NCBI GenBank assembly: GCA_022819825.1
Contig: JAJEGM010000001.1
Span: forward strand, 62,001-126,000
Direction of reading: 5' to 3'
Source: Acidimicrobiia bacterium
GTDB taxonomy: Bacteria; Actinomycetota; Acidimicrobiia; Acidimicrobiales; Bin134
Length of the DNA: 64,000 bases
Below, one piece after another: positions 1 to 64,000 of this stretch. Position 1 is the first letter of the stretch. Every line of letters starts with the position of its first letter. The position numbers and the translations under genes were made by a program. The notes beneath the pieces were generated by a model, which searched no databases, was not told where the DNA came from, and saw only the letters and a program-made list of their open reading frames with translations.

Positions 1-740
1 CGCCTGCCGATCTGGAGTTCGGATCCACCACGGTGCGGCATCAGGTGTGGACAGTTCCGCACGACTACACAGAGTCGTTGGCTGCGGCCTTTGACAACCA
101 GGTGTTGTACGTGACCGACGGCCACCACCGCTCGGCCGCCGCGGTGCGAGCTTGGGCCGCCGAGCCGACCAACCCGGCACTGGCTCGGACATTGGCCGTG
201 GTATTCCCCGATGAGCAGCTCCAGGTGCAGGCCTTCCACCGGCTGGCCGTCGATCAGCACAACCGTGGCATCAAAGACTGCCTGGCTGCACTCGACGATG
301 TGACCGAGGTGAGGCCGGTTTTCTCCTCTCGGCAAGCTCGCCCTCCGCAAAGGGGGGTGGTCGGGCTCTATCTGGGGGGTTCATGGCATCAACTGGATTT
401 GCCTCCAGCAGTTGGCAACGGAGCAGTTAACGGCCTTGATGTGGAGCGACTGCGGCGATCCATCCTGAGTCCAGTGCTGGGTGCCGACGAACTCGGCCAA
501 CCCGGGGCAGTGGAGTACCTGCCGGCCTCGCTCGGCTTCGACGAGCTGGCCCGCCGGTGCGATGCCGAGAACCGGGTGGGGTTCGCGCTGCACCCCATGA
601 CGGTGCGGGAGCTGATGGCGGTGGCCGACGAGAAGGGGCTCATGCCGCCCAAGTCGAGCTTCTTCGCCCCCAAACCCCGCTCTGGCGTGTTCTTGCGGGT
701 GCTGGGCCGAGGTGCCACCTCCCACCTTCCTGCGTCCTGA
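1..740 (+). CDS. DUF1015 family protein, C-terminal part (cut by window start)
   Basis: The reading frame is open from base 3, so the true start lies before the window; the GTG at 33 is probably internal. About 245 residues are visible. The segment VTDGHHRSAAA near visible residue 40 is the hallmark DGHHR motif of the DUF1015 (COG4198) family, whose full members run to about 400 residues. The biochemical role is not established. The gene ends 22 bases before the preferred start of the next gene on the same strand. Confidence 0.8.
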   Translation, partial: PADLEFGSTTVRHQVWTVPHDYTESLAAAFDNQVLYVTDGHHRSAAAVRAWAAEPTNPALARTLAVVFPDEQLQVQAFHRLAVDQHNRGIKDCLAALDDVTEVRPVFSSRQARPPQRGVVGLYLGGSWHQLDLPPAVGNGAVNGLDVERLRRSILSPVLGADELGQPGAVEYLPASLGFDELARRCDAENRVGFALHPMTVRELMAVADEKGLMPPKSSFFAPKPRSGVFLRVLGRGATSHLPAS

Positions 741-749
741 CAGAACAGG

Positions 750-755
750 TACCGT
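750..755 (+). promoter_or_regulatory. Candidate -10 hexamer for a leaderless amidohydrolase transcript
   Basis: TACCGT fits the actinobacterial TANNNT -10 pattern and ends 7 bases before GTG 763, so transcription would begin at or next to the start codon. No clear -35 is seen. The same spacing recurs elsewhere in the window. Confidence 0.35.
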
Positions 756-762
756 TGTCGCC

Positions 763-1953
763 GTGTTGATCTCGTCGGACTCCCACGTTGTCGAACCGGG
801 TGATCTGTGGCTGGAGCGCCTGCCCAAGCACCTCCGGGACCGGGCGCCCCGAGCGGTACAGGATCCCGATAACCACTACTGGTATTTCGAGGCCCCGGAG
901 ATGGGACGGGGGGTAAACCTCACGCTCTCCCGCAATGCCGGTATTTCCACCCAGGAAGTGGACGCCGCCTTGGCCGCCGACCCCGATGCCTGGGTCGGAG
1001 CGACGGGCGGGCACGATCCGGTGACCCGGCTGGCTGATATGTGGGTGGACGACACGGTGGCTGACGTGGTCTATCCCACCGCGGGCCTGTCGCTTCTCCA
1101 GTACGACGATGTCGAGCTTCAGTTGGCCTGCATCCAGGTATACAACGACTGGCTAGCCGAGTTCTGCGCGGTGGACTCCGACCGGATCATTGGGATCGCC
1201 ATGATCCCCACCTGGGACATCGACGTGGGCGTGGCCGAGCTCAACCGCTGCGGTGACATGGGTCTTCGGGGCGCCATCATCTGGAGTTCGCCACCCGCCA
1301 CCCGGGAGTACAGCTTCTTCTCCAACCGCTACGAGCCACTGTGGGCCACCGCCGCCGAACGGTCCATGCCGATCTCCATCCACATCTTCGGCGGCCACCA
1401 AACGAAGGGCATCAGCAACTACGGCGTCACCGTGGAGGGCACCTACTACTTCGGGATCACGGCGCGCGATGAGCTGGCCCAAACCACAGCCGAGCTGATC
1501 GCCGCCGGAGTGTTCGAGCGCCACCCCAACCTGCGGATCGTGGCCGCCGAGGGGGGCATCGACTACGCCGCCCGGCTGGAGCAGCGGCTCGACCTAACCT
1601 ACAGCGGCGCTTGGAGCCGGATCGACGACACGCTGACCATGAAGCCGTCGGAGTACTTCCGGCGCAACGTGTACCTCACCTACATCGAAGACCCCATCGG
1701 GCTGAACAATCTCAGGTTCACCGGCAGCGACCATTTCATGTGGTCCAGCGACTACCCCCACGGGGCAGCGACTTGGCCCCGGTCCCGTGAGTTCGCCACC
1801 AATGAGTTCAACGAGGCCGGAGTGAGCGAGGCCGACCGGCGCAAGCTCACCCTCACCAACGTGGCCGAGTTGTACGGCATCGACTTGGAGACGGTGAGCC
1901 AGCCATCCCCGGTCATCGCCGACCAAGTGGCGGCGGCTCCAGCGGCTAACTGA
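763..1953 (+). CDS. Amidohydrolase family protein (Amidohydro_2)
   Basis: 396 residues from GTG 763; an upstream start at 712 would overlap the previous gene and adds 17 residues without family character. The protein opens with the strand SSDSHVVEP typical of Amidohydro_2 metal-dependent hydrolases and decarboxylases, has a central ISIHIFGG histidine strand and a late WSSDYPHG segment that supplies the conserved Asp and His. Substrate cannot be read from sequence. It is the first of five members of this superfamily in the window. Its last 8 bases overlap the convergent globin gene. Confidence 0.85.
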   Translation: MLISSDSHVVEPGDLWLERLPKHLRDRAPRAVQDPDNHYWYFEAPEMGRGVNLTLSRNAGISTQEVDAALAADPDAWVGATGGHDPVTRLADMWVDDTVADVVYPTAGLSLLQYDDVELQLACIQVYNDWLAEFCAVDSDRIIGIAMIPTWDIDVGVAELNRCGDMGLRGAIIWSSPPATREYSFFSNRYEPLWATAAERSMPISIHIFGGHQTKGISNYGVTVEGTYYFGITARDELAQTTAELIAAGVFERHPNLRIVAAEGGIDYAARLEQRLDLTYSGAWSRIDDTLTMKPSEYFRRNVYLTYIEDPIGLNNLRFTGSDHFMWSSDYPHGAATWPRSREFATNEFNEAGVSEADRRKLTLTNVAELYGIDLETVSQPSPVIADQVAAAPAAN

Positions 1954-2392
1954 TCGGCAGCCTTCGAGAATCAGACGGCGGCGCGGGCGGCTGCTTGTTG
2001 ATGAGGTGGGTGGCGGCCGACTCGAAGTAGTCCAGCATGGCAGTGTGGATTTCCTCGGGCAGTTCTGCCGCAGCCAGCGACACCCGCATGTGGCCCATCC
2101 AGGCATCCCGCTCGGCACCGCCGATCTCAAACGGCGCGTGGCGCATTCGGAGCCGAGGATGGCCCCGCTCAGCGCTGTAGTACGGGGGTCCGCCCCAATA
2201 CTGGGCCAAGAACCCGGCCAGTCGATGCCGAGAAGGGCCCAGATCCTCGGGATACAAAGGCCGGAGCACCGGGTCATCGGCCACCCCGTCATAGAAGCGG
2301 TCCACCAGCTGGTCGAAGAAAGCCTGACCGCCCACCGCGTCGTACACCGACTGCTCCACCCGCCTAGCGTATTGCGGCATGTCGTCAGTCAT
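1946..2392 (-). CDS. glbO: Group II truncated hemoglobin (TrHbO)
   Basis: 148 residues from ATG 2392; ATG 2380 is an alternative and leaves the globin fold intact. The run YWGGPPYYSAERGHPRLRMR and the block HAPFEIGGAERDAW match the mycobacterial GlbO pattern closely, including the Trp and Arg/His region of the E-F-G helices. Members bind heme and take part in oxygen, NO or peroxide chemistry in the cytoplasm. The start overlaps the start of the divergent phosphatase gene at 2379, so the two genes share promoter and initiation sequence. The 3' end overlaps the upstream amidohydrolase by 8 bases. Confidence 0.92.
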   Translation of the reverse strand: MTDDMPQYARRVEQSVYDAVGGQAFFDQLVDRFYDGVADDPVLRPLYPEDLGPSRHRLAGFLAQYWGGPPYYSAERGHPRLRMRHAPFEIGGAERDAWMGHMRVSLAAAELPEEIHTAMLDYFESAATHLINKQPPAPPSDSRRLPIS

Positions 2393-2849
2393 CTTCTTGA
2401 GGCACGCCAAGTCGGACTGGAACGCCGGCACAGACGACGATCTCAGTCGACCGCTGGCCGAACGGGGCCGCCGGGCAGCAGCAGCCGTCGGGACTTTTCT
2501 CGCCGAGGCTGGTCATGTCCCGAATTTGGCTTTGTGCTCGCCAGCGACTCGGGCCCGCCAAACACTTGAATTGGCGGTGGCTGCCGGCAATTGGACCTGT
2601 CCGATCGAGACCGCCGACGAGCTCTACTACGGCTCGGTCGATCACATGGTGGCTCTGGCCTGTCGACGGCAGGTTCCGGTGCTCATGCTGGTCGGGCATG
2701 AGCCGACAATGTCCAGCGCTCTGGGGTACTTGACGGGAGCTGATCTGCGCATGCCCACCGGTGCCATCGCCCGGGTGAATCTCAACCTCGACAACTCCGG
2801 CGAACTGGAGTGGCTTATTCCCCCACGCCTGCTCACTGACCGAAAGTGA
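2379..2849 (+). CDS. sixA: SixA-type phosphohistidine phosphatase (histidine phosphatase superfamily)
   Basis: 156 residues from ATG 2379. The N-terminal FLRHAKSDW is the RH(G/A) catalytic motif of the histidine phosphatase branch, and VGHEPTM near residue 110 provides the second conserved His. Length and the RHAKS variant fit SixA, which removes phosphate from phosphohistidine in phosphorelay domains. The partner is not visible here. The start codon overlaps the divergent globin start region, and the convergent RmuC gene ends 4 bases after the stop codon. Confidence 0.85.
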   Translation: MSSVIFLRHAKSDWNAGTDDDLSRPLAERGRRAAAAVGTFLAEAGHVPNLALCSPATRARQTLELAVAAGNWTCPIETADELYYGSVDHMVALACRRQVPVLMLVGHEPTMSSALGYLTGADLRMPTGAIARVNLNLDNSGELEWLIPPRLLTDRK

Positions 2850-2853
2850 ACTT

Positions 2854-4260
2854 TCAGTCGCCCTTCTGCTCCGTCAATTCCGGTGCGGCCGGCTCGGCTG
2901 TGGCCTCGACCAACTCTTGAGCTGCGACGGGCCGAGCGATCGCCTCTACGGAGGTGGCTGACTCGATCTGCTTGCCGCCAGCGACCACGCCCCAGTCTTC
3001 AAATTTCCGGGCTCGGGGAAGCACCCGGCCTTCCAGCGAACCAATGCTCCTGTTGTAGGCATCAACCGCTCTACTCAGCCCTTTGCCCACGCCATCGACG
3101 TGGCCAGCATAGACCCTCAGACTGTCGTACAGATCGGCAGCCCCGTCGGCGATCTTCTGGGCATTTTCCTGAAGATCCTGCTGCTGCCATGCCACTGCCA
3201 CAGTGCGCAGGAAAGCCAGCAACAAGCCAGGAGTGGCGATGAGCACCCGATGCTTCTGCCAGGCGTCTTCCCACAGCGTGGGCTTCACGTCCATGGCTGC
3301 GTCCAGAATGGGCTCGGCGGGCACGAACATCACCACAAAGTCGGGCGACCCGTCCACCGCCGAGGCGTAGTCCCGGTCGCCCAAAGTCTTGGCGTGGCCC
3401 AGAAGTGTGTTGGCGTGACTGTTCAACAATTCGCTCTGGCGCTGTTCATCGTCGGAGTGGTGCGCGTCGAGGTAGGAGCTCAACGGGGTCTTGGCGTCGA
3501 TAACCACCTCCAGACCGCCGGGAATGTGGACCACCGCATCGGGTCTTCCCCGGCCTTCGCCTATCTCGATGGTGTCCTGCTCGACGAAATCGATGCGCTC
3601 ACTCAACCCTGACAACTCCAGGATGTTGCGGAGTTGCTGCTCCCCCCATTGCCCTCGCATCTGCGGAGACCGCAGAGCTTCGCTGAGTCCCTGAGCCGTG
3701 TCCCGCAATTGGCCAACCTGGTTCCGCAGCACGTCGTAGGCCCCTTTGCGGTCTTTCTCCATCTCCGTGACCTGCTTCTCGAACTTGTCCAGGTTTTCCT
3801 TGACCGGCTTGACCAGCTCGTCAATGGCCTTCTGGCGTTTCTCCAAGTCGGTGTCGCTGAGCTTGCGCTGGTTTTCGAATTGTTCTTTGGCCTGCTCCAA
3901 GAAGGTCGCGGTGTTGGCCTTGGTCACATCGGCGGCAATGCCTTTGAACTGGGTCTCGATCTGCTTGCGGGCCTCAGCTAGCTCCTCGGTGCGAGCCTCG
4001 TGATCAGCCTTGACCGCAGCCAACTCCCGGCGGGCGGCCTCACGTTCGCCCCGCACTTCCTCTAACTCGACTCTGGCTGCGTCACGCTCGCCTCGGGCCT
4101 CGCTGAGCTGAGAATCCCGCTCGGCCAACTGGGTCTCCAACTGGGCCGCCCGAGTTGTCGAGTCGTCGCTTCCAGCCGCAACACCAGCAAGGCGCCACCG
4201 CTGCACGACGACCAACGCGATCACGAAAACTAAGACTGCAATGAGAAGAGCAAGCTCCAT
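2854..4260 (-). CDS. rmuC: DNA recombination protein RmuC homolog
   Basis: 468 residues. An N-terminal hydrophobic helix (residues about 3-20) is followed by a long charged coiled coil rich in Glu, Arg and Ala (about 35-190). The RmuC core follows, with the block LRSPQMRGQWGEQQL and the downstream VIDAKTPLSSYLDA, where the D-x-K pair resembles a nuclease fold. RmuC limits inversions at short inverted repeats in E. coli; the exact activity is unproven. The C-terminal 40 residues are Ala/Glu-rich and not conserved. It converges on sixA. Confidence 0.93.
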   Translation of the reverse strand: MELALLIAVLVFVIALVVVQRWRLAGVAAGSDDSTTRAAQLETQLAERDSQLSEARGERDAARVELEEVRGEREAARRELAAVKADHEARTEELAEARKQIETQFKGIAADVTKANTATFLEQAKEQFENQRKLSDTDLEKRQKAIDELVKPVKENLDKFEKQVTEMEKDRKGAYDVLRNQVGQLRDTAQGLSEALRSPQMRGQWGEQQLRNILELSGLSERIDFVEQDTIEIGEGRGRPDAVVHIPGGLEVVIDAKTPLSSYLDAHHSDDEQRQSELLNSHANTLLGHAKTLGDRDYASAVDGSPDFVVMFVPAEPILDAAMDVKPTLWEDAWQKHRVLIATPGLLLAFLRTVAVAWQQQDLQENAQKIADGAADLYDSLRVYAGHVDGVGKGLSRAVDAYNRSIGSLEGRVLPRARKFEDWGVVAGGKQIESATSVEAIARPVAAQELVEATAEPAAPELTEQKGD

Positions 4261-4366
4261 AGGCCCGCCATCCTATGAACCCGTAGTGACACATTCCGGC
4301 ACGGGCTTCAACCAGCGGTTTCGCCTAACCTGCAACCCGCCTGCAAGACCAAGAGGAGAGCCCCAA

Positions 4367-5443
4367 ATGTCCCAGCTGAACGAGCTCGGCTTCTACACCC
4401 TGGCCGGGGCACCGGAATCGCCTCGGGAGCTGATCGACGAGGTCCGCCAAGCCGAGGAGCTGGGCATTGGCAATGTGTTCATCAGCGAGCGGTTCAACAT
4501 CAAAGAAGCGGCCACCCTGTCGGGAGCGGTCGGTGTGGCCGCCGAGAGCATGGGCATCGCCACCGCGGCCACCAACCACCACACCCGCCATCCTGTGGTG
4601 ACCGCGGCCTACGCAATGACCATGCACAAGCTCACCGGCGGCCGCTTCTGTCTGGGTCTCGGTCGAGGGGTCGATCGCCTCTCCAAAGCCTTCGGCCTGC
4701 CCCCCATAACCACCGCCCAAATGGAGGACTTCGTGGGTGTTATGCGCCGCCTCTGGCAAGGCGAGCCCATCTTCAACCACGAGGGCCCGATCGGGGACTT
4801 TCCGGTACTGACCCTGATGGGCGCTAGCAGCGAGCACATCCCCATGGCTCTGACCGCCTTCGGCCCCAACTCCCTGGCTTTGGGCGGACGCTGCTTCGAC
4901 GCGGTGGTGCTGCACACGTTCTTCACCGACGAGACCACCGCCCGGGTGGTGGCCGCCGTCAAGCAGTCGGCCGAAGAGTCAGGACGAGACCCGGACTCAG
5001 TAAAAGTGTGGAGTTGCTTCGCAACCATTGGCGACCACCTGCCCGAAGACATCCGCCTGAAGAAGACAGTGGGCCGTATGGCCACATACCTCCAGGGCTA
5101 CCCCGAGTTGATGGCCCGCACCAACAACTGGGACCCCGCGGCGCTGGAACGCTTCCTGGCCGACGAGCTTGTGGCCAACTTCCAAGGCGCCATCGATCAG
5201 GTGGCCACCACCGAGCAGCTCGAGCACATCGCCACCCTCATCCCCGACGAATGGCTCGCCCCCGCGGCCACCGGCACCCCCGCCCAGTGCGTCGAGAAGA
5301 TCCGGGGCCAGTTCGACCTCGGCTGCGACGGCGTCATCCTCCACGGCGCCAGCCCCACCCAACTCCGCCCGATCGTGGAGGAGTACACCCACACCCGCCC
5401 CACCGGAGAATTCGACCACCTGCCCGCCAACCCCGGCGGTTAG
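4367..5443 (+). CDS. Luciferase-like F420-dependent oxidoreductase
   Basis: 358 residues from ATG 4367, chosen because AGGAG lies 8 bases upstream and the family start (LNELGFYTLAG) follows; the frame is open further upstream but without family sequence. The TIM-barrel pattern is clear: NVFISERFNIKEA, then ATNHHTRHPVV and FCLGLGRG, as in the luciferase-like (LLM) class of F420 or FMN oxidoreductases. Actinobacteria carry dozens of these for hydride transfer to diverse substrates, so the substrate is unknown. It stands alone between rmuC (divergent) and a small convergent gene. Confidence 0.9.
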   Translation: MSQLNELGFYTLAGAPESPRELIDEVRQAEELGIGNVFISERFNIKEAATLSGAVGVAAESMGIATAATNHHTRHPVVTAAYAMTMHKLTGGRFCLGLGRGVDRLSKAFGLPPITTAQMEDFVGVMRRLWQGEPIFNHEGPIGDFPVLTLMGASSEHIPMALTAFGPNSLALGGRCFDAVVLHTFFTDETTARVVAAVKQSAEESGRDPDSVKVWSCFATIGDHLPEDIRLKKTVGRMATYLQGYPELMARTNNWDPAALERFLADELVANFQGAIDQVATTEQLEHIATLIPDEWLAPAATGTPAQCVEKIRGQFDLGCDGVILHGASPTQLRPIVEEYTHTRPTGEFDHLPANPGG

Positions 5444-5475
5444 ATTTCGCAACTTCTCGTTGGACTACTTGCCGG

Positions 5476-5826
5476 TCACTGGTCTTCTGGTTCTGTCGCT
5501 GAAGGCGGGCTGACGGCTTCAGGTGCCGAAATCTCCGAGGAATCTGCATCAGAGGCGGCAGGCATGCCGATTCCCAGAAAGCCCTCGATGCGGGCGAGCC
5601 GCTGGCCGTTATTGACGACTTCCTCGCGCAGGCGATTGAAATCCTGACGCAGACCATTGTGGTCCTCGCGTAGTCCGTCGACAGCCCTGTTGAAATCGTC
5701 GCGCACTCCATCGATGGCCTTGGTGAAATCGTCGCGTAGCTTCTCGATGCTGCGTTGTTGATGCCAGATGATGCCCAGCACGGCGACCAGCACGGTCAGA
5801 ATCTGTGCGATTGTCTCCGTGGCCAT
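5476..5826 (-). CDS. Small membrane-anchored coiled-coil protein, function unknown
   Basis: 116 residues from ATG 5826, with AAGGGTGAG about 11 bases upstream; GTG 5841 is an alternative. One N-terminal transmembrane helix (about residues 4-20) is followed by repeated heptad-like units RDDFTKA, RDDFNRA, REDHNG and RQDFNRL that predict an extended coiled coil to about residue 80, then an acidic, Ser/Pro-rich tail. No catalytic motif is visible. It resembles short DUF-type or t-SNARE-like coiled-coil proteins of bacteria. It converges with the oxidoreductase upstream and diverges from the alpha/beta hydrolase operon. Confidence 0.65.
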   Translation of the reverse strand: MATETIAQILTVLVAVLGIIWHQQRSIEKLRDDFTKAIDGVRDDFNRAVDGLREDHNGLRQDFNRLREEVVNNGQRLARIEGFLGIGMPAASDADSSEISAPEAVSPPSATEPEDQ

Positions 5827-5952
5827 CGGCAGGATACTCACCCTTTCATGTGCCCGACTGTAATTGGTTGAAATTACCTTACATTCGTCAACTGGTGTTT
5901 CGCAACAGGATTCCCCTCAAGGTTAGCGAGTCATGACCGGGCCCCGCAGGTA

Positions 5953-5958
5953 TAGCGT
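5953..5958 (+). promoter_or_regulatory. Candidate -10 hexamer before the hydrolase operon
   Basis: TAGCGT lies 7 bases before ATG 5966 in the only AT-richer part of the divergent gap. It would give a leaderless transcript starting at the preferred start codon of the alpha/beta hydrolase. Confidence 0.3.
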
Positions 5959-5965
5959 CATGGCG

Positions 5966-6763
5966 ATGCAAACCGTGACAACCACTGTCGCCGGGCTGGG
6001 GATGCGGGAATTCACTGGGGGGTCGGGCGATCCGCTGGTGATGCTGCACCACTCGTTTGGGAACCCGGGATGGCTGCCGATCCACGAAGCCCTGGCCGAT
6101 CATTACACCGTTCACGCATTGGATTTGCCGGGCTACGGCGGGACAGACGGGTCGGAGCGACCGGAGTGGGCTCGCCATCCTCGGGATCTGGCCTTGCTGG
6201 TGGGCCAGTGGCTGCGGGCCAAGGAGCTCGGGCCGGTCGAGTTGGTGGGCTGCGGATTCGGGGGTTGGGTGGCAGCCGAGTTGGCCACCATGTCCCCCGA
6301 ACTGCTCAAGCGACTCGTTCTGGTGGGAGCGGCTGGGCTGCTGCCCGAAAAAGGCCGAATTTACGACCAGTTCTTGGTGTCGCACTCCAATTATGTGGAG
6401 GCCGCCTTCTCCAGTACCGAGGCCTTCGAGGCGATCTATCCCCGCAACGGCGACGAATCCGAGGAGCACCCGCTGGGCGACGAGACCCTGGTGGTGTGGG
6501 ACATGAACCGGGAGATGACCACCCGGGTGGGATGGAAGCCCTACATGTACAACCGCCGGCTGCGGCCCCTGCTGGGAGGCGTCACCGTCCCCGCCCTGGT
6601 GGTGTGGGGCGACAACGATGCCGTGGTGCCCATGGAGTGCGCCCATGCCTATGTCGAGGCCCTGCCCGACGCCCGATTGGAGATCGTCCCCGACTGCGGC
6701 CACGCCGTCGATCTCGAAGCCCCCGAATCGCTCGCCGCCATCATCACCGGAGGAAAAAGCTGA
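5966..6763 (+). CDS. Alpha/beta hydrolase
   Basis: 265 residues from ATG 5966; ATG 5933 and 5960 are in frame and equally open. The fold is shown by the oxyanion segment MLHHSFGNPG, the region VELVGCGFGGWVAAE, where the nucleophile elbow GxSxG reads GCGFG so Cys replaces Ser, and the C-terminal WGDNDAVVP (Asp) and DCGHAVDLE (His). A Cys-His-Asp triad occurs in dienelactone-hydrolase-like members, so the protein may still be active. Its stop overlaps the next start by one base (TGATG), and GGAGGA precedes that start, so the three genes to 8522 form an operon. Confidence 0.87.
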   Translation: MQTVTTTVAGLGMREFTGGSGDPLVMLHHSFGNPGWLPIHEALADHYTVHALDLPGYGGTDGSERPEWARHPRDLALLVGQWLRAKELGPVELVGCGFGGWVAAELATMSPELLKRLVLVGAAGLLPEKGRIYDQFLVSHSNYVEAAFSSTEAFEAIYPRNGDESEEHPLGDETLVVWDMNREMTTRVGWKPYMYNRRLRPLLGGVTVPALVVWGDNDAVVPMECAHAYVEALPDARLEIVPDCGHAVDLEAPESLAAIITGGKS

Positions 6764-8055
6764 TGTTCCTGTCGTATTTCACCGAGCAGCCCATGAGCGC
6801 CTACCCGGCCGATGAAGGCTTGAAGGAGGGCTTCACCTCGGTGATGTTCTCCAACAAGTACTACGACCCGGTGGAGGGCAGCCGCCTGTTCAACGAGCGC
6901 ATCGAGGAGTACAAGCTGGCCGATCAGGTGGGCTTCGACGGGATCATGGTGAACGAGCACCACAACGCCCCGTTCTGCATGCAGGCCCGCATCACCGTGA
7001 TGTCGAGCATCCTGGCCGCCATCACCGAGAACGCCAAGATCGTGCAGCTCGGCAACCCGCTGCCCACCTACGACAGCCCGCTGATGTTCGCCGAGGAGAT
7101 CGCCATGATCGACATGATCTCCAAGGGCCGGCTCATCTCGGGCATCGTTCGGGGCGCAGGGCAGGAGTCGGTGTGCCTCAACGCCAACCCGGCCTACAAC
7201 CGGGAGCGATTCAACGAGGCCCACGACCTGCTGGTCAAGACCATGACCGACGACGGCCCGTTCTCCTGGGAGGGCGAGCACTTCCAGTACCGGGTGGTAA
7301 ACCCCTGGGCTCGGGTGCTGCAAAAGCCCCACCCCCGCATCTGGGTGCCCGGCGTATTCAGCGCCGAGACCATCCGCTGGGCCGCCCAGCACCGCTATCC
7401 CTACATCTCGCTCAACACGCCCCTTCATCTCACCGGTGAGCTCTGGGAAATCTACGACCAAGCGGCCCGAGCGGTGGGCTACGAGCCCGGACCGGAGAAC
7501 CGGGGCTACTTGCTGCGAGTCCATGTGCAAAAGGACGGTGACAAGGCCCGGGAGAACGCCCGGGAGTTCATGTGGATGCAGGGCGAGTTCACCGGCATCG
7601 GCCATCCCTACTGGGTGAGCCCGTCGGGCTACGGCTCGTCGGCCCGTCGGCTGGACTACGCCAAGATGGCCAACGCAGAGGTGCGAGGCTCTCGGGCCGC
7701 CCCGTTCGAGCAGCAGTTGGCCGCTCGGGAGATAGTGGCCGGCACCCCCGAAGAGGTGATCGCCGAACTGCGGGTGGTGCTGGAGACGTGCCGACCGTCG
7801 ATCCTCATGCTGTGGGGCAACGACGGGGACGTCAACCACGACGACTCCCTGCGGTGCATCGAGCTGATGGGCACCGAGGTGCTGCCCGCCCTGCGGGACA
7901 TCGGCGACGAGCTGGGACTCCATGACCCCTTCGAGCTGGACTCCCCGATCAGCCTGGCCCTAACCCCGCCCGATGAGCTGAACCCGATCGAGTCGGCCGC
8001 CGACGAGCGGCCTGAGGACACCTCGGACAGCCGATCGCTGAAGATGTTCCGATAA
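6763..8055 (+). CDS. Luciferase-like flavin-dependent monooxygenase
   Basis: 430 residues from ATG 6763, with GGAGGA 8 bases upstream. The segment GFDGIMVNEHHNAPF and the later ISGIVRGAGQE are characteristic of bacterial-luciferase-like two-component monooxygenases or F420 enzymes. It has about 70 residues more than the other two LLM proteins here, including an acidic C-terminal tail. It sits between an alpha/beta hydrolase and a cupin, with overlapping stop and start codons on both sides. That arrangement suggests an oxygenation-then-hydrolysis catabolic route for an unidentified compound. Confidence 0.88.
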   Translation: MFLSYFTEQPMSAYPADEGLKEGFTSVMFSNKYYDPVEGSRLFNERIEEYKLADQVGFDGIMVNEHHNAPFCMQARITVMSSILAAITENAKIVQLGNPLPTYDSPLMFAEEIAMIDMISKGRLISGIVRGAGQESVCLNANPAYNRERFNEAHDLLVKTMTDDGPFSWEGEHFQYRVVNPWARVLQKPHPRIWVPGVFSAETIRWAAQHRYPYISLNTPLHLTGELWEIYDQAARAVGYEPGPENRGYLLRVHVQKDGDKARENAREFMWMQGEFTGIGHPYWVSPSGYGSSARRLDYAKMANAEVRGSRAAPFEQQLAAREIVAGTPEEVIAELRVVLETCRPSILMLWGNDGDVNHDDSLRCIELMGTEVLPALRDIGDELGLHDPFELDSPISLALTPPDELNPIESAADERPEDTSDSRSLKMFR

Positions 8056-8522
8056 TGGGCGAGCAACAACCCCAGGTGTCCTACATCCACGCCGAAGACA
8101 TGGACTTCGCCGAGGTGAAGAGCCAGCAGCACGCCGACGGCCGCCGGGTGTCGGTGTGGCTGAAGCTGATGGAGCTGACCCAGGAGCGGGCGGTGTACCA
8201 CACCCGCTACGACCCCGGTCTGGTGCTGGAGCGCCACGGCCACAACAGCGACCACTTCATCTTCGTCATCGACGGCGAGGTCACCTTCGATGAGGAAGTG
8301 TGCCGGGCCGGCACCCTAATCAAGCTCCCCCACCTGGCCACGTTCGGCCCCATCAAAGTGAGCGACCAGGGCGCCGAGATCTTGGAGATCTACTTCGGCG
8401 ACTCCCGCCCCGCCCCCGCCGACAAAGCCGAGCACGCCGCCATCCTCGAAGAACGCGGCATCACCGAACTCCCCCACCCCCCACTAGACCTCCCCGACTG
8501 GTTCGGCCCGAGGACCGACTAA
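8055..8522 (+). CDS. Cupin-domain protein
   Basis: 155 residues, start codon overlapping the oxygenase stop (TAATG). The cupin barrel motif 1 is visible as LERHGHNSDHFIFVIDGEV, with His-x-His ligands; the usual Glu ligand is not obvious. The rest is short beta strands ending in a proline-rich tail. Single-domain cupins beside oxygenases are often metal-dependent isomerases or dioxygenases, or small-molecule binders. Third gene of the 5966-8522 operon. Confidence 0.82.
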   Translation: MGEQQPQVSYIHAEDMDFAEVKSQQHADGRRVSVWLKLMELTQERAVYHTRYDPGLVLERHGHNSDHFIFVIDGEVTFDEEVCRAGTLIKLPHLATFGPIKVSDQGAEILEIYFGDSRPAPADKAEHAAILEERGITELPHPPLDLPDWFGPRTD

Positions 8523-8578
8523 CTCTCATATTTCCGAATCTCAGCGGAGACAAACCGAGGGCGGGGGGTGGCGCCGCA

Positions 8579-8611
8579 GGCGGAGCTGGCTGCTCCGACA
8601 GCCAGGCCGCC
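8579..8611. terminator. GC-rich hairpin between convergent genes
   Basis: GGCGG-AG-CTGGCTG pairs with CAGCCAG-G-CCGCC around a 6-base loop, giving 12 base pairs with a small internal mismatch. It sits in the 129-base gap between the cupin gene and the convergent amidohydrolase, the place for a bidirectional terminator. There is no T-tract on either strand, so the role is inferred from position. Confidence 0.4.
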
Positions 8612-8651
8612 GTAGGTGACAGGACCCGCCGCCCGGACGCGTGTGTAAGGG

Positions 8652-9773
8652 CTACTCCGGAACCGGAATACCGAACAACCGAGCCGGGTTGTCGGTCAGG
8701 ATCTTGCGCTTGCGCTCGTCGCTGAGGTCGTCGCGCTCCACCAGCAGCTTCACCGAGTGGGGGAAGTCACAGTCCCAGTGGCAGTAGTCCGAGGAGTAGC
8801 ACAGGATGTCGTCGCCCACCTGATCCATCACGTAGGGCAGGGCCGACTCGGTGGACTCCACCCCCACGAAGCACCGTCCCGACAGGAAGTACTCCGACGG
8901 CTTGCGGTCTAGGACAGGGGCTTGGTCGGGCATCAGCTCGTACTCCTCATCCAGGCGCTCCAACCAGAACGGCAGCCAGCCGCAGCCGGCTTCCATGATT
9001 CCCACCCGCATGTTGGGGAACCGGTGCAGTATCCCGCCCACCGTGAAGTTCATCGTGGCCAGCATGGCCCCGAACGGGTGGGTCACGGCGTGCTTCTCCA
9101 GCCGGGTGTTGTAGCGATCGAGCACGATCGGCACCTGATCGGGGGCCTGTCCCCCACCGTGTACGCACACCGCAGCGCTATGGCTGTCGGCCACCTCCCA
9201 AACCGCGTCTAGGGCCGGGTGGTTCAGGTTGCGGTCCAACACGTGCTGGGCGGTCACCATGCCCACGAACACGTCGGGATACTGGGTAAAGCACCGATCC
9301 AGCTCGGCGGCGGCCCGCTCCGGGTCGATCAAGGGCAGCTTGGCCACCAGCTTCAAGCGGGCAGGGTCGTAAGCCGCATAGGTGGCCCGGGCGTCGTTCA
9401 ACAGCCGGCACAGCTCGTCGGCAAATCCGGGATCGCCCAGCGCCCACTCCTCGCCCGATCCCGGCGGGAACATGACGGTCACGTCGATGCCCTCGAGGTC
9501 CATATCGGTCATCCGAGGACAGGGCACCGCCATTCCCTCCCGCTGAAGCGGCGTCTCGAAGTCCAGCTCCCCAGCGGCGTACTCGCCGTAGTTCTGGTCG
9601 TCCTCGGTATGAATCGGCGATCCGGCCCCCGGCAGGTCGCCGTAGATCTCCTTCATCTTGGCCACGTACTCCACCATCTGCGGCCGCCACTCGGCGCTTA
9701 TCCCATGGCGCCACTGGGGCGGCTCACCCCCGTGGCCGTCGGAGTCGATCACGTAGTACCCGTACTTGCCCAT
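8652..9773 (-). CDS. Amidohydrolase family protein (Amidohydro_2)
   Basis: 373 residues. The N-terminal strand YVIDSDGHGGEPP supplies the early D-x-H type metal ligands. VCVHGGGQAPDQ is the central His strand. The late CYSSDYCHWDCDFPHS supplies the conserved Asp. This subgroup keeps a longer N-terminal helical insertion with many acidic residues. Substrate unknown. It diverges from the flavodoxin gene across a 60-base gap. Confidence 0.85.
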   Translation of the reverse strand: MGKYGYYVIDSDGHGGEPPQWRHGISAEWRPQMVEYVAKMKEIYGDLPGAGSPIHTEDDQNYGEYAAGELDFETPLQREGMAVPCPRMTDMDLEGIDVTVMFPPGSGEEWALGDPGFADELCRLLNDARATYAAYDPARLKLVAKLPLIDPERAAAELDRCFTQYPDVFVGMVTAQHVLDRNLNHPALDAVWEVADSHSAAVCVHGGGQAPDQVPIVLDRYNTRLEKHAVTHPFGAMLATMNFTVGGILHRFPNMRVGIMEAGCGWLPFWLERLDEEYELMPDQAPVLDRKPSEYFLSGRCFVGVESTESALPYVMDQVGDDILCYSSDYCHWDCDFPHSVKLLVERDDLSDERKRKILTDNPARLFGIPVPE

Positions 9774-9833
9774 ACCACCATCGTGGCACTTGGGAGGCGT
9801 AGCTGCTAGAAGTCAATCCGTGAGGTTCCAGAC

Positions 9834-10280
9834 ATGAAGGCAGTAGTCATCTTCGAGAGCCGCACGGGGAATACCCAGCGGGCGGCGGAGATGATCGGCG
9901 GGGAACTGCGGGGGGCCGGTTACGAAGTAGCCGTGCGGCCGGTGCATGGGTTGAAGCTCACCGAGATTGCCGAGGCTGACCTTTTGGCGGTGGGCACTTG
10001 GGTGGACGGGCTGGTGCTGTTCGGGCATCGGCCGGGGGGCACGGCCAAGCTGATGACGCTGCCTTCGTTGCACCACAAGCCGGTGGCTGCCTTCGCCACC
10101 TACAAGTGGTATCCAGGCAACTGCATCGACCAGATTGCCGACTTGCTGGCCTACAAAGGTGCCGACGTGATCCACCAGCGGGCGTTCAACAAAGCGCAGC
10201 TTGATGTGCTGGTTCCCGAATTCGTCAACGACGTGTTGGCCGCCGTGGGCGCTCCCCAGATGTCGGAGGCAACCGCATGA
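9834..10280 (+). CDS. Flavodoxin-like FMN protein
   Basis: 148 residues. The N-terminal VIFESRTGNTQRAAEMI is the FMN phosphate-binding loop (S-x-TGNT) of flavodoxins; GTWVDGLVLFG and AAFATYKWYPGN fall where the loops holding the isoalloxazine ring are expected. Such proteins are small one- or two-electron carriers. The stop overlaps the start of the next amidohydrolase by four bases (ATGA), so the pair is translationally coupled. The flavodoxin may therefore serve a redox step linked to that enzyme, or simply share its promoter. Confidence 0.87.
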   Translation: MKAVVIFESRTGNTQRAAEMIGGELRGAGYEVAVRPVHGLKLTEIAEADLLAVGTWVDGLVLFGHRPGGTAKLMTLPSLHHKPVAAFATYKWYPGNCIDQIADLLAYKGADVIHQRAFNKAQLDVLVPEFVNDVLAAVGAPQMSEATA

Positions 10281-11479
10281 CCATGGCCACCACCGAAATG
10301 CCCCGCATTATCAGCGTGGACGATCACGTGGTGGAGCCGCCGCACCTGTGGACGAGCCGGCTGCCGGCCAAGTACCGCGACGTCGGCCCCCGCATCGAGT
10401 ACCTGCCCCAGGGCGAGGTGGTGCTCGACGGCGGGACGTACCGGGAGCGCCCTGGCACCGAGGGCCGCAACGTGGCCTGGTGGCTGTACGAAGACCACAC
10501 CTACTCGGTGAAGCGGCTCATCGCCGCCGCTGGCTATGCCTACGACGAGTTGTCCACCGACGGCATCACGTACGACGAGATGCGCCCCGGCTGCTGGCAG
10601 CCGAAGGCCCGCATCGACGACATGGAGATGAACCACACCGACGCCTCACTGTGCTTTCCCAACTACCCCCGGTTCTGCGGCCAGCTATTCAATGAACGCC
10701 AAGACAAGGAGCTTTCGCTTCTGTGCGTGCAGGCCTACAACGACTGGATGGTGGAGGAGTGGTGCGGAGACTCCGATGGCCGGCTGATCCCGCTGTGCCT
10801 GGTGCCGCTGTGGGACGCCGAACTGGCCGCCGCCGAGATCCGCCGCAACGCCGAGCGGGGCGTGCGGGCGGTTGCGTTCAGCGAGTTGCCCACCTGGCTG
10901 GGCCTTCCCAGCATCCACTCGGGCTATTGGGACCCGTTCTTCCAGGCCTGTGCCGAGACCGGCACCGTGGTGTGCATGCACATCGGGTCGGGCACCCGCA
11001 CCGTGTCCACCGCCGATGACGCCCCCGACGCGGTGACCGCCTCGCTTATCTTCTGCAACAGCGCGGCCTCAATGGTCGATTTCTTGTTCTCCGGCATGCT
11101 GCACCGCTACCCCGACCTCAAGCTGATGTACGCAGAGGCCCAGATCGGGTGGATCCCCTACGCCCTGGAGCGGGCCGACGACGTATGGGTTACTCACCAG
11201 GGGTGGAGCCAGGCCCGGCGCAACATCCCCGAGCCGCCGTCGTTCTACTACTACCGCCAGGTATACGGCTGCTTCTTCAAAGACAGCGTGGGCATCGACC
11301 TGCTCGACCGGGTCGGCATCGACAACATCACCTTCGAGACCGACTACCCCCACGCCGACGGCACCTGGCCCAACACCCAAGAAGTGGCCACCCGCCTCTT
11401 CGGCCACCTCGACCCCGAAGCGGTCTACAAGATCGCCCGCGGCAACGCCATCAAGCTGCTGGGCCTGGACATGGAATAG
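10277..11479 (+). CDS. Amidohydrolase family protein, paralog of the one at 59736-60977
   Basis: 400 residues, start overlapping the flavodoxin stop. Opens with IISVDDHVVEPPHLW, has the central VVCMHIGSG strand and the late FETDYPHADGTWP with the conserved Asp/His. It is clearly similar along its whole length to the 59736-60977 protein: both carry VQAYNDWMVEEWCG, LPSIHSGYWDPFF and NAERGVRAV. Length and motif order match Amidohydro_2. The two probably act on related substrates. Its TAG stop lies in the same frame as the following ApbE gene, 24 bases before the proposed ATT start. Confidence 0.87.
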   Translation: MTMATTEMPRIISVDDHVVEPPHLWTSRLPAKYRDVGPRIEYLPQGEVVLDGGTYRERPGTEGRNVAWWLYEDHTYSVKRLIAAAGYAYDELSTDGITYDEMRPGCWQPKARIDDMEMNHTDASLCFPNYPRFCGQLFNERQDKELSLLCVQAYNDWMVEEWCGDSDGRLIPLCLVPLWDAELAAAEIRRNAERGVRAVAFSELPTWLGLPSIHSGYWDPFFQACAETGTVVCMHIGSGTRTVSTADDAPDAVTASLIFCNSAASMVDFLFSGMLHRYPDLKLMYAEAQIGWIPYALERADDVWVTHQGWSQARRNIPEPPSFYYYRQVYGCFFKDSVGIDLLDRVGIDNITFETDYPHADGTWPNTQEVATRLFGHLDPEAVYKIARGNAIKLLGLDME

Positions 11480-11503
11480 AAAGCGGCACCCAAGGACAGA
11501 ACC

Positions 11504-12448
11504 ATTAGCGAACAAGGCGACAACCAGCGCGAATTCCAATTCCGGTGCCACGGCTTGATGGGCACAGTGCTGGATCTGCGGATCAAGGGCGGTGACAAGC
11601 TGATGTCTCGAGCCGTCGACGAATTCGTGGCTGGGCAAGTGGCTCGACTTGAAGGGGTGTTCAGCGTCTTTGACGACGACAGCGAATTATGCCGCTGGCG
11701 TCGCGGAGAGGTTCTCCACCCGAGTGATGAGTTCTGCGAGCTGATGGGTCTGGCGCTGGCGTGGCATCGTCGTTCGGCGGGCCTGTTTAACCCTCTCACC
11801 GGCCAACTGACCCAAATGTGGCGCCGGGCCGAACAAGCCGGGTGCATGCCGGGTGCCGCCGATTTGGCAGAGGAGGCGGCATCAATCGCCGAACCCCGTT
11901 TCGAGTTGCTCGACCGCGTGCCGGTGCCGTTGGGGGACTGTACTCGGCTGAGCCTGAACGCTATCGCCAAGGGCTACATCGTCGATCGCGTGGTCGAAGC
12001 AGCTCTTCGGCGTTTCGAAATCGAGGCCATCAGCCTGAACGCGGGCGGCGACGTTTTGCACCGGGGCAGCCCAGGTCTGGCAGTAGGAATCGAAAATCCA
12101 CTGCGCCCATACGACAACGAGCCGCCTCTTGTAGTGATCCACCTACAAGACCAGGCGATAGCCACCAGCGGCTCATCACGGCGCGGGTTTCGGATTGGCG
12201 ATGCCTGGTACAGCCACGTCATCGATCCCCGGTCGGGCCAGCCGGCATTGGGTCCGGCCAGCGTGTCGGTCGTGGCGGACGACGCCATTACCGCAGATGT
12301 CGCGGCCACCGTCGCTTGCATTCTCGACCCCCCCGCAGCGCTTGACTGGCTGGCCGAATCAGACGAACTAGCCGGACTAGTCGTAGATCGAGACGGCACC
12401 CCTGCCGTCGATCCCCATTGGGGGGAGAGATTCGGCTCAATCAGCTGA
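11504..12448 (+). CDS. apbE: FAD:protein FMN transferase (ApbE), possible ATT start
   Basis: 314 residues if translated from ATT 11504; 297 or 296 from TTG 11555 or ATG 11558. The conserved family start reads FRCHGLMGTVLDLRI, of which the portion before MGT lies upstream of any ATG, GTG or TTG. AAGGAC at 11492-11497 sits 6 bases before ATT. Other ApbE hallmarks follow: LNAIAKGYIVD, LNAGGDV, the ATSGSSRRG loop, YSHVIDPRSG and DAITADVAAT. The enzyme attaches FMN through a phosphodiester to Thr/Ser of exported proteins. No signal peptide is seen. The likely target is the DUF2271 lipoprotein encoded convergently nearby. Confidence 0.88.
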   Translation: MSEQGDNQREFQFRCHGLMGTVLDLRIKGGDKLMSRAVDEFVAGQVARLEGVFSVFDDDSELCRWRRGEVLHPSDEFCELMGLALAWHRRSAGLFNPLTGQLTQMWRRAEQAGCMPGAADLAEEAASIAEPRFELLDRVPVPLGDCTRLSLNAIAKGYIVDRVVEAALRRFEIEAISLNAGGDVLHRGSPGLAVGIENPLRPYDNEPPLVVIHLQDQAIATSGSSRRGFRIGDAWYSHVIDPRSGQPALGPASVSVVADDAITADVAATVACILDPPAALDWLAESDELAGLVVDRDGTPAVDPHWGERFGSIS

Positions 12449-13151
12449 TTGTGACCAGTATCACGAAGACAGTAATCAGGCCGCCGGCCGCTGCGACGGT
12501 CAAAGCGACGAATCGGCGTCGGCGCAAGAACAGCTGCATCGCCAACCCCGTGATCGAGATAGCGACCAGGAACCCTGCTGAAATGTCGATAGCCCATTTC
12601 CACAGGGGACCGGCGTCTCGTCCTTTGTGGACGTCGTTCATGATCGCCACGAACCCTTGTTGGGTGACCGTAAGCTCGTAAGTGCTGGCCTCGGCGTCAA
12701 AGAACAGGTCGGCGGAGTAGCCCGGTTTCTTGAAGGCAATGGAGCCCCGCCCGTTGACGACGCTGTAGTTGTCCACAGTGCCAGACACTGAGTATTCGCC
12801 CCGGACATACTCGGCAATGGCCAAGAACTCCACCGTACCGCCGACGCCTGAGGCCTCGAACGGGAACCGGCCGTTGTGACTCGACACCGAGACATCGTCG
12901 CCGAACGTCCAGTCGGGATGGTTCAGGGTTATGCCGGTGAGTCCGAAGAACAACACCACGAGGAGGGCAATCATGCTTGTATAAACGTGAAGGCGGCGGG
13001 CCCATAAGTCGGTGGCCCGCTTCAGCCGACTGGCAGGCTGGCGCGCGCCGCGCCCTCCATTGTGCGTTTGCATCGGCCCTTCAGAGTTCGGAGTCGTCGG
13101 ACTTGGTGCGGGTCTCTCTGCGGTGGCTGTTGGGGAGAGGCCTTCGTGCAT
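12441..13151 (-). CDS. PepSY-associated transmembrane protein
   Basis: 236 residues from ATG 13151, only 3 bases after the stop of the DUF2271 gene; ATG 13073 is an alternative. After a Pro-rich cytoplasmic start comes RLHVYTSMIALLVVLFFGLTGITLNHPDW, the N-terminal helix and NHPDW motif of PepSY-TM proteins, written here only for orientation. An extracytoplasmic PepSY-like beta domain (about 80-175) follows, then VHKGRDAGPLWKW and two closing helices. Such proteins occur with ApbE and DUF2271 as membrane parts of extracytoplasmic flavin redox systems. Overlaps the convergent apbE by 8 bases. Confidence 0.83.
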   Translation of the reverse strand: MHEGLSPTATAERPAPSPTTPNSEGPMQTHNGGRGARQPASRLKRATDLWARRLHVYTSMIALLVVLFFGLTGITLNHPDWTFGDDVSVSSHNGRFPFEASGVGGTVEFLAIAEYVRGEYSVSGTVDNYSVVNGRGSIAFKKPGYSADLFFDAEASTYELTVTQQGFVAIMNDVHKGRDAGPLWKWAIDISAGFLVAISITGLAMQLFLRRRRFVALTVAAAGGLITVFVILVTIS

Positions 13152-13154
13152 TAG

Positions 13155-13922
13155 CTAGAGGATCAGTTCCGCTGAGGCGTCGGCGATCTCAACGTTGTCG
13201 CTCAGCGCAACAGAGAAGGGTTGGCTGCCGATGGTGATCGGCGTGCTGGTGATGCTGTAGGGACCGTGCTCTCGGGCAGCTTCGATGAAGAGGAAATAAT
13301 CGCCCTGTTCTACCGGGTTCCCAGACAAATCGGTACCGTCCCAAACAACCGAATAGGCACCCGCTGGCCGGGTTGCACCGGACATGGAGGTATCGGAAGC
13401 TTGATTGCTGGCCGAATACCAGCGCCGTAGGTCATTGAGCCACCGGGTTCCCTTCTGCTCTTGCAGAAACCAGAGCCCTATGGTGTCGATGAGGTTGCCG
13501 GCGTGATCTTCAACCCACACTGCAACGTAGGGATTGAGGATCCGACCCCGGCCGCCAGCACCCGCCACATAGGCAAATGCCACCGCCAATTCAGCACCAG
13601 TCGGGAACATGGCCGCTGTTGGCCCGGTGGACTGCACTGCGGGCTCGGTTGGTGTTGGTTCGACGTCACCAGGTGCGGGTTCGGTTGGCGCGGGCTCGAG
13701 ATTTGTCGCCGCCGCGGGTTCGGTTGGCGCGGGCTCGCTCGGCGCAACGGTCGCCGAGCTTGAGCCTGCGAAAACCTCGGCATCGCTCTTGCTGCAAGCA
13801 AGGACAGGGAATGCCACTATGGCCCCAGCCACGGCACTACGGCGAAGAAACGCCCTGCGTGACACCTCAACCAGACGGGGTTCGAATTCACCTGGGTCAT
13901 CGGGTCCAACTGAGGCGGGCAT
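13155..13922 (-). CDS. DUF2271 lipoprotein, candidate ApbE flavinylation target
   Basis: 255 residues from ATG 13922 (an ATG at 14021 adds 33 residues). A twin-arginine-like SRRAFLRRS is followed by a hydrophobic stretch and the lipobox VLAC, making Cys43 the likely lipidated residue. A linker of Glu/Pro/Thr repeats (PAPTEPA and variants) spans about 60-100. The DUF2271 domain follows, with YVAVWVEDHAGN, LNDLRRWYSAS and MSGATRPAGAYSVVWDG. The SGAT tetrad (Thr184, codon 13371-13373) matches the S/T-G-A-S/T site flavinylated by ApbE. Operon with the PepSY gene; exported and membrane-anchored. Confidence 0.85.
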   Translation of the reverse strand: MPASVGPDDPGEFEPRLVEVSRRAFLRRSAVAGAIVAFPVLACSKSDAEVFAGSSSATVAPSEPAPTEPAAATNLEPAPTEPAPGDVEPTPTEPAVQSTGPTAAMFPTGAELAVAFAYVAGAGGRGRILNPYVAVWVEDHAGNLIDTIGLWFLQEQKGTRWLNDLRRWYSASNQASDTSMSGATRPAGAYSVVWDGTDLSGNPVEQGDYFLFIEAAREHGPYSITSTPITIGSQPFSVALSDNVEIADASAELIL

Positions 13923-14020
13923 CCTCGGAGGTCTAGAGCCTAAACCTGAGAATTTGCCGAGAACGGCTGCCGAGTTTGCCGGGAGGATCCGTTCGATCAC
14001 CAAGCAATTCCCGGCTGACA

Positions 14021-14036
14021 CTCAGGTTCTTCTCAG
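14021..14036 (+). promoter_or_regulatory. 11-base-spaced direct repeat upstream of the response regulator
   Basis: CTCAG occurs at 14021 and again at 14032, a period of 11 bases, ending 14 bases before the regulator start. Tandem half-sites with an 11-base period are the usual target geometry of OmpR/PhoB-type regulators, so autoregulation, and control of the divergent DUF2271 operon, is plausible. Confidence 0.3.
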
Positions 14037-14050
14037 AACGGAGTGCCACG

Positions 14051-14740
14051 ATGGAGGTCGTGAAGGGACACCACCTCCTTGTGGTTGACGATGAAGCCAA
14101 CCTCCGGTCAATGCTCCGGGCCGCGTTGAGCTATCACGGATTTGAGGTAAGCGAATTCCGAGACGGAAGAGAGGCGCTCACCGCCGCGGCTCGCGAAATG
14201 CCAGATCTGATCATCTTGGATGTAATGATGCCCGACCTCGACGGCTTTGAGGTTTGCCGACGACTCCGAGCCGACGGCAACCAGACGCCAATCCTGTTTC
14301 TTACCGCGAAAGACGAGACCGAAGACAAGGTGCGAGGTCTGACTCTCGGGGGCGACGACTATCTCCAAAAGCCCTTTAGCCTTGACGAACTCGTCGCCCG
14401 TGTGGAGGCGATTCTGCGCCGCGCCGGGAAGCCAGGCGCATCAAGCGTGCTCAATCTGGCCGATCTGTCCATGGATGACGATGCCTACCGAGTGACCAGG
14501 GCCGGCGTCGAAGTGTCGCTGTCGCCCACCGAGTACAGCCTGTTGCGCTACCTGCTGGTAAACCAAGGCCGCGTCCTGTCGAAAGCCCAGATTCTCGACC
14601 ATGTTTGGCAGTACGACTTCAACGGCAACGGCGGAGTTGTAGAGACCTATATCGGCTACCTTCGCAAGAAGATAGACACCGCCGAGCCTAAACTCATCCA
14701 CACAATCCGAGGCGTCGGCTACACCCTTCGACTCCAATGA
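14051..14740 (+). CDS. OmpR/PhoB-family response regulator
   Basis: 229 residues. The receiver domain has the acidic pair VVDDE (about 12-14), the phosphoacceptor Asp57 in IILDVMMPDLDG, Thr85 and Lys107 in YLQKPFS. The C-terminal winged helix (about 132-229) carries the typical LSPTEYSLLRYLL, VLSKAQILDHVW and VETYIGYLRKKID, and ends in IRGVGYTLR. It regulates transcription when phosphorylated by the kinase encoded 37 bases downstream. Its position between the flavin module and the kinase suggests it controls one or both neighbouring operons. Confidence 0.95.
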   Translation: MEVVKGHHLLVVDDEANLRSMLRAALSYHGFEVSEFRDGREALTAAAREMPDLIILDVMMPDLDGFEVCRRLRADGNQTPILFLTAKDETEDKVRGLTLGGDDYLQKPFSLDELVARVEAILRRAGKPGASSVLNLADLSMDDDAYRVTRAGVEVSLSPTEYSLLRYLLVNQGRVLSKAQILDHVWQYDFNGNGGVVETYIGYLRKKIDTAEPKLIHTIRGVGYTLRLQ

Positions 14741-14777
14741 CACTCCCTTGGCTCTGCCTGACATTGAGAGGCCAGCG

Positions 14778-16280
14778 GTGAGGAGGTCGTTGTCGCTTCG
14801 AGCTCGCTTGCTTGCCGGAGTTGCCGTAGTCGCAATCATCCTGGCAGCAGCGGCATGGGCAATCGTGTCCAATACCCGCAATCATCTCGTCGATCAGGTA
14901 GACGAACATCTCGTCGCCACCGCTGACATCGATCGCGACGGACGATTAGGCGACGGTCTCTTCGATAGACGCCACGATGAGTCTGCGCGGGGCAACCATC
15001 TCCCGTCGCATGAAAGCAATCTACAGTCGCGTGAGCAGCCGGGACGTTTGAGCAATATGTTCGAAGGCGCTGTCCATCGCAATCGCGGCCTAGAAACGTT
15101 ATTCGAGCCGAACCTACCGGATCAGGCATACAGCCCACCCGATCTCGACTGGAACACCGTCGTCAATCGTATCTCCGAGCCGTTCACCGCTTCGGCTGTG
15201 GACGACGATGTTAGGTACCGGGTACTGGCCGTTGAACTTCGCGACATCATCTTTGTTCGGGCCCTGCCTTTGACCGACGTTGAAGATACCGTCGATCGAT
15301 TGATCCTGTTTGTGGTCTTCGGCGCGGGCTCAATCTTCTTGGTTCTCACCGCCGTCGCCTGGTGGGTCATCCGACTCGGCATCCAACCCATCCGAGCTAT
15401 GACCGACGCCGCGACTGAGATCGCCGACGGCAACCTCTCCCTTCGCGTTCCCGAACCTAAGACCGTGGGAACCGAGGCCGGTGCATTGGCCCGGGGACTC
15501 AACGTCATGCTGGGCCGAATCAAGACGGCGGTGGACAGCCAGGCCCAATCCCAGGAGCGGCTCCGCCGATTTGTGGCCGACGCCTCCCATGAACTGCGGA
15601 CCCCCATTACCACCATCCGGGGTTATGCCGAGCTGTACCGTCAAGGGGGTTTAGCTGAAGGACGCGACCTCGAAGACGCCATGCGTCGTACCGAACAAGA
15701 GGCCCAGCGTCTCGACCGCCTGGTTGAAGACATGCTGACATTGGCCAGATTCGACCAGGAACGCCCAATCGGCCTCAGCGAGATAGACCTCAGCACGATA
15801 ATCGCCGACACTGAGGCCGACGCCAGAGTTGCTGCGCCCAATCACGTATTCGCCGCCACCATTGAGCCCGACATCAGCATTACCGGCGACGAGGATCGAC
15901 TGCGCCAAGTATTGGCCAACGTCGTCAACAACGCCGCTGTCCATACTCCACCCGGCACCTCCGTTACCATCGATGCCCGCCGGTTGGACGACAACGTGGT
16001 CGTCGAGATCAGCGATAACGGTCCGGGCATCGACTCCGATCATCTCGCCAGGATTACCGAGCGCTTCTACCGCGCCGATCCATCGCGCTCGCGAGAACAC
16101 GGCGGGAGCGGCCTCGGCCTGTCGATTGCCGACACAGTGGTTCAGGCCCATGGAGGCAGCCTTGATGTGGCCAGTGAGCCCGACCTCGGGACCTCGGTCA
16201 CCATCACCCTTCCGCTGCGCCCTCCACAAACTCCAATGCGAGAGGGCGAGGAACCCACTCAAGACAAGGAGAAACCATGA
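14778..16280 (+). CDS. Membrane sensor histidine kinase
   Basis: 500 residues from GTG 14778, with GAGAGG 6 bases upstream; TTG 14748 is an alternative. Two transmembrane helices (about 10-31 and 174-198) bracket an extracytoplasmic sensor of about 140 residues with no recognisable fold. A HAMP linker follows (to about 250), then HisKA with the phospho-acceptor in DASHELRTPITT (His271). The HATPase domain has the N box VVNNAAVHTP, DNGPGID and GGSGLGLSI. It pairs with the preceding regulator; the stop overlaps the next start (ATGA), so the dioxygenase-like lipoprotein belongs to the same operon. Confidence 0.95.
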   Translation: MRRSLSLRARLLAGVAVVAIILAAAAWAIVSNTRNHLVDQVDEHLVATADIDRDGRLGDGLFDRRHDESARGNHLPSHESNLQSREQPGRLSNMFEGAVHRNRGLETLFEPNLPDQAYSPPDLDWNTVVNRISEPFTASAVDDDVRYRVLAVELRDIIFVRALPLTDVEDTVDRLILFVVFGAGSIFLVLTAVAWWVIRLGIQPIRAMTDAATEIADGNLSLRVPEPKTVGTEAGALARGLNVMLGRIKTAVDSQAQSQERLRRFVADASHELRTPITTIRGYAELYRQGGLAEGRDLEDAMRRTEQEAQRLDRLVEDMLTLARFDQERPIGLSEIDLSTIIADTEADARVAAPNHVFAATIEPDISITGDEDRLRQVLANVVNNAAVHTPPGTSVTIDARRLDDNVVVEISDNGPGIDSDHLARITERFYRADPSRSREHGGSGLGLSIADTVVQAHGGSLDVASEPDLGTSVTITLPLRPPQTPMREGEEPTQDKEKP

Positions 16281-17206
16281 CAGAAATCGAAGACCATGAT
16301 GACTTCGGGGGTCTTTCCAGGGATTTGCCCCACTTAATTGACAGACGTCTAGCTCTTCGTTTGATCGGTGGTGCCAGCCTCGCAGGCGTAGTGGCCGCGT
16401 GTGGCACCAACAGCAATCCCGCGGTGATTCCCCAAACTCCTACACAGGCCTCGGGCCAACCCACCCTATCGCCAACCATCACAGCCACGGGCCAACCCAC
16501 CGCATCGCCAACCATCACAGCCACGGGCCAACCCACCGCAGAGGCCACTTCAACACCGGCTGTCGATCTACCCGGCAACATCGCGAACCCAGGGGCGGAG
16601 ATACCGAGCGAAACAGCTGGCCCCTTTCCTGCGAATGGCACAAACGGCCCGAATGTCCTGGCCATAGATGGAATTGTCAGGGCCGATCTCACCAGCAGTG
16701 TCGGTGAATTCAGCGGCACAGCACAGGGCATCCCCACCGCCATTCATCTAACTGTGGTGGATGCCAGCACCGGGAGTCCTCTCCCCGGCGCTTCGATCTA
16801 TCTGTGGCATTGCACCGCTGACGGCCGCTACTCGATTTACGAGATCTCCGACCAGAACTTCCTGCGAGGAGTCCAGGCCGCTGACGGTGCTGGCAAGGTC
16901 GTCTTCAATACCGTGTTTCCCGGCTGCTATCGCGGTAGGTGGCCTCACTGCCACTTCGAGGTTCATGACAGCCTCAGCAATGCTGTCACCAGCAACAGCG
17001 CCATCAAGACGAGCCAACTGGCCATTCCCCGAGCAGACTGCGAGAACGCCTATATCGACAGCCGGTACGGCAACAGCGCCAGAGACTTGGCCCGACTGAC
17101 CCTCGCTTCTGACAGCGTCTTCCGCGACGGCTGGCAAGACCAACTGGCAACAGTCACAGGATCAAACGCGGATGGCTACTCGATCTCTCTGCTTGTGCGA
17201 GTTTGA
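16277..17206 (+). CDS. Intradiol ring-cleavage dioxygenase-like lipoprotein
   Basis: 309 residues. An RR-containing start and hydrophobic stretch end in the lipobox VVAACG (Cys42), so the protein is probably exported and lipid-anchored. A low-complexity linker built from TITATGQPTASP-like units follows. From residue 110 the fold matches the catechol/protocatechuate dioxygenase family: SETAGPFP, YLWHCTADGRYS, and CYRGRWPHCHFEVH. These give the non-heme Fe(III) ligand set Tyr185, Tyr218, His224 and His226. Exported members are poorly characterised; oxidation of extracellular aromatics is possible. Co-translated with the sensor kinase. Confidence 0.87.
   Translation: MTEIEDHDDFGGLSRDLPHLIDRRLALRLIGGASLAGVVAACGTNSNPAVIPQTPTQASGQPTLSPTITATGQPTASPTITATGQPTAEATSTPAVDLPGNIANPGAEIPSETAGPFPANGTNGPNVLAIDGIVRADLTSSVGEFSGTAQGIPTAIHLTVVDASTGSPLPGASIYLWHCTADGRYSIYEISDQNFLRGVQAADGAGKVVFNTVFPGCYRGRWPHCHFEVHDSLSNAVTSNSAIKTSQLAIPRADCENAYIDSRYGNSARDLARLTLASDSVFRDGWQDQLATVTGSNADGYSISLLVRV
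16453..16540 (+). repeat. 36-base tandem repeat inside the dioxygenase-like gene
   Basis: Units beginning GGGCCAACCCACC start at 16453, 16489 and 16525, the last incomplete. Each encodes 12 residues of the Thr/Pro-rich linker, so copy-number change would lengthen or shorten the tether without shifting the frame. Confidence 0.8.
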
Positions 17207-17227
17207 ACGTCGACTCTGAGAAGTCTC

Positions 17228-18280
17228 ATGCTGTGTCAACGCAGAGTAAAGCGAACTTCGAGAGTCGTTGTATTCGGCATGCTTGCGCTCCTTGCAGCTT
17301 GCGGAGATCATGCTGAGAATTCGACACCTACTACGGCTACACCAATTGAGGCGGATCCACGACCGATGGTGCAACCAGATTTGTCATCTTCCGCGCCATC
17401 AGATGTTACTTTGCAAGAAAATGAGGGGAATGGGCTGCAGATAGACACCAGTGGCAACGATCCGGTCGCAGTGCTCACACCATTGGGAATCCCTGTCGTC
17501 GTTATCCAACGCACCGATGCTGGTTATTCGGTGCTGACACCGTGTGGCAACACAGCCCAAATCTCCAAAGGAGAACCCATCGATGGAATACGAGTCGTTG
17601 TTGATCCAGGCCACGGGGGACACTGGGACACCGGCGCAGTTGGGCCCAATGGCCTTCTTGAGAAGGACTTGAATCTGAAGCTCAGCCGCGCCGTACTTGA
17701 GGAGTTAGCCGACCGCGGCATACCCGCCGCCACTACACGTACCTTCGATTACGGAGTTCGCCTATCTGCCCGAGCCGCCTTCGCTGACGTCCTCGGATCC
17801 GATGTGCTGATATCCATTCACCACAACGCACCTACCTGGAATATTGTCGATATTCCAGGTAGCGAAGTGTACGTGCAATCTGCGACACTCCAACAAGCCC
17901 GAGTCGACTCCGCTCGCCTTGGGGGGCTGCTTTACGAAGAGATAATTGCAGGGCTCTCTTCATTCGACGATGTCTCATGGAGCCGCCTGCCTGACGCAGG
18001 AGTGCTTCGGGTTCTACAGCCTGACGGCAACGACACTTACGGCATATTGCGCCACCCGTCGACTCCGTCTGCCCTTATTGAGTACGGGTACCTCTCCAAC
18101 CCCGACGAAGCAAAGCTATTCGCCACACCCGAGTACATCAGGGTTGCCGCCCGAGCGACCGCCGACGCCATCGACACATACCTACACACCGACCGCACCT
18201 ACTCCGGATTCATACACGAACCCCGGTCATACGATCCACCATCTTCCTCTATACCCTGCGATGATCCCACCATGGAATAG
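17228..18280 (+). CDS. N-acetylmuramoyl-L-alanine amidase (Amidase_3), lipoprotein
   Basis: 350 residues. The start VVVFGMLALLAACG is a lipoprotein signal with Cys25. The catalytic domain spans about 121-320: VVDPGHGG gives the first zinc His, LLEKDLNL the zinc Glu, SIHHNAP the second zinc His, and SALIEYGYLSN the catalytic Glu. The enzyme cleaves the amide between muramic acid and the stem peptide in peptidoglycan. It lies 21 bases after the dioxygenase-like gene. By eye, base composition here is near 50-55% GC in places, well below flanking genes, so it may be a later arrival. Confidence 0.93.
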   Translation: MLCQRRVKRTSRVVVFGMLALLAACGDHAENSTPTTATPIEADPRPMVQPDLSSSAPSDVTLQENEGNGLQIDTSGNDPVAVLTPLGIPVVVIQRTDAGYSVLTPCGNTAQISKGEPIDGIRVVVDPGHGGHWDTGAVGPNGLLEKDLNLKLSRAVLEELADRGIPAATTRTFDYGVRLSARAAFADVLGSDVLISIHHNAPTWNIVDIPGSEVYVQSATLQQARVDSARLGGLLYEEIIAGLSSFDDVSWSRLPDAGVLRVLQPDGNDTYGILRHPSTPSALIEYGYLSNPDEAKLFATPEYIRVAARATADAIDTYLHTDRTYSGFIHEPRSYDPPSSSIPCDDPTME

Positions 18281-18337
18281 AACAAGCCGACGTGACGAGC
18301 CCCCACTCCCCCTACTCTCGTTCAACATCTACAGGGG

Positions 18338-20599
18338 CTAGACCGCGGCCAGGGCCTGCCAGATGCGCTCGGGGGTGGTGGGCATGTCGATGTGGGCCAC
18401 GCCCAAGTGCGACACGGCGTCGATCACCGCGTTGTGGATGGCCGGGGTGGAGCCGATGGTGCCCGACTCGCCGATGCCCTTGGCCCCCAGCGGGTTCATC
18501 GGGCTGGCCGTCTCGGTGTTGCTCACCTCAAATGAGGGCAGCTCGGCCGCGCTGGGCATGAGGTAGTCGGCCAAATTCGCGGTGCGGGGATTGGCGTCCT
18601 CGTCATACTGCACCCACTCGAACAGCGCCTGGGCCGCACCCTGGGCCACGCCGCCGTGCTGCTGGCCGGCCACCAGCAGCGGGTTCATGATGGTGCCGCA
18701 GTCGTCCACGGCCACATGGCGCAGCAGCTCAACCCCGCCGGTCTCGGTGTCCACCTCGACCACAGCCACGTGGGCCCCAAACGGGAAGGTGGCCCCGCCC
18801 TGGTCGAAGTCGAGCTCGTGGGTGATCACCCCGCCGTCGGCCGCCGAGGCCAGATCGGCCCACGACGCGGCCTGAGCGGGCACGCCGGCCACGTGCAGGC
18901 CGCCCTCGCCCACCACGATGTCAGCCGCGCTGGCCTCCAGTTGCTGGGCGGCCAGCTCCTTGGCCTGGGCCAGCACCTCTTCGCTGGCCTTGAACACCGC
19001 GCTGCCCGCGGTCTGAAGCGAACGGGAACCCAGGGTGCCCGCGCCCCTTGGGATCTCGGCGGTGTCCGACTGGATGAGCTTGATGTTCTCCATGGGCACG
19101 CCCAACAGATCGCTGACGATCATCGAGAACGCCGTCTCGTGGCCTTGGCCGTGGGCGCTGGTGCCCACCCGGATCTCGGCGGTGCCGTCGCTCAGCACGT
19201 CTACCCGGCCGTACTCGGTGTGCAAGCCCAGCGGAGCGGTGATCTCCACGTAGGACGACACGCCGACGCCCAGCAGCTTGGAGTCGCCGGAGTCCCGCCG
19301 GGCGGCCTGCTCGGCCCGCAGATCGCCATAGCCGGAAGCTTCCAGCGCGGCGTCCAGCGCCTTCTCGTACTCGCCGGAGTCGTAGTTGGCCCCGGTGACG
19401 GTGGCGTAGGGGAACTGGTCGGCACCGATGAAGTTGCGCCGCCGGATCTCAGCGGGGTCGATGCCCAGCTCGTCGGCGCCCACGTCTAGCACCCGCTCCA
19501 AAATCTGGGTGGCCTCGGGACGACCGGCGCCCCGGTAGGCGGCGATCTGCGTGGTGTTGGTGACCACCGCGTCGCCCACGAACCTGACCTTGGGGATCTG
19601 GTACACGCCCTGGGCCATGGTCTGGGTGAGGATGGGCAAGAAGCTGCCGATGGCCGGATAGGCCCCGGAGTCGGCCAAGCAGTGCAGGTTCAAACCGGTG
19701 ATGCGGCCATCGCCGTCGAACCCCATCTTGGCGGTGAGGATGTGACCCCGGCCCTGCACCAGCGACACCATGTCTTCGGAGCGCGACTCGGTCCACTTCA
19801 CCGGGCGTTCCAGCTCCAATGCGGCCTTGGCTGCCACCAAGTACTCGGGATACAGGCCGGTCTTGGCCCCGAAGCCCCCGCCCACCGCGGGGGCGATCAG
19901 CCGCACATTGTCGCCGTCGAGCCCGAACAGGCCGGCAAACCCGTCCTTGAGGCCGATGGGCGCCTGGCTGGGAAAGGTCACGGTCATGCCGCCTTCGGGG
20001 GTGCCGGGCTCCACCAGGATGCCGTTGGGCTCCATGGGCACCGCGGCCAGCCGCTGGCTCTCCATCTTCACCTCGGCCACATGGGCGGCCTCGGCCAAAC
20101 CGTCGTCTTCGCCGAGTTCGGTGTGGAAGGCCAGGTTGCCGCCCTCGTTCTGGGGCCACAGCACTTCGGCGCCCTCGTCCAGCGCCTTCTCGGGGTCGGC
20201 GTTGGCCGGCAGCGGGTCGTAGTCCACGAACACCGCCTCAGCGGCATCCATGCCCTGCTCGCGGGTCTCGGTGATCACCGCGGCCACGATGTCGCCCACG
20301 AACAGCACCCGATCACCGGCGATCTGCGGGCGCTCGAACACCGGCAGCATGGGGAACCCGGCGGTGGCCGGCAGGCCGATGTTCTCGCCGGTGTACACCG
20401 CCAGCACGCCGTCCATGGCCTGAGCCTCAAGCGCGTCGACCTCCGTGATGGTGGCGTGGGCCATCGGCGAGCGCACAAACGTGACGTAGGCGGTGCCCTC
20501 GGGAGTGAAGTCGTCGTAGTAGCGCTCTGCGCCGGTGAGCAGCCCGGGATCCTCGACGCGAACGACGGAATTCCCCAAAATCGAACCAGAACTCGACAC
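18338..20599 (-). CDS. Molybdenum hydroxylase large subunit (xanthine dehydrogenase/CoxL family), form II-like
   Basis: 753 residues from GTG 20599, with AAGGGG about 6 bases upstream; the frame is open further but without family sequence. Typical blocks are [13 protein letters not shown] at the start, [13 protein letters not shown] (pterin region), [13 protein letters not shown] at the active-site loop, and the late [12 protein letters not shown] with the catalytic Glu. AYRGAGR is the form II/xanthine-dehydrogenase-like signature and lacks the Cys of true CO dehydrogenase. Such subunits need a 2Fe-2S and usually an FAD partner; none is adjacent. Substrate unknown. Confidence 0.9.
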
Positions 20600-20650
20600 G
20601 GTTTTCCCCTTTTTTGTAATCGGGAGTCGGGAGGATGTTAGAACCACCTC

Positions 20651-21589
20651 ATGGATTTGAGCCAGCTTTACGACCCGGCGCTCGACGAATATGTGCCGGA
20701 AGCCATGGACTTCTTGTCGAAGTTCTCGTTTGTATCGGCGGCCCCTGATCTGTCGACCCCCGAGGGTCGGGCCCAAGCCCGAGACCTCGAGTCTCTAGGC
20801 GGGGGCATCCTCGCCTCCTCCTTTCTTGATGACGTGGACACACGCACCTACCTCGGCGCGGCGGGCGACGAGTTGGAGCTGCGGGTATTCGCGCCCGACG
20901 GTCCGGCTCGGGCGCTGTATCTCGACATCCACGGCGGTGGCTTTTTTATGGGCCACCCCAAGATGGGCGACCTGGGAAATCGGGCCATGGCCCGCAGGCA
21001 CCAGATCGCGGTGGTCAGCGCCCAATACCGCCTCGCCCCCGAACACCCTTGGCCCGCCGGTCCCGACGACTGCGAGGCCGCCGCACTGTGGGCGCTGGGA
21101 CCGGGCCGCGACGAGTTCGGCTCAGTCCCCCTGCTGATCGGCGGGGGTTCGGCCGGGGCCAACTTGGCCGCCACCACGCTGGTGCGGATGCGAGACCGCC
21201 ATGACGCTGCCGGTGAGTTCATCGGGGCCAACCTGGTGTACGGAGTGTTCGACCTGAGCGGCACCCCGTCGCAGATCAGCCTGGGCAATGTGGAGTTCCG
21301 GGAAATGTACGTGGGCGACCACGACACCAAGGGCCGCCAGCACCCCGACATCTCCCCGCTCTACGCCGACCTGAACCACCTGTGTCCCGCACTGTTCACC
21401 GTGGGCACCTACGACTACCTCTACGACGACTCCCTGTTCATGGCCGCCCGCTGGCGAGCGGCAGACAACCCCGCCGAGCTGGCCATCTACCCGGCCTCAC
21501 CCCACGGATTCACCGTGTTCCCCACCAAGATGACCAAAGCCGCCAACAACCGCACCGACGCCTGGCTGGCCGGAATCCTCGATGGCTAG
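20651..21589 (+). CDS. Alpha/beta hydrolase of the hormone-sensitive-lipase type
   Basis: 312 residues. LDIHGGGFFMG is the HGGG oxyanion motif of this esterase family, followed by AQYRLAPEHPWPA and the nucleophile elbow GGGSAGANLA (Ser in G-x-S-x-G). The Asp near DYLYDDS and the His in SPHGFTVF complete the triad. These are cytoplasmic carboxylesterases of broad range. It diverges from the molybdenum hydroxylase gene across 51 bases and is followed by a 128-base regulatory gap. Confidence 0.9.
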   Translation: MDLSQLYDPALDEYVPEAMDFLSKFSFVSAAPDLSTPEGRAQARDLESLGGGILASSFLDDVDTRTYLGAAGDELELRVFAPDGPARALYLDIHGGGFFMGHPKMGDLGNRAMARRHQIAVVSAQYRLAPEHPWPAGPDDCEAAALWALGPGRDEFGSVPLLIGGGSAGANLAATTLVRMRDRHDAAGEFIGANLVYGVFDLSGTPSQISLGNVEFREMYVGDHDTKGRQHPDISPLYADLNHLCPALFTVGTYDYLYDDSLFMAARWRAADNPAELAIYPASPHGFTVFPTKMTKAANNRTDAWLAGILDG

Positions 21590-21656
21590 GGGGTTCCCCG
21601 CCCTGACGGAATCCTCCTGTAGGTTTTCTCCCGATAGCCGACCAGTAATAGCCGAA

Positions 21657-21714
21657 GTTATCTGAAAATAACGTAAAGTTGTTTACTGTGGGCGTGCAGG
21701 ATTGGTACCCTGCA
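21657..21714. promoter_or_regulatory. Promoter and three inverted repeats upstream of the MNT-HEPN gene
   Basis: Three perfect dyads follow one another: GTTAT-N6-ATAAC (21657-21672), GTAAA-N4-TTTAC (21673-21686) and TGCAGG-N8-CCTGCA (21695-21714). A -35-like TTTACT (21682-21687) and a -10-like TACCCT (21706-21711) are separated by 18 bases and lie inside the second and third dyads. The -10 ends 6 bases before ATG 21718, implying a leaderless transcript. The arrangement fits repressor binding over the promoter. Confidence 0.45.
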
Positions 21715-21717
21715 ACT

Positions 21718-22692
21718 ATGCCCGCAACCCTGACTGCCCCCACGATGGCCGACGCCGAGCGGGCCGCGGCTGCGGTCTTGGAGGGCGGGGCGGCGTGCGT
21801 GATGCTGTTCGGGTCGGTGGCCCGCGAACAGCAGACCGAGGACAGCGACATCGACCTGGTGGCCGTCTTCGACGACCTGGGCGACTACCAGGAACGCTGG
21901 AAAATCCAAGGCCAGCTTCAACACCTGGCCCAGGAGGCCACTGGCCACCGGGTCGACGTCCACGTCACCGATTGGCCCGAATGGGTACATCGCTCACTCC
22001 GGATGCAGACCACCTTCGAAAGCGGCGTGAAATTCGACGCCCTTGTATTGGCCGGAAGCCAAACCCCCGGTCCCCGCACCAACTGGAACAAGGAAATCGA
22101 ATTGCCCTCCACCCACCACGAGGAAGCCGTCCAAAGCCTCCTCCACACAGACCTGTCCCTGACACTGCTTGTTATGGCCTACCGCTCGGAGCCGAGCGAC
22201 GAGCCGCCCACGCCCTCCCCGGAGATCAACCCGCAAGACCCAGCCCGGAAGCGCTTCGCAGGCATCTGCTCCCAAGCCCATGCAGTCACGGAGAGCGCTC
22301 TGACTGCGCTGATCCACTGCCAAAACCAAGAGCGCCCCATGCTCACCCACCAGCTTCACCAGCTGCTCGCACTGGTCAAAGAGCCTTCCCACTCCCGAAT
22401 CGAAGACGCGCTCCGCCGCATCATCGACCTGGAGGGAAGCGAACGCCCGAACGAGCCCTACATCAACTGGAGGGTCCACGGAACGTACGTCACCTACCGG
22501 ACCATCCCCTTGAATGCCCCTATCACCGACGACCATGTCCTCGCCGCCCTCGAAACGGCGAGCATCGTCATCGAAGAGATCGCCCAAGCCACCGACGACG
22601 AGCGCCTCACACCCCTGCAAGCCACCCTCGACCGAGCCTGGGCCACCTACAACACCGTCAACATCGCCACCGGCAAGCCCTATCCAACCTGA
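21718..22692 (+). CDS. MNT nucleotidyltransferase fused to a HEPN-like domain
   Basis: 324 residues from ATG 21718. Residues about 28-100 are a minimal nucleotidyltransferase: VMLFGSVAREQQTEDSDIDL has the G-S pair (32-33) and two metal-binding Asp (44, 46). Residues about 185-300 resemble a HEPN helical bundle, with AHAVTESALTALIHC and THQLHQLLALV in the expected places. MNT and HEPN are usually separate genes of one toxin-antitoxin pair, or are fused in antibiotic nucleotidyltransferases. The canonical toxic R-x4-6-H motif is not evident in the last helix. Overlaps the convergent MFS gene by 13 bases. Confidence 0.75.
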   Translation: MPATLTAPTMADAERAAAAVLEGGAACVMLFGSVAREQQTEDSDIDLVAVFDDLGDYQERWKIQGQLQHLAQEATGHRVDVHVTDWPEWVHRSLRMQTTFESGVKFDALVLAGSQTPGPRTNWNKEIELPSTHHEEAVQSLLHTDLSLTLLVMAYRSEPSDEPPTPSPEINPQDPARKRFAGICSQAHAVTESALTALIHCQNQERPMLTHQLHQLLALVKEPSHSRIEDALRRIIDLEGSERPNEPYINWRVHGTYVTYRTIPLNAPITDDHVLAALETASIVIEEIAQATDDERLTPLQATLDRAWATYNTVNIATGKPYPT

Positions 22693-23930
22693 TCACCCGC
22701 GGTATCGAGGTGGCGGAGGCGACCTCGGGTGAGCTGGCTGACCAGGTAGGCGGCCACCATCATGGCGGTGATGGCCAGTACCCAGCGGATGCCGATGACG
22801 CTGGCTATCCCTCCTTGCACCAGGATGCTGAGCGGAGCAGCCAGGCCGAAGAGCATCATCCACAAGCTCATCACCCGGCCCCGGTAGGTGTCTTCACACA
22901 GGCTTTGGAGCGCGCTGGTGAGGGTGGGCATGGTGACCATGAAGGCCAGGCCCACCCCGCCCATTGCCAACACGCCCATTGCGAAGGTGGGCACCACGGC
23001 CAACACCATGGTGAACACCGCCACCGCACTGATGCCGATGGTGGTGAGACGGCTGTAGAGCGCTCCTCGGTCGAACTGGAGCAACAGCACCGCGCCGATG
23101 AGCGATCCAATGCCGAATGCACCCAGCAGCACGCCGAAGCCAGCAGCGTCCACGCCGAAGGCGTCGTCGGCGATTACCGGGGCCAGCCATTGCGTCGGGG
23201 AGATGGCGGCGGCCAACATGAAGCTGGCCAGCATCACCACTCCGATACCCTCGACGCTTCTGGCGTATCGGAATCCTGACAGGAAATCGGCGAGAAAGCT
23301 GTGGCTCGACGACGCTCCGGGCGGGGGCCGGGGCGGCAACAGGCTCAGCCCGACAACGAGCACGGTAAAGCTGGCCGCGTTGAACCAAAAGGCCGCGGCT
23401 GGCCCCCAGAACTGGATTAGCCATCCGCCCAGCATGGGGCCCACCGCCCGGGAGATGTTCCACTGGGTGGAGTTCAAGAAGACCGCGTTGCGCATGGCCC
23501 CGCTCGGCACCAGCTCCACCACGATGGCCTGCTGCACTGGCGCTCCCACCGACGCGGTCGCACCTCCGCCAAAGGAGAAGGCCACCAGTACCCAGAACGT
23601 CTCGGCGTCGATCTGGACAACCCAGGCCAGGGCCACTGCTACCACCATCTGACCCACCACCGTGGCCAAGAACAGGCGAGTGCGGCTGTAGCGGTCGGCC
23701 AGCGACCCCCCGAATGGGCTCATCAGCAGCAAGGGGATCAGCCCGACAGCAGCCGCCACCGTCACCTTCCAAGGGTCGTCGGTGATGTCCTCCACCAGCC
23801 AGCCGATGGCGGCCAGATACATCATCGACCCGATGTTGGACACCACGCTGGTGGTCCAATACAGCCGATAGTCCCGATAGCCCAGCGCCTCCACTGAGCG
23901 CGGCGCCCGCCGATCAGGACCCTCGATCAC
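22680..23930 (-). CDS. MFS transporter of the EntS/MFS_3 type
   Basis: 416 residues with about 12 hydrophobic helices. The start EALGYRDYRLYWTTSVVSNIG and the loop GGSLADRYSRTR after the second or third helix mark the MFS_3 exporter group, which includes the enterobactin exporter EntS and macrolide efflux proteins. The central loop is rich in Pro (LLPPRPPPG). Substrate unknown; export of a small hydrophobic or siderophore-like compound is most likely. Upstream on the same strand, 58 bases away, is the D-aminoacylase-like gene. Confidence 0.88.
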   Translation of the reverse strand: MIEGPDRRAPRSVEALGYRDYRLYWTTSVVSNIGSMMYLAAIGWLVEDITDDPWKVTVAAAVGLIPLLLMSPFGGSLADRYSRTRLFLATVVGQMVVAVALAWVVQIDAETFWVLVAFSFGGGATASVGAPVQQAIVVELVPSGAMRNAVFLNSTQWNISRAVGPMLGGWLIQFWGPAAAFWFNAASFTVLVVGLSLLPPRPPPGASSSHSFLADFLSGFRYARSVEGIGVVMLASFMLAAAISPTQWLAPVIADDAFGVDAAGFGVLLGAFGIGSLIGAVLLLQFDRGALYSRLTTIGISAVAVFTMVLAVVPTFAMGVLAMGGVGLAFMVTMPTLTSALQSLCEDTYRGRVMSLWMMLFGLAAPLSILVQGGIASVIGIRWVLAITAMMVAAYLVSQLTRGRLRHLDTAGDQVG

Positions 23931-23988
23931 CCGCTCTTTCTACTCCCCTGCTCCCTGCGTGGCCGTCATCCGGCAGGTCTGGGGAAAG

Positions 23989-25713
23989 TCAGGGGCCAGC
24001 TGCAGTGACCGTATCGGTGTCGCGGCCGGAGCGGATCACTGTGCCGGGACGGGCATCGGTCAATGCTCCGGCCCGCTGGGTTTCCACCCCGTTCACCAGC
24101 ACGTGCTCGATGCCCTCGGCACCGCCGGTGAGCCGCCACCCGCCGCCGGGCATGTCCCAGGCGGTGGTAACCGGAGCCTTGGTAAGGCGGGCGGGGTCGA
24201 ACACCACGATGTCGGCACACCAGCCCTCGGCCAGCCGTCCTCGGCCCCGCAGGCCGTAGTGGCGGGCCGGACGGTCGGTAACCAGGTTCACTGCCTGCTC
24301 CAAACTGAGGAGTCCCCGATCCCGCACCGTGTCGCCCACCAACGCCGAAGTGCACCCCCAAGTCATCATCATGTCCAGATGGGCCCCGGCGTCGGAGCCG
24401 CCGGCCAGCACCCGGGGGTCGCCCAGCATCTCGGCCCGCTTCTTCCACGACTCGTCGTCATCGCCCACCACCGGGGGCCCGAATCCGGTCATCAGGTCGT
24501 CTTCCAGTGAGATATCGCACATCACATCGAAGGGCTCCTGGCCCCGCTCAGCGGCCAGGTCGCCGATTGTGCGCCCCACCAGCGCCTCCAACGAGGAGGA
24601 CGACACATCCACCACCGTGGTCTCGGCCCACCGCACCCAGGTGCGGTGAGACGCCTGGGCCGCGCCTTCCACCAGCCGCTGGCGCACCTCGGGACGGGAC
24701 AGGGCCTCAACCTTTGCGGCGTGGTCCAGGTGCATGATCTCGGCCCAGTCGGGCAGGGTGTCGTAGAGCACCCCGGTAGCAAAGTTCAACCGCATCTGCA
24801 TGACGTCGGGCAGCATGAGCCCCACCACAGTGGCACCCTGTTGTCGGGCGTAGTCGGCGGACCCCAGGCGGTTCTCCAGGTAGTCGTCCTCGCCGGGCCG
24901 CACGTTGAACAGGTTCCAGTTCATCGGACGATCAGCGGCCAGCACCATGGCGGTCATCAATTCGTAAGCCTCTGGAGACCACAGGTAATCGATGCTGGGA
25001 ATGATCTCCAGGGTGGTGCCGGGGTAATCCCGGCAAACCCCGGCCAGCGCCACCATCTCGGCGTCGGTGGCCGACCGAGACGGCACCGGATCGCCGTTGT
25101 GGTCGTTGTGGGCCGAAGCCCTGGTAGAGGAGAACCCCAGCCCGCCTTCGGCCAAGCTCTGGGCCAGCAGCGATTTCATGGCCTCGAGCTGCTCATCGGA
25201 GGCCGCCTCGCCCACCGCGGCCGATCCCATCGTCAGGCGGCGCACCGTGCTGTGGCCCACCAAGAACCCGGCGTTGACGCCCAGTCCGTTGCCCTCCAGG
25301 CGATCCAGCCACGACCCGAACGACGACCATCCGAAGTCCAGCCCGGCCTCCAACGACTCGGTGGGCATGCCCTCCACCCGGGCCAGCATCCGCATCACGT
25401 AGTCGGCCTCGTCGGACACCATCGGAGCGATGGTAAAGCCGCAGTTGCCCCCAATGGCGGTGGTGATTCCGTGCAGCGACGACGGCGTGAGGTGGGGGTC
25501 CCAAAGCACCTGGGCGTCGTAGTGGGTATGCACATCGATGAATCCCGGGGCCACCGCCAACCCGTCGGCGTCGATCTCCTCGCGTCCGGGCTCGTCGGAA
25601 CGGCCAATGGACACGATGCGCCCGTCTCGCACCCCGACATCTGCTACCCGACCCGGCGCTCCGGTGCCGTCCACCACCATTCCGCCCCGAATCAAGCAGT
25701 CCAACATCGTCAT
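23989..25713 (-). CDS. N-acyl-D-amino-acid deacylase-like amidohydrolase
   Basis: 574 residues. The dihydroorotase-like start LIRGGMVVDGTG leads to the zinc site FIDVHTHYDAQ and the Cys ligand in IGGNCGFT. LVGHSTVRR provides a His, and LAGGSDAGAHLD the catalytic Asp. Length and order fit the D-aminoacylase/N-acyl-D-Glu deacylase group (about 480-580 residues). These cleave N-acylated D-amino acids; actual substrates vary widely. It diverges from glf across about 108 bases. Confidence 0.88.
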   Translation of the reverse strand: MTMLDCLIRGGMVVDGTGAPGRVADVGVRDGRIVSIGRSDEPGREEIDADGLAVAPGFIDVHTHYDAQVLWDPHLTPSSLHGITTAIGGNCGFTIAPMVSDEADYVMRMLARVEGMPTESLEAGLDFGWSSFGSWLDRLEGNGLGVNAGFLVGHSTVRRLTMGSAAVGEAASDEQLEAMKSLLAQSLAEGGLGFSSTRASAHNDHNGDPVPSRSATDAEMVALAGVCRDYPGTTLEIIPSIDYLWSPEAYELMTAMVLAADRPMNWNLFNVRPGEDDYLENRLGSADYARQQGATVVGLMLPDVMQMRLNFATGVLYDTLPDWAEIMHLDHAAKVEALSRPEVRQRLVEGAAQASHRTWVRWAETTVVDVSSSSLEALVGRTIGDLAAERGQEPFDVMCDISLEDDLMTGFGPPVVGDDDESWKKRAEMLGDPRVLAGGSDAGAHLDMMMTWGCTSALVGDTVRDRGLLSLEQAVNLVTDRPARHYGLRGRGRLAEGWCADIVVFDPARLTKAPVTTAWDMPGGGWRLTGGAEGIEHVLVNGVETQRAGALTDARPGTVIRSGRDTDTVTAAGP

Positions 25714-25821
25714 ACCCCTGCGCTATCGTCGTTTTCCGGGCAACTGAGCCCAACCCCCCTACCGTACCCGAGACGTCCGACTGGAGTTCCTGATGTCGCC
25801 ACGCCCTTTGAGGGACATCTT

Positions 25822-26952
25822 GTGAGGCGGCAAATCGGTGTCGTGGGGGCCGGGTGGACCGGAGCCGTGGCCGGCCGCCTGCTCACCGATGCGGGCTTTG
25901 CGGTGGAGGTTCTGGAAAAGACCAGCGTGGTGGGGGGGCATTCTCGGGCCGAGACCATGAACGGGGTGGTGTACGAGCCCAACGGGGCCCACATCTTCCA
26001 CACCGAAAATGAGGCGGTGAACGAGTTTGTGAACTCCCACGGGCTCACGCGGCCCTACGACCACAAGGTGCTCACCGAGGTATTCCTGTCGCCTGACGAT
26101 GACGAGGGCCGCTTGTTGTCCTGGCCTCCCCAGGTAGAGGAGCTCAAGGAGCTGCCAGTGTGGCCAACGGTGGAGCGGGAGCTGGCTTCCCTTCCCCCCC
26201 AGCCCACTGGCGACAACTTCGAGGACTTTGTGGTGTCGATGATGGGCCGCACCCTGTATGACCTGTTCATCCGGGACTACACCGCCAAGCAGTGGGGCCG
26301 CCCGGCCACCGAGCTGTCGGCTCGTTTCGCCCCCAAGCGGGTGGAGTTGCGCCGCGACGGACATCGGGGGTTATTCCGGGACCGCTGGCAATACTTCCCG
26401 CCCAACGGCATCAACGAGGTGATCGAGTCGGTGTTGTCCACCGTGGCCGTCACGCTGAACACCGAGGTCACCGTGGACGACGCCGACCGCCTCGGCCAGG
26501 ACTACGACGCGGTGATCATCACCGCCGCACTGGACGACTTCGCCCGCTGCCCCGGCGAGCTGGAGTGGCGGGGCATCGAGATGCGGTCGCGCTTTGAACC
26601 GACAGACGATCCCGGCGGCGTGCTTACCCCTGCTTATGTCACCAACCGCCCGTCGACCCGAGTTCCCTACACCCGCACGGTGGAGACCAAGCACGCCACC
26701 GGGCAGCAAATCGATGGCACCGTCGTCAGCGAGGAGATGCCGGGGGCGCCTCGACGCCACTACCCGGTGCTGACCGCCGACGGCGCCAACGAGCGCCGCA
26801 ACGCCGAGCTCGCCGAGAAGATCGCCGACCACTTCGACATCCCGGTGTACTTCGCCGGGCGGCTGGCCACCTACCGCTACATCAACCAGGACGAGGCCAT
26901 CGCCGACGCCATGGCTGTGGCACACCGAGTGGCCGCCGAGCTGGGGGGATAG
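25822..26952 (+). CDS. glf: UDP-galactopyranose mutase
   Basis: 376 residues from GTG 25822, with GAGGGA 6-8 bases upstream; the frame is open far upstream but only antisense to the deacylase gene. QIGVVGAGWTGAVAGRLL is the FAD-binding dinucleotide fold, followed by the family's NGAHIFHTE, the YTAKQWGRPATEL block and a closing AGRLATYRYINQDEAI. Length matches Glf (about 370-400). The reduced-flavin enzyme converts UDP-galactopyranose to UDP-galactofuranose for galactan-containing envelope polymers. No other galactan genes are nearby; the next gene starts 6 bases later. Confidence 0.93.
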   Translation: MRRQIGVVGAGWTGAVAGRLLTDAGFAVEVLEKTSVVGGHSRAETMNGVVYEPNGAHIFHTENEAVNEFVNSHGLTRPYDHKVLTEVFLSPDDDEGRLLSWPPQVEELKELPVWPTVERELASLPPQPTGDNFEDFVVSMMGRTLYDLFIRDYTAKQWGRPATELSARFAPKRVELRRDGHRGLFRDRWQYFPPNGINEVIESVLSTVAVTLNTEVTVDDADRLGQDYDAVIITAALDDFARCPGELEWRGIEMRSRFEPTDDPGGVLTPAYVTNRPSTRVPYTRTVETKHATGQQIDGTVVSEEMPGAPRRHYPVLTADGANERRNAELAEKIADHFDIPVYFAGRLATYRYINQDEAIADAMAVAHRVAAELGG

Positions 26953-26958
26953 CCGGTC

Positions 26959-29900
26959 ATGGCCGACGCGATGCCTAAGGGTTGGAGTTTCTGGATCGAC
27001 CGGGGAGGCACGTTCACCGACGTCGTGGCCCGAACACCCGATGGCGACGTCACCACCGTCAAGCTGCTTTCGGAGAGCCCCCGATACCGCGACGCCGCCA
27101 TCGAAGCCATCCGGACCCTGCTGGGGCTGAGCGCCGACGAGCCGATCCCGTCGGACCAAGTGGCCGAGGTGAAGATGGGCACCACCGTGGCCACCAATGC
27201 CCTGCTCGAGCGCCAGGGCGAGCCCACCGTGCTGGTCACAACCCGGGGCTTCGCCGACGCCCTCCGCATCGGCTACCAAACTCGGCCCGACCTCTTTGCC
27301 CTCGACATCGTGCTGCCCGACATGTTGTACAGCCAGGTAATAGCGGTGGACGAACGAGTGCGGGCCGACGGCACCGCCGAGCGGTCACTAGATGAGGACG
27401 ACGCCCGACAGCAGCTGGCCGCGGCCCACCGAGCTGGATTGCGGTCGGCGGCCATCGTGCTGGTACACGGCTATCGCTATCCCGATCACGAAGCCCGCCT
27501 GGCCGAGATTGCCGCCGAGGTGGGGTTTGAGCATGTCTCAGCCAGCTATCAGGTGAACCCGCTCATCCGCCTGGTGCCCCGGGGAGACACCACCGTGGCC
27601 GACGCCTATCTCACCCCGGTGCTGCGCCGTCACATCCAAACGGTGGAAGACCAGATCGACACCTCGCTCTTCTTCATGCAGTCCAACGGCGGTCTAGCCC
27701 ACCCCGACCACTTCCGGGGCAAGGACGCGCTGTTGTCCGGCCCGGCCGGCGGTGTGGTGGGAATGGCCCGCACTGGTGAGGCTGCTGGCCACCACCGCCT
27801 GATCGGGTTCGACATGGGCGGCACATCCACCGACGTATCCCACTACGACGGCCGCTTTGAGCGCACTACCGATGCCGTCGTCGCCGGGGTCAGGGTGCGA
27901 GCGCCGATGATCTTGATCCACACCGTGGCCGCCGGGGGCGGCTCGATCCTGTCGTTCGACGGAAGCCGATTCCGGGTGGGTCCCGACTCGGCGGGCGCCG
28001 AGCCCGGCCCGGCCTGCTACGGAAATGGCGGGCCGCTCACCGTGACCGACGCCAATGTCGTTCTCGGCCGCTTGCATCCCGACCACTTTCCGGCAGTGTT
28101 CGGCCCCGGCGGCGACCAGCCACTCGATGCCGCCGCGGCCCGGACCGCCTTCTCCCAATTGGCTGCGGCCATCACCCAGGCCACCGGACAATCGTGGACC
28201 TCAGAAAGGGCTGCTGAGGGGTTCTTGGATGTGGCGGTGCAGAACATGGCCAATGCCATCAAGACCATCTCGGTGCAGCAGGGCCATGACGTGAGCGCCT
28301 ACACCTTGGCCTGCTTCGGTGGCGCCGGCGGCCAGCATGCCTGTCGGGTGGCCGACGAACTGGGCATGTCCACCGTGTTGATCCACCCCCACGCCGGAGT
28401 GCTCTCGGCGTTGGGCATCGGCCTGGCCGACGTGCGCTCGGTAACCGAGCGAGCGGTGGGTCAAACCCTCACCGAGAAGCTGCTGGGCGCCGTCGCCACC
28501 GACATCGGGGAGCTGGCCGCCGCGGCCTACACCGAGGTGGCCGCCGACCTGCCCCACTCCAACATTCACATTGAGGCCAGCTATTTCTTGCGGTACGAGG
28601 GATCTGACACCGCACTCGAAGTGGTTGCCAACGACTACCGGCCGGTGGTGGCCGCTTTCGAAAACCTCCACCAGACCCGCTTCGGATTCGCCTCTCCCGA
28701 GACGCCGATCGTGCTGGAGTCGATCCAAGTGGAAGCCATCGGCCGCAGCAGCCTGTCGGAGACCCTGGCCGAACAGCCCTCCAACGGTTCATCACCCGAA
28801 ACCAGCCCCCTGGCCAACCACGAGGCCAGCTTCGAGGGACAGGCCCAAGACATATCCTTCTTCGACCGGGCCGAGCTGGGATCGGGGGCGGCCATAGACG
28901 GCCCCGCGGTCATCATCGACCCCCACTCCACCACAGTGGTTGAACCGGGCTGGGCCGCGGCGACAGCCCCAAGCGGCGAACTCGTGTTGCGCCGCATAGC
29001 CCCCCGCACCGGTGCAGCCGTGGGCACTCATGCCGACCCGGTAATGCTGGAGATCTTCAACAACCTGTTCATGAACGTGGCCGAGCAGATGGGGGTGGCG
29101 CTGGAGAACACCGCCGCTTCGGTGAACATCAAAGAGCGACTGGACTTCTCTTGTGCGGTGTTTGACCCCGACGGCGAGTTGATCGCCAATGCCCCTCACA
29201 TGCCGGTCCACCTGGGCTCGATGGACATGGCGGTCAAGGCGATCATCGCCCGCCATCCCGAAATGGCGCCGGGCGACGCCTTCATCACCAACGCCCCCTA
29301 CAACGGCGGCACCCACCTGCCCGACGTGACCGTGGTCATGCCGGTATTCGATGCCGACGGCGATGAGGTCTTGTTCTTCACCGCGTCGCGCGGCCACCAT
29401 GCCGACATCGGCGGCACAGTCCCCGGCTCAGCCCCCGCCGACGCGTCGCACATCTCCGAGGAGGGGGTGCTGTTCGATGGCGACGTTCTGGCCCGGGGCG
29501 GGCGGTTCCAGGAGGCCGAGATCCGGGCCTTGCTCACCGATGCCGAGTGGCCGGCCCGCAACCCCGACGTCAACATCGCCGATATCAAAGCCCAACTGAC
29601 CGCCTGCCAGAAGGGAGCCGTCTCCTTGGGCGAGGTGATCGACTACTACAGCTTGGAGACGGTGCATGCGTACATGGACCATGTGAGGGCCAACGCCGCT
29701 GACTCGGTCCGCCGCCTGATCGATCGCCTAGAAGACTCCTCGTTTACCGTTGCGTTCGACGACGGTTCCCGAGTGTCGGTGACGTTTCGCATCAATCGCG
29801 GCCAACGGAGGCTCACCGTCGATTTCACCGGAACCAGCGACCAGCACCCGGGGAACTTCAACGCCCCCCAGCCGGTGTGTCGGGCCGCGGTCCTGTACGT

Positions 29901-30567
29901 GTTGCGCTGCCTGGTGGATGACAACATCCCGCTCAACAGCGGCTGTCTGGAGCCGGTGGAGCTGATTATGCCGTCACCCAGCATGATCAGCCCCGTTGAG
30001 CCCGCCGCAGTGTTCGCCGGGAATGTGGAGACCTCTCAGCACATCGTGGACACCCTGTTCGGTGCAGTGGGCACGGTGGCCGCCTCTCAGGGGACGATGA
30101 ACAACGTGGTGTGGGGCAACCAGCGACACCAGTACTACGAGACGGTGTGCGGCGGCGCGGGGGCCACCGCCCGACGGGACGGCTGCGACGCAGTACACAC
30201 CGGGATGACCAACGCCCGGCTCACCGACCCCGAGGTGCTGGAGCAGCGCCATCCAGTGGTGGTGGAGGACTTCTCCATCCGACACGGCAGCGGCGGCGCG
30301 GGCCGCCACCGGGGCGGCGACGGGGTGGTGCGGCGCACTCGGTTCGAAGAGGCCATGAGCCTCAACGTGCTGTCGTCCCGGCGGGACGTCGCCCCCTACG
30401 GCATCGAGGGCGGCTTGCCCGGCGCCGTCGGGATCAACCGCATACTGAGGTCTGACGGCACCGTTGAAACCCATCCCGGCGTTTTCCGCACCGAGGTGGA
30501 GCCCGGCGACCGTTTCGAAGTGTTCACCCCCGGCGGCGGAGGCTACGGACCGCCCGAGGAGCGCTGA
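26959..30567 (+). CDS. Hydantoinase/5-oxoprolinase, fused A and B subunits
   Basis: 1202 residues. The first half (about 1-690) is HyuA-like: [49 protein letters not shown] and [15 protein letters not shown] are actin-like ATPase-fold motifs. The second half (about 695-1200) is HyuB-like: [23 protein letters not shown] region, MPVHLGSMD, and TPGGGGYG near the end. Fused forms are usual for ATP-dependent 5-oxoprolinase, but hydantoinases and acetophenone carboxylases share the architecture, so the substrate is open. It follows glf by 6 bases and overlaps the convergent 2Fe-2S gene by 25. Confidence 0.92.
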
Positions 30568-31052
30568 GCGGCCAAGCGTACGCCCTCGACGATGCTGGTG
30601 TAGCCGGTGCATCGGCACAGGGTGCCAGCCAGGAACTCCCGGATCTCAGCATCGCTCGGCTCGTCGGCTCCTTCGGGGCGCTGGGCCAGCCACGCCACCG
30701 TGGACATGATGATGCCCGGTGTGCAGAAGCCGCACTGGAAGCTCATGGCATCGGCGAAAGCCTGCTGGACCGGCCCCAGCACCGGGTTGCCCGGATCAGA
30801 CGTGTCCATCAGTCCCTCAATGGTGGTCACCTCGCACCCGTCGGCCTGCACCGCCAGCATCAGGCACGACCTCACCGCAGCGCCGTCCACCAGCACCGTG
30901 CAGGTGCCGCACACCCCGTGCTCGCACCCCAGGTGGGTGCCGGTCAGCCCGCATTGGCGGCGCACGAAGTCGGCCAGAGTCGTGCGGGTCTCTGTTTCGG
31001 CGGCGTAATCCACCCCGTTGGCCTGGAGCTGAACGGTTCGTGTGGGGCTCAT
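30543..31052 (-). CDS. 2Fe-2S subunit of a molybdenum hydroxylase (CoxS/XdhS-like), orphan
   Basis: 169 residues from ATG 31052 (TTG 31061 possible), 9 bases after the SDR stop. The plant-ferredoxin-like cluster site is [12 protein letters not shown]...C, and the second cluster site is QCGFCTPG...CRCTGY, each giving four Cys as in all CoxS-type subunits. The matching large or FAD subunit is not adjacent. It could serve either orphan large subunit at 18338-20599 or 53766-56117. Overlaps the fused hydantoinase gene by 25 bases at the 3' end. Confidence 0.92.
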
Positions 31053-31061
31053 CGACGCCAA

Positions 31062-31862
31062 TTACCAGCCGATGCTCTGGCCCGCGTTGGCCCGCAGGAT
31101 CTGGCCGGTCACATAGCGGGAGGCATCGGAGGCCAAGAACCAGATGAGATTTGCCTGGTCAGAGGCATCGCACACTTCGCCCAACGGGGATCGGTCCCGC
31201 ATCAGCTTGAGGTAGCTGTCCATCTCCGCGGGATCGATCTGGCCCTCAGCATCCCGCAGATGCCCGCCCACGAAATTGGTGAGGGTAAAGCCAGGAGCGA
31301 TGGTGTTGACCCGCACACCGCTGGGTCCGGCCTCCACCGCCAGCGACTGGGTGAGCATGGCCACCGCCGCCTTTGTGGCCGCATACACCGAAAGGCCCCC
31401 CACCGGCGTATTGATGGCCGTGGCCGACACGTTGATGATCGAACCCGTCCCTTGAGGACCCATGACCCGCATGGCCGCCTGACAGCCGAAAAACACCCCT
31501 TTGAAGTTGATGGCCAGAACCCGGTCGAGCTCGGCCTCGGTCACGTCCACCACGTCGCCGTAGCTGCCCACCCCGGCCACGTTGGCCATCACATCCAGCC
31601 GGCCGAACTCGTCTGTTGCCGCAGCCACCAACGCGCCCACCTGATCCGACTGCGTGGTATCGGTTGCTCGCGACACCGCCCGTCCGCCTCCATCCACGAT
31701 GCGACTACGGGTGCGGTCTGCCCCAACTCCGTCGATGTCGCCCAGCACTACCGCAGCCCCGGCTGCGGCCAGCGTCTCCGCCGCAGCTTCGCCGATTCCG
31801 CTGGCCGCCCCGGTGACGCATGCCACCCGACCGCTCAGGTCGAACACTCCGAGCCCGTCCAT
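31062..31862 (-). CDS. Short-chain dehydrogenase/reductase (SDR)
   Basis: 266 residues from ATG 31862. VACVTGAASGIGEAAA is the Rossmann TGxxxGxG motif, LGDIDG supplies the acidic residue after strand 2 that favours NAD, NVAGVGS the conserved Asn-Ala-Gly, and NVSATA...YAATK the catalytic Ser-Tyr-Lys. It is followed 9 bases later by the 2Fe-2S subunit gene, so the two form an operon. Substrate unknown; an alcohol or hydroxyacyl intermediate of a molybdenum-hydroxylase pathway is a reasonable guess. Confidence 0.9.
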   Translation of the reverse strand: MDGLGVFDLSGRVACVTGAASGIGEAAAETLAAAGAAVVLGDIDGVGADRTRSRIVDGGGRAVSRATDTTQSDQVGALVAAATDEFGRLDVMANVAGVGSYGDVVDVTEAELDRVLAINFKGVFFGCQAAMRVMGPQGTGSIINVSATAINTPVGGLSVYAATKAAVAMLTQSLAVEAGPSGVRVNTIAPGFTLTNFVGGHLRDAEGQIDPAEMDSYLKLMRDRSPLGEVCDASDQANLIWFLASDASRYVTGQILRANAGQSIGW

Positions 31863-31926
31863 AGGCCCAGTCTGTCTTACCGCTATCTGGCTTGCCCCAC
31901 CGCCGCGCCGGTGCGAGTCTTGGGCC

Positions 31927-32784
31927 ATGGCGGCGGAGCTGGAATGGCTGGTGGACCAACCCACCCAATCCAACCCGGTAATGGTGGTGGCTTTAGAGGG
32001 TCTATTCGACGCGGCCGACGCAGCCACCACCGGAGTGCGCTTGATGAAAGAGAGCGCCAATGGCGTCGAGCCGTTGGCCCGCATCGACCCCGAAGAGTTC
32101 TTCAACTTCCAGGATCGACGCCCTGAGGTGCGGCTAGACGACAGCGGCCGACGGGTAATCGACTGGCCGATCACCGAAGTGCATGCGGTGGAGCGCTACG
32201 GCGCCAAACACCCCCTGGTGGTGGTGGACGGAGTGGAGCCCCATCTGCGGTGGCGGACCTTCGCCGACTACCTGGTGGAAGTGGCCACCGAGTGTCGGGC
32301 CGGGCTGGTGGTGACCCTGGGCGCCATGGTCGGCCTGGCCCCCCACACCCGGCCGCTGGGGGTGGTGGGCAGCTCCACCAACGCCGAGCTGGCCCGCATG
32401 TTCGGGTTGGGCCGCCCCACCTACGAGGGCCCCACCGGACTGGTGGGCGCGCTCCACGACGCCTTGGACCGGGCTCAAATACCGGTCATCTCCCTGCGCG
32501 TGTCAGTGCCCCACTATGTGCCCGGACCGCCCAACCCCGAGGCCACCCGATCATTGCTCAAGCGGTTCGAGCTGATCACCGGCATCATCACCGACCATGC
32601 CGAGCTCGACGAGGCCGCAGCCGCATGGCGGGAGCGAGTGGACTCTGCGGTCGCGGGGGACGACGACCTCAAGGACTACGTCGCCCAACTCGAACGGCAG
32701 ATCGACGAGGCCGACGACCTCCTCCCCACCGGTGACGACCTCGCCACCCAGTTCGAAGCCTTCCTCCGCGACCCCTGGAAGTAG
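31927..32784 (+). CDS. PAC2 family protein
   Basis: 285 residues from ATG 31927. The pattern of a short N-terminal strand NPVMVVALEGLFDAADAA, the middle VVVDGVEPHLRW and VVTLGAMVGLAPHTRP, and the late SLRVSVPHYVPGPPNPEATRSLL is that of the bacterial PAC2 family, relatives of the archaeal and eukaryotic proteasome assembly chaperones. The C-terminal 50 residues are an acidic helical extension. In actinobacteria its molecular role is not settled. Diverges from the SDR gene by 64 bases and converges with the selenoprotein gene. Confidence 0.8.
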   Translation: MAAELEWLVDQPTQSNPVMVVALEGLFDAADAATTGVRLMKESANGVEPLARIDPEEFFNFQDRRPEVRLDDSGRRVIDWPITEVHAVERYGAKHPLVVVDGVEPHLRWRTFADYLVEVATECRAGLVVTLGAMVGLAPHTRPLGVVGSSTNAELARMFGLGRPTYEGPTGLVGALHDALDRAQIPVISLRVSVPHYVPGPPNPEATRSLLKRFELITGIITDHAELDEAAAAWRERVDSAVAGDDDLKDYVAQLERQIDEADDLLPTGDDLATQFEAFLRDPWK

Positions 32785-32804
32785 GGACGGCAGGGCCCTA
32801 CCGC

Positions 32805-33341
32805 CTACGCCGCCGCGGTCAGGCGGGTGATGGCTTCGTCGATGATGGTGGTGGCCAGCTTTTGGAGGGATTCGTCGTCGAGGGTGGAGACGGGGTGGGG
32901 CACGGTGACCGCGGGGTAGGTGGCCATGCCTACGGTGGGGGCGAAGGACTCGACCACCGGCTGGAACGGCTCGGTGATCAGCAGCATTGAGGGGATGCCC
33001 CGGGATTCCATGTGGACGGCGTCGTGCAGACTGCACGCCGTGCAAGCCCCTCAATCGCCCAGCCCGGAGATGATGAGGTGGGAGCGGGCGGCCAGCATCT
33101 CGGCGTCGTCGGCGTCGATGGGCTTGCCTGCGGCCGACTTGGAGTGAACCACGATGTCGGCCACCGGGAGTCGATCCCGCAGGCCCTCGGCCACATAGGT
33201 GAGCAGCTCCTTGGCGTTGTTCTTGGCGTTGTCGATCACCCCGACCACCACCGGCTCGCTGGGAGTGAAGCGGGGGGCCATCGCCACCTCATCGATTTGG
33301 GCTTCTTCGTACACCGGAGACAGAACAGTTACCGACGACAT
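32805..33341 (-). CDS. UGSC-family selenoprotein with in-frame TGA (Sec97)
   Basis: 178 residues from ATG 33341 (AGGAG 6 bases upstream), with the TGA at 33051-33053 read as selenocysteine. The N-terminal half reads as a flavodoxin-like alpha/beta fold (VVVGVIDNAKNNAKELL, then HLIISGLGD). Directly after the TGA the frame continues GACTACSLHDAVHMESRGIP and ends with VTVPHPVS and an Ala-rich helix, the C-terminal half of the UGSC family. The motif here is U-G-A-C rather than U-G-S-C. A strong hairpin begins 9 bases after the TGA. Function of the family is unknown; a Sec-Cys redox site is suggested. Operon partner is the gene 13 bases upstream. Confidence 0.85.
33016..33041 (-). promoter_or_regulatory. 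Candidate bacterial SECIS hairpin
   Basis: On the minus strand, ACGG-CGTGCA pairs with TGCACG-(ACG bulge)-CCGT around a GTC apical loop: ten base pairs. An alternative 7-pair outer stem also exists. The loop begins with G, 20 bases after the TGA, within the distance and loop-G rules known for bacterial SECIS elements, which lie inside the coding region. Cognate SelB recognition cannot be judged from sequence. Confidence 0.65.
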
Positions 33342-33354
33342 GCGATCTCCTCTC

Positions 33355-34416
33355 TCATGCCAAGGGTAGTCCATCGCCGGGAGCAGCCACTTTTCGGGTG
33401 ACCGCCACCGAATGCACAACCGGCGCCCAATTGGGGATGTAGGCCGACCAGCCGGCCCCAGGACTGCCTGCGGTGACCAGGAAGATGTCGTTGGGCCCCC
33501 GCACGGTGTTGAGCTTGCCGTCGGCGTCGGGAGTCATGTCGTTCTGGGCGGTGAACTCCTGCAATACGCCGCCCGCGTTCAAGTGCTCGGGGGTAACCCG
33601 GCTGTGCTCGGCCAAGAACTCCCTCACCTGCTGTTTGGTCCAACCGGCTTCGGCCAGGATCTGGCGGTGCTCGTGGCCGATCACCAGCAATACCTGGTGT
33701 TTCTTGGCCACTGCGTAGGTGGCCGGGTTGGTCATGGCGGCGGCGAAGGTCAGCAGGATCCCCTCGGGGTCGCCGTTGAGGTGGTTGGCCACTTGATGGG
33801 GGCTCTCGGAGGGGAACATCGTCACCGTGGTGTCGCCCTCGCCGTAGCCCAGTTCCACCCGCAGCGGCGGCCACCCCTCGGGCGGGGGCTCCTCGGCCAC
33901 CAGCATGGTGAATTTGCCGGGATGTCCTAGCGACGACCCGTCGAGGCTGTCCGACCGGGCTCCGAGCACGTTCATGGCCACCAGCCTCAGAGCCCGTCCC
34001 ACCGTGGCGTTGGGCCGGTGGCCCGGACCAAGGGCATTGCGAGAGGAGTTGAATCCCAACTCGGCCACCAGCGGTCCGCTCACCACCGCGCACAGCGCGG
34101 CCCCGCCGGTGCTGGTCACCACGGTGTGGCACCCGAATTGGGGGTCGAACATCGCCGACAAGCCGGCAAGCACCACTGGGAAGTACTCGGTTCGGCACCC
34201 GGCCATCACCGCGTTGATCGCCGCCTTCTCCGCCGTCACTTCTCGGGACCGCTCGGGCACGTTGCCCACGATGTCGCCCGGACCTAAACCAGCGTGGTCG
34301 AGCATCGCCTCAACCCGATCCGACGTGGGCGGAACCACGGGCAGCCCATCGGTCCACCCCCGGTCGAAGAACTCCTCTTGCACGTCCCCCGCGTCGAGCA
34401 CCAACTCCTGAGCCAT
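33355..34416 (-). CDS. Conserved-type protein of unknown function, operon partner of the UGSC selenoprotein
   Basis: 353 residues from ATG 34416. I do not recognise a named enzyme family. Visible features are an N-terminal FFDRGWTDGLPVVPPTSDRV, three buried-looking Cys (AGCRTEYFP, FGCHTVV, ALCAVV), a Gly-rich core with LGPGHRPNATVGRALRL, an acidic GYGEGDTTVTMFP and a long helical segment before a Gly-Ala-Trp closing region. There is no signal peptide or membrane helix, so it is probably cytosolic. Its stop is 13 bases before the selenoprotein start, so both are made from one transcript and are likely to act together. Confidence 0.75.
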   Translation of the reverse strand: MAQELVLDAGDVQEEFFDRGWTDGLPVVPPTSDRVEAMLDHAGLGPGDIVGNVPERSREVTAEKAAINAVMAGCRTEYFPVVLAGLSAMFDPQFGCHTVVTSTGGAALCAVVSGPLVAELGFNSSRNALGPGHRPNATVGRALRLVAMNVLGARSDSLDGSSLGHPGKFTMLVAEEPPPEGWPPLRVELGYGEGDTTVTMFPSESPHQVANHLNGDPEGILLTFAAAMTNPATYAVAKKHQVLLVIGHEHRQILAEAGWTKQQVREFLAEHSRVTPEHLNAGGVLQEFTAQNDMTPDADGKLNTVRGPNDIFLVTAGSPGAGWSAYIPNWAPVVHSVAVTRKVAAPGDGLPLA

Positions 34417-34422
34417 GCCGAG

Positions 34423-34435
34423 ACGCTAGTAGGGT
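34423..34435. promoter_or_regulatory. Back-to-back -10 hexamers between divergent genes
   Basis: On the minus strand TAGCGT (34423-34428) ends 6 bases before ATG 34416; on the plus strand TAGGGT (34430-34435) ends 8 bases before GTG 34444. Both fit leaderless actinobacterial promoters and are one base apart, so only one polymerase could occupy the site at a time. Confidence 0.4.
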
Positions 34436-34443
34436 TCCCCGCC

Positions 34444-35238
34444 GTGACCGGAAGACTGACAGGCAAGAGGACCATCGTGACCGGGGCGGGCTCGGGCATC
34501 GGCAAGGCCGCAGCGCAACTCTTCGCTGCTGAGGGTGCCCGGGTGATGTGTGCCGACATCAACGGCGAGGCCGCGGCGGCCACGGCGGATGAGATCGGAG
34601 ATCGGGCCATCAGCATGCGAGTGGACGTAACCCAACCTGACGACTGCCAAGCCATGACCAGCCAAGCTGTGGCCGCCTTCGGCGGCCTCGACGCGGTGTA
34701 CTCCAACGCCGGGGTCGACGGGCCGGGACGGGCTGGCGACCTCAGCTTGGAGGAGTGGAACCGGGTGATCGGAGTGAACCTCACCGGGAAATGGCTGTCG
34801 GTGAAGTACGCCATACCCCACCTCATCGAGGCGGGCGGCGGCTCGCTGGTGCTCCAGGCCAGCGTCGGCGGCGTGATTGGCGTGCCGGGCATCGCCGCTT
34901 ATGCCGCGGCCAAGGCCGGGGTGATCGGCCTCACCCGGCAGATGGCGGTGGACTACGGCCCCGACAAGATCCGGGTCAACGCCATCTGCCCCGGAACAGT
35001 GCCCACCCCCCTGGTGCGGGCCACCTACGAGAAGCGGGGCGGGTTCTCGGCAACCGCCGCCGTGTCGGCCGACGCCACCGTGGATGAGATGATCGAAGCC
35101 GCCGTGGTGCGCCACCCCATCGGCCGCCTCGGCACCACCGACGACATTGCCCAACTCGCCCTGCACTTGGCCTCCGACGAGTCGTCATGGACCACCGGCA
35201 CCGCCATCGTGATCGACGGCGGCATGTCGGTGGCCTGA
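34444..35238 (+). CDS. Short-chain dehydrogenase/reductase (SDR)
   Basis: 264 residues from GTG 34444, which lies 8 bases after a -10-like TAGGGT; the frame is open further upstream but antisense to the divergent gene. RTIVTGAGSGIGKAAA is the nucleotide motif, MCADING the NAD-favouring acidic turn, SNAGVDG the Asn-Ala-Gly, and YAAAK the active-site Tyr-Lys. The C-terminal GTAIVIDGGMSVA is the usual SDR closing strand. Substrate unknown. It faces the SnoaL-like gene with a 13-base gap. Confidence 0.9.
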   Translation: MTGRLTGKRTIVTGAGSGIGKAAAQLFAAEGARVMCADINGEAAAATADEIGDRAISMRVDVTQPDDCQAMTSQAVAAFGGLDAVYSNAGVDGPGRAGDLSLEEWNRVIGVNLTGKWLSVKYAIPHLIEAGGGSLVLQASVGGVIGVPGIAAYAAAKAGVIGLTRQMAVDYGPDKIRVNAICPGTVPTPLVRATYEKRGGFSATAAVSADATVDEMIEAAVVRHPIGRLGTTDDIAQLALHLASDESSWTTGTAIVIDGGMSVA

Positions 35239-35251
35239 TCAAGCTCGCAGC

Positions 35252-35815
35252 TCAGCCGACCTCGGCGAAGAACTCCTGCCAGGTGTCGAGGCTCTCGGGG
35301 AGCTCCGACGGCCCCACCGTGCCGAAATAGCGCTTGCGGTCCGACTCCGACAGGCCGCCGTCCACCAGGGCGGCCATGTCCATGTAATAGATCATGGCCA
35401 CCTTCCGCTCCACGAAGCGCCACTGCCCGTCTTCCACCCGGTACTCGTCGAAATAGCGCAGGCCGGTCATCAGCGTGCGCCCGTCGAGAGCCAGTTCGGC
35501 GTGGGCGTTGACCATGCCGGTGGCGCTGCCGGGCCGGTCGGGGTCGAATTCGATGACTTGGCTGTGGGGGTAGTGGTAGGTGGCCCCGAACGCTGCCATG
35601 CGCTCGGTGTAGAAGTCGATCACCGCCTGTCGTCCCTGGTTGGCCACCATGCCGTCGGCCAAAGCGAACTTGGCGTCAGAGGTGAACATGTCGGCCAAGG
35701 CACTCACATCCCGGTCGTCCACCGCCATGCCGTAGCGGGCCACAAGCTCCCGGATTTCCTCCCGAGCCTCCAGTCGGGCGATGCGCTCGGCCAAGCCCTC
35801 AGATGCGCCAGTCAT
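35252..35815 (-). CDS. SnoaL-like / NTF2-superfamily protein
   Basis: 187 residues from ATG 35815, with GAGAGGAA 6-8 bases upstream. After a leading helix, IRELVARYGMAVDDRDVSALADMFTSDAKFAL is the start of the SnoaL-like cone fold; HYPHSQVIEFD and VNAHAELALDG are the following strands. These small domains bind or isomerise hydrophobic ligands, including polyketide and steroid intermediates; catalytic residues vary. The C-terminal 35 residues extend beyond the fold. It diverges from the transporter operon. Confidence 0.83.
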   Translation of the reverse strand: MTGASEGLAERIARLEAREEIRELVARYGMAVDDRDVSALADMFTSDAKFALADGMVANQGRQAVIDFYTERMAAFGATYHYPHSQVIEFDPDRPGSATGMVNAHAELALDGRTLMTGLRYFDEYRVEDGQWRFVERKVAMIYYMDMAALVDGGLSESDRKRYFGTVGPSELPESLDTWQEFFAEVG

Positions 35816-35897
35816 ACCGTTTCCTCTCCGTTCGCGAAGTTCTGCTGCCCCAGCCTGGTTTGCCGAGTCCAGCCAGCGAAAACTACCGTCGCCCTCC

Positions 35898-35921
35898 GTT
35901 GGCCAGCAACGCCCGGCCAAC
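35898..35921. promoter_or_regulatory. 7-base inverted repeat upstream of the ABC transporter operon
   Basis: GTTGGCC and GGCCAAC are separated by 10 bases and end 12 bases before ATG 35934. The outer GTTGG/CCAAC half-sites recur as a tighter dyad at 39865 before the binding-protein gene of the same operon, suggesting one regulator. Confidence 0.35.
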
Positions 35922-35933
35922 CTTAGGGGGGCC

Positions 35934-36842
35934 ATGCTTCTAGCCTTTGGCAACTTCACAGCCGATCCAAGCGTCAACCTTCAGCTGTTGATCGGCGGTT
36001 TGGCTCTCGGTGCCATCTACGCCGTGGTGGCTCTCGGGTTCGTGCTCGTGTACAAGAGCACCGACGTTTTGAACCTGGCCCACGGGGAGTTTCTGATGCT
36101 CGGGGCCTACTTCGCGCTGACGTTCTTGATTTCCGAGAATCTCAATTTCTTCCTCGGCGTGTTCGTGCTGCTGCTGGTCATGCTGGTGTTCGGATTATTG
36201 GTCCACTACGGGATCATGCGACGAATGGTGGGCCAGGGCTTTTTCGCCATTGTGCTGATAACCCTGGGCATCGCCACGATCATCCGCGCCCTTTTGCTGA
36301 TCTTCTACGGCCCGACGGAGCGAGCCCGCCTCGACCTGTTGCCCCAGGGCAGCTTCGAAGTCGGCGGCGCCACCGTGAGGTATGTCGACTTGATCATTTT
36401 CGGTGTCGTGGCCGCGTGCGTGCTGCTGTTCTTCCTCTTCTTCAAGTACACCCGACTGGGCCTGCACATGCGGGCAGTGGCCGACGACATCGAGGCCGCC
36501 GCGGCCATGGGAATCGACCCCGACAAGGTCTACGCCATGACCTGGGCCGCGGCCATGGTCATGGCCGGCGTTGGGGGACTGCTGTTCGGCCACGTCACCG
36601 GCGCCATCGATCGCAGCATCGAGGCCATCGGCCTGCGGGCCTTCCCCGCCGCGGTGGTCGGCGGGCTCACGTCGCTGGGCGGCTCCATTGTGGGCGGCCT
36701 GGTGGTGGGCGTGATCGAGCAGTTTGCCAACGGCCATCTGGGTACCAAATGGCGAGAGCCGGTGGCCTTCTCAGTGATGTTCGTGGTGCTGCTGGTACGC
36801 CCGACTGGGCTTTGGGGCCGAAAGGACTTGGAGCGGGTATGA
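35934..36842 (+). CDS. livH: Branched-chain amino acid-type ABC transporter permease (LivH family)
   Basis: 302 residues from ATG 35934. About eight hydrophobic helices, with the family's GLALGAIYAVVALGFVLVYKS near the N-terminus and VLNLAHGEFLMLGAYFA just after it. The EAA-like loop reads MAGVGGLLFGHVTG and precedes the conserved GGLTSLGGSIVGGLVVG. It forms the membrane channel with the next gene product. The stop overlaps the LivM start (ATGA); five genes to 41308 form one transporter operon. Confidence 0.93.
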   Translation: MLLAFGNFTADPSVNLQLLIGGLALGAIYAVVALGFVLVYKSTDVLNLAHGEFLMLGAYFALTFLISENLNFFLGVFVLLLVMLVFGLLVHYGIMRRMVGQGFFAIVLITLGIATIIRALLLIFYGPTERARLDLLPQGSFEVGGATVRYVDLIIFGVVAACVLLFFLFFKYTRLGLHMRAVADDIEAAAAMGIDPDKVYAMTWAAAMVMAGVGGLLFGHVTGAIDRSIEAIGLRAFPAAVVGGLTSLGGSIVGGLVVGVIEQFANGHLGTKWREPVAFSVMFVVLLVRPTGLWGRKDLERV

Positions 36843-38179
36843 CCGCTGTCGAGAACCCCGCCCCCCAACAGGACTCCACCACCTACCGCCCGTCGCCCGT
36901 CCAGCGGCTCCTCCCGTTCGCCATCGCCGCGGTCGTCCCATTCATCCTGGGCGCCACCACCGAGAATGTGAATTTCTGGTGGAAGGCGCTGATCACGGTG
37001 GTGGTCTTGGCCGTGGTCGCCCGAATGGCCTGGGTGTGGACACCCCGGGGCGAGCTGACCCACCGGGAGGACATGCGGCTGTGGCGCACCCCCAGCGACC
37101 GGTCGTGGGCCGCGGTGACCGTCTTTGGACTGCTGGTGCTGCCCTTCATTTTGGCCTCCGACTTCACCCCTCCCATGGACTTCCCCTGGGCTACCTGGTT
37201 CGCGGTGGTCAACCTGGTGCTCATCTTCGCCATGGGTGCGGCGGCCTTCAACCTGCTGGTGGGCTACTCCGGCCAGATCAGCCTGGCCCACGTGGCGTTC
37301 TTGGCTTTGGGCAGCATCGTCGGCGGCATCGTCGGCGTGCAGTGGAGCGGCGGGAATATGTGGGTGGCCCTGCCCGCTGCGGCCTTGGCCGGAGCCGTCG
37401 TGGGCGCAATCTCCGGTCTGCCCGCCCTGCGGCTCAAGCACCTCTACCTTCTGCTGGCCACCTTCGGATTCCACTTCGTGATGATGCTGGTATGGCGGGA
37501 ATACCTCCAGGAGTACTTCGGCTTCGTCGGTATCCGCTTCAAGGGCGAGAACTCCCCGCGGATCGCCTCGTGGCTGCACTGGCTGCCCGGCATCGACCCT
37601 GACGACAACGGCGAGTTCATCATCACCGGTCAATTCCGGTGGTACTGGGTGCTCATGCCCATCACGGTGCTGTCGATTCTGTTCATGGTGAACGTGGTTC
37701 GGACTCGGGAGGGGCGGGCCTTCGCCGCGGTGCGCGACCGAGATGTCTCGGCGTCGCTCCTGGGCATCAACGTGGCTCGATCCAAGCTTTTGGCCTTTGC
37801 ACTGTCTTCTGCGGTTGTGTCCATGTCTGGTGTGCTGGCCTCCTTCTACATCGGCTCTCGGGGAGAGGACAGCTTCAACGTCCAGACCGTGCTGAACTAC
37901 GCCATCATCATCGTGGTCGGCGGATTCTCCAGCATTCAGGGGGCCATCTTCGGCTCGGCGTTCTTCTGGTTCCTGCCCGAGTGGTTCAAGTGGGCTCGAG
38001 AGGAACTCTGGATCGTGAGGGATATCGACTTCCTCAGCGACTACCCCAGCGAGATCGACTTGGCCATCAAGGGGTTCTTGGTGGTGATCATCTTGATGTT
38101 CAAGCCCGATGGGCTGGCCGGGCTGTGGAAGGACGTCAAGGGCTGGATTGGCCGTTCTCTGGCGAGGAGGGGGCCATGA
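36839..38179 (+). CDS. livM: Branched-chain amino acid-type ABC transporter permease (LivM family)
   Basis: 446 residues from ATG 36839, overlapping the LivH stop. The first 100 residues hold extra helices and a charged loop (WTPRGELTHREDMRLW); the core starts near NLLVGYSGQISLAHVAFLALG, the family signature. The late segment SAVVSMSGVLASFYIGSRG and FSSIQGAIFGSAFFW match LivM. It partners LivH in the membrane. Overlaps the ATPase start at the stop codon, supporting tight co-translation. Confidence 0.92.
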   Translation: MTAVENPAPQQDSTTYRPSPVQRLLPFAIAAVVPFILGATTENVNFWWKALITVVVLAVVARMAWVWTPRGELTHREDMRLWRTPSDRSWAAVTVFGLLVLPFILASDFTPPMDFPWATWFAVVNLVLIFAMGAAAFNLLVGYSGQISLAHVAFLALGSIVGGIVGVQWSGGNMWVALPAAALAGAVVGAISGLPALRLKHLYLLLATFGFHFVMMLVWREYLQEYFGFVGIRFKGENSPRIASWLHWLPGIDPDDNGEFIITGQFRWYWVLMPITVLSILFMVNVVRTREGRAFAAVRDRDVSASLLGINVARSKLLAFALSSAVVSMSGVLASFYIGSRGEDSFNVQTVLNYAIIIVVGGFSSIQGAIFGSAFFWFLPEWFKWAREELWIVRDIDFLSDYPSEIDLAIKGFLVVIILMFKPDGLAGLWKDVKGWIGRSLARRGP

Positions 38180-39006
38180 GCTCTGACGGACTCGACCTGC
38201 GGATCGAAGACCTCACGGTGGTGTACGGGGGCGTCACTGCGCTGGACAACGTGAACATCACCGTGCCCCCCGGCGGGTTCGTCACCGTCTTGGGGGCCAA
38301 CGGCGCGGGCAAGACCACCTTGGTCCGGTCGATCACCAGCCTGCTCTATCTCCATAAGGGCCGAGTGCGCCAGGGGAACATCACGCTGGGGGGCGAGTCG
38401 ATCCTGGGCAAGAAGAGCCCCGACATCGTGAAAGCCGGCGTGGCCCAAGTACCAGAGGGCCGCAAGCTGTTCCCCAACCTCTCCGTGAAGGAGAACCTGC
38501 TGTGCGGGGCGGCCAGTCGCTCCGACGTCGACGCCATCGATGATTCCCTGGAACAGAACCTGGAGCTGTTCCCCCAGCTTCGGCCGCTGTTGAACCAGAC
38601 CGCCGGGTTGCTGTCGGGGGGCGAGCAGCAGATGGTGGCGGTGGGACGGGCGCTGATGTCGGACCCAGCCCTCTTGATCTGCGACGAGCTGTCGCTGGGC
38701 CTGGCCCCCAAGATCGTGCATCGCCTGTTCGAACTGCTCACCGAGATCAACGAGAGGCGGGGAACGTCCATCCTGGTTATCGAGCAGAACGCCAGCTTGG
38801 CGCTACAGCACGCCGCCGATGCCTATGTCCTCGAACTGGGCCGGGTGCTGATCGAGGGCACCGCCGATGAGCTCCGGGGCAATCCCATGGTGCAGGAGCT
38901 GTATCTGGGCGGTGGTGGGGAGGCCCACACCTCTTACGCCGCCATCGAGCGACCCAGTCGCCGACCGGAATCCCATGGCCGACGACCACCGGTATCTGAG
39001 TCATGA
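38176..39006 (+). CDS. livF: ABC transporter ATP-binding protein (LivF family)
   Basis: 276 residues. Walker A VLGANGAGKTTL, Q-loop region VAQVPEGRKLFPNLSV (the PEGR segment is typical of LivF), signature LLSGGEQQMVAVGRAL, Walker B LLICDELSLGLAP and the H-loop-position VIEQNAS, where Gln replaces the usual switch His region as in this subfamily. A C-terminal tail of about 35 residues (Arg/Pro-rich) is extra. It energises uptake through LivHM together with the next ATPase, whose start overlaps this stop. Confidence 0.92.
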   Translation: MSSDGLDLRIEDLTVVYGGVTALDNVNITVPPGGFVTVLGANGAGKTTLVRSITSLLYLHKGRVRQGNITLGGESILGKKSPDIVKAGVAQVPEGRKLFPNLSVKENLLCGAASRSDVDAIDDSLEQNLELFPQLRPLLNQTAGLLSGGEQQMVAVGRALMSDPALLICDELSLGLAPKIVHRLFELLTEINERRGTSILVIEQNASLALQHAADAYVLELGRVLIEGTADELRGNPMVQELYLGGGGEAHTSYAAIERPSRRPESHGRRPPVSES

Positions 39007-39800
39007 GCGACGAGATCCTGAGTTTCGACAACCTCACCGTGCAGTTCGGTGGCGTGCGGGCCTGCGACGCCATCGACGGCCACGTCAAGCGAGGCTCCCT
39101 GTTCGCCTTGATCGGGCCCAATGGAGCGGGCAAGACCACCCTGGTCAACGCCATCTCCGGCGTCTACAAGCCGCTGCCCGGCGCCCAGGTGCAATTCCAT
39201 CCCGCGGGCAGGCCAACCGAGGATCTGCTGTCCTACCGCCCCTTCCAGATCGCCCGCCTGGGGGTGGCCCGGACGTTCCAGAACCTGGGACTGTTCATGG
39301 GCGAGAACGTGCTCACCAACCTGCTCCTCGGCCGCTACATCCACGAGCACACCCGGCTCATCGAGGGCGGCCTGTTCACTCGAAGGGCAGTAAAGCGGGA
39401 ACTGGCCGCCCGCCAGGCAATAGAGAGAGTGGTGGATTTGCTGGACTTGGGCTCGTTCAAACGAGAGCCGGTGGGCGATTTGCCCTACGGGGTGCAGAAG
39501 AGGGTCGAATTCGGCCGAGTGCTCGCCATGGAGCCGGAGCTGCTGATGCTCGATGAGCCCATGGCCGGCATGAGCGTGGACGAGAAGCAGGACATGATCC
39601 GCTACATCTACGCCGCCCAAGACGAGCTTGATATGACGGTGTTCCTCATTGAACACGACATGAGCGTGGTGATGTCGATCGCCGACCACGTGATGGTCTT
39701 GGATTTCGGCCAGAAGATTGCAGAGGGAACCCCCGCGGAGATGCAGCAGGACGAGCGAGTGATCGCCGCCTACCTCGGCACCGAGATGGCCGAGAACTGA
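39003..39800 (+). CDS. livG: ABC transporter ATP-binding protein (LivG family)
   Basis: 265 residues. Walker A LIGPNGAGKTTLVNAISG, then VARTFQNLGLF as the Q-loop typical of LivG, the signature degenerate as DLPYGVQKRVEFGRVL in place of LSGGQ, Walker B LLMLDEPMAGMS and the switch His in FLIEHDMSVV. A longer insertion (about 95-150) follows the Q-loop, as in LivG proteins. It is the second ATPase of the importer. The binding-protein gene follows after a 137-base gap containing two small dyads. Confidence 0.92.
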   Translation: MSDEILSFDNLTVQFGGVRACDAIDGHVKRGSLFALIGPNGAGKTTLVNAISGVYKPLPGAQVQFHPAGRPTEDLLSYRPFQIARLGVARTFQNLGLFMGENVLTNLLLGRYIHEHTRLIEGGLFTRRAVKRELAARQAIERVVDLLDLGSFKREPVGDLPYGVQKRVEFGRVLAMEPELLMLDEPMAGMSVDEKQDMIRYIYAAQDELDMTVFLIEHDMSVVMSIADHVMVLDFGQKIAEGTPAEMQQDERVIAAYLGTEMAEN

Positions 39801-39864
39801 GTTCGCCACACATTTGGCCCCTGACGCCCGCTGTCAATTAGGGTTCCGCGCAGGACTTCCAATT

Positions 39865-39893
39865 GTTGGATTGCCAACTATTGGATTGCCAAC
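39865..39893. repeat. Two 13-base direct repeats, each a small dyad
   Basis: TTGGATTGCCAAC occurs at 39866-39878 and 39881-39893, a 15-base period. Each copy holds TTGG-N4-CCAA; the first extends to GTTGG-N4-CCAAC. They lie 45 bases before the binding-protein start and may be regulator sites or stabilise the processed transcript. Confidence 0.6.
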
Positions 39894-39937
39894 AAAAAAC
39901 ACTGACCACCACAACTCTCGAGGGAAGAGGGGAACCC

Positions 39938-41308
39938 ATGACTCGACGCTGGCTGAAGCTTGTTGCAGCCCTGTTTGCGTTCGCACTGATCGCAGCAGCC
40001 TGTGGCAACGATGATGACGACGGTGGTGCTGCTCCAGCACCAGCGCCTGCGGAAGAGGAAGCACCCGCTCCGGCACCGACCGAGGCACCCACCGAGGCAC
40101 CCGCTCCAGCGGAAGAAGAGCCCATGGAGATGACGGTGCCCGACAACCCGGACAACGGGGTTACCTCCGACTCGATCAAGGTCGGCTGGATGGGAGACCT
40201 GACCGGTCCGACCGCCTCGTCGCAGTCGTTCAACAGCCACGGCATCGAGGCCTATTTCGAGTGCGTTAACGAGAGCGGCGGCATCTTGGGACGGATGATC
40301 GACTATCTGCCCGAGGACGACCAGTTCAACGCCGACAATGCCGCAATCAACTTCACCAAACTCACCGAAGACGACAAGGTGATCGCCCTGCTCGGCTTGG
40401 GCGGCTCGCACATCAGCACCCAGCTCCAGCCCGACGTCGAGGCCCTGAACCTGCCGGTGATCGGCCCACCCCAGACGATCGACATCCAGCTTGAGGGTGA
40501 CCAGTACTTCAACAACCTGGCCCATTACGGCGACCAGGCCGACCTGGCCGCGGGACACATTGCCGCCACCGTCGGCGGCATCGAGAACGCCGTGGTCATG
40601 GGCATCAGCCTTGAGGTGCCCTCCGGCACCGAGTTCGCCGCTTACGTCGAGCAGTCGGTACTCAAGGGTGGCGGCACCTACGTCAACACCCTGTACGTGG
40701 CTCCGGGTGCCACTGAGGTCACCGCCCAGATGGTGGAACTGCAAGAAGGCATCGATAACCAGGGCGTGAACTACGTGACCCTCCACGGCTCGCCGGGCGC
40801 GGGCCTGGTGGTCATGCAGGGCATGGCCGACGTGGGCATCACCGATGTCCCCATCATCGGCATCCACGGCATCGCGGCCAACTCGATCTGGACCGAGGGG
40901 CCGGAGTCGGTCAGCGACCAGACCTTCGGCATCCACTCCTTCATGACCGCCAACAACAACATCGCAGCCTCGGCTGAGATGGAGCGGTGTGCAACGCTGG
41001 CCGGCTACGACGGCGAGCACCTGAACCTGAACTTCTCCCACGGCTTCCTCAACGGCTACGTGTTCCACCAGGCCGTAGAGCGGGCTGCGGAGACCGGCGA
41101 ATTGAGCCGCGAGAGCCTGACCGAGGCTCTGAAGGGCACATTCGACACCATGGGCATCACCTGCCCAATCGACTGGAGCGCCAGCAACCACAGCCAGTGC
41201 GGCGCGGCGTTCTCGCTCGATACCGCCTCCGGCGGCATGGTGCCGGCCAATCCGTTCAGCTTCTACGCCGACAGCTTCGACGGCGAGTACGGCATCGAGA
41301 TCGGCTAG
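39938..41308 (+). CDS. ABC transporter substrate-binding lipoprotein (LivJ/LivK type)
   Basis: 456 residues from ATG 39938. The signal LVAALFAFALIAAAC ends in a lipobox, so the protein is anchored outside the membrane. An Ala/Pro/Glu linker (EEEAPAPAPTEAPTEAP and on) leads to the periplasmic-binding fold starting VGWMGDLTGPTASS. Conserved type I binding-protein motifs include ECVNESGGILGR and the later VVMQGMADVGITDVP. Ligand unknown; this class binds branched-chain amino acids, amides, urea or aromatic acids. Last gene of the transporter operon, possibly with its own promoter. Confidence 0.9.
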   Translation: MTRRWLKLVAALFAFALIAAACGNDDDDGGAAPAPAPAEEEAPAPAPTEAPTEAPAPAEEEPMEMTVPDNPDNGVTSDSIKVGWMGDLTGPTASSQSFNSHGIEAYFECVNESGGILGRMIDYLPEDDQFNADNAAINFTKLTEDDKVIALLGLGGSHISTQLQPDVEALNLPVIGPPQTIDIQLEGDQYFNNLAHYGDQADLAAGHIAATVGGIENAVVMGISLEVPSGTEFAAYVEQSVLKGGGTYVNTLYVAPGATEVTAQMVELQEGIDNQGVNYVTLHGSPGAGLVVMQGMADVGITDVPIIGIHGIAANSIWTEGPESVSDQTFGIHSFMTANNNIAASAEMERCATLAGYDGEHLNLNFSHGFLNGYVFHQAVERAAETGELSRESLTEALKGTFDTMGITCPIDWSASNHSQCGAAFSLDTASGGMVPANPFSFYADSFDGEYGIEIG

Positions 41309-41337
41309 CCGAATCGACTAATCGAAAGGCCCCCACG

Positions 41338-42570
41338 TTGTCGGACTCCAGTTCGGTCGCTGAAGAATTCAACGCCTATCTGACCGACAACGTGGGGGCC
41401 GACCCCTATCCGGCCTTCCGCCGGATGCGGGAAGAGGCCCCGGTGGTGTGGGCTGAACCGCTCCAGGCCTGGGTGCTCACCCGGTGGGACGACATCACCG
41501 CCATGCTGGAGGACACCGAGAACTTCGGGGCGCTGATGAACCGGCCGGGCACGTCCAGCATCTTCGGCCGGGCCATCTTGCAGATGTCGGGCGACGAGCA
41601 CCGGCGCAAAGACGCCATCTTGGCCAAGCGCCTGCGGGGCCCCCGCTATCTCGGTTCCACCATCGAGGAGATCGTGTCCGGCTTGGTCCACGAGTACGGC
41701 GACCAACTGCCGGTGGCCCCCGAGGTGGCCGACCTGCGCACCGGGCTCACCGAGCCGGTTCCGCTGGGGGCTATCGCCGAGCTGATGGACATGGGAGCGG
41801 CCAGCAACTTCCGGAACTGGTACAACGACATCGTTGCCGCGGGAACCTCCAACTTCGCCCAAGACCCAGAGGTCCACTCCCGGGGCGAGGTGGCCCGAGA
41901 CGAGCTCTACGACTTCGTCACCCCCAGCATCGAGGAGCGCCGCGGCTGTCCCGGCGACGAATTGCTGTCCGACCTGTGCTCCATGGAGTACGAGGGTGAG
42001 CGGCTGTCCGACGACGAAGTCCGCAGCTTTACCGCGTTCTTGCTGTCAGCCGGTATCGAGACCACCGACCGGGCACTGGCCAATCTGATAAAACACCTCA
42101 TCTTGCAGGCCGAGCAGTGGCAGCGCTTGAAGGACGATCCATCGCTGGCCAGCTCAGCCGCTACCGAGATTCTTCGCTTCCGTCCCCCGGTGCAGGCCAT
42201 CGTGCGCATGACCAAGCAAGACATGGAGGTCAGCGGCACGGTGATCCCCGCAGAGAACAAGCTCATGGGATTCATTGCCAGCGCCAACCACGACCCCGAC
42301 CGGTTCGAGAATCCCGGGGAGTTCGACGTGGGTCGTTTCCAAGGGGCTGAGAGGCCCAACTACACCCCGATCGGCCCGGTTCGGGCCTTCGGCGCCGGCC
42401 CCCACACTTGCACCGGCTCGCTGCTGGCCAAGCTGGAGATGGAACGCACGCTGGAGTACCTGATCGAACGGTTCGACCACTTCGAGTTTGCCGGTGACGT
42501 GCCTCCCGACACCGGCATCGTGCTGCGCTCTCCCGAGACCCTCGACGTAGTTCTCCACCCCGCCGCCTGA
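41338..42570 (+). CDS. Cytochrome P450
   Basis: 410 residues from TTG 41338, with GAAAGG 8 bases upstream; no ATG or GTG precedes the family start. The I-helix oxygen-binding motif reads LLSAGIETTDRALA, the K-helix ExxR is EILRFRPP, and the heme loop is FGAGPHTCTGSLLAK with the axial Cys. Soluble bacterial class I P450s need a ferredoxin and reductase; neither is adjacent. It follows the transporter by 29 bases, so it may oxidise the imported compound. Confidence 0.93.
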   Translation: MSDSSSVAEEFNAYLTDNVGADPYPAFRRMREEAPVVWAEPLQAWVLTRWDDITAMLEDTENFGALMNRPGTSSIFGRAILQMSGDEHRRKDAILAKRLRGPRYLGSTIEEIVSGLVHEYGDQLPVAPEVADLRTGLTEPVPLGAIAELMDMGAASNFRNWYNDIVAAGTSNFAQDPEVHSRGEVARDELYDFVTPSIEERRGCPGDELLSDLCSMEYEGERLSDDEVRSFTAFLLSAGIETTDRALANLIKHLILQAEQWQRLKDDPSLASSAATEILRFRPPVQAIVRMTKQDMEVSGTVIPAENKLMGFIASANHDPDRFENPGEFDVGRFQGAERPNYTPIGPVRAFGAGPHTCTGSLLAKLEMERTLEYLIERFDHFEFAGDVPPDTGIVLRSPETLDVVLHPAA

Positions 42571-42591
42571 TCCGGCCCAAGCCGGGGCGGT

Positions 42592-43590
42592 CTAGGAGAC
42601 AAACTCGGCAGGCTGGGCCTCGAAGCGCTGTTGGCAACCGGAAGCGCAGAAGTAATAGGTGATGCCGCCGTGGATGGAGCGGTAGCGGGCGTCGGCCACC
42701 AGCACGGTCATGCCGCACACCGGGTCGACGGCCTCTTCGGGGCGATCTTGGGACGCGGCCTCGGTGTCGGCTGCGAGGTTGCCCTCGGCCCGACGCGCCA
42801 CCAGGTCGGCCATGATGGCCGCCGCGATCTCCCGGTTGGGAATGCGACCCAGGTTCAAGCCGGCCGGAGAGCTGATCCGGACCAGATCGTCGTCGCCGAA
42901 CCCCTGAGTGCGGAGGTAATCGTTCATGGCTTCGGCCCGCTTGGCCGATGCCACCAGTCCGATGTAGCCAGCATCGGTGCCCAAAGCGGCCGCCAAAGCC
43001 ACGTCGTCGTAGTGCCCCTGGGTGGCCACCACCACTGCGGTGGCCTGGTCGACGGTCAGGCCGCTCAAGTCCAAGCTGGTGCGCACGAGCTCGGGACGCT
43101 CATGGTCGTCAGGCTGACCGCCGTCGTCGATGACCACCGCATCCCAGCCGATGGCGGTGGCCACCGCGGCGATGGCGTCCACCGCCGGAGATCGCCCAAT
43201 CACCACCACCTGGGGGGCGGGCAGGTTCGGCTCCAGATAGATCTCCATCGCTCCCTCCGAATCACACGCCATGGCAATCGAGCGCAGCCCGTCGCTGTGC
43301 TCATCGCTTTGACCAGTTGCCGCGCTCCGGTGGTGGTCCCGGCCGTCCGATGGACCCAGACACAGCAGCCGAGGTTCGCCATGGTCCAAACATGCCAGTG
43401 CCTCCACTATCACGGTGGGCTCGGCGCAGGCCCCGCCTAGCCAACCCCGCACCGAGCCGTCAGACAAGATCACCGCCTGCGACCCCTGCTGGCCCGACGA
43501 GGGTGCTCGCCGCCAGATCACCGAAGCCATCACGAACGGCTGACGCTGCTGGCGCAACTCCACGGCCCGAGCCATGACATCTACGTTCAC
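42592..43590 (-). CDS. XdhC/CoxF-like maturation protein with C-terminal YHS domain
   Basis: 332 residues from GTG 43590, GAGGG 8 bases upstream. The N-terminal part has the XdhC start VELRQQRQPFVMASVIWRRAPSSG and GWLGGACAE; the middle carries the Rossmann-like VVVIGRSPAVDAIAAVA and GLVASAKRAEAM. The last 50 residues form a YHS domain: DPVCGMTVL and YYFCASGCQQRF with three Cys. XdhC proteins bind and sulfurate molybdenum cofactor; YHS domains bind metals such as copper. The gene follows coxL by 17 bases on the same transcript. Confidence 0.87.
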   Translation of the reverse strand: MNVDVMARAVELRQQRQPFVMASVIWRRAPSSGQQGSQAVILSDGSVRGWLGGACAEPTVIVEALACLDHGEPRLLCLGPSDGRDHHRSAATGQSDEHSDGLRSIAMACDSEGAMEIYLEPNLPAPQVVVIGRSPAVDAIAAVATAIGWDAVVIDDGGQPDDHERPELVRTSLDLSGLTVDQATAVVVATQGHYDDVALAAALGTDAGYIGLVASAKRAEAMNDYLRTQGFGDDDLVRISSPAGLNLGRIPNREIAAAIMADLVARRAEGNLAADTEAASQDRPEEAVDPVCGMTVLVADARYRSIHGGITYYFCASGCQQRFEAQPAEFVS

Positions 43591-43607
43591 AACACGAGCA
43601 CCCTCGG

Positions 43608-45959
<2,352 letters not shown>

Positions 45960-45968
45960 GATTGCTCC

Positions 45969-46448
45969 TCAGCTTCCGTTGGACGATTCGGCCACTCGGG
46001 CCGCCGCCGTTCGTATGGCCTTGACGATGTTGATGTAGCCGGTACACCGGCACAGGTTGCCCGAGATGGCCCAGCGCACATCGTCGTCGGACGGGTCGGG
46101 ATTCTCGGCGATGAGCGAGGCCCCCACCAGCATCATGCCCGGCGTGCAGAACCCGCACTGGAGGCCATGGTCATCGGTGAACGCCTGCTGGACGGGGTGC
46201 AGGCCGTCGGCACCTTTGAGGCCCTCCACGGTGGTGACCTCCGAGCCGTCGGCCTGCGCGGCCAGCACCGTGCAGGCCTTGACCGGCTTGCCGTCCATCA
46301 GCACCGTGCAGGCCCCGCAGCTCGTGGTGTCGCAGCCCACGTGGGTGCCAGTGAGCCCGACGGTGCGGCGGATGTGGTCCACCAGCAGCGTGCGGGGTTC
46401 CACGTCGCTGGCGTGCTCGGAACCGTTGATGGTGATGTTGACTTCCAT
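45969..46448 (-). CDS. coxS: CO dehydrogenase small (2Fe-2S) subunit
   Basis: 159 residues from ATG 46448, with GGGAG 6 bases upstream; the start directly follows the coxM stop. The first cluster site is GCDTTSCGACTVLMDG with a later Cys in KACTVLAAQADG, the second is [11 protein letters not shown] and CRCTGYINIVKA, eight Cys in all. It passes electrons from the Mo-Cu site of CoxL to the FAD of CoxM. The coxL start lies 9 bases after the stop. Confidence 0.95.
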   Translation of the reverse strand: MEVNITINGSEHASDVEPRTLLVDHIRRTVGLTGTHVGCDTTSCGACTVLMDGKPVKACTVLAAQADGSEVTTVEGLKGADGLHPVQQAFTDDHGLQCGFCTPGMMLVGASLIAENPDPSDDDVRWAISGNLCRCTGYINIVKAIRTAAARVAESSNGS

Positions 46449-46449
46449 G

Positions 46450-47313
46450 TCAGCTCCCTTCGGCCTGCTGAGCGGCGGCGGCCAGCCCCCGCTTGGTGTA
46501 GGTGCGGACCACCTGGCGCTTCCAGGCGGCGGTGCCCCGGACGTCGTCACGGGGCTCAGCGGCCGCCGCGGCCAATTCGGCGGCCTCCGCAAACAGCTCA
46601 TCGGAGGGCTGTTGCCCCACCAGCAGAGCCTCGGCGTCGGCCACCTTGGTGTTGATGGGGTTCACCGAGGTGAGGGCCAATCCGGCGGTGGAGATACCCC
46701 CGGAGTCATCCAACTCCAGATGGGAAGCCACCGCGACGGTGGCGTAGTCGCCGATCTTTCGCTCCAGCTTGAGGTAGGCCCCACCGGAGCGGCCTGACGG
46801 CACGGGTATGCGGAGACCAACCACCAGCTCGTCTTCGCCCAGCGTGGAAGTGAACGCCCCATCCACAAAGTCGGCAATGGAGATCGACCGCTCGCCCCCG
46901 GGCCCGTGAGCAATCACTTCGGCCCCAGTAGCCAGCAGCACCGAGTTCCAGTCGCCCTCAGGGTCGCAGTGAGCCACCGACCCGCACATGGTCCCCCGGT
47001 TGCGCACCAAGGGATCAGCTACCCATGGGGCAGCAGCGGCAATCGCTCCAAACGTGGAATCTGAGGCCACCACATCGGCGTGGCGCACCAGCGCCCCCAC
47101 CTGGAGGTGCCCGTTGGACCGCTCGATGGCATCCAAGCCGCCGATGCGATTGATGTCGATGAGCGTCTCGGGGAACGCCACCCGCATCTTCATCATGGGG
47201 ATGAGGCTCTGGCCCCCAGCGAGGAACCGACCCCCCTCCCCCGCGTCCACCTTGGCCTCCACCGCCTCCGCGACGGTCTGGGCCACGACAAGGTCGAACC
47301 GAGACGGGAACAT
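46450..47313 (-). CDS. coxM: CO dehydrogenase medium (FAD) subunit
   Basis: 287 residues, with GGAGGAGGG just before the start. LAGGQSLIPMMKMR is the first FAD phosphate loop. The second loop reads RNRGTMCGSVAHCDPEGDW, with Cys in place of one Gly of the usual TIGG. IPVPSGRSGGAYLKLERKIGDYA is the usual CoxM strand near the C-terminal domain. It is the first gene of the cox operon; a 79-base gap with a dyad and -10-like hexamer separates it from the NYN gene. Confidence 0.93.
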   Translation of the reverse strand: MFPSRFDLVVAQTVAEAVEAKVDAGEGGRFLAGGQSLIPMMKMRVAFPETLIDINRIGGLDAIERSNGHLQVGALVRHADVVASDSTFGAIAAAAPWVADPLVRNRGTMCGSVAHCDPEGDWNSVLLATGAEVIAHGPGGERSISIADFVDGAFTSTLGEDELVVGLRIPVPSGRSGGAYLKLERKIGDYATVAVASHLELDDSGGISTAGLALTSVNPINTKVADAEALLVGQQPSDELFAEAAELAAAAAEPRDDVRGTAAWKRQVVRTYTKRGLAAAAQQAEGS

Positions 47314-47348
47314 AGGCCCTCCTCCCCTGGGCTTCAGTTGTCCCCGCC

Positions 47349-47380
47349 ACCCTACCCCTCAGCCAATTTCGCCGCTGAGG
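47349..47380 (-). promoter_or_regulatory. coxM: Candidate cox operon promoter with operator-like dyad
   Basis: A perfect 7-base inverted repeat, CCTCAGC-N10-GCTGAGG (47357-47380), lies 2 bases upstream of a -10-like TAGGGT (47349-47354, minus strand). Predicted transcription would start near 47342, leaving a 28-base leader with a strong ribosome site. The dyad occupies the -35/spacer region. A terminator for the preceding gene is less likely because no T-tract follows. Confidence 0.4.
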
Positions 47381-47392
47381 AAGCAGGAGGCA

Positions 47393-47767
47393 CTACGTCA
47401 AACGGCGGTCTAGGCGGTCGCGGAAGGCACGGGCGCCGACGACTATGGCGCCGTGGCGGCGCACTCGCCGGGCCAGTTCGCGGTCTGAGGTGACCACGGT
47501 GGCCGCCGACGGGTCATCCATGGCGGCCACTTCTTTGGCGATGCAGTCGTCAGCCGCGTTGGGGCCACGGTGGGAGGCATAAGCCAGCTCCACTGGGCCG
47601 TGGTAGCCGGAGGGGAGGCTGGGAACTGGGCGGCCGTCGGCCACCACCAGAGCCGGTACACCGGCATCGGCAATGTCCTCAACCAGGCGGATCAGCGCGC
47701 CGTCCCGATCAGCCCACCAGCCGTCGGGACGGCACCCGATCACATTCATGGCGTCAACCACAATCAC
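47393..47767 (-). CDS. NYN/PIN-like nuclease domain protein
   Basis: 124 residues. MIVVDAMNVIGC starts the PIN-like fold with the first Asp and the Asn. NAADDCIAKEVAAM and VVTSDRELARRVRRHG supply the remaining acidic residues, as in YacP/NYN single-domain RNases. It is a compact complete domain without extra parts. The start overlaps nothing; the DyP peroxidase gene ends 15 bases upstream, so the two may be co-transcribed. Confidence 0.8.
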   Translation of the reverse strand: MIVVDAMNVIGCRPDGWWADRDGALIRLVEDIADAGVPALVVADGRPVPSLPSGYHGPVELAYASHRGPNAADDCIAKEVAAMDDPSAATVVTSDRELARRVRRHGAIVVGARAFRDRLDRRLT

Positions 47768-47782
47768 TGTGGTTGACCCCCA

Positions 47783-48703
47783 CTACGCCAAGCTGGCGTC
47801 GAGGCACTCCACGGAGGGAGCGAAGTAGTAGCTGCCCGAAGCCGGGTTCGAGAAGTCGGTGAGCATGTCGCGCACCTGGCCGTTGCGGCCGTACATCGCA
47901 TCCATGCGCTCCCGGAACGGGGCCTGGGTCTTGCAGAAGGCCATGAAGTACAAGCCCACGGTGCCATCGTGGAAGGCATACGGGGTGGACCGACGAGCGA
48001 TCTCGTCCCGCTTGGGCTTGGAGTCATCGGCGGTCTCGCCGTCGCGCAGCTCCACGTGGGAGAGGTGCGAGTGGGGGGCCTGCTCGTCCAAGCGGGTGGA
48101 GTCGGCCTTGGTCCGACCGAAGTTCACCTCTTGGGTGGGCACATCAAGCTGCTCCCAGGCCACCAGGTCGTGAACCCAGCGCTGAGCGATGATGAAGCTG
48201 CCACCCGCACCGGCCTCGCCGTCACCGATGATGGCCACGGCCGGCTGATCCTCGTCCTCTGGGTTGCCAGTGCCGTCGATGAAGCCGGTCATGTCCAGGC
48301 TGTCGCCGTAGATGAAGGTGGGGGTCTCCCGGGCCACGCTCATCCCACCGGCGATCAGGGCCATGCGGGCGTCCCACTGGGCCTTCCACACCAAGTCCTT
48401 CTCGTCGTGGGTCATCCACAGCAGCAGCTCCTCTTGGGTGCCCTTGGCCTCGCGGCCGCTGCCGTCGATGGACTCCACCGTGTGATACGGCTGGAAGTCG
48501 CCGGGAACGTCGTCGGTCAGGTCGGCCAAAAGGGTGGGGCCGAGCCCGATGACGAGGTTGATCCCCTGGGCGTCACAGTTGCTGCGGCAATCGGAAATAG
48601 CCGACTTGATGGCCCCCAAATCGGCGCCGTCACCGCGACTGAGGTGGACATACCACTGGTATTTGCCCATTTCGTTGAAAATTGCCGGCTGGCAGGTCGC
48701 CAT
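47783..48703 (-). CDS. DyP-type heme peroxidase
   Basis: 306 residues from ATG 48703, with GGAGGAG about 7 bases upstream. DMTGFIDGTGNPED holds the GxxDG motif whose Asp is the DyP distal catalyst. HSHLSHVELRDG carries the proximal heme His, and IARRSTPYAFHDG the conserved Arg-Arg-Ser-x-Pro-Tyr. GLYFMAFCKTQAPFRERMDAM is the closing family block. It uses peroxide to oxidise dyes, lignin-like phenols or sulfide. No encapsulin gene is visible nearby. Diverges from the enoyl-CoA hydratase gene. Confidence 0.93.
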   Translation of the reverse strand: MATCQPAIFNEMGKYQWYVHLSRGDGADLGAIKSAISDCRSNCDAQGINLVIGLGPTLLADLTDDVPGDFQPYHTVESIDGSGREAKGTQEELLLWMTHDEKDLVWKAQWDARMALIAGGMSVARETPTFIYGDSLDMTGFIDGTGNPEDEDQPAVAIIGDGEAGAGGSFIIAQRWVHDLVAWEQLDVPTQEVNFGRTKADSTRLDEQAPHSHLSHVELRDGETADDSKPKRDEIARRSTPYAFHDGTVGLYFMAFCKTQAPFRERMDAMYGRNGQVRDMLTDFSNPASGSYYFAPSVECLDASLA

Positions 48704-48743
48704 TGCGCATCTCCTCCCTGAAAACGTTGGCTGCTCACGAAGT

Positions 48744-48759
48744 CTGGCACTATTGCCAG
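48744..48759. promoter_or_regulatory. 16-base palindrome between DyP and enoyl-CoA hydratase genes
   Basis: CTGGCA-CTAT-TGCCAG is a perfect 6-base dyad in the 116-base divergent gap, 40 bases from the DyP start and 60 from the hydratase start. Position and symmetry suit an operator for a dimeric regulator of both directions. Confidence 0.4.
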
Positions 48760-48819
48760 GCAGATTCACCTTGAAGCGCAAAAATCCAGAACCCATCCTG
48801 ACTATCACAGGAGGAGCTC

Positions 48820-49614
48820 ATGAATCCCGATGACTACGGCGCCCTGGAAGTGTCCACAGCCGATCGCATCACCACGGTGGTGCTCAACCGACCCGAAGCC
48901 CGCAATGCCATCAACCCGGTACTGCACGACGACCTGACCCGGGTGTTCACTGATCTGGACCAAGACCCCGACACCGACGTGGCCATCCTTACCGGAGCGG
49001 GCGGTTCGTTCTGCGCCGGGGGCGATATTCCCTGGCTGCGCCAACTGGCCGGAAACGTCTCCGAGGTGGAACGGGTAATCCGGGCCGACCGGCGCATCAC
49101 CGAGTCGGCGCTCACTCTGGAGAAACCCATCTTGGCCAAGGTGGACGGACCGGCGGTGGGGCTGGGCTGCTCGCTGGCGCTGTACTGCGATTTTGTCTAC
49201 GCCTCGGAGCGGTCGGTGTTCGGCGATCCCCACGTTTCGGTGGGTCTGGTGGCCGGCGACGGCGGTGCCCTGCTGTGGCCCCAGCTGGTGGGCTATGCCC
49301 GGGCCCGGCGCTACCTGTTGACCGGTGACCTGATTAAGGCCCCGGAAGCAGCCGAGATCGGCCTCATCACCGAATGTGTGCCCGGCGACGAACTCGACAA
49401 CACCGTGCAGGCCATGGCCGAGCGGATGCGCGACGGCGCCCGCATCGCCATCAAGTACACCAAGGCGTCCATCAACGCCGGCCTGCGCCAAGTGGCCAAT
49501 GCGGTGGTGGACCGGGCGGCGTCAACCGAGGGCATAACCATGATGACCGAGGACTTCAAGATCGCCCTTGACGCCTTTTTGGCCAAAGAGCCCCCCAAGT
49601 TCATCGGCCGCTAA
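48820..49614 (+). CDS. Enoyl-CoA hydratase/isomerase family protein
   Basis: 264 residues from ATG 48820, AGGAGGAG directly upstream. VVLNRPEARNAIN is the crotonase start, and ILTGAGGSFCAGGDIPWL provides the first oxyanion Gly. In the second half, KVDGPAVGLGCSLALYCDFVYAS has the second oxyanion Gly. The usual catalytic Glu pair is not clearly kept (GDPHVSVGLVAGDGG), so isomerase, hydrolase or hydratase activity cannot be separated. First gene of a three-gene operon with the acyl-CoA dehydrogenase and phosphotransferase-like genes. Confidence 0.9.
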   Translation: MNPDDYGALEVSTADRITTVVLNRPEARNAINPVLHDDLTRVFTDLDQDPDTDVAILTGAGGSFCAGGDIPWLRQLAGNVSEVERVIRADRRITESALTLEKPILAKVDGPAVGLGCSLALYCDFVYASERSVFGDPHVSVGLVAGDGGALLWPQLVGYARARRYLLTGDLIKAPEAAEIGLITECVPGDELDNTVQAMAERMRDGARIAIKYTKASINAGLRQVANAVVDRAASTEGITMMTEDFKIALDAFLAKEPPKFIGR

Positions 49615-49628
49615 CTCGGAGACACGCT

Positions 49629-50795
49629 GTGGACTACCCCACCGAAGCCGAGCACCACGGACTGCTGAGGGAGACCGTCCGTCGGTTCGTCGAGACGGAG
49701 GTGCCCCGGGAGGTGGCCCGCCAATGGGACCGGACCAACGAGATCGACCGAGGCGTGCTCTACAAGCTGGCCGACCTGGGGCTGTTCGGCATCACCATTC
49801 CCGAGCACTACGGCGGATCGGGACGGGACATCACTGCCACCATGATCGTGATCGAGGAGCTCTGCCGCCGCAGCACCGCCCTGGGCAGCGGATACATCTA
49901 CGGCGCCTGCTACGCGGGCATGAACCTGGTGGAGACGGCCAGCGAGGCCCAACGCCAAGCGTGGCTGCCCAAGGTGGCGCGGGGGGAGATGCTGTTCTCC
50001 TACGGGCTGACCGAACCTGATGTGGGCTCCGATCTGGCCAGCGTCACCACCACCGCAGTGCGCGACGGCGATGTGGTGCGGATCAACGGGGCCAAGCGGT
50101 TCTGCTCGGGCACTACTTACACCGACTACATCTATGCCCTGGTCAACACCAATCCCGATGGCGAGCGCTATCACAATCTGTCGTTCGTTTTGATTCCTCC
50201 ACGGCAGTCGGGGGTGACCATCGAGCCCCAGCACGCCATGGGGCTCAAGGGGTCGATGACCACCGACGTCACCTTCACCGATGTGGAGGTGCCTGCTGAA
50301 AACATCGTGGGCGGCGACGAGGGCTGGAACCAGGGGTGGGCCAAGCTGGCCGGCCCGGGGCTGGACGTTGAGAAGATCGAGGTGGCCGCCATGGCCTTGG
50401 GCATCGCCACCGGAGCGGTCGAGGACGCCTGGAGCTACGCCCAGGAACGAGTGCAGTTTGGCAAGCCCATCAGCAGCCACCAGTCCATCCGCCACATGCT
50501 CTCCGAAGGCCGCACCCGGCTGCTGGCCTCCCGCCTTATGACCTACCACGCCGCCCGACTGCTGGATGAGGACAAGCCGGCATCGGTAGAGACCTCCATG
50601 GCCAAGCTGTTCGTGTGCGACACCGCCAAAGACATCGTCTTGTCGATGCAGCAGGTGATGGGCGCTTACGGCTACGTGGAGGACTTCGACATGGAACGCT
50701 ACGTTCGCGACGTGCTGGTGATGCCCATCATCGGCGGCTCCTCCGCTATCCAGCGAAATAACATCTCCAACCGGCTCAAACTGGCCAAGGAATAG
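49629..50795 (+). CDS. Acyl-CoA dehydrogenase family protein
   Basis: 388 residues from GTG 49629, 14 bases after the hydratase stop. FGITIPEHYGGSGRD, MLFSYGLTEPDVGSDLAS, INGAKRFCSGTTYTDY and VQFGKPISSHQSIRHM are standard FAD and substrate-binding blocks. The C-terminal loop reads PIIGGSSAIQRN where many family members have IYEGTSEIQ; the Glu that acts as base in medium-chain enzymes is replaced by Gly, so another base or altered chemistry is implied. It would oxidise an acyl-CoA at the alpha-beta bond. Confidence 0.9.
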   Translation: MDYPTEAEHHGLLRETVRRFVETEVPREVARQWDRTNEIDRGVLYKLADLGLFGITIPEHYGGSGRDITATMIVIEELCRRSTALGSGYIYGACYAGMNLVETASEAQRQAWLPKVARGEMLFSYGLTEPDVGSDLASVTTTAVRDGDVVRINGAKRFCSGTTYTDYIYALVNTNPDGERYHNLSFVLIPPRQSGVTIEPQHAMGLKGSMTTDVTFTDVEVPAENIVGGDEGWNQGWAKLAGPGLDVEKIEVAAMALGIATGAVEDAWSYAQERVQFGKPISSHQSIRHMLSEGRTRLLASRLMTYHAARLLDEDKPASVETSMAKLFVCDTAKDIVLSMQQVMGAYGYVEDFDMERYVRDVLVMPIIGGSSAIQRNNISNRLKLAKE

Positions 50796-50801
50796 GTTGC
50801 A

Positions 50802-52166
50802 ATGACCGTTACCAAAGACCCCATGGACCTTGAAGCTGCCTCCGACAAGGTGGTGGCCTGGTTGGAGGACAACTTGGGGGGCACGGTCACCCATATCGAG
50901 CGTCAAGCCCGGTGGCGGCCAGTGTGGTTCGCCGATGTAGAGCGCAACGGCGAACGGCTGGAACTGTGCGTGCGGGGCGACCGCACCGATATGCCATTGG
51001 TATTCCCGCTCGACCACGAGATGCGCTTACAAAGCCTGCTCGGCGACCACGGCATCCCCGTGGCCCATGTGTACGGCTGGATCGACGACCCGATGGCCTA
51101 CGTCATGGACCGGGTTCCCGGCGAGAACCACTTTGAGAACTGCACCGATGCCGAACGGGACGCCGTGGTGGACGACTACCTGCACATCCTGGCCCGGATG
51201 CACGCCCTCGACATCCAGCCGTTCGTCGACGGGGGCATCATGCGAGCGGAGCGACCCGAGGAGTCGGGCTTGCTGGGTTTGCGGCGCTACGAGCAGTTGT
51301 ACCGCAGCGTGAAGACGCTCCCCGACCCGTTTCTCGAGTTCTCCTTGGGCTGGCTGCACCGTAATCCCCCGTTCTCTCGGGGCCGGGAATCGGTCATCGT
51401 GTGGGATACCGGGCAGTTCCACCATCAAGACGGCCGAGTGCTGGCCGTGTTGGACGTGGAAATCGGCCACATCGGCGACCCGATGATGGACTTGGCCGCG
51501 TGGCGCCAGCGCGACACGGTGCTCGGCTTCGGCAACTTCGCCAAACTCTACGACCGCTACGGCGAGCTGGCCGGCGAGCCGGTGGACCTGGACTCCATCC
51601 AGCGCCACCACTTCATGTTCACCCTCTCCAACCAGCTCCCGTTCAGCGCGGCGCTGCGGGAGCCGGCCCCCGACTCCGACCTGATGACCAACCTCCAGTG
51701 GTGCTACGAGACCAACCTGTTCGCCACCGAGGCCCTGGCCGAGATCCTCGACGTGGAGCTGCCCACCGTGGAAATGCCCGATCCCCGGGAATCCCGGGCC
51801 GAGGTGGTGCTCAACCACCTGGTCCGCAACCTGCGCACCGTGCAGATCGAAGACGAACACCTGCGCTACAAGCTGCGCACCATGTTCCGCATGGCCCGCC
51901 ACGCATCCCGCATCGACGAGATTGGCGACGCGGTTTCCAACGCCGACTTGGACGATCTCCACGAGCTGCTGGGCCATCGCCCGGCGACATGGTTGGCGGG
52001 CGAGGCCGAGCTTGAGCAGTTCGTGCTGGCCAACGCCGACACCGACCTATACGACAAAGCCCTGGTCACGCTGTTCCACAAGCGCAATCTGCGGGCGCAG
52101 ATGCTCCTCGGCCCGGCCGGCTCAGCTATGGCCCGCCACCTCCGCATTCAGACCTTCAGCGACTGA
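50802..52166 (+). CDS. Aminoglycoside-phosphotransferase-fold protein (ACAD10/11-like kinase)
   Basis: 454 residues, 6 bases after the dehydrogenase stop. The APH fold is indicated by IPVAHVYGWIDDPMAYVMDRVPGE (hinge region), DYLHILARMHALD and VLDVEIGHIGDPMMDLAAW. The Brenner motif HxDxxxxN is altered: VWDTGQFHH keeps the Asp but lacks the His and Asn. Relatives beside acyl-CoA dehydrogenases phosphorylate hydroxyacyl-CoA; the altered residues leave activity uncertain. A C-terminal helical domain of about 130 residues is longer than in simple APH enzymes. Confidence 0.83.
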   Translation: MTVTKDPMDLEAASDKVVAWLEDNLGGTVTHIERQARWRPVWFADVERNGERLELCVRGDRTDMPLVFPLDHEMRLQSLLGDHGIPVAHVYGWIDDPMAYVMDRVPGENHFENCTDAERDAVVDDYLHILARMHALDIQPFVDGGIMRAERPEESGLLGLRRYEQLYRSVKTLPDPFLEFSLGWLHRNPPFSRGRESVIVWDTGQFHHQDGRVLAVLDVEIGHIGDPMMDLAAWRQRDTVLGFGNFAKLYDRYGELAGEPVDLDSIQRHHFMFTLSNQLPFSAALREPAPDSDLMTNLQWCYETNLFATEALAEILDVELPTVEMPDPRESRAEVVLNHLVRNLRTVQIEDEHLRYKLRTMFRMARHASRIDEIGDAVSNADLDDLHELLGHRPATWLAGEAELEQFVLANADTDLYDKALVTLFHKRNLRAQMLLGPAGSAMARHLRIQTFSD

Positions 52167-52169
52167 GGC

Positions 52170-53048
52170 CTACCCCGCTGAAGCCCGGGCAGCGACGGCA
52201 GCGGCGCCGATAAGGCCGCCGTCGGGGCCGAGGGGGCTGGGGATGATGCGGGTTCCTTCCGAATGGACCAGGCGGCAGATGCGGTCGATCTCGACTTGGG
52301 CGGCATCGAAGAAGTCGTCGCCGTAGCCCAGCGCCACTGAGCCGCCGACCACGGCTAGACGTAGGTCCAGCAGGTTGGCCACGGAGCCCACTCCCCGACC
52401 CACCAGCGTGCCCACACGGCGACGCATCTCTGACGGCGCGTCGGCCGGGGCCACCCCATTGAGCAGGTCGGCGATGGCGGTGCCCGAGGCCTGGCCCTCC
52501 AATAGGCCCACGGCTCCGGCCGCATCGGCCCGACCGCCCTCCGCCACGAAGATGTGGCCGATATGGCCGGCGTTGCCATCTGCCCCGTCGAGCAGCTTCC
52601 CGTTCAATACGATGCCGCCCCCGATACCGGTGGACACCACCATGGCCAGGTAGTTGTCCTCCCTGACAGCCCCTCCTACCCAGCCCTCGGCCAGAGCGAG
52701 GGCTTTGGCGTCGTTGTCCACCGCCACCGGCAGGCCGAGCGCGTCTGACAGACGGTCCCTCAGAGGAAAGTCCCGCCATACGGCGATGTTGAGGGGCGAT
52801 AGCAGCCGATGGTTGTCCCGAGACGGCCCTCCGCTGCCCACACCGCAGGCACTTACTGGCTGGCCATGTTCTTCAAGAACCTCGCGGGCCAACTCCACTA
52901 CCAGGGCGAATAGCGCTTCCTCGTCAGCTGCCTGCGATGGCCCTCGCCGCTGACACAGCACTCGCCCGCCAGGGTCAACCACGCCGACGGCCACCTTGGT
53001 GCCGCCGATGTCCACGGCCAGCACCGGGCCGTCGAGCACTATTTCCAC
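52170..53048 (-). CDS. ROK family sugar kinase-like protein without the zinc motif
   Basis: 292 residues. VLAVDIGGTKVAVGVVD is the phosphate-1 loop and VSTGIGGGIVLNGKLLDG the phosphate-2 region; GHIGHIFVAEGG follows, with the first zinc His. The Cys-x-Cys-GxxGC cluster that usually completes the ROK zinc site is absent. DNDAKALALAEGW supplies the catalytic Asp and its neighbours. Glucose or another hexose is the likely substrate. It converges with the phosphotransferase-like gene (4-base gap) and follows the aquaporin gene by 9 bases. Confidence 0.87.
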   Translation of the reverse strand: MEIVLDGPVLAVDIGGTKVAVGVVDPGGRVLCQRRGPSQAADEEALFALVVELAREVLEEHGQPVSACGVGSGGPSRDNHRLLSPLNIAVWRDFPLRDRLSDALGLPVAVDNDAKALALAEGWVGGAVREDNYLAMVVSTGIGGGIVLNGKLLDGADGNAGHIGHIFVAEGGRADAAGAVGLLEGQASGTAIADLLNGVAPADAPSEMRRRVGTLVGRGVGSVANLLDLRLAVVGGSVALGYGDDFFDAAQVEIDRICRLVHSEGTRIIPSPLGPDGGLIGAAAVAARASAG

Positions 53049-53057
53049 GGTCAGAGG

Positions 53058-53738
53058 TTAGGAGACGGGCTCCCCTGCTGGTTTGTCCTGGGGGTACACG
53101 AACCGGATCAGCAAAACCGCGGCCACCAGCCCGATGATCTGCATCACGATGAACATGGGGGCCGACGACGGCTCGATGCCGGCAAAGGTGTCCGAGAACA
53201 TGCGCCCCACAGTCACCGCAGGGTTGGCGAAGCTGGTGGACGAAGTGAAGTAGTAGGCCCCGCCGATGTAAGCCGCCACCCCGCCAGCCACATATCGGAC
53301 CCTTCCGGTTCGCACCAGCGCGAAGATCAGAGCCACCAACCCGGCGGTGGCGATCACCTCGCCCAGCCACAGATGGCCAGCCGAGCGGTCCTTGGTCGAC
53401 CAGTCCACTGCGTTCAGGTCGAACATCAGGTTGGCCAGCATGGTCCCTACTACCGCACCGGCCACTTGGACCGCGATGTAGGGGGCGATGTGGCGACGAG
53501 GAAAATCTCCCAGCGCCCAGTCGGCCAGGGTCACCGCCGGGTTGAAGTGGGCGCCCGACACCGGGCCGAACATCAAGATGATGGCAAACAGCACAGCCGC
53601 GGTGGCCGCCGCGTTCTGGAACAGCTGCAAACCCACATCGGTGGGCGACAGCCGCTCGGCCATGATGCCCGACCCCACCACGCCGATCAGCAACATCGCC
53701 GTTCCCACGCCCTCAGCAACCAGCTTCCGAATCAGCAC
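53058..53738 (-). CDS. Aquaporin/MIP family channel
   Basis: 226 residues with six hydrophobic helices and both half-helix motifs: GAHFNPAVTLADW and SFANPAVTVGRMF, each with the NPA box. The Arg after the second NPA is the selectivity-filter Arg. The filter residues do not clearly separate water from glycerol or metalloid transport, and no ars genes are nearby. The start diverges from the third CoxL-like gene by 27 bases. Confidence 0.92.
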   Translation of the reverse strand: MLIRKLVAEGVGTAMLLIGVVGSGIMAERLSPTDVGLQLFQNAAATAAVLFAIILMFGPVSGAHFNPAVTLADWALGDFPRRHIAPYIAVQVAGAVVGTMLANLMFDLNAVDWSTKDRSAGHLWLGEVIATAGLVALIFALVRTGRVRYVAGGVAAYIGGAYYFTSSTSFANPAVTVGRMFSDTFAGIEPSSAPMFIVMQIIGLVAAVLLIRFVYPQDKPAGEPVS

Positions 53739-53751
53739 GCGAAAAAGCTAA

Positions 53752-53757
53752 TACGCT
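53752..53757 (+). promoter_or_regulatory. Candidate -10 hexamer for the CoxL-like gene
   Basis: TACGCT ends 8 bases before ATG 53766 in a 27-base divergent gap that leaves no room for a leader, so a leaderless transcript is likely. Confidence 0.35.
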
Positions 53758-53765
53758 CGGCGGCC

Positions 53766-56117
53766 ATGCGGTTTACCGGCACCAGCGTCCCCCGTCGGGA
53801 AGACCCGCGCCTCTTGGCCGGCGCAGGGCGGTTTGTGGACGACATCGACCAGCCCGGCCTCTTGGAGGCGGCGTTCGTCCGCAGCCCGGTGGCTCACGGG
53901 CGACTAATCGAGGTCGAGGCCGGCAATGCCAGAGCCACCGAGGGCGTGGTGGCGGTTCTCACCGCCGAGGATCTGGCCGAGTGCTGCTCCCCGATGGGAT
54001 TGGGGATGACCGGGCCGCTGATCGTGCCCGCCCATCTCCCATTGGCTGACACCAAGGTGCGCTTCGCCGGCGATCCGGTGGCGGTTGTGATCGCCACCAG
54101 CCGGGCCGCGGCGGAAGACGGCGCCGATGCGGTGGAGGTGGACATCGAGCCGCTGCCCCCGGTGACCAGTGCCGCCGCGATGGGCGAAAGCGCCGCAGTG
54201 TGGGATGAAGCCCCCGACAACGTGCTGTGGTCTGGCGAGGAGGTGTGGGGCGACCCCGACGAGGCATTCTCATCCGCGGCCCATGTCATCTCTGAGACGC
54301 TCACCCAGCACCGCCACACCTGTGTCCCCCTGGAGACCAGGGGCGGAGTGGCCGAATACGATCCGTCCACCGGCGGCCTTCGCTACGAGGTCTCCCACCA
54401 GAACCCCCATGCGCTGAGGGTGCACTTGGCGGCCATCCTCGGACTGCCCGCCTCCCAGATTCGCATCATTTGCGACAGCATCGGCGGATCGTTCGGCCTC
54501 AAGTCCAACCCCACCCGGGAGGATGTGGTGGTGTGCGCCGCCTCCCGCTTGCTGGGCCAGCCGGTGCGGTGGGTGGAGGACCGGGCAGAGAACCTGGTGG
54601 CCGGCGGCCACGCCCGCGAGGAGCAAGTGCACGTGGAGGCCGCGCTCGACGAGAACGGGGTGGTGATCGGCCTGCGAGCCGATCTGGTGATGGACCACGG
54701 GGCCTACCCGTTCCTCAACCTGCCGCTGTCGCTGTTCGCCAACATCATCAAGGTGCTTCTGCCCGGCACCCTTAGAGTGCGCCACTACCAATTCCGGGGA
54801 TCGGTGGTGGCCACCAGCAAGGCCTCCTTTGTGGCCTATCGGGGGCCGTGGGAGATCGAATGCTGGGTGCGGGAGCGACTCATGGACCTCATCGCCCGCC
54901 GACTCGACCTGGATCCTCTGGAAGTGCGCCGTCGCAACTACATGGGCGACGACCAATTCCCCGGCGCCATGCTCACCGGCCCCACCCTGGACTTCATGAC
55001 CATCAATCAAACCCTGGAGCGGGCGGTTGAGCTGGCCGACTACCAGGGCTTTCGAGTCGCCCAGGGCGAGGCCCGATCAGAGGGGCGGTATCTGGGAATC
55101 GGGCTTTGTACCTACTTGGAGCCCGGTCCCGGTCCCACCAACTACGGCCAGGCGCTGGGCTTCACCTACGAGCAACGCTCGATGCAGCGGGCTCGGGTGA
55201 AGCTGGAGCCCGACGGCTCGGTGACCGCGTTTACCAGCCAGCAGCCCCACGGCCAGAGCCACGAGACCACCCTGTCGCAGGTGGTGGCCGACGAGATGGG
55301 GGTGCCCATCGACAATGTGCGGGTGGTGGTCGGTGACACCGACCAGGTGCCGTTCAACATGGTGGGCACGGGCGGGAGCCGGGCAGCCACGCTGGGCGCC
55401 GGGGCGGCCCAGGGCGCGGCCCGAATTGTGCGCCACAAGCTGCTGGCGGTGGTGGCTACCCTGCTAGAGGCCAACCCCGACGATCTGGAGATCGTCGACG
55501 GGGTGGTGGCCGTGAGGGGCTCGCCCGACCGATCCAAGACGGTGGCCGAGGTGGCCCGGCTGTCTTACATGGCCCCGTTCACCCTGGACGAGGCACTGGG
55601 CGACGGTTTCGACGCATCGTTTGACTTCGAGACCCCGGCTGGAGGCTGGACCCAGTCGACCCATGTGTGCTGGGTGGAGTTCGACCCCGGAACCGGATTG
55701 GTGACCGTGCCCCGCTATCTGGTGGTGGAGGACTGCGGAGAGATGATCAACCCCTCGGTGGTGGAGGGCCAGATCCGGGGCGGGGTGGCCCAGGGAATCG
55801 GCAGCGTGCTGCTCGAGCGCATCGTCTATGACGACAGCGGACAGTGCACCACGTCCACGTTCATGGACTACCTCCTGCCCTCCGCGGCCGAAATCCCCCG
55901 AATCGACATCGAGCACATCGAGGGGCCCTCGCAGGGCGACGTCCCCTGGCGGGGCGTCGGCGAGGGCGGGGCCATCGGTTCCCCCGCCGCGGTGTGCAAC
56001 GCCATCGAAGACGCCCTCGCCCCCTGGGGCGTGGAGATCACAGAGCAGCACCTCCCCCCCAGCCGCATCCTCGAGCTGATCGCTCCCACTTCTGAGCCTG
56101 ACGCAAGCGACCACTAG
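53766..56117 (+). CDS. Molybdenum hydroxylase large subunit, atypical (xanthine dehydrogenase/CoxL family)
   Basis: 783 residues from ATG 53766. Family blocks include TSVPRREDPRLLAGAGRFVDD, IICDSIGGSFGLKSNPTRED and, at the end, WRGVGEGGAIGSPAAVCNAI. The active-site loop reads VAYRGPWEIECWVRERLM: neither the CO dehydrogenase form AYxCSFR nor the common AYRGAGRPE. The usual GVGES Glu region reads GVGEGG, keeping the Glu. Neighbours are a cupin and a TauD-like dioxygenase rather than small and FAD subunits. Substrate unknown. Confidence 0.88.
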   Translation: MRFTGTSVPRREDPRLLAGAGRFVDDIDQPGLLEAAFVRSPVAHGRLIEVEAGNARATEGVVAVLTAEDLAECCSPMGLGMTGPLIVPAHLPLADTKVRFAGDPVAVVIATSRAAAEDGADAVEVDIEPLPPVTSAAAMGESAAVWDEAPDNVLWSGEEVWGDPDEAFSSAAHVISETLTQHRHTCVPLETRGGVAEYDPSTGGLRYEVSHQNPHALRVHLAAILGLPASQIRIICDSIGGSFGLKSNPTREDVVVCAASRLLGQPVRWVEDRAENLVAGGHAREEQVHVEAALDENGVVIGLRADLVMDHGAYPFLNLPLSLFANIIKVLLPGTLRVRHYQFRGSVVATSKASFVAYRGPWEIECWVRERLMDLIARRLDLDPLEVRRRNYMGDDQFPGAMLTGPTLDFMTINQTLERAVELADYQGFRVAQGEARSEGRYLGIGLCTYLEPGPGPTNYGQALGFTYEQRSMQRARVKLEPDGSVTAFTSQQPHGQSHETTLSQVVADEMGVPIDNVRVVVGDTDQVPFNMVGTGGSRAATLGAGAAQGAARIVRHKLLAVVATLLEANPDDLEIVDGVVAVRGSPDRSKTVAEVARLSYMAPFTLDEALGDGFDASFDFETPAGGWTQSTHVCWVEFDPGTGLVTVPRYLVVEDCGEMINPSVVEGQIRGGVAQGIGSVLLERIVYDDSGQCTTSTFMDYLLPSAAEIPRIDIEHIEGPSQGDVPWRGVGEGGAIGSPAAVCNAIEDALAPWGVEITEQHLPPSRILELIAPTSEPDASDH

Positions 56118-56118
56118 C

Positions 56119-56601
56119 GTGGAAGCCGTGAAGGACAACCCCATTGGCGAGCGGCGGCCGATCCGCATTGCCGATATCGAATGGGAGGACTACGCCGATC
56201 CCGACGAACCAGATCGGGCGCCGGGTCCATTCGTGCGCTGGCTGGTGGATCCGGCGTCGGGCAACCGGGTCATGCACGTGAAGTCGTGGGCAGGGCGCAA
56301 TGCAGAGGCCCACTGGCATCTGTCCGACACGGTGTATCTGGTGACCAAGGGGGAGTTCATCGTGGAAGGCGAGGAGCCCTACCAGGAGGGCGACCTGCGC
56401 TGGGTGCGGGGCGGGTTCGCCTACGGCCCGGAGCGGTCGGGACCCGATGGCTGCGAGTACCTGTTCTTTAGCCTCGGCCCCTACGACAAACTCGACCCCG
56501 ATGAGCACCCACCCCCGCTGGGCCGATGGGACGACCCCTCCACTTGGGTGGAGGGCTACCCGCAGGTCGAACGGGCCAAGCTGGTGGGCAGCCCCCGATG
56601 A
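56119..56601 (+). CDS. Cupin-domain protein
   Basis: 160 residues from GTG 56119; GTG 56128 lies 7 bases after a -10-like TAGCGT and is an alternative. A beta-barrel is suggested by VMHVKSWAGRNAEAHWHLSDTVYLVTKGEFIVEG, shown here in part: the AHWH pair and the TKGEF turn fit cupin motif 1. YQEGDLRWVRGG is the second strand pair. It starts one base after the molybdenum hydroxylase stop and overlaps the next gene (ATGA), so three genes form an operon. Confidence 0.78.
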   Translation: MEAVKDNPIGERRPIRIADIEWEDYADPDEPDRAPGPFVRWLVDPASGNRVMHVKSWAGRNAEAHWHLSDTVYLVTKGEFIVEGEEPYQEGDLRWVRGGFAYGPERSGPDGCEYLFFSLGPYDKLDPDEHPPPLGRWDDPSTWVEGYPQVERAKLVGSPR

Positions 56602-57455
56602 GCCTGAACATCACCCCCCTGGACGCCCCCCTTGGCGCGGAGGTAGCCGGCTACGATTTCGCCTCCCCTCCAGACTCGGAGACCGCCGCCGAGCTGCTGG
56701 CCGCGGTGGACGAGCACCTGCTCCTGCTGTTTCGCAACCCCGAGCCGCCCACCCCCGCCCAGGTGACCGACTTCTGCGAGTCATTTGGCCCCCTGCGGCC
56801 CACCTTGGCCGACAAGTCCCGCCTGCCGGGATTCCCCGGCATCAACCGGGTGTCCAACGTGGACGTCGATGGCGTGGTCGGCACCGGGGGCACCGATGTG
56901 GTGACCTATCACTCCGACCTCAGCTTCACCCCGCCGCTCATCGAGTTCCTGTACCTAGACGCAGTGACGCTGCCTTCGGAGGGTGGGACCACCAAGTGGC
57001 TGAACCTGGTGGCCGCCTACCAAGACTTGGACGACGAGTTCAAGGCCCGCATCGACAACATCGGCGTGGTCTACCGCCTGCGAGACGGCCTGGATTTCGG
57101 TGGCTACTTCAAAGCCACCGACGGCGAGGCGCTGCTGGCCGACCGCACCTGCATCTCCTTGGTGCAGACCAATCCCCGCAATGGCCGCCGCAGCGTGTGG
57201 CCCAACACCGGCCCCGATTTCGCCGCCGACGTGGAGGGCCACGACGCCGACGAAGGCACTGCCCTACTGGCCGAGCTGTTCGCCCACTGCACCCAAGACC
57301 GCTATATCTACGAGCACCACTGGTGCATCGGTGAGTCCGTCTTCTGGCTCAACACCCAGACCATGCACCAGCGTGAGGCCTTCCCCCCCGACCAGGTACG
57401 AGAGCTCCGCCACGTGAACATCCTGGGCCATACCGACCCCCGCCAAGCCGCCTGA
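56598..57455 (+). CDS. TauD/TfdA-family Fe(II)/2-oxoglutarate dioxygenase
   Basis: 285 residues, overlapping the cupin stop. ITPLDAPLGAEVAGYDF is the TauD start; VVTYHSDLSFTPP gives the His-x-Asp iron ligands, and LNTQTMHQREAFPP the distal His with the Arg that binds 2-oxoglutarate. FRNPEPPTPAQVTDFCESFG is the conserved helix before the core. Such enzymes hydroxylate taurine, phenoxyacids, carnitine precursors and others; the substrate is not predictable. It may act on the same compound as the preceding hydroxylase. Confidence 0.9.
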   Translation: MSLNITPLDAPLGAEVAGYDFASPPDSETAAELLAAVDEHLLLLFRNPEPPTPAQVTDFCESFGPLRPTLADKSRLPGFPGINRVSNVDVDGVVGTGGTDVVTYHSDLSFTPPLIEFLYLDAVTLPSEGGTTKWLNLVAAYQDLDDEFKARIDNIGVVYRLRDGLDFGGYFKATDGEALLADRTCISLVQTNPRNGRRSVWPNTGPDFAADVEGHDADEGTALLAELFAHCTQDRYIYEHHWCIGESVFWLNTQTMHQREAFPPDQVRELRHVNILGHTDPRQAA

Positions 57456-57467
57456 GGGGATAGGCCC

Positions 57468-58436
57468 ATGACTAATCGTCAGCGCTGGTTTCGTTTTGTG
57501 TCGCTGGCCGTGGCTGTCGCTCTTGCCTTTTCGATGGCTGGCTCCTCGGCCGGCGGGCAGGCCCCCGATGAGCGGGACGCATTGATTGCCCGTCAGCAGG
57601 CGCTGATCGACGTGCAGGAGACTCTGATCACCGCCCAAGAGGCGCTGCTCAACGAGTACCGATGCTTGTTCGACATAGACACCCAGCTGGTGCCCAATGG
57701 CTGCCCTGAACAGGCCCGACCCACACCGACACCTACCGCCACGCCTACTCCGACCGCGTCACCCACCGCCACGCCAACCGCTACTGCATCCCCTACCCCG
57801 ACAGCCATCCCAACCCCGGCTCCGACCACCCTGCCTGACCCGACCATCCCCGCGGGCACTACCGAGGAGCAGTGGGAGCAACTCCGCCAGTGCAATGCCA
57901 ACGGCAACTACCAGCACGCCAACTCCAATGGAATCCACTTCGGTGCCTACGAGTTCAGACAGACCAGCTGGGACGACCTCGCCCGCCGCCACTACCCCCA
58001 TCTGGTAGGCGTCAATCCCCGCGACGCCGCCCCCGCCGACCAGGATCGCATGGCCTACACACTCTACGAGGAGCGGGGTTGGGCACCGTGGCCCAGCTGC
58101 GGACCATCAACCCAGCCAGGGGACAACACTCCGCCGGACCCAACTGGATTGCCGCCGATTCCGGCAGGCACCACCCAAGCCCAGTGGGATCACCTCATCC
58201 GGTGCGAGTCGGGAGGCAACTACCGGGCCTACAACCCGGCAGGTCCGTACCTAGGTGCCTTCCAATTCAACCAATCCACCTGGAACGGCGTGGCCAGCCG
58301 CCACTACCCCCGTCTGCAAGGGGTGGATCCCCGCGACGCCTCCCCCGCCGACCAGCACCGCATGGCCTACGCCCTTCACGGGGAGCGGGGATGGCAGCCC
58401 TGGCCCGTTTGCGGAGCTCCATTTCGGTCGTCCTAG
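57468..58436 (+). CDS. Secreted Rpf-like protein with two transglycosylase-like domains, first one inactive
   Basis: 322 residues. A signal peptide (about 1-30) is followed by a short coiled coil (ARQQALIDVQETLITAQEALL) and a Thr/Pro linker (84-125). Two resuscitation-promoting-factor-type domains follow. In domain 2 WDHLIRCESGGNY keeps the catalytic Glu247; in domain 1 WEQLRQCNANGNY has Asn143 at that place. Both end in RGW-PWP-CG and carry the paired Cys. Rpf domains cleave peptidoglycan glycan and revive dormant cells. Domain 1 may only bind. Confidence 0.9.
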   Translation: MTNRQRWFRFVSLAVAVALAFSMAGSSAGGQAPDERDALIARQQALIDVQETLITAQEALLNEYRCLFDIDTQLVPNGCPEQARPTPTPTATPTPTASPTATPTATASPTPTAIPTPAPTTLPDPTIPAGTTEEQWEQLRQCNANGNYQHANSNGIHFGAYEFRQTSWDDLARRHYPHLVGVNPRDAAPADQDRMAYTLYEERGWAPWPSCGPSTQPGDNTPPDPTGLPPIPAGTTQAQWDHLIRCESGGNYRAYNPAGPYLGAFQFNQSTWNGVASRHYPRLQGVDPRDASPADQHRMAYALHGERGWQPWPVCGAPFRSS

Positions 58437-58516
58437 CCAGCCGCCCTTCCTGTCTGCGGCCTAAACCAATACTCCGGGTACCATCGTCCCGCTCAAACTG
58501 TGAAGGGAGACCGGCG

Positions 58517-59464
58517 ATGCAAGGCATGAGGATCGGGGCGATGGCGGCCGAGGGCACCGGCGATCCTCCGGTGCCGGGGATGAGCGGGCCCCCGGGGTTG
58601 GACGAGATCACGGGGAACGCTCAGCGGTTCGAGGCTCTGGGGCTGGACACGGCATGGATCGCCAACATCGAGATCGACGCCGTTACCGCATCGGCGGTGG
58701 TGGGCACTGCCACCAGCAGCATCGAGATCGCCACCGGGGTGACCCCCACCCCCATGCGCCACCCCTTCGCTTTGGCCCAGCAGGCCGCCACCGCCCAGGC
58801 CGCCTGCGGAGGACGCTTCACCCTGGGCATCGGCCTGTGCCACCAGGGGATGGTGGAGAACCTGATGGGCCTGTCCTACGCCCGCCCCGCCCGTCAGATG
58901 AGGGAATACCTGGAGATCGCCGGCCCCATGCTGCGAGGCGAAGGCATGAACTACGAGGGGGAGATCTACACCACCCGGTGGCGGGGTCTGTCGCACGCCC
59001 CTCCCACGGAGATCATCGTGGCCGCCATGGGGCCGATCATGCTGGGCCACGCCGGACGGCTGGCCCGCGGCACCTTCGTGTGGGCCACCGGCCTCAATAC
59101 GCTGGCCGACTACGTGGTGCCAACCATCAACGCCGCCGCTGAAACCGCCGGACGGCCCGCGCCGAGGGTGGCCGCCGGATTCCCGATCTCAGTGACCGAC
59201 GACGCCCAAGCCGGCTATGAGGCTGCGGCGCGCACCTTTGCCCACTACAAGGACATCCCCTCCTACCGGGGCATGCTCGACCGAGAGGGCAAACCCGGCG
59301 TTGAAGATCTGGCCATCACCGGCAACGAGGCCGCAGTTGCCGACCAGTTGGAGCGGATCCGCGACACCGGCACAACCGACTTCGTCGCCTTCATCTACGA
59401 CACCGACGACCAATCCCGGGCCCGCACCGAAGCGCTATTGGGCGAACTGTCCGAAAACAGCTGA
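58517..59464 (+). CDS. Luciferase-like F420-dependent oxidoreductase
   Basis: 315 residues from ATG 58517, with GAAGGGAG 6-8 bases upstream; ATG 58526 is an alternative. GLDTAWIANIEIDAVTA, IEIATGVTPTPMRHPFALAQQA and GRFTLGIGLCHQ are the LLM barrel strands. The C-terminal third holds ITGNEAAVADQLERIRDTGTTDFVA, the usual substrate-side helix. Third LLM protein of the window. It converges with a small unknown gene, with a 2-base gap. Confidence 0.9.
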   Translation: MQGMRIGAMAAEGTGDPPVPGMSGPPGLDEITGNAQRFEALGLDTAWIANIEIDAVTASAVVGTATSSIEIATGVTPTPMRHPFALAQQAATAQAACGGRFTLGIGLCHQGMVENLMGLSYARPARQMREYLEIAGPMLRGEGMNYEGEIYTTRWRGLSHAPPTEIIVAAMGPIMLGHAGRLARGTFVWATGLNTLADYVVPTINAAAETAGRPAPRVAAGFPISVTDDAQAGYEAAARTFAHYKDIPSYRGMLDREGKPGVEDLAITGNEAAVADQLERIRDTGTTDFVAFIYDTDDQSRARTEALLGELSENS

Positions 59465-59466
59465 GT

Positions 59467-59739
59467 TTAACTCGACGCAAGCAGGGCGATATAGGGCTCG
59501 GGATTTCCGATCCAGCGCAGAGCCCGCAGCTCATCGGCACCGCGCTGGCCGGACAGCACGGCAAGCAGCTCATCCAAGGTCCCTTCAAGCGTGGCTGCCG
59601 GGGGCATCCGGTCGGCCACTCCCACGATCCGGGTCTCGTCGCCAAACCTCAGCACCAGCCCCCGCAATTCGGCGGCAATGATGCGCCGCCCCAACTCGGC
59701 GGCCAGCGCCTCGAATTCCGGGCTTGCCCCAGTGGTCAA
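59467..59739 (-). CDS. Small hypothetical protein coupled to an amidohydrolase
   Basis: 90 residues from TTG 59739, whose start overlaps the amidohydrolase stop by three bases (TTGA), the best evidence that it is translated. It reads as one small alpha/beta unit: FEALAAELGRRIIAAELRGLVLRFGDETRIV, then ATLEGTLDELLAVLSGQ and a C-terminal helix. No family is recognised; the shape resembles small steroid-carrier-like domains, but this is weak. Last gene of the 62212-59467 operon. Confidence 0.6.
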   Translation of the reverse strand: MTTGASPEFEALAAELGRRIIAAELRGLVLRFGDETRIVGVADRMPPAATLEGTLDELLAVLSGQRGADELRALRWIGNPEPYIALLASS

Positions 59740-60977
59740 ACCGCTGCTCGGTCCCGCAGCTCGGCGGCGGTGGGCAGGTCGAGGCCCAGCATCCGGATAG
59801 CGTTGTCCCGACAGATGGCGTCAACCTCAGGCTGGGTCAGGTGCTCCATCTGCGAGGCCAGCAGCTCCTTGGAGTGCGGCCATGTGGAGTCGGAGTGGGG
59901 ATAGTCGGTCTCGGTGGTGATGGTCTCCAAGCCGATGGCGTCAATGTTGGCTAGACCCACCTTGTCGTCGAAGAAGCACACGAACACATGGTCGCGGTAG
60001 TAGGTGGACGGCGGCTCGGGCACCTTGTCGGCCACCCCGCCCCAGGCGGCGTTCTCCTTCCACACCACGTCCACCCGGTCCAAGATGTAGGGCAGCCAGC
60101 CCATCTGCCCCTCCGAATAGGCCACTTTGAGTCCGGGGAAGCGCACGAACACGCCCGACATCAGAAAGTCCACCAGCGAGTAGGTGGCGTTAGAGTGGAC
60201 CAGCGCCGAGCCCACCGCACCGGGTGCGTCAGGCGAGGTGGACACCATCTTCGAGGACGACCCGATGTGCATGCACACCACGGTGGCCGTCTCCTCGCAG
60301 GCGGCGAAGAAGGGATCCCAGTACCCGGAGTGGATCGACGGCAAGCCCAGGTTGGGCGGGATCTCCGAGAAGCACACCGCCCGTACACCCCGCTCGGCGT
60401 TGCGCCGCACCTCGGCGGCGGCCAACTGCACGTCCCACAGCGGGATGAGGCACAGCGGGATCAGCCGCCCGGCGGAGGGACCGCACCACTCCTCCACCAT
60501 CCAGTCGTTGTAGGCCTGCACACACAGCAGGGCCAGATCCATGTCGGAAGCCTCGGCGAACGCCTGGCCGCAGAACCGGGGGAACGACGGGAAGCACAGC
60601 GAGGCATCGACATGGCCGATGTCCATATCGCCCAAACGGGGCTCTACCTGCCAGGCACCGGGCTGCATCTCCTCGAAGGTGATGCCCACCATCTGGAGCT
60701 GATCGCGGGGAAAAGTCACCGCCGAGTGGGTGCGGACCATCGGGTAGTGGAGATCCTCGTAGTACCAATACGAGGTGGGGCGGCCGGTGCCCTCGGTCCA
60801 CGAGAACACTCCCCCCACGTAGGAGATCTCGCACGGGGCGGTCACCACTCGGGGGCCGATGTCGGCATAGCGAGACGGCAGCCGCGACTGCCACACATGG
60901 GGCGGTTCAATGACGTGATCGTCTACCGAGATGATGGGCGGAATCTCGATGGCCGACTCGGCCGTCGCCCCGGCCAT
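59736..60977 (-). CDS. Amidohydrolase family protein, paralog of the one at 10277-11479
   Basis: 413 residues; the start overlaps the P450 stop (TAATG). IISVDDHVIEPPHVW opens the fold, VVCMHIGSS is the central His strand and ITTETDYPHSDSTWP the Asp/His end. Its close likeness to the 10277 protein covers the full length. Operon context with P450 suggests a hydroxylation followed by hydrolysis or decarboxylation. Substrate unknown. Confidence 0.87.
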   Translation of the reverse strand: MAGATAESAIEIPPIISVDDHVIEPPHVWQSRLPSRYADIGPRVVTAPCEISYVGGVFSWTEGTGRPTSYWYYEDLHYPMVRTHSAVTFPRDQLQMVGITFEEMQPGAWQVEPRLGDMDIGHVDASLCFPSFPRFCGQAFAEASDMDLALLCVQAYNDWMVEEWCGPSAGRLIPLCLIPLWDVQLAAAEVRRNAERGVRAVCFSEIPPNLGLPSIHSGYWDPFFAACEETATVVCMHIGSSSKMVSTSPDAPGAVGSALVHSNATYSLVDFLMSGVFVRFPGLKVAYSEGQMGWLPYILDRVDVVWKENAAWGGVADKVPEPPSTYYRDHVFVCFFDDKVGLANIDAIGLETITTETDYPHSDSTWPHSKELLASQMEHLTQPEVDAICRDNAIRMLGLDLPTAAELRDRAAV

Positions 60978-62212
60978 TACTGCACCGTGATGGGGAACAT
61001 TTCCAAAGCGCCGTCGCCCTCGGGCTCGCTCTGGGTGAACTCCACGTTCAGCCCCTCCAGGCCCCGGGTGAAAGCCCCAGGACGGTAGCGGGGAGCATAG
61101 AAGGGCTCCAGCCTCATGTCGGGCAGCCGCCGGGTGACCTCCTCGAACATGACCTTGAGCTGAAGCCGGGCCAGCGACGCCCCCAGGCAGAAGTGGGTGC
61201 CGAAACCGAAGGAGAGGTGGTTGCGGGCGTCACGGCGCACATCCAGCGCATCGGGGTTCTCAAATGCCTCGGGGTCGCGGTTGGCCGAGGCATACATCAA
61301 CAACACCTGATCGCCCTCTTTGAGGGTCTTGCCGTGCAGCTCGTGGGTGGCCGTCACCGTGCGGCGCATGTTCAAGATGGGCGACACGTAACGGATGAAC
61401 TCCTCCACCGCGGTCTCGCCGATCACCTCGGGCTCGTCGATGAGGATCTGGCGCTGGTCGGGACTCTCCATCAGCGCCAAGCAGGTGGTGCCGATCACCG
61501 TACGGGTGGTCTCGGCCCCGCCGTCCAGCACCAGGAGCACCTCGTGCATGATGTCTTCGTCGCTCAGCGGCTGGCCGTCCAACTCCTTGTGGCACCACAT
61601 GGAGATGAGGTCGTCTTGGGGGTCGGCCTTGCGCTTCTGCACCAGCTCGTAGGTGGTGCCGGCCCACTCCTCGATGGCCCGGTCTCCTTGCACGGTGTGA
61701 TAACCCGGGCCGCCGCCACCCTGCATGGTGGCCTCCGACCAGTGCATCACCCGGGGCCACATCTCGGTGGGATAGCCCAGCTGCTTGCCGATCATGTAGG
61801 CGGGCAGCGGAGCGGCCAGGTCGTACACCACATCGCACCATCCCCGGGGCGCCACCCGGTCGATCAGCTCGGTGACCACCGCCCGGATCTTGTCCTCCTG
61901 CCTGCGAACCGCCCGGGGGGTGAATTCCCGGGCCACCAGCATCCGCTGACGCTGGTGGTCGGGGTCGTCCATGTTGATCATGGAGTCGGACATCTCGATC
62001 TTGGGCCGGCTGCCCGAAGCTGAGCTGTACAGATCGGTGTTCTTTTCCACCGCCAACAAGTCGGCGTGGCGGGACACGCCCCAGATCTCGTTCTTCTCGT
62101 CCCAGTACACCGGGTCGTTTTCCCGCAGCCAGGCATAGACCGAGAAGGGGTCTTGGGCGTACATGTACCCGTCCAATAGATCAACGGGCTGGGTCACCTC
62201 AGCAGTCGCCAT
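60977..62212 (-). CDS. Cytochrome P450
   Basis: 411 residues from ATG 62212, 8 bases after a -10-like TACCAT. The I helix reads LLVLDGGAETTRTVI, the ExxR motif is EEFIRYVSP, and the heme loop FGFGTHFCLGASLAR carries the axial Cys. YWDEKNEIWGVSRHADLLAVEKN is the usual N-terminal strand pair. Resembles the CYP125/CYP142/CYP124 side of actinobacterial P450s, which oxidise steroids and lipids, but assignment to a family would need alignment. Overlaps the amidohydrolase start by one base. Confidence 0.93.
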   Translation of the reverse strand: MATAEVTQPVDLLDGYMYAQDPFSVYAWLRENDPVYWDEKNEIWGVSRHADLLAVEKNTDLYSSASGSRPKIEMSDSMINMDDPDHQRQRMLVAREFTPRAVRRQEDKIRAVVTELIDRVAPRGWCDVVYDLAAPLPAYMIGKQLGYPTEMWPRVMHWSEATMQGGGGPGYHTVQGDRAIEEWAGTTYELVQKRKADPQDDLISMWCHKELDGQPLSDEDIMHEVLLVLDGGAETTRTVIGTTCLALMESPDQRQILIDEPEVIGETAVEEFIRYVSPILNMRRTVTATHELHGKTLKEGDQVLLMYASANRDPEAFENPDALDVRRDARNHLSFGFGTHFCLGASLARLQLKVMFEEVTRRLPDMRLEPFYAPRYRPGAFTRGLEGLNVEFTQSEPEGDGALEMFPITVQ

Positions 62213-62220
62213 AAGCGGCG

Positions 62221-62226
62221 ATGGTA
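62221..62226 (-). promoter_or_regulatory. Candidate -10 hexamer for the P450 operon
   Basis: TACCAT on the minus strand ends 8 bases before ATG 62212, in a 29-base gap after the superoxide dismutase gene. A leaderless transcript is implied. Confidence 0.35.
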
Positions 62227-62241
62227 GTGGGCGCGCTCCGG

Positions 62242-62826
62242 TCAGTCGGAAGCGAGGTTCTCGGCCGCGAACTCCCAGTTGATCAAGTGGTCCAAGAACG
62301 CCTCTACGTAGGCGGCCCGGGCGTTCTGGTAGTCGAGGTAGTAGGCGTGCTCCCACACATCCACCACCAGCAGCGCCCGGCGATCGTGCAGCAAGGGCAG
62401 ATCGGCGTTGGGGGTCTGCACGATGGCGAGTCCGTCGTCGTCGGCCACCAGCCAGGTCCAGCCGGAGCCGAACAGGCCCACGGCCGCGTCGGCGAACTGG
62501 CGGCGGAACTCATCGGTGGAACCGAATGCCTCGTCGATGGCTGCCCGCACCGGCCCCGAAGGAGCACCGCCGCCGTCGGGGCTCATCGAATGCCAGTAGA
62601 AGGTGTGGTTCCAGATCTGGGCGGCGTTGTTGAAGATCGCGCCCTCGGCACCCAAGACCACCTTCTCGAGTTCGGTGCCCTCCCACTGGGTACCAGCGGT
62701 CAGTCGGTTCAGGTTGGCCACGTACCCGGCGTGGTGACGCTCGTAGTGGTAGCTCATGGTCTCGGCACTCACAAAGGGTTCGAGCGCGCTTTGGCTGTAC
62801 GGAAGGGGAGGAAGGTCAAACGCCAT
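62242..62826 (-). CDS. sodB: Iron superoxide dismutase
   Basis: 194 residues from ATG 62826. Metal ligands are in SYHYERHHAGY (His), NNAAQIWNHTFYW (His), and VVDVWEHAYYLDY (Asp and His). The Gln in AAQIWNH, supplied from this position, and FGSGWTWL are features of the iron rather than manganese type. The enzyme dismutes superoxide in the cytoplasm. The start region overlaps the end of the upstream amidohydrolase gene by 11 bases. Confidence 0.95.
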   Translation of the reverse strand: MAFDLPPLPYSQSALEPFVSAETMSYHYERHHAGYVANLNRLTAGTQWEGTELEKVVLGAEGAIFNNAAQIWNHTFYWHSMSPDGGGAPSGPVRAAIDEAFGSTDEFRRQFADAAVGLFGSGWTWLVADDDGLAIVQTPNADLPLLHDRRALLVVDVWEHAYYLDYQNARAAYVEAFLDHLINWEFAAENLASD

Positions 62827-64000
62827 ATCCGGATAACACGGTATCGGCAAAAAAATCGGGATTGATAGCCGTATACATCCGAAACGGGTTTTCGTAGACA
62901 AAGGCTCGGAAGTCTCCCTCGGTGATCAGCCCCTCCTGCACCAAGCCGTAAGCCTCGTCCATGATCGATTCGATATCGGTCACGTCCCAGTGGCCGATGT
63001 CGGAGGAGAAAACCGCGTTGAGCCGCACGCCGCAGGGGTTGGCGGGTCCAAAGGCCACATGCACGCCCCGGTCGTCGGCCTCGCATCCGAAATAGAGCGA
63101 CGACGCAAACGACTCGGCGATCTCCTCTTCTGATTCCACTTCGAGCCGGGTCCACTCGTCGGGCTCCTCGGGCGTACCCCCGTGGATGGGCATCCCGTGG
63201 GCGTACGAGGCCAGGTCGTCACCAAGAGTCGCCTTGAAATCCTCGCCGTAGCGCTCGAAGTATCCGCCCAGCTCTTCGAGGTCGAGCAGGGCGGGGTCGA
63301 AGTTGCGCTGGATGGCGTCCCAACTGCGCTTCTCCCAATGCTCGATGATGTCGCACAAAAGCTGGGTGCCCCATGAAACGCCGCACTCCAAGAACACGAA
63401 CGGCAGCTCGGGAATGCGGCGGGTGACCCCGCCCAAGAACAGCGTCTTGCACAACTCGTACATCAGGGCCTGGAACTGGCCGATGTGGTTGGCGGTGTAG
63501 CTGGAAACGAAGGTGTGGATGCCAGGGCGGAAGGACAGGCCGCCGTGGAAGGTGGCGGCAAAGCCGAGCTCGACACACCGGCGCCACACCGGGTCGTAGT
63601 CATAGGCCGAGTCCAAGCCGTAACAGTCGAACCAGTGGTGCTGGCCGGGCCACAGCCATCCCGATCGGGTCTGGTGGTCGGGATCGTCGATGGGGCGCAT
63701 AACTCCCTCGGCGAACACCACCACCTTCAGGCCCAGCGCGGCGCAGTGCTCCAACTCGGCGATGGCCTCATCGGGGGTGTGCGCGGGGATGATCCCGGCC
63801 ATGGCCATGCGGTCGGAATAGGGGTTGTACACATCGGCGTAGAACTCGTTGAAGGCCCGGCACAGGCCGGTGCGGTAGTCGGCGTCTTCCACCGCGCAGC
63901 TGGTGAGGGTGTTGGTGGGGTAAAGCACTGAGTAGTCGATGCCGATTTCAGGCATCCGCTCATAGAGCAGAGCGGGCAGCATGGCGGTGGCCCGGTCCAT
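62816..64000 (-). CDS. Amidohydrolase family protein, N-terminal end outside the window
   Basis: 394 residues visible; the frame is open to the window edge, and the ATG at 64000 may be internal. IGIDYSVLYPTNTLTS, MAMAGIIPAHTPDEAIAELEH and GFAATFHGGLSFRPG are Amidohydro_2 strands; VFSSDIGHWDVTDIES provides the late Asp and His. It differs from the other four in a helical insertion around 190-270. Stop codon lies within the sodB start region. Confidence 0.82.
   Translation of the reverse strand: MDRATAMLPALLYERMPEIGIDYSVLYPTNTLTSCAVEDADYRTGLCRAFNEFYADVYNPYSDRMAMAGIIPAHTPDEAIAELEHCAALGLKVVVFAEGVMRPIDDPDHQTRSGWLWPGQHHWFDCYGLDSAYDYDPVWRRCVELGFAATFHGGLSFRPGIHTFVSSYTANHIGQFQALMYELCKTLFLGGVTRRIPELPFVFLECGVSWGTQLLCDIIEHWEKRSWDAIQRNFDPALLDLEELGGYFERYGEDFKATLGDDLASYAHGMPIHGGTPEEPDEWTRLEVESEEEIAESFASSLYFGCEADDRGVHVAFGPANPCGVRLNAVFSSDIGHWDVTDIESIMDEAYGLVQEGLITEGDFRAFVYENPFRMYTAINPDFFADTVLSGYGV

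Follow-up and report, generated by a model that had tools for sequence, protein, structure and literature searches.

The minus-strand gene at 33341..32805 of the window, the 64,000-nucleotide stretch of acidimicrobial DNA analyzed here, is by all sequence tests made almost certainly a genuine selenoprotein gene, and it is a new member of the known UGSC family. Together with the product of the adjacent gene P3, the UGSC protein is best explained overall as a subunit of a two-subunit, thiol-fed selenocysteine (Sec) reductase in catabolic gene clusters, a reading to which we give slightly more than even weight. The P3 partner, a SECIS hairpin, and five UGSC paralogs outside the window go beyond the preliminary description of this DNA.

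Under the standard code, the region yields a minus-strand frame of 122 aa (33419..33051), which ends in ...HLIISGLGD at a TGA stop (33053..33051), and a second one of 68 aa (33011..32805), so that gene callers would split the gene as previously anticipated. When the in-frame TGA (33051..33053, minus strand) is read as Sec, translation from the ATG at 33341 covers 178 codons plus stop (32805..33341), with Sec at residue 97 in the context GLGD-U-GACTACSLHDAV...GIPS...VPHP. Thus, the proposal that both frames are one gene holds at all its coordinates, once the minus strand, which the preliminary description had left unstated, is specified. The HLIISGLGD preceding the TGA, the GIPS following it, and the VPHP end are all present in this translation, and the good ribosome site claimed for the joined start is found as AGGAG (33347..33351, minus strand), 5 nt 5′ of the ATG.

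Membership in the UGSC family, as first proposed from the letters of the sequence, is confirmed by the Pfam model PF24696, which matches residues 6–175 of the joined 178-residue protein across the TGA (154.8 bits, E 3e-45, cut-off 25). The NCBIfam model NF041046 scores 124.1 bits, 0.9 short of its cut-off of 125, which is a curated naming threshold and no biological feature; the NCBI pipeline might therefore leave the window protein unnamed. Its motif, U97-G-A-C100, fits U/C-G-x-C and is indeed the UGAC-like variant noted before. While this motif departs from UGSC, it is common to a small clade of nearest kin (L028, L120, L126), all of which retain the TGA at the same codon, and distant UGAC members occur in L034 and L066. 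Across 101 aligned members, chosen after exclusion of those without recognizable motif, Sec/Cys, G, and C of the motif are invariant and S is present in 90%. Further, the window protein resembles the family, which has Sec and Cys forms, in its near-full-length match, the U-G-x-C motif, and the SECIS hairpin. Searches of UGSC against PDB sequences gave matches at chance level only. The 2008 ocean survey places UGSC among the major selenoprotein families, with 255 Sec versus 21 Cys sequences (PMC2398784), and a 2026 review lists it with the selenoproteins of largely uncharacterized function (PMC13188914).

Our UGSC sample comprised 118 raw matches from loci obtained by protein similarity. Removal of six duplicate loci, and of L065, L091, L097, L132, L134, and one L037 copy (no motif pattern or truncated), left 106 scored genes with recognizable motif and enough downstream sequence. 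At the codon of Sec97, 101 of them, the window gene counted, carry TGA and five carry Cys; more Cys homologs, whose existence had been set down as a check, are found on plasmids of bacteria and haloarchaea. The case of homologs that end at the TGA had also been raised, and the homologs continue past it. In the tree, the Sec copy L021 of this genome has as its sister a Cys-form UGSC of the same order. One UGSC relative (L065, 5351-5848) has a stop codon followed by G-S-S rather than G-S-C.

The TGA is followed by a SECIS apical hairpin (33023..33037, minus strand), in which CGUGCA and UGCACG form 6/6 pairs around the loop GUC, starting 19 nt after the UGA. The 3-nt loop, its guanosine, the 6-bp stem, and the spacing satisfy, energy criterion aside, the constraints of the bacterial SECIS model as given in PMC13188914 (loop of 3–9 nt, stem of 4–16 bp, G in the first two loop positions, 16–37 nt from the UGA). 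Rfam returned no match to the hairpin at gathering scores. Folding energy alone was dropped as a SECIS test: for the UGSC family the mean z is −1.10, below control positions (−0.26), but the 45-nt segment of the window gene does not lie below its synonymous shuffles (z 0.07), and Cys genes reach values just as low as the TGA genes do. For these two reasons we chose a test of pairing at a fixed position, in which positions 16–21, numbered from the U of UGA (0), pair with 30–25; it was applied to the 101 TGA genes, with 200 synonymous shuffles as control, in which every protein and its set of codons are preserved.

Canonical pairs make up 96.2% of this fixed stem in the 101 TGA genes versus 67.3% in the shuffles (maximum 71.1%), and all six pairs form in 83.2% versus 7.0% (maximum 13.9%). 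At loop position 23, which is third in its codon, T/U is found in 96% compared with 23% in shuffles. Moreover, pair 20/26, of which both sides are third codon positions, covaries (n=101: C-G 83, G-C 16, U-A 1, and an unpaired A-G 1). Among the 99 distinct sequences, pairing in any other register does not exceed 60%. Fewer than five pairs are seen in 3/101 TGA genes; the five Cys genes form 5, 4, 2, 1, and 3 pairs at the stem. In two copies in this genome the SECIS is weak or lacks the GU loop, L020 with 3/6 and L024 with 5/6 pairs, both with the loop CCG. Taken as sequence patterns, these data speak strongly for selection on the third codon positions of the hairpin.

The genome is a draft of 3.44 Mb in 57 contigs, 91% complete. 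All four components of Sec decoding that the preliminary description had suggested seeking elsewhere in it are present: a tRNA-Sec (67.5 bits versus a gathering score of 47), for which ARAGORN agrees (tRNA-SeC, anticodon tca), adjoining selA and selB genes on contig C43, and selD (354.9 bits). The selD gene (L018, contig C29:50708-51652) itself contains one in-frame TGA, and selenophosphate synthetase SelD is probably a selenoprotein in this genome. The six UGSC genes of the genome carry the TGA in 6/6 cases. A single TGA in a draft of 57 contigs could in principle stem from an assembly error or from a nonsense mutation in a gene undergoing decay; this is highly improbable, given the same-codon TGA in all six genomic copies and in 101/106 scored genes (six included), the selection on the hairpin, and the full Sec machinery. 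The P3 gene next to the window UGSC terminates at its own TGA, which demonstrates that TGA remains a stop in this genome. Together with the tca anticodon of the tRNA-Sec and the SECIS, this leaves a negligible probability for a changed genetic code in which TGA is read as another residue, a reading for which we found no supporting point.

In a tree of 112 rows, the six UGSC copies are not grouped and the starred branches require no fewer than three changes, with four of the six being long branches of unsure placement. The copies look like old, separate lineages and not recent duplicates. Multiplication is also seen in genome G404, where UGSC matches number as many as ten, including two halves of one gene.

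Directly upstream of the window UGSC, in the same direction and across a gap of 13 nt, lies P3 (34416..33355, minus strand), which encodes 353 aa and belongs to no named family. Against NCBIfam, the window P3 finds nothing up to E 1, and its best Pfam match has E 0.038, below the cut-off; 102 aligned P3 members gave one weak stray match to an unrelated family in each of the two libraries, and comparison with PDB sequences returned nothing convincing. D23, R141, and E175 are among the invariant residues of P3, and C74 is 99% conserved.

Functional partnership of UGSC and P3 is very likely. A P3-like gene adjoins all six UGSC genes of this genome, in either order. A scan of named genomes with the P3 alignment gave at least 592 stretches, 451 of them confirmed, and the best 80 loci were retained. 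A UGSC match is present in 76 of these best 80 of 451, among them a weak and partial one (L091), one without motif (L097), and the UGSS form of L065, and it lies within 1.2 kb in 74/80. In this same set, the exceptions to the 1.2 kb distance are L035, L062, and L071, with P3 at a contig end, L089, in which no UGSC was found, and L038 and L097, where UGSC is farther away from the best P3. L050 contains one nearby pair with P3 and UGSC on opposite strands. Of the 396 genomes sampled from the phylum, UGSC exceeds its cut-off in 27 and P3 is matched in 31, which include all 27, by a P3 model built in part from these same genomes. A model from the six copies of this genome alone detects P3 in 27 of the 29 UGSC-found loci L108–L136; in the two remaining loci the UGSC match was itself below threshold. 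The P3-only genomes are G114, G192, and G351, with weak matches (19–28 bits), and G183, with tandem P3 copies and no UGSC match. Matching of distance profiles between the UGSC and P3 paralogs of the genome ranks the true pairing 10 of 720, which is suggestive only, and phylogeny confounds the overall UGSC/P3 distance correlation (0.86).

On plasmids, tblastn detects P3 in 24 records, compared with 16 for UGSC, and 14 plasmid regions were examined. Halorientalis L206 has the order P3-UGSC-P3, and among these 14 regions that of a Haladaptatus halobius plasmid (L208, 6998-7960) carries P3 without UGSC match in a cluster otherwise like that of L206. Two tandem-P3-domain genes (L201, 205-2073 and 6951-9041) come from a genome without UGSC match. 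On a Neorhizobium galegae plasmid (L207, 7962-9630), the UGSC and P3 matches fall on two genes annotated as hypothetical proteins, with P3 broken into two stretches, and are possibly a disrupted copy. On the Paracoccus ferrooxidans plasmid pFER4 (L195), a Sec-form UGSC-P3 pair sits between selA and selB, as if moved together with the decoding machinery; its UGSC is annotated as two hypothetical proteins, broken at the stop.

In seven pairs, UGSC and P3 share one frame, in which the Sec TGA, where present, is the sole stop (L034, L037, L097, L104, L132, and both L066 pairs). The order is UGSC-P3 in L034, L037, L097, L104, L132, and one L066 pair, and P3-UGSC in the other L066 pair. Stop-free UGSC-P3 proteins are encoded in L193, L194, L202, and L205, and in three of these Met occupies the Sec/Cys position (L193 8317-10041, L194 8368-10053, L202 5415-7055; ALGDMGTSS or ALADMGTSV). 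The L097 fusion has no Sec/Cys motif. Consequently, P3 must in some lineages be able to function when the redox residue is absent. The Met fusions of L193 and L194, on Sporomusa and Vibrio plasmids, are located near aconitase X and DUF126 genes.

The passages on UGSC in six papers (PMC2398784, PMC13188914, PMC9312934, PMC5029168, PMC5330540, PMC7539508) describe no partner protein, except for a 2008 fusion with "Unknown_1". There, a UGSC domain is joined to an unnamed conserved domain, as in the UGSC-P3 fusions (PMC2398784), and Unknown_1 may be P3. Save for this possible overlap, the partner, the fusions, the tie to GrdB, and the SECIS geometry go beyond what these passages contain.

The tie to GrdB, a distant one, emerges from profile comparisons. 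The window protein matches the GrdB model TIGR01917 with E 0.003, at model positions 331–417 of 431 only; 27/101 UGSC members reach E ≤0.01 with this model (best 1e-6) and 13/101 with the wider TIGR01918. An hhalign comparison of UGSC with five GrdB-like proteins, taken from genomes also carrying UGSC, gives an alignment of 100 columns in which Sec falls on Sec (E 7e-5, at a weak probability of 63%). The strand-Sec-helix arrangement is common to UGSC and the C-terminal half of GrdB (TIGR01917, PF07355), whereas the N-terminal ~330 residues of GrdB are absent from the 178-aa window protein. GrdB has a UxxCxxC motif according to PMC13188914, and the window protein has U-x-x-C-x-x-C, too; in contrast, the five GrdB-like comparison proteins have U-G-T-S/G-T. 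The GrdB family PF07355 is matched in 20/28 genomes with UGSC-P3 loci, this genome included. Ten PF07355 loci were read further, and five are GrdB-like and five PrdB-like, all with TGA at the expected codon. The PrdB-like selenoproteins (U-P-L-C) are TGA-encoded like UGSC and have a short PF07355 match that ends at the Sec codon; they differ in the UPLC motif and the C-terminus, and their match to the UGSC profile is marginal (E 0.005, probability 7.5%). This genome harbors such a PrdB-like gene (L180, contig C36:242466-242885), whose frame passes the TGA as U-PLCTRTVCVL, and U-PLC genes resembling it occur in other UGSC-carrying genomes. P3 was considered as a relative of the GrdB partner GrdE and rejected: its profile compares with the GrdE-like neighbor of GrdB at E 0.34, so that P3 is unrelated to this protein.

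AlphaFold2 models of UGSC (from the 101-sequence alignment) and P3 have mean pLDDT values of 94.3 and 94.0, respectively. In Foldseek, the UGSC model retrieves flavodoxin-like proteins first, at modest TM-scores of ~0.4, and no thioredoxin fold among the best 50 of 1512 matches; the predicted UGSC fold is thus flavodoxin-like. These matches argue against the thioredoxin-like fold suggested in PMC2398784, which is a conjecture in print, so that the mismatch is no bar to UGSC membership. They bear likewise on the reading of UGSC as a general thiol oxidoreductase of the thioredoxin or peroxiredoxin kind, acting in antioxidant defense or repair. Published lists group it in this way, and PMC13188914 names UGSC among proteins described with a Trx-like fold. 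We nevertheless consider this unlikely, as the predicted fold, sequence links that lead to GrdB, the close pairing with P3, and six divergent copies amid different catabolic genes in this genome all speak for something else.

For P3, Foldseek places class I fumarate hydratases first (E 2.5e-5) and also retrieves cyclic amide hydrolases. A relationship of P3 to class I fumarases was rejected, since the profile comparison with the class I fumarase domain gives E 0.33; given this, TM-scores <0.3, and an rmsd of ~16, the matches are not taken as homology. They could nonetheless be read, together with the Met-for-Sec/Cys fusions near aconitase X–DUF126 genes on the Sporomusa and Vibrio plasmids, as signs that P3-UGSC is not a reductase and works instead as a lyase, hydratase, or hydrolase, with Sec/Cys as its nucleophile or as a ligand. 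We judge the chances of such an enzyme to be low. Besides the missing sequence similarity to the fumarase domain, the invariance of U/C, G, and C in the 101 aligned members and the Sec in 101/106 scored genes stand against it, and the similarity to GrdB and some linked trxB/trxA genes favor redox chemistry.

The genes around the window pair are of mixed kind. On one side lies a short-chain dehydrogenase (SDR) gene and, beyond it, a SnoaL-like gene and ABC permeases; on the other, a PAC2-family gene is followed by SDR, 2Fe-2S, and hydantoinase/oxoprolinase genes. At 26959-30567, the window encodes a single 1202-aa protein with hydantoinase/oxoprolinase A and B domains. Of 109 same-strand neighbors picked across loci, three short ones were dropped and 106 scanned. 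Apart from P3, no common operon neighbor is seen, the commonest Pfam families occurring in at most 5/106 neighbors each. Among the 25 of 163 families listed, these 106 include short-chain dehydrogenases, MFS transporters, and NHL-repeat proteins (5 each), amidohydrolases (4), and CoA-transferases, TctC receptors, and thiolases (3 each). On haloarchaeal plasmids, genes for CoA-transferases and TRAP binding proteins accompany the Cys pair, joined in L206 by one for a CoA ester lyase, and malonyl-CoA synthase and decarboxylase genes lie beside UGSC/P3 in L207. The neighbors are thus mixed catabolic genes and point to no single substrate.

A TrxB-like gene is found near the pair in 5/14 plasmid regions examined. 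The orders are trxB-trxA-P3-UGSC in Arthrobacter, P3-UGSC-trxB in Roseovarius, and trxB-TctC-SDR-P3-UGSC in Variovorax SRS16, and the TrxB-like proteins of these three are 43–53% identical to each other, compared with only ~26–35% identity for those in L205 and L207 (Variovorax boronicumulans and Neorhizobium). The UGSC in the trxB regions of Arthrobacter, Roseovarius, Variovorax SRS16, and Variovorax boronicumulans is of the Cys form; overall, TrxB is close by in 4/14 Cys-form UGSC genes. Among the named P3 loci (best 80 of 451), TrxB-like genes occur in two, L045 and L068 (the latter ~4 kb away), both 30–36% identical, and trxA in L031. None was detected near the six pairs of this genome, nor in long flanks of four Cys-form pairs of the phylum. 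In passages of PMC3091704, glycine reductase is described as fed by NADPH, thioredoxin reductase, and thioredoxin, which supply GrdA and GrdB. Furthermore, GrdB-type proteins can take other substrates: a GrdB-like operon has been proposed to cleave the C-F bond of fluoroacetate (PMC10838667). By analogy, the linked TrxB/TrxA genes support a thiol-fed reductase, short of proof.

Adjacency to or fusion with P3 in most relatives suggests that the pair forms a selenium-using reductase. We propose that UGSC and P3 would be two subunits of one enzyme. UGSC would provide a flavodoxin-like domain related to the Sec half of GrdB, with Sec just ahead of a helix, and P3, rich in invariant residues, would hold the substrate. 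Sec97 may attack or reduce this substrate, and a resulting selenide-sulfide between Sec97 and Cys100 would be reset by thiols, with thioredoxin recharged by NADPH-thioredoxin reductase as in glycine reductase. The likeliest chemistry would be that a bond adjacent to a carbonyl or carboxyl group is cleaved reductively, and paralogs may serve different substrates in catabolic gene clusters. Against the reductase role we count the occurrence of trx genes at a minority of pairs, the hhalign probability of 63%, the P3–GrdE E of 0.34, and the missing N-terminal part of GrdB, and further P3 without UGSC match (L089, L201, L208), the Sec/Cys-less fusions, and the weak SECIS of L020 and L024. Weighing both sides, a thiol-fed, GrdB-like reductase role of UGSC-P3 has an even chance of being correct.

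Taken alone, the window gene adds another UGSC selenoprotein of the sort that gene callers would split, and the weight of the findings lies with the family. An almost invariable P3 neighbor, fused genes, a remote link to GrdB, and trx genes at some loci turn "function unknown" into a testable two-protein reductase hypothesis, and the natural Cys versions would permit in vitro testing without selenium machinery. UGSC-P3 could represent an undescribed enzyme class, a prospect that we rate a shade below even: a small, mostly Sec-dependent, thioredoxin-fed reductase that reuses the GrdB catalytic half alongside a substrate-binding protein of unrelated origin, occurs in catabolic gene clusters across many bacterial phyla and haloarchaea, and has multiplied within genomes. 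If this is true, GrdB-type chemistry, known from amino-acid fermenters, would enter organisms with other, probably oxidative, catabolism.
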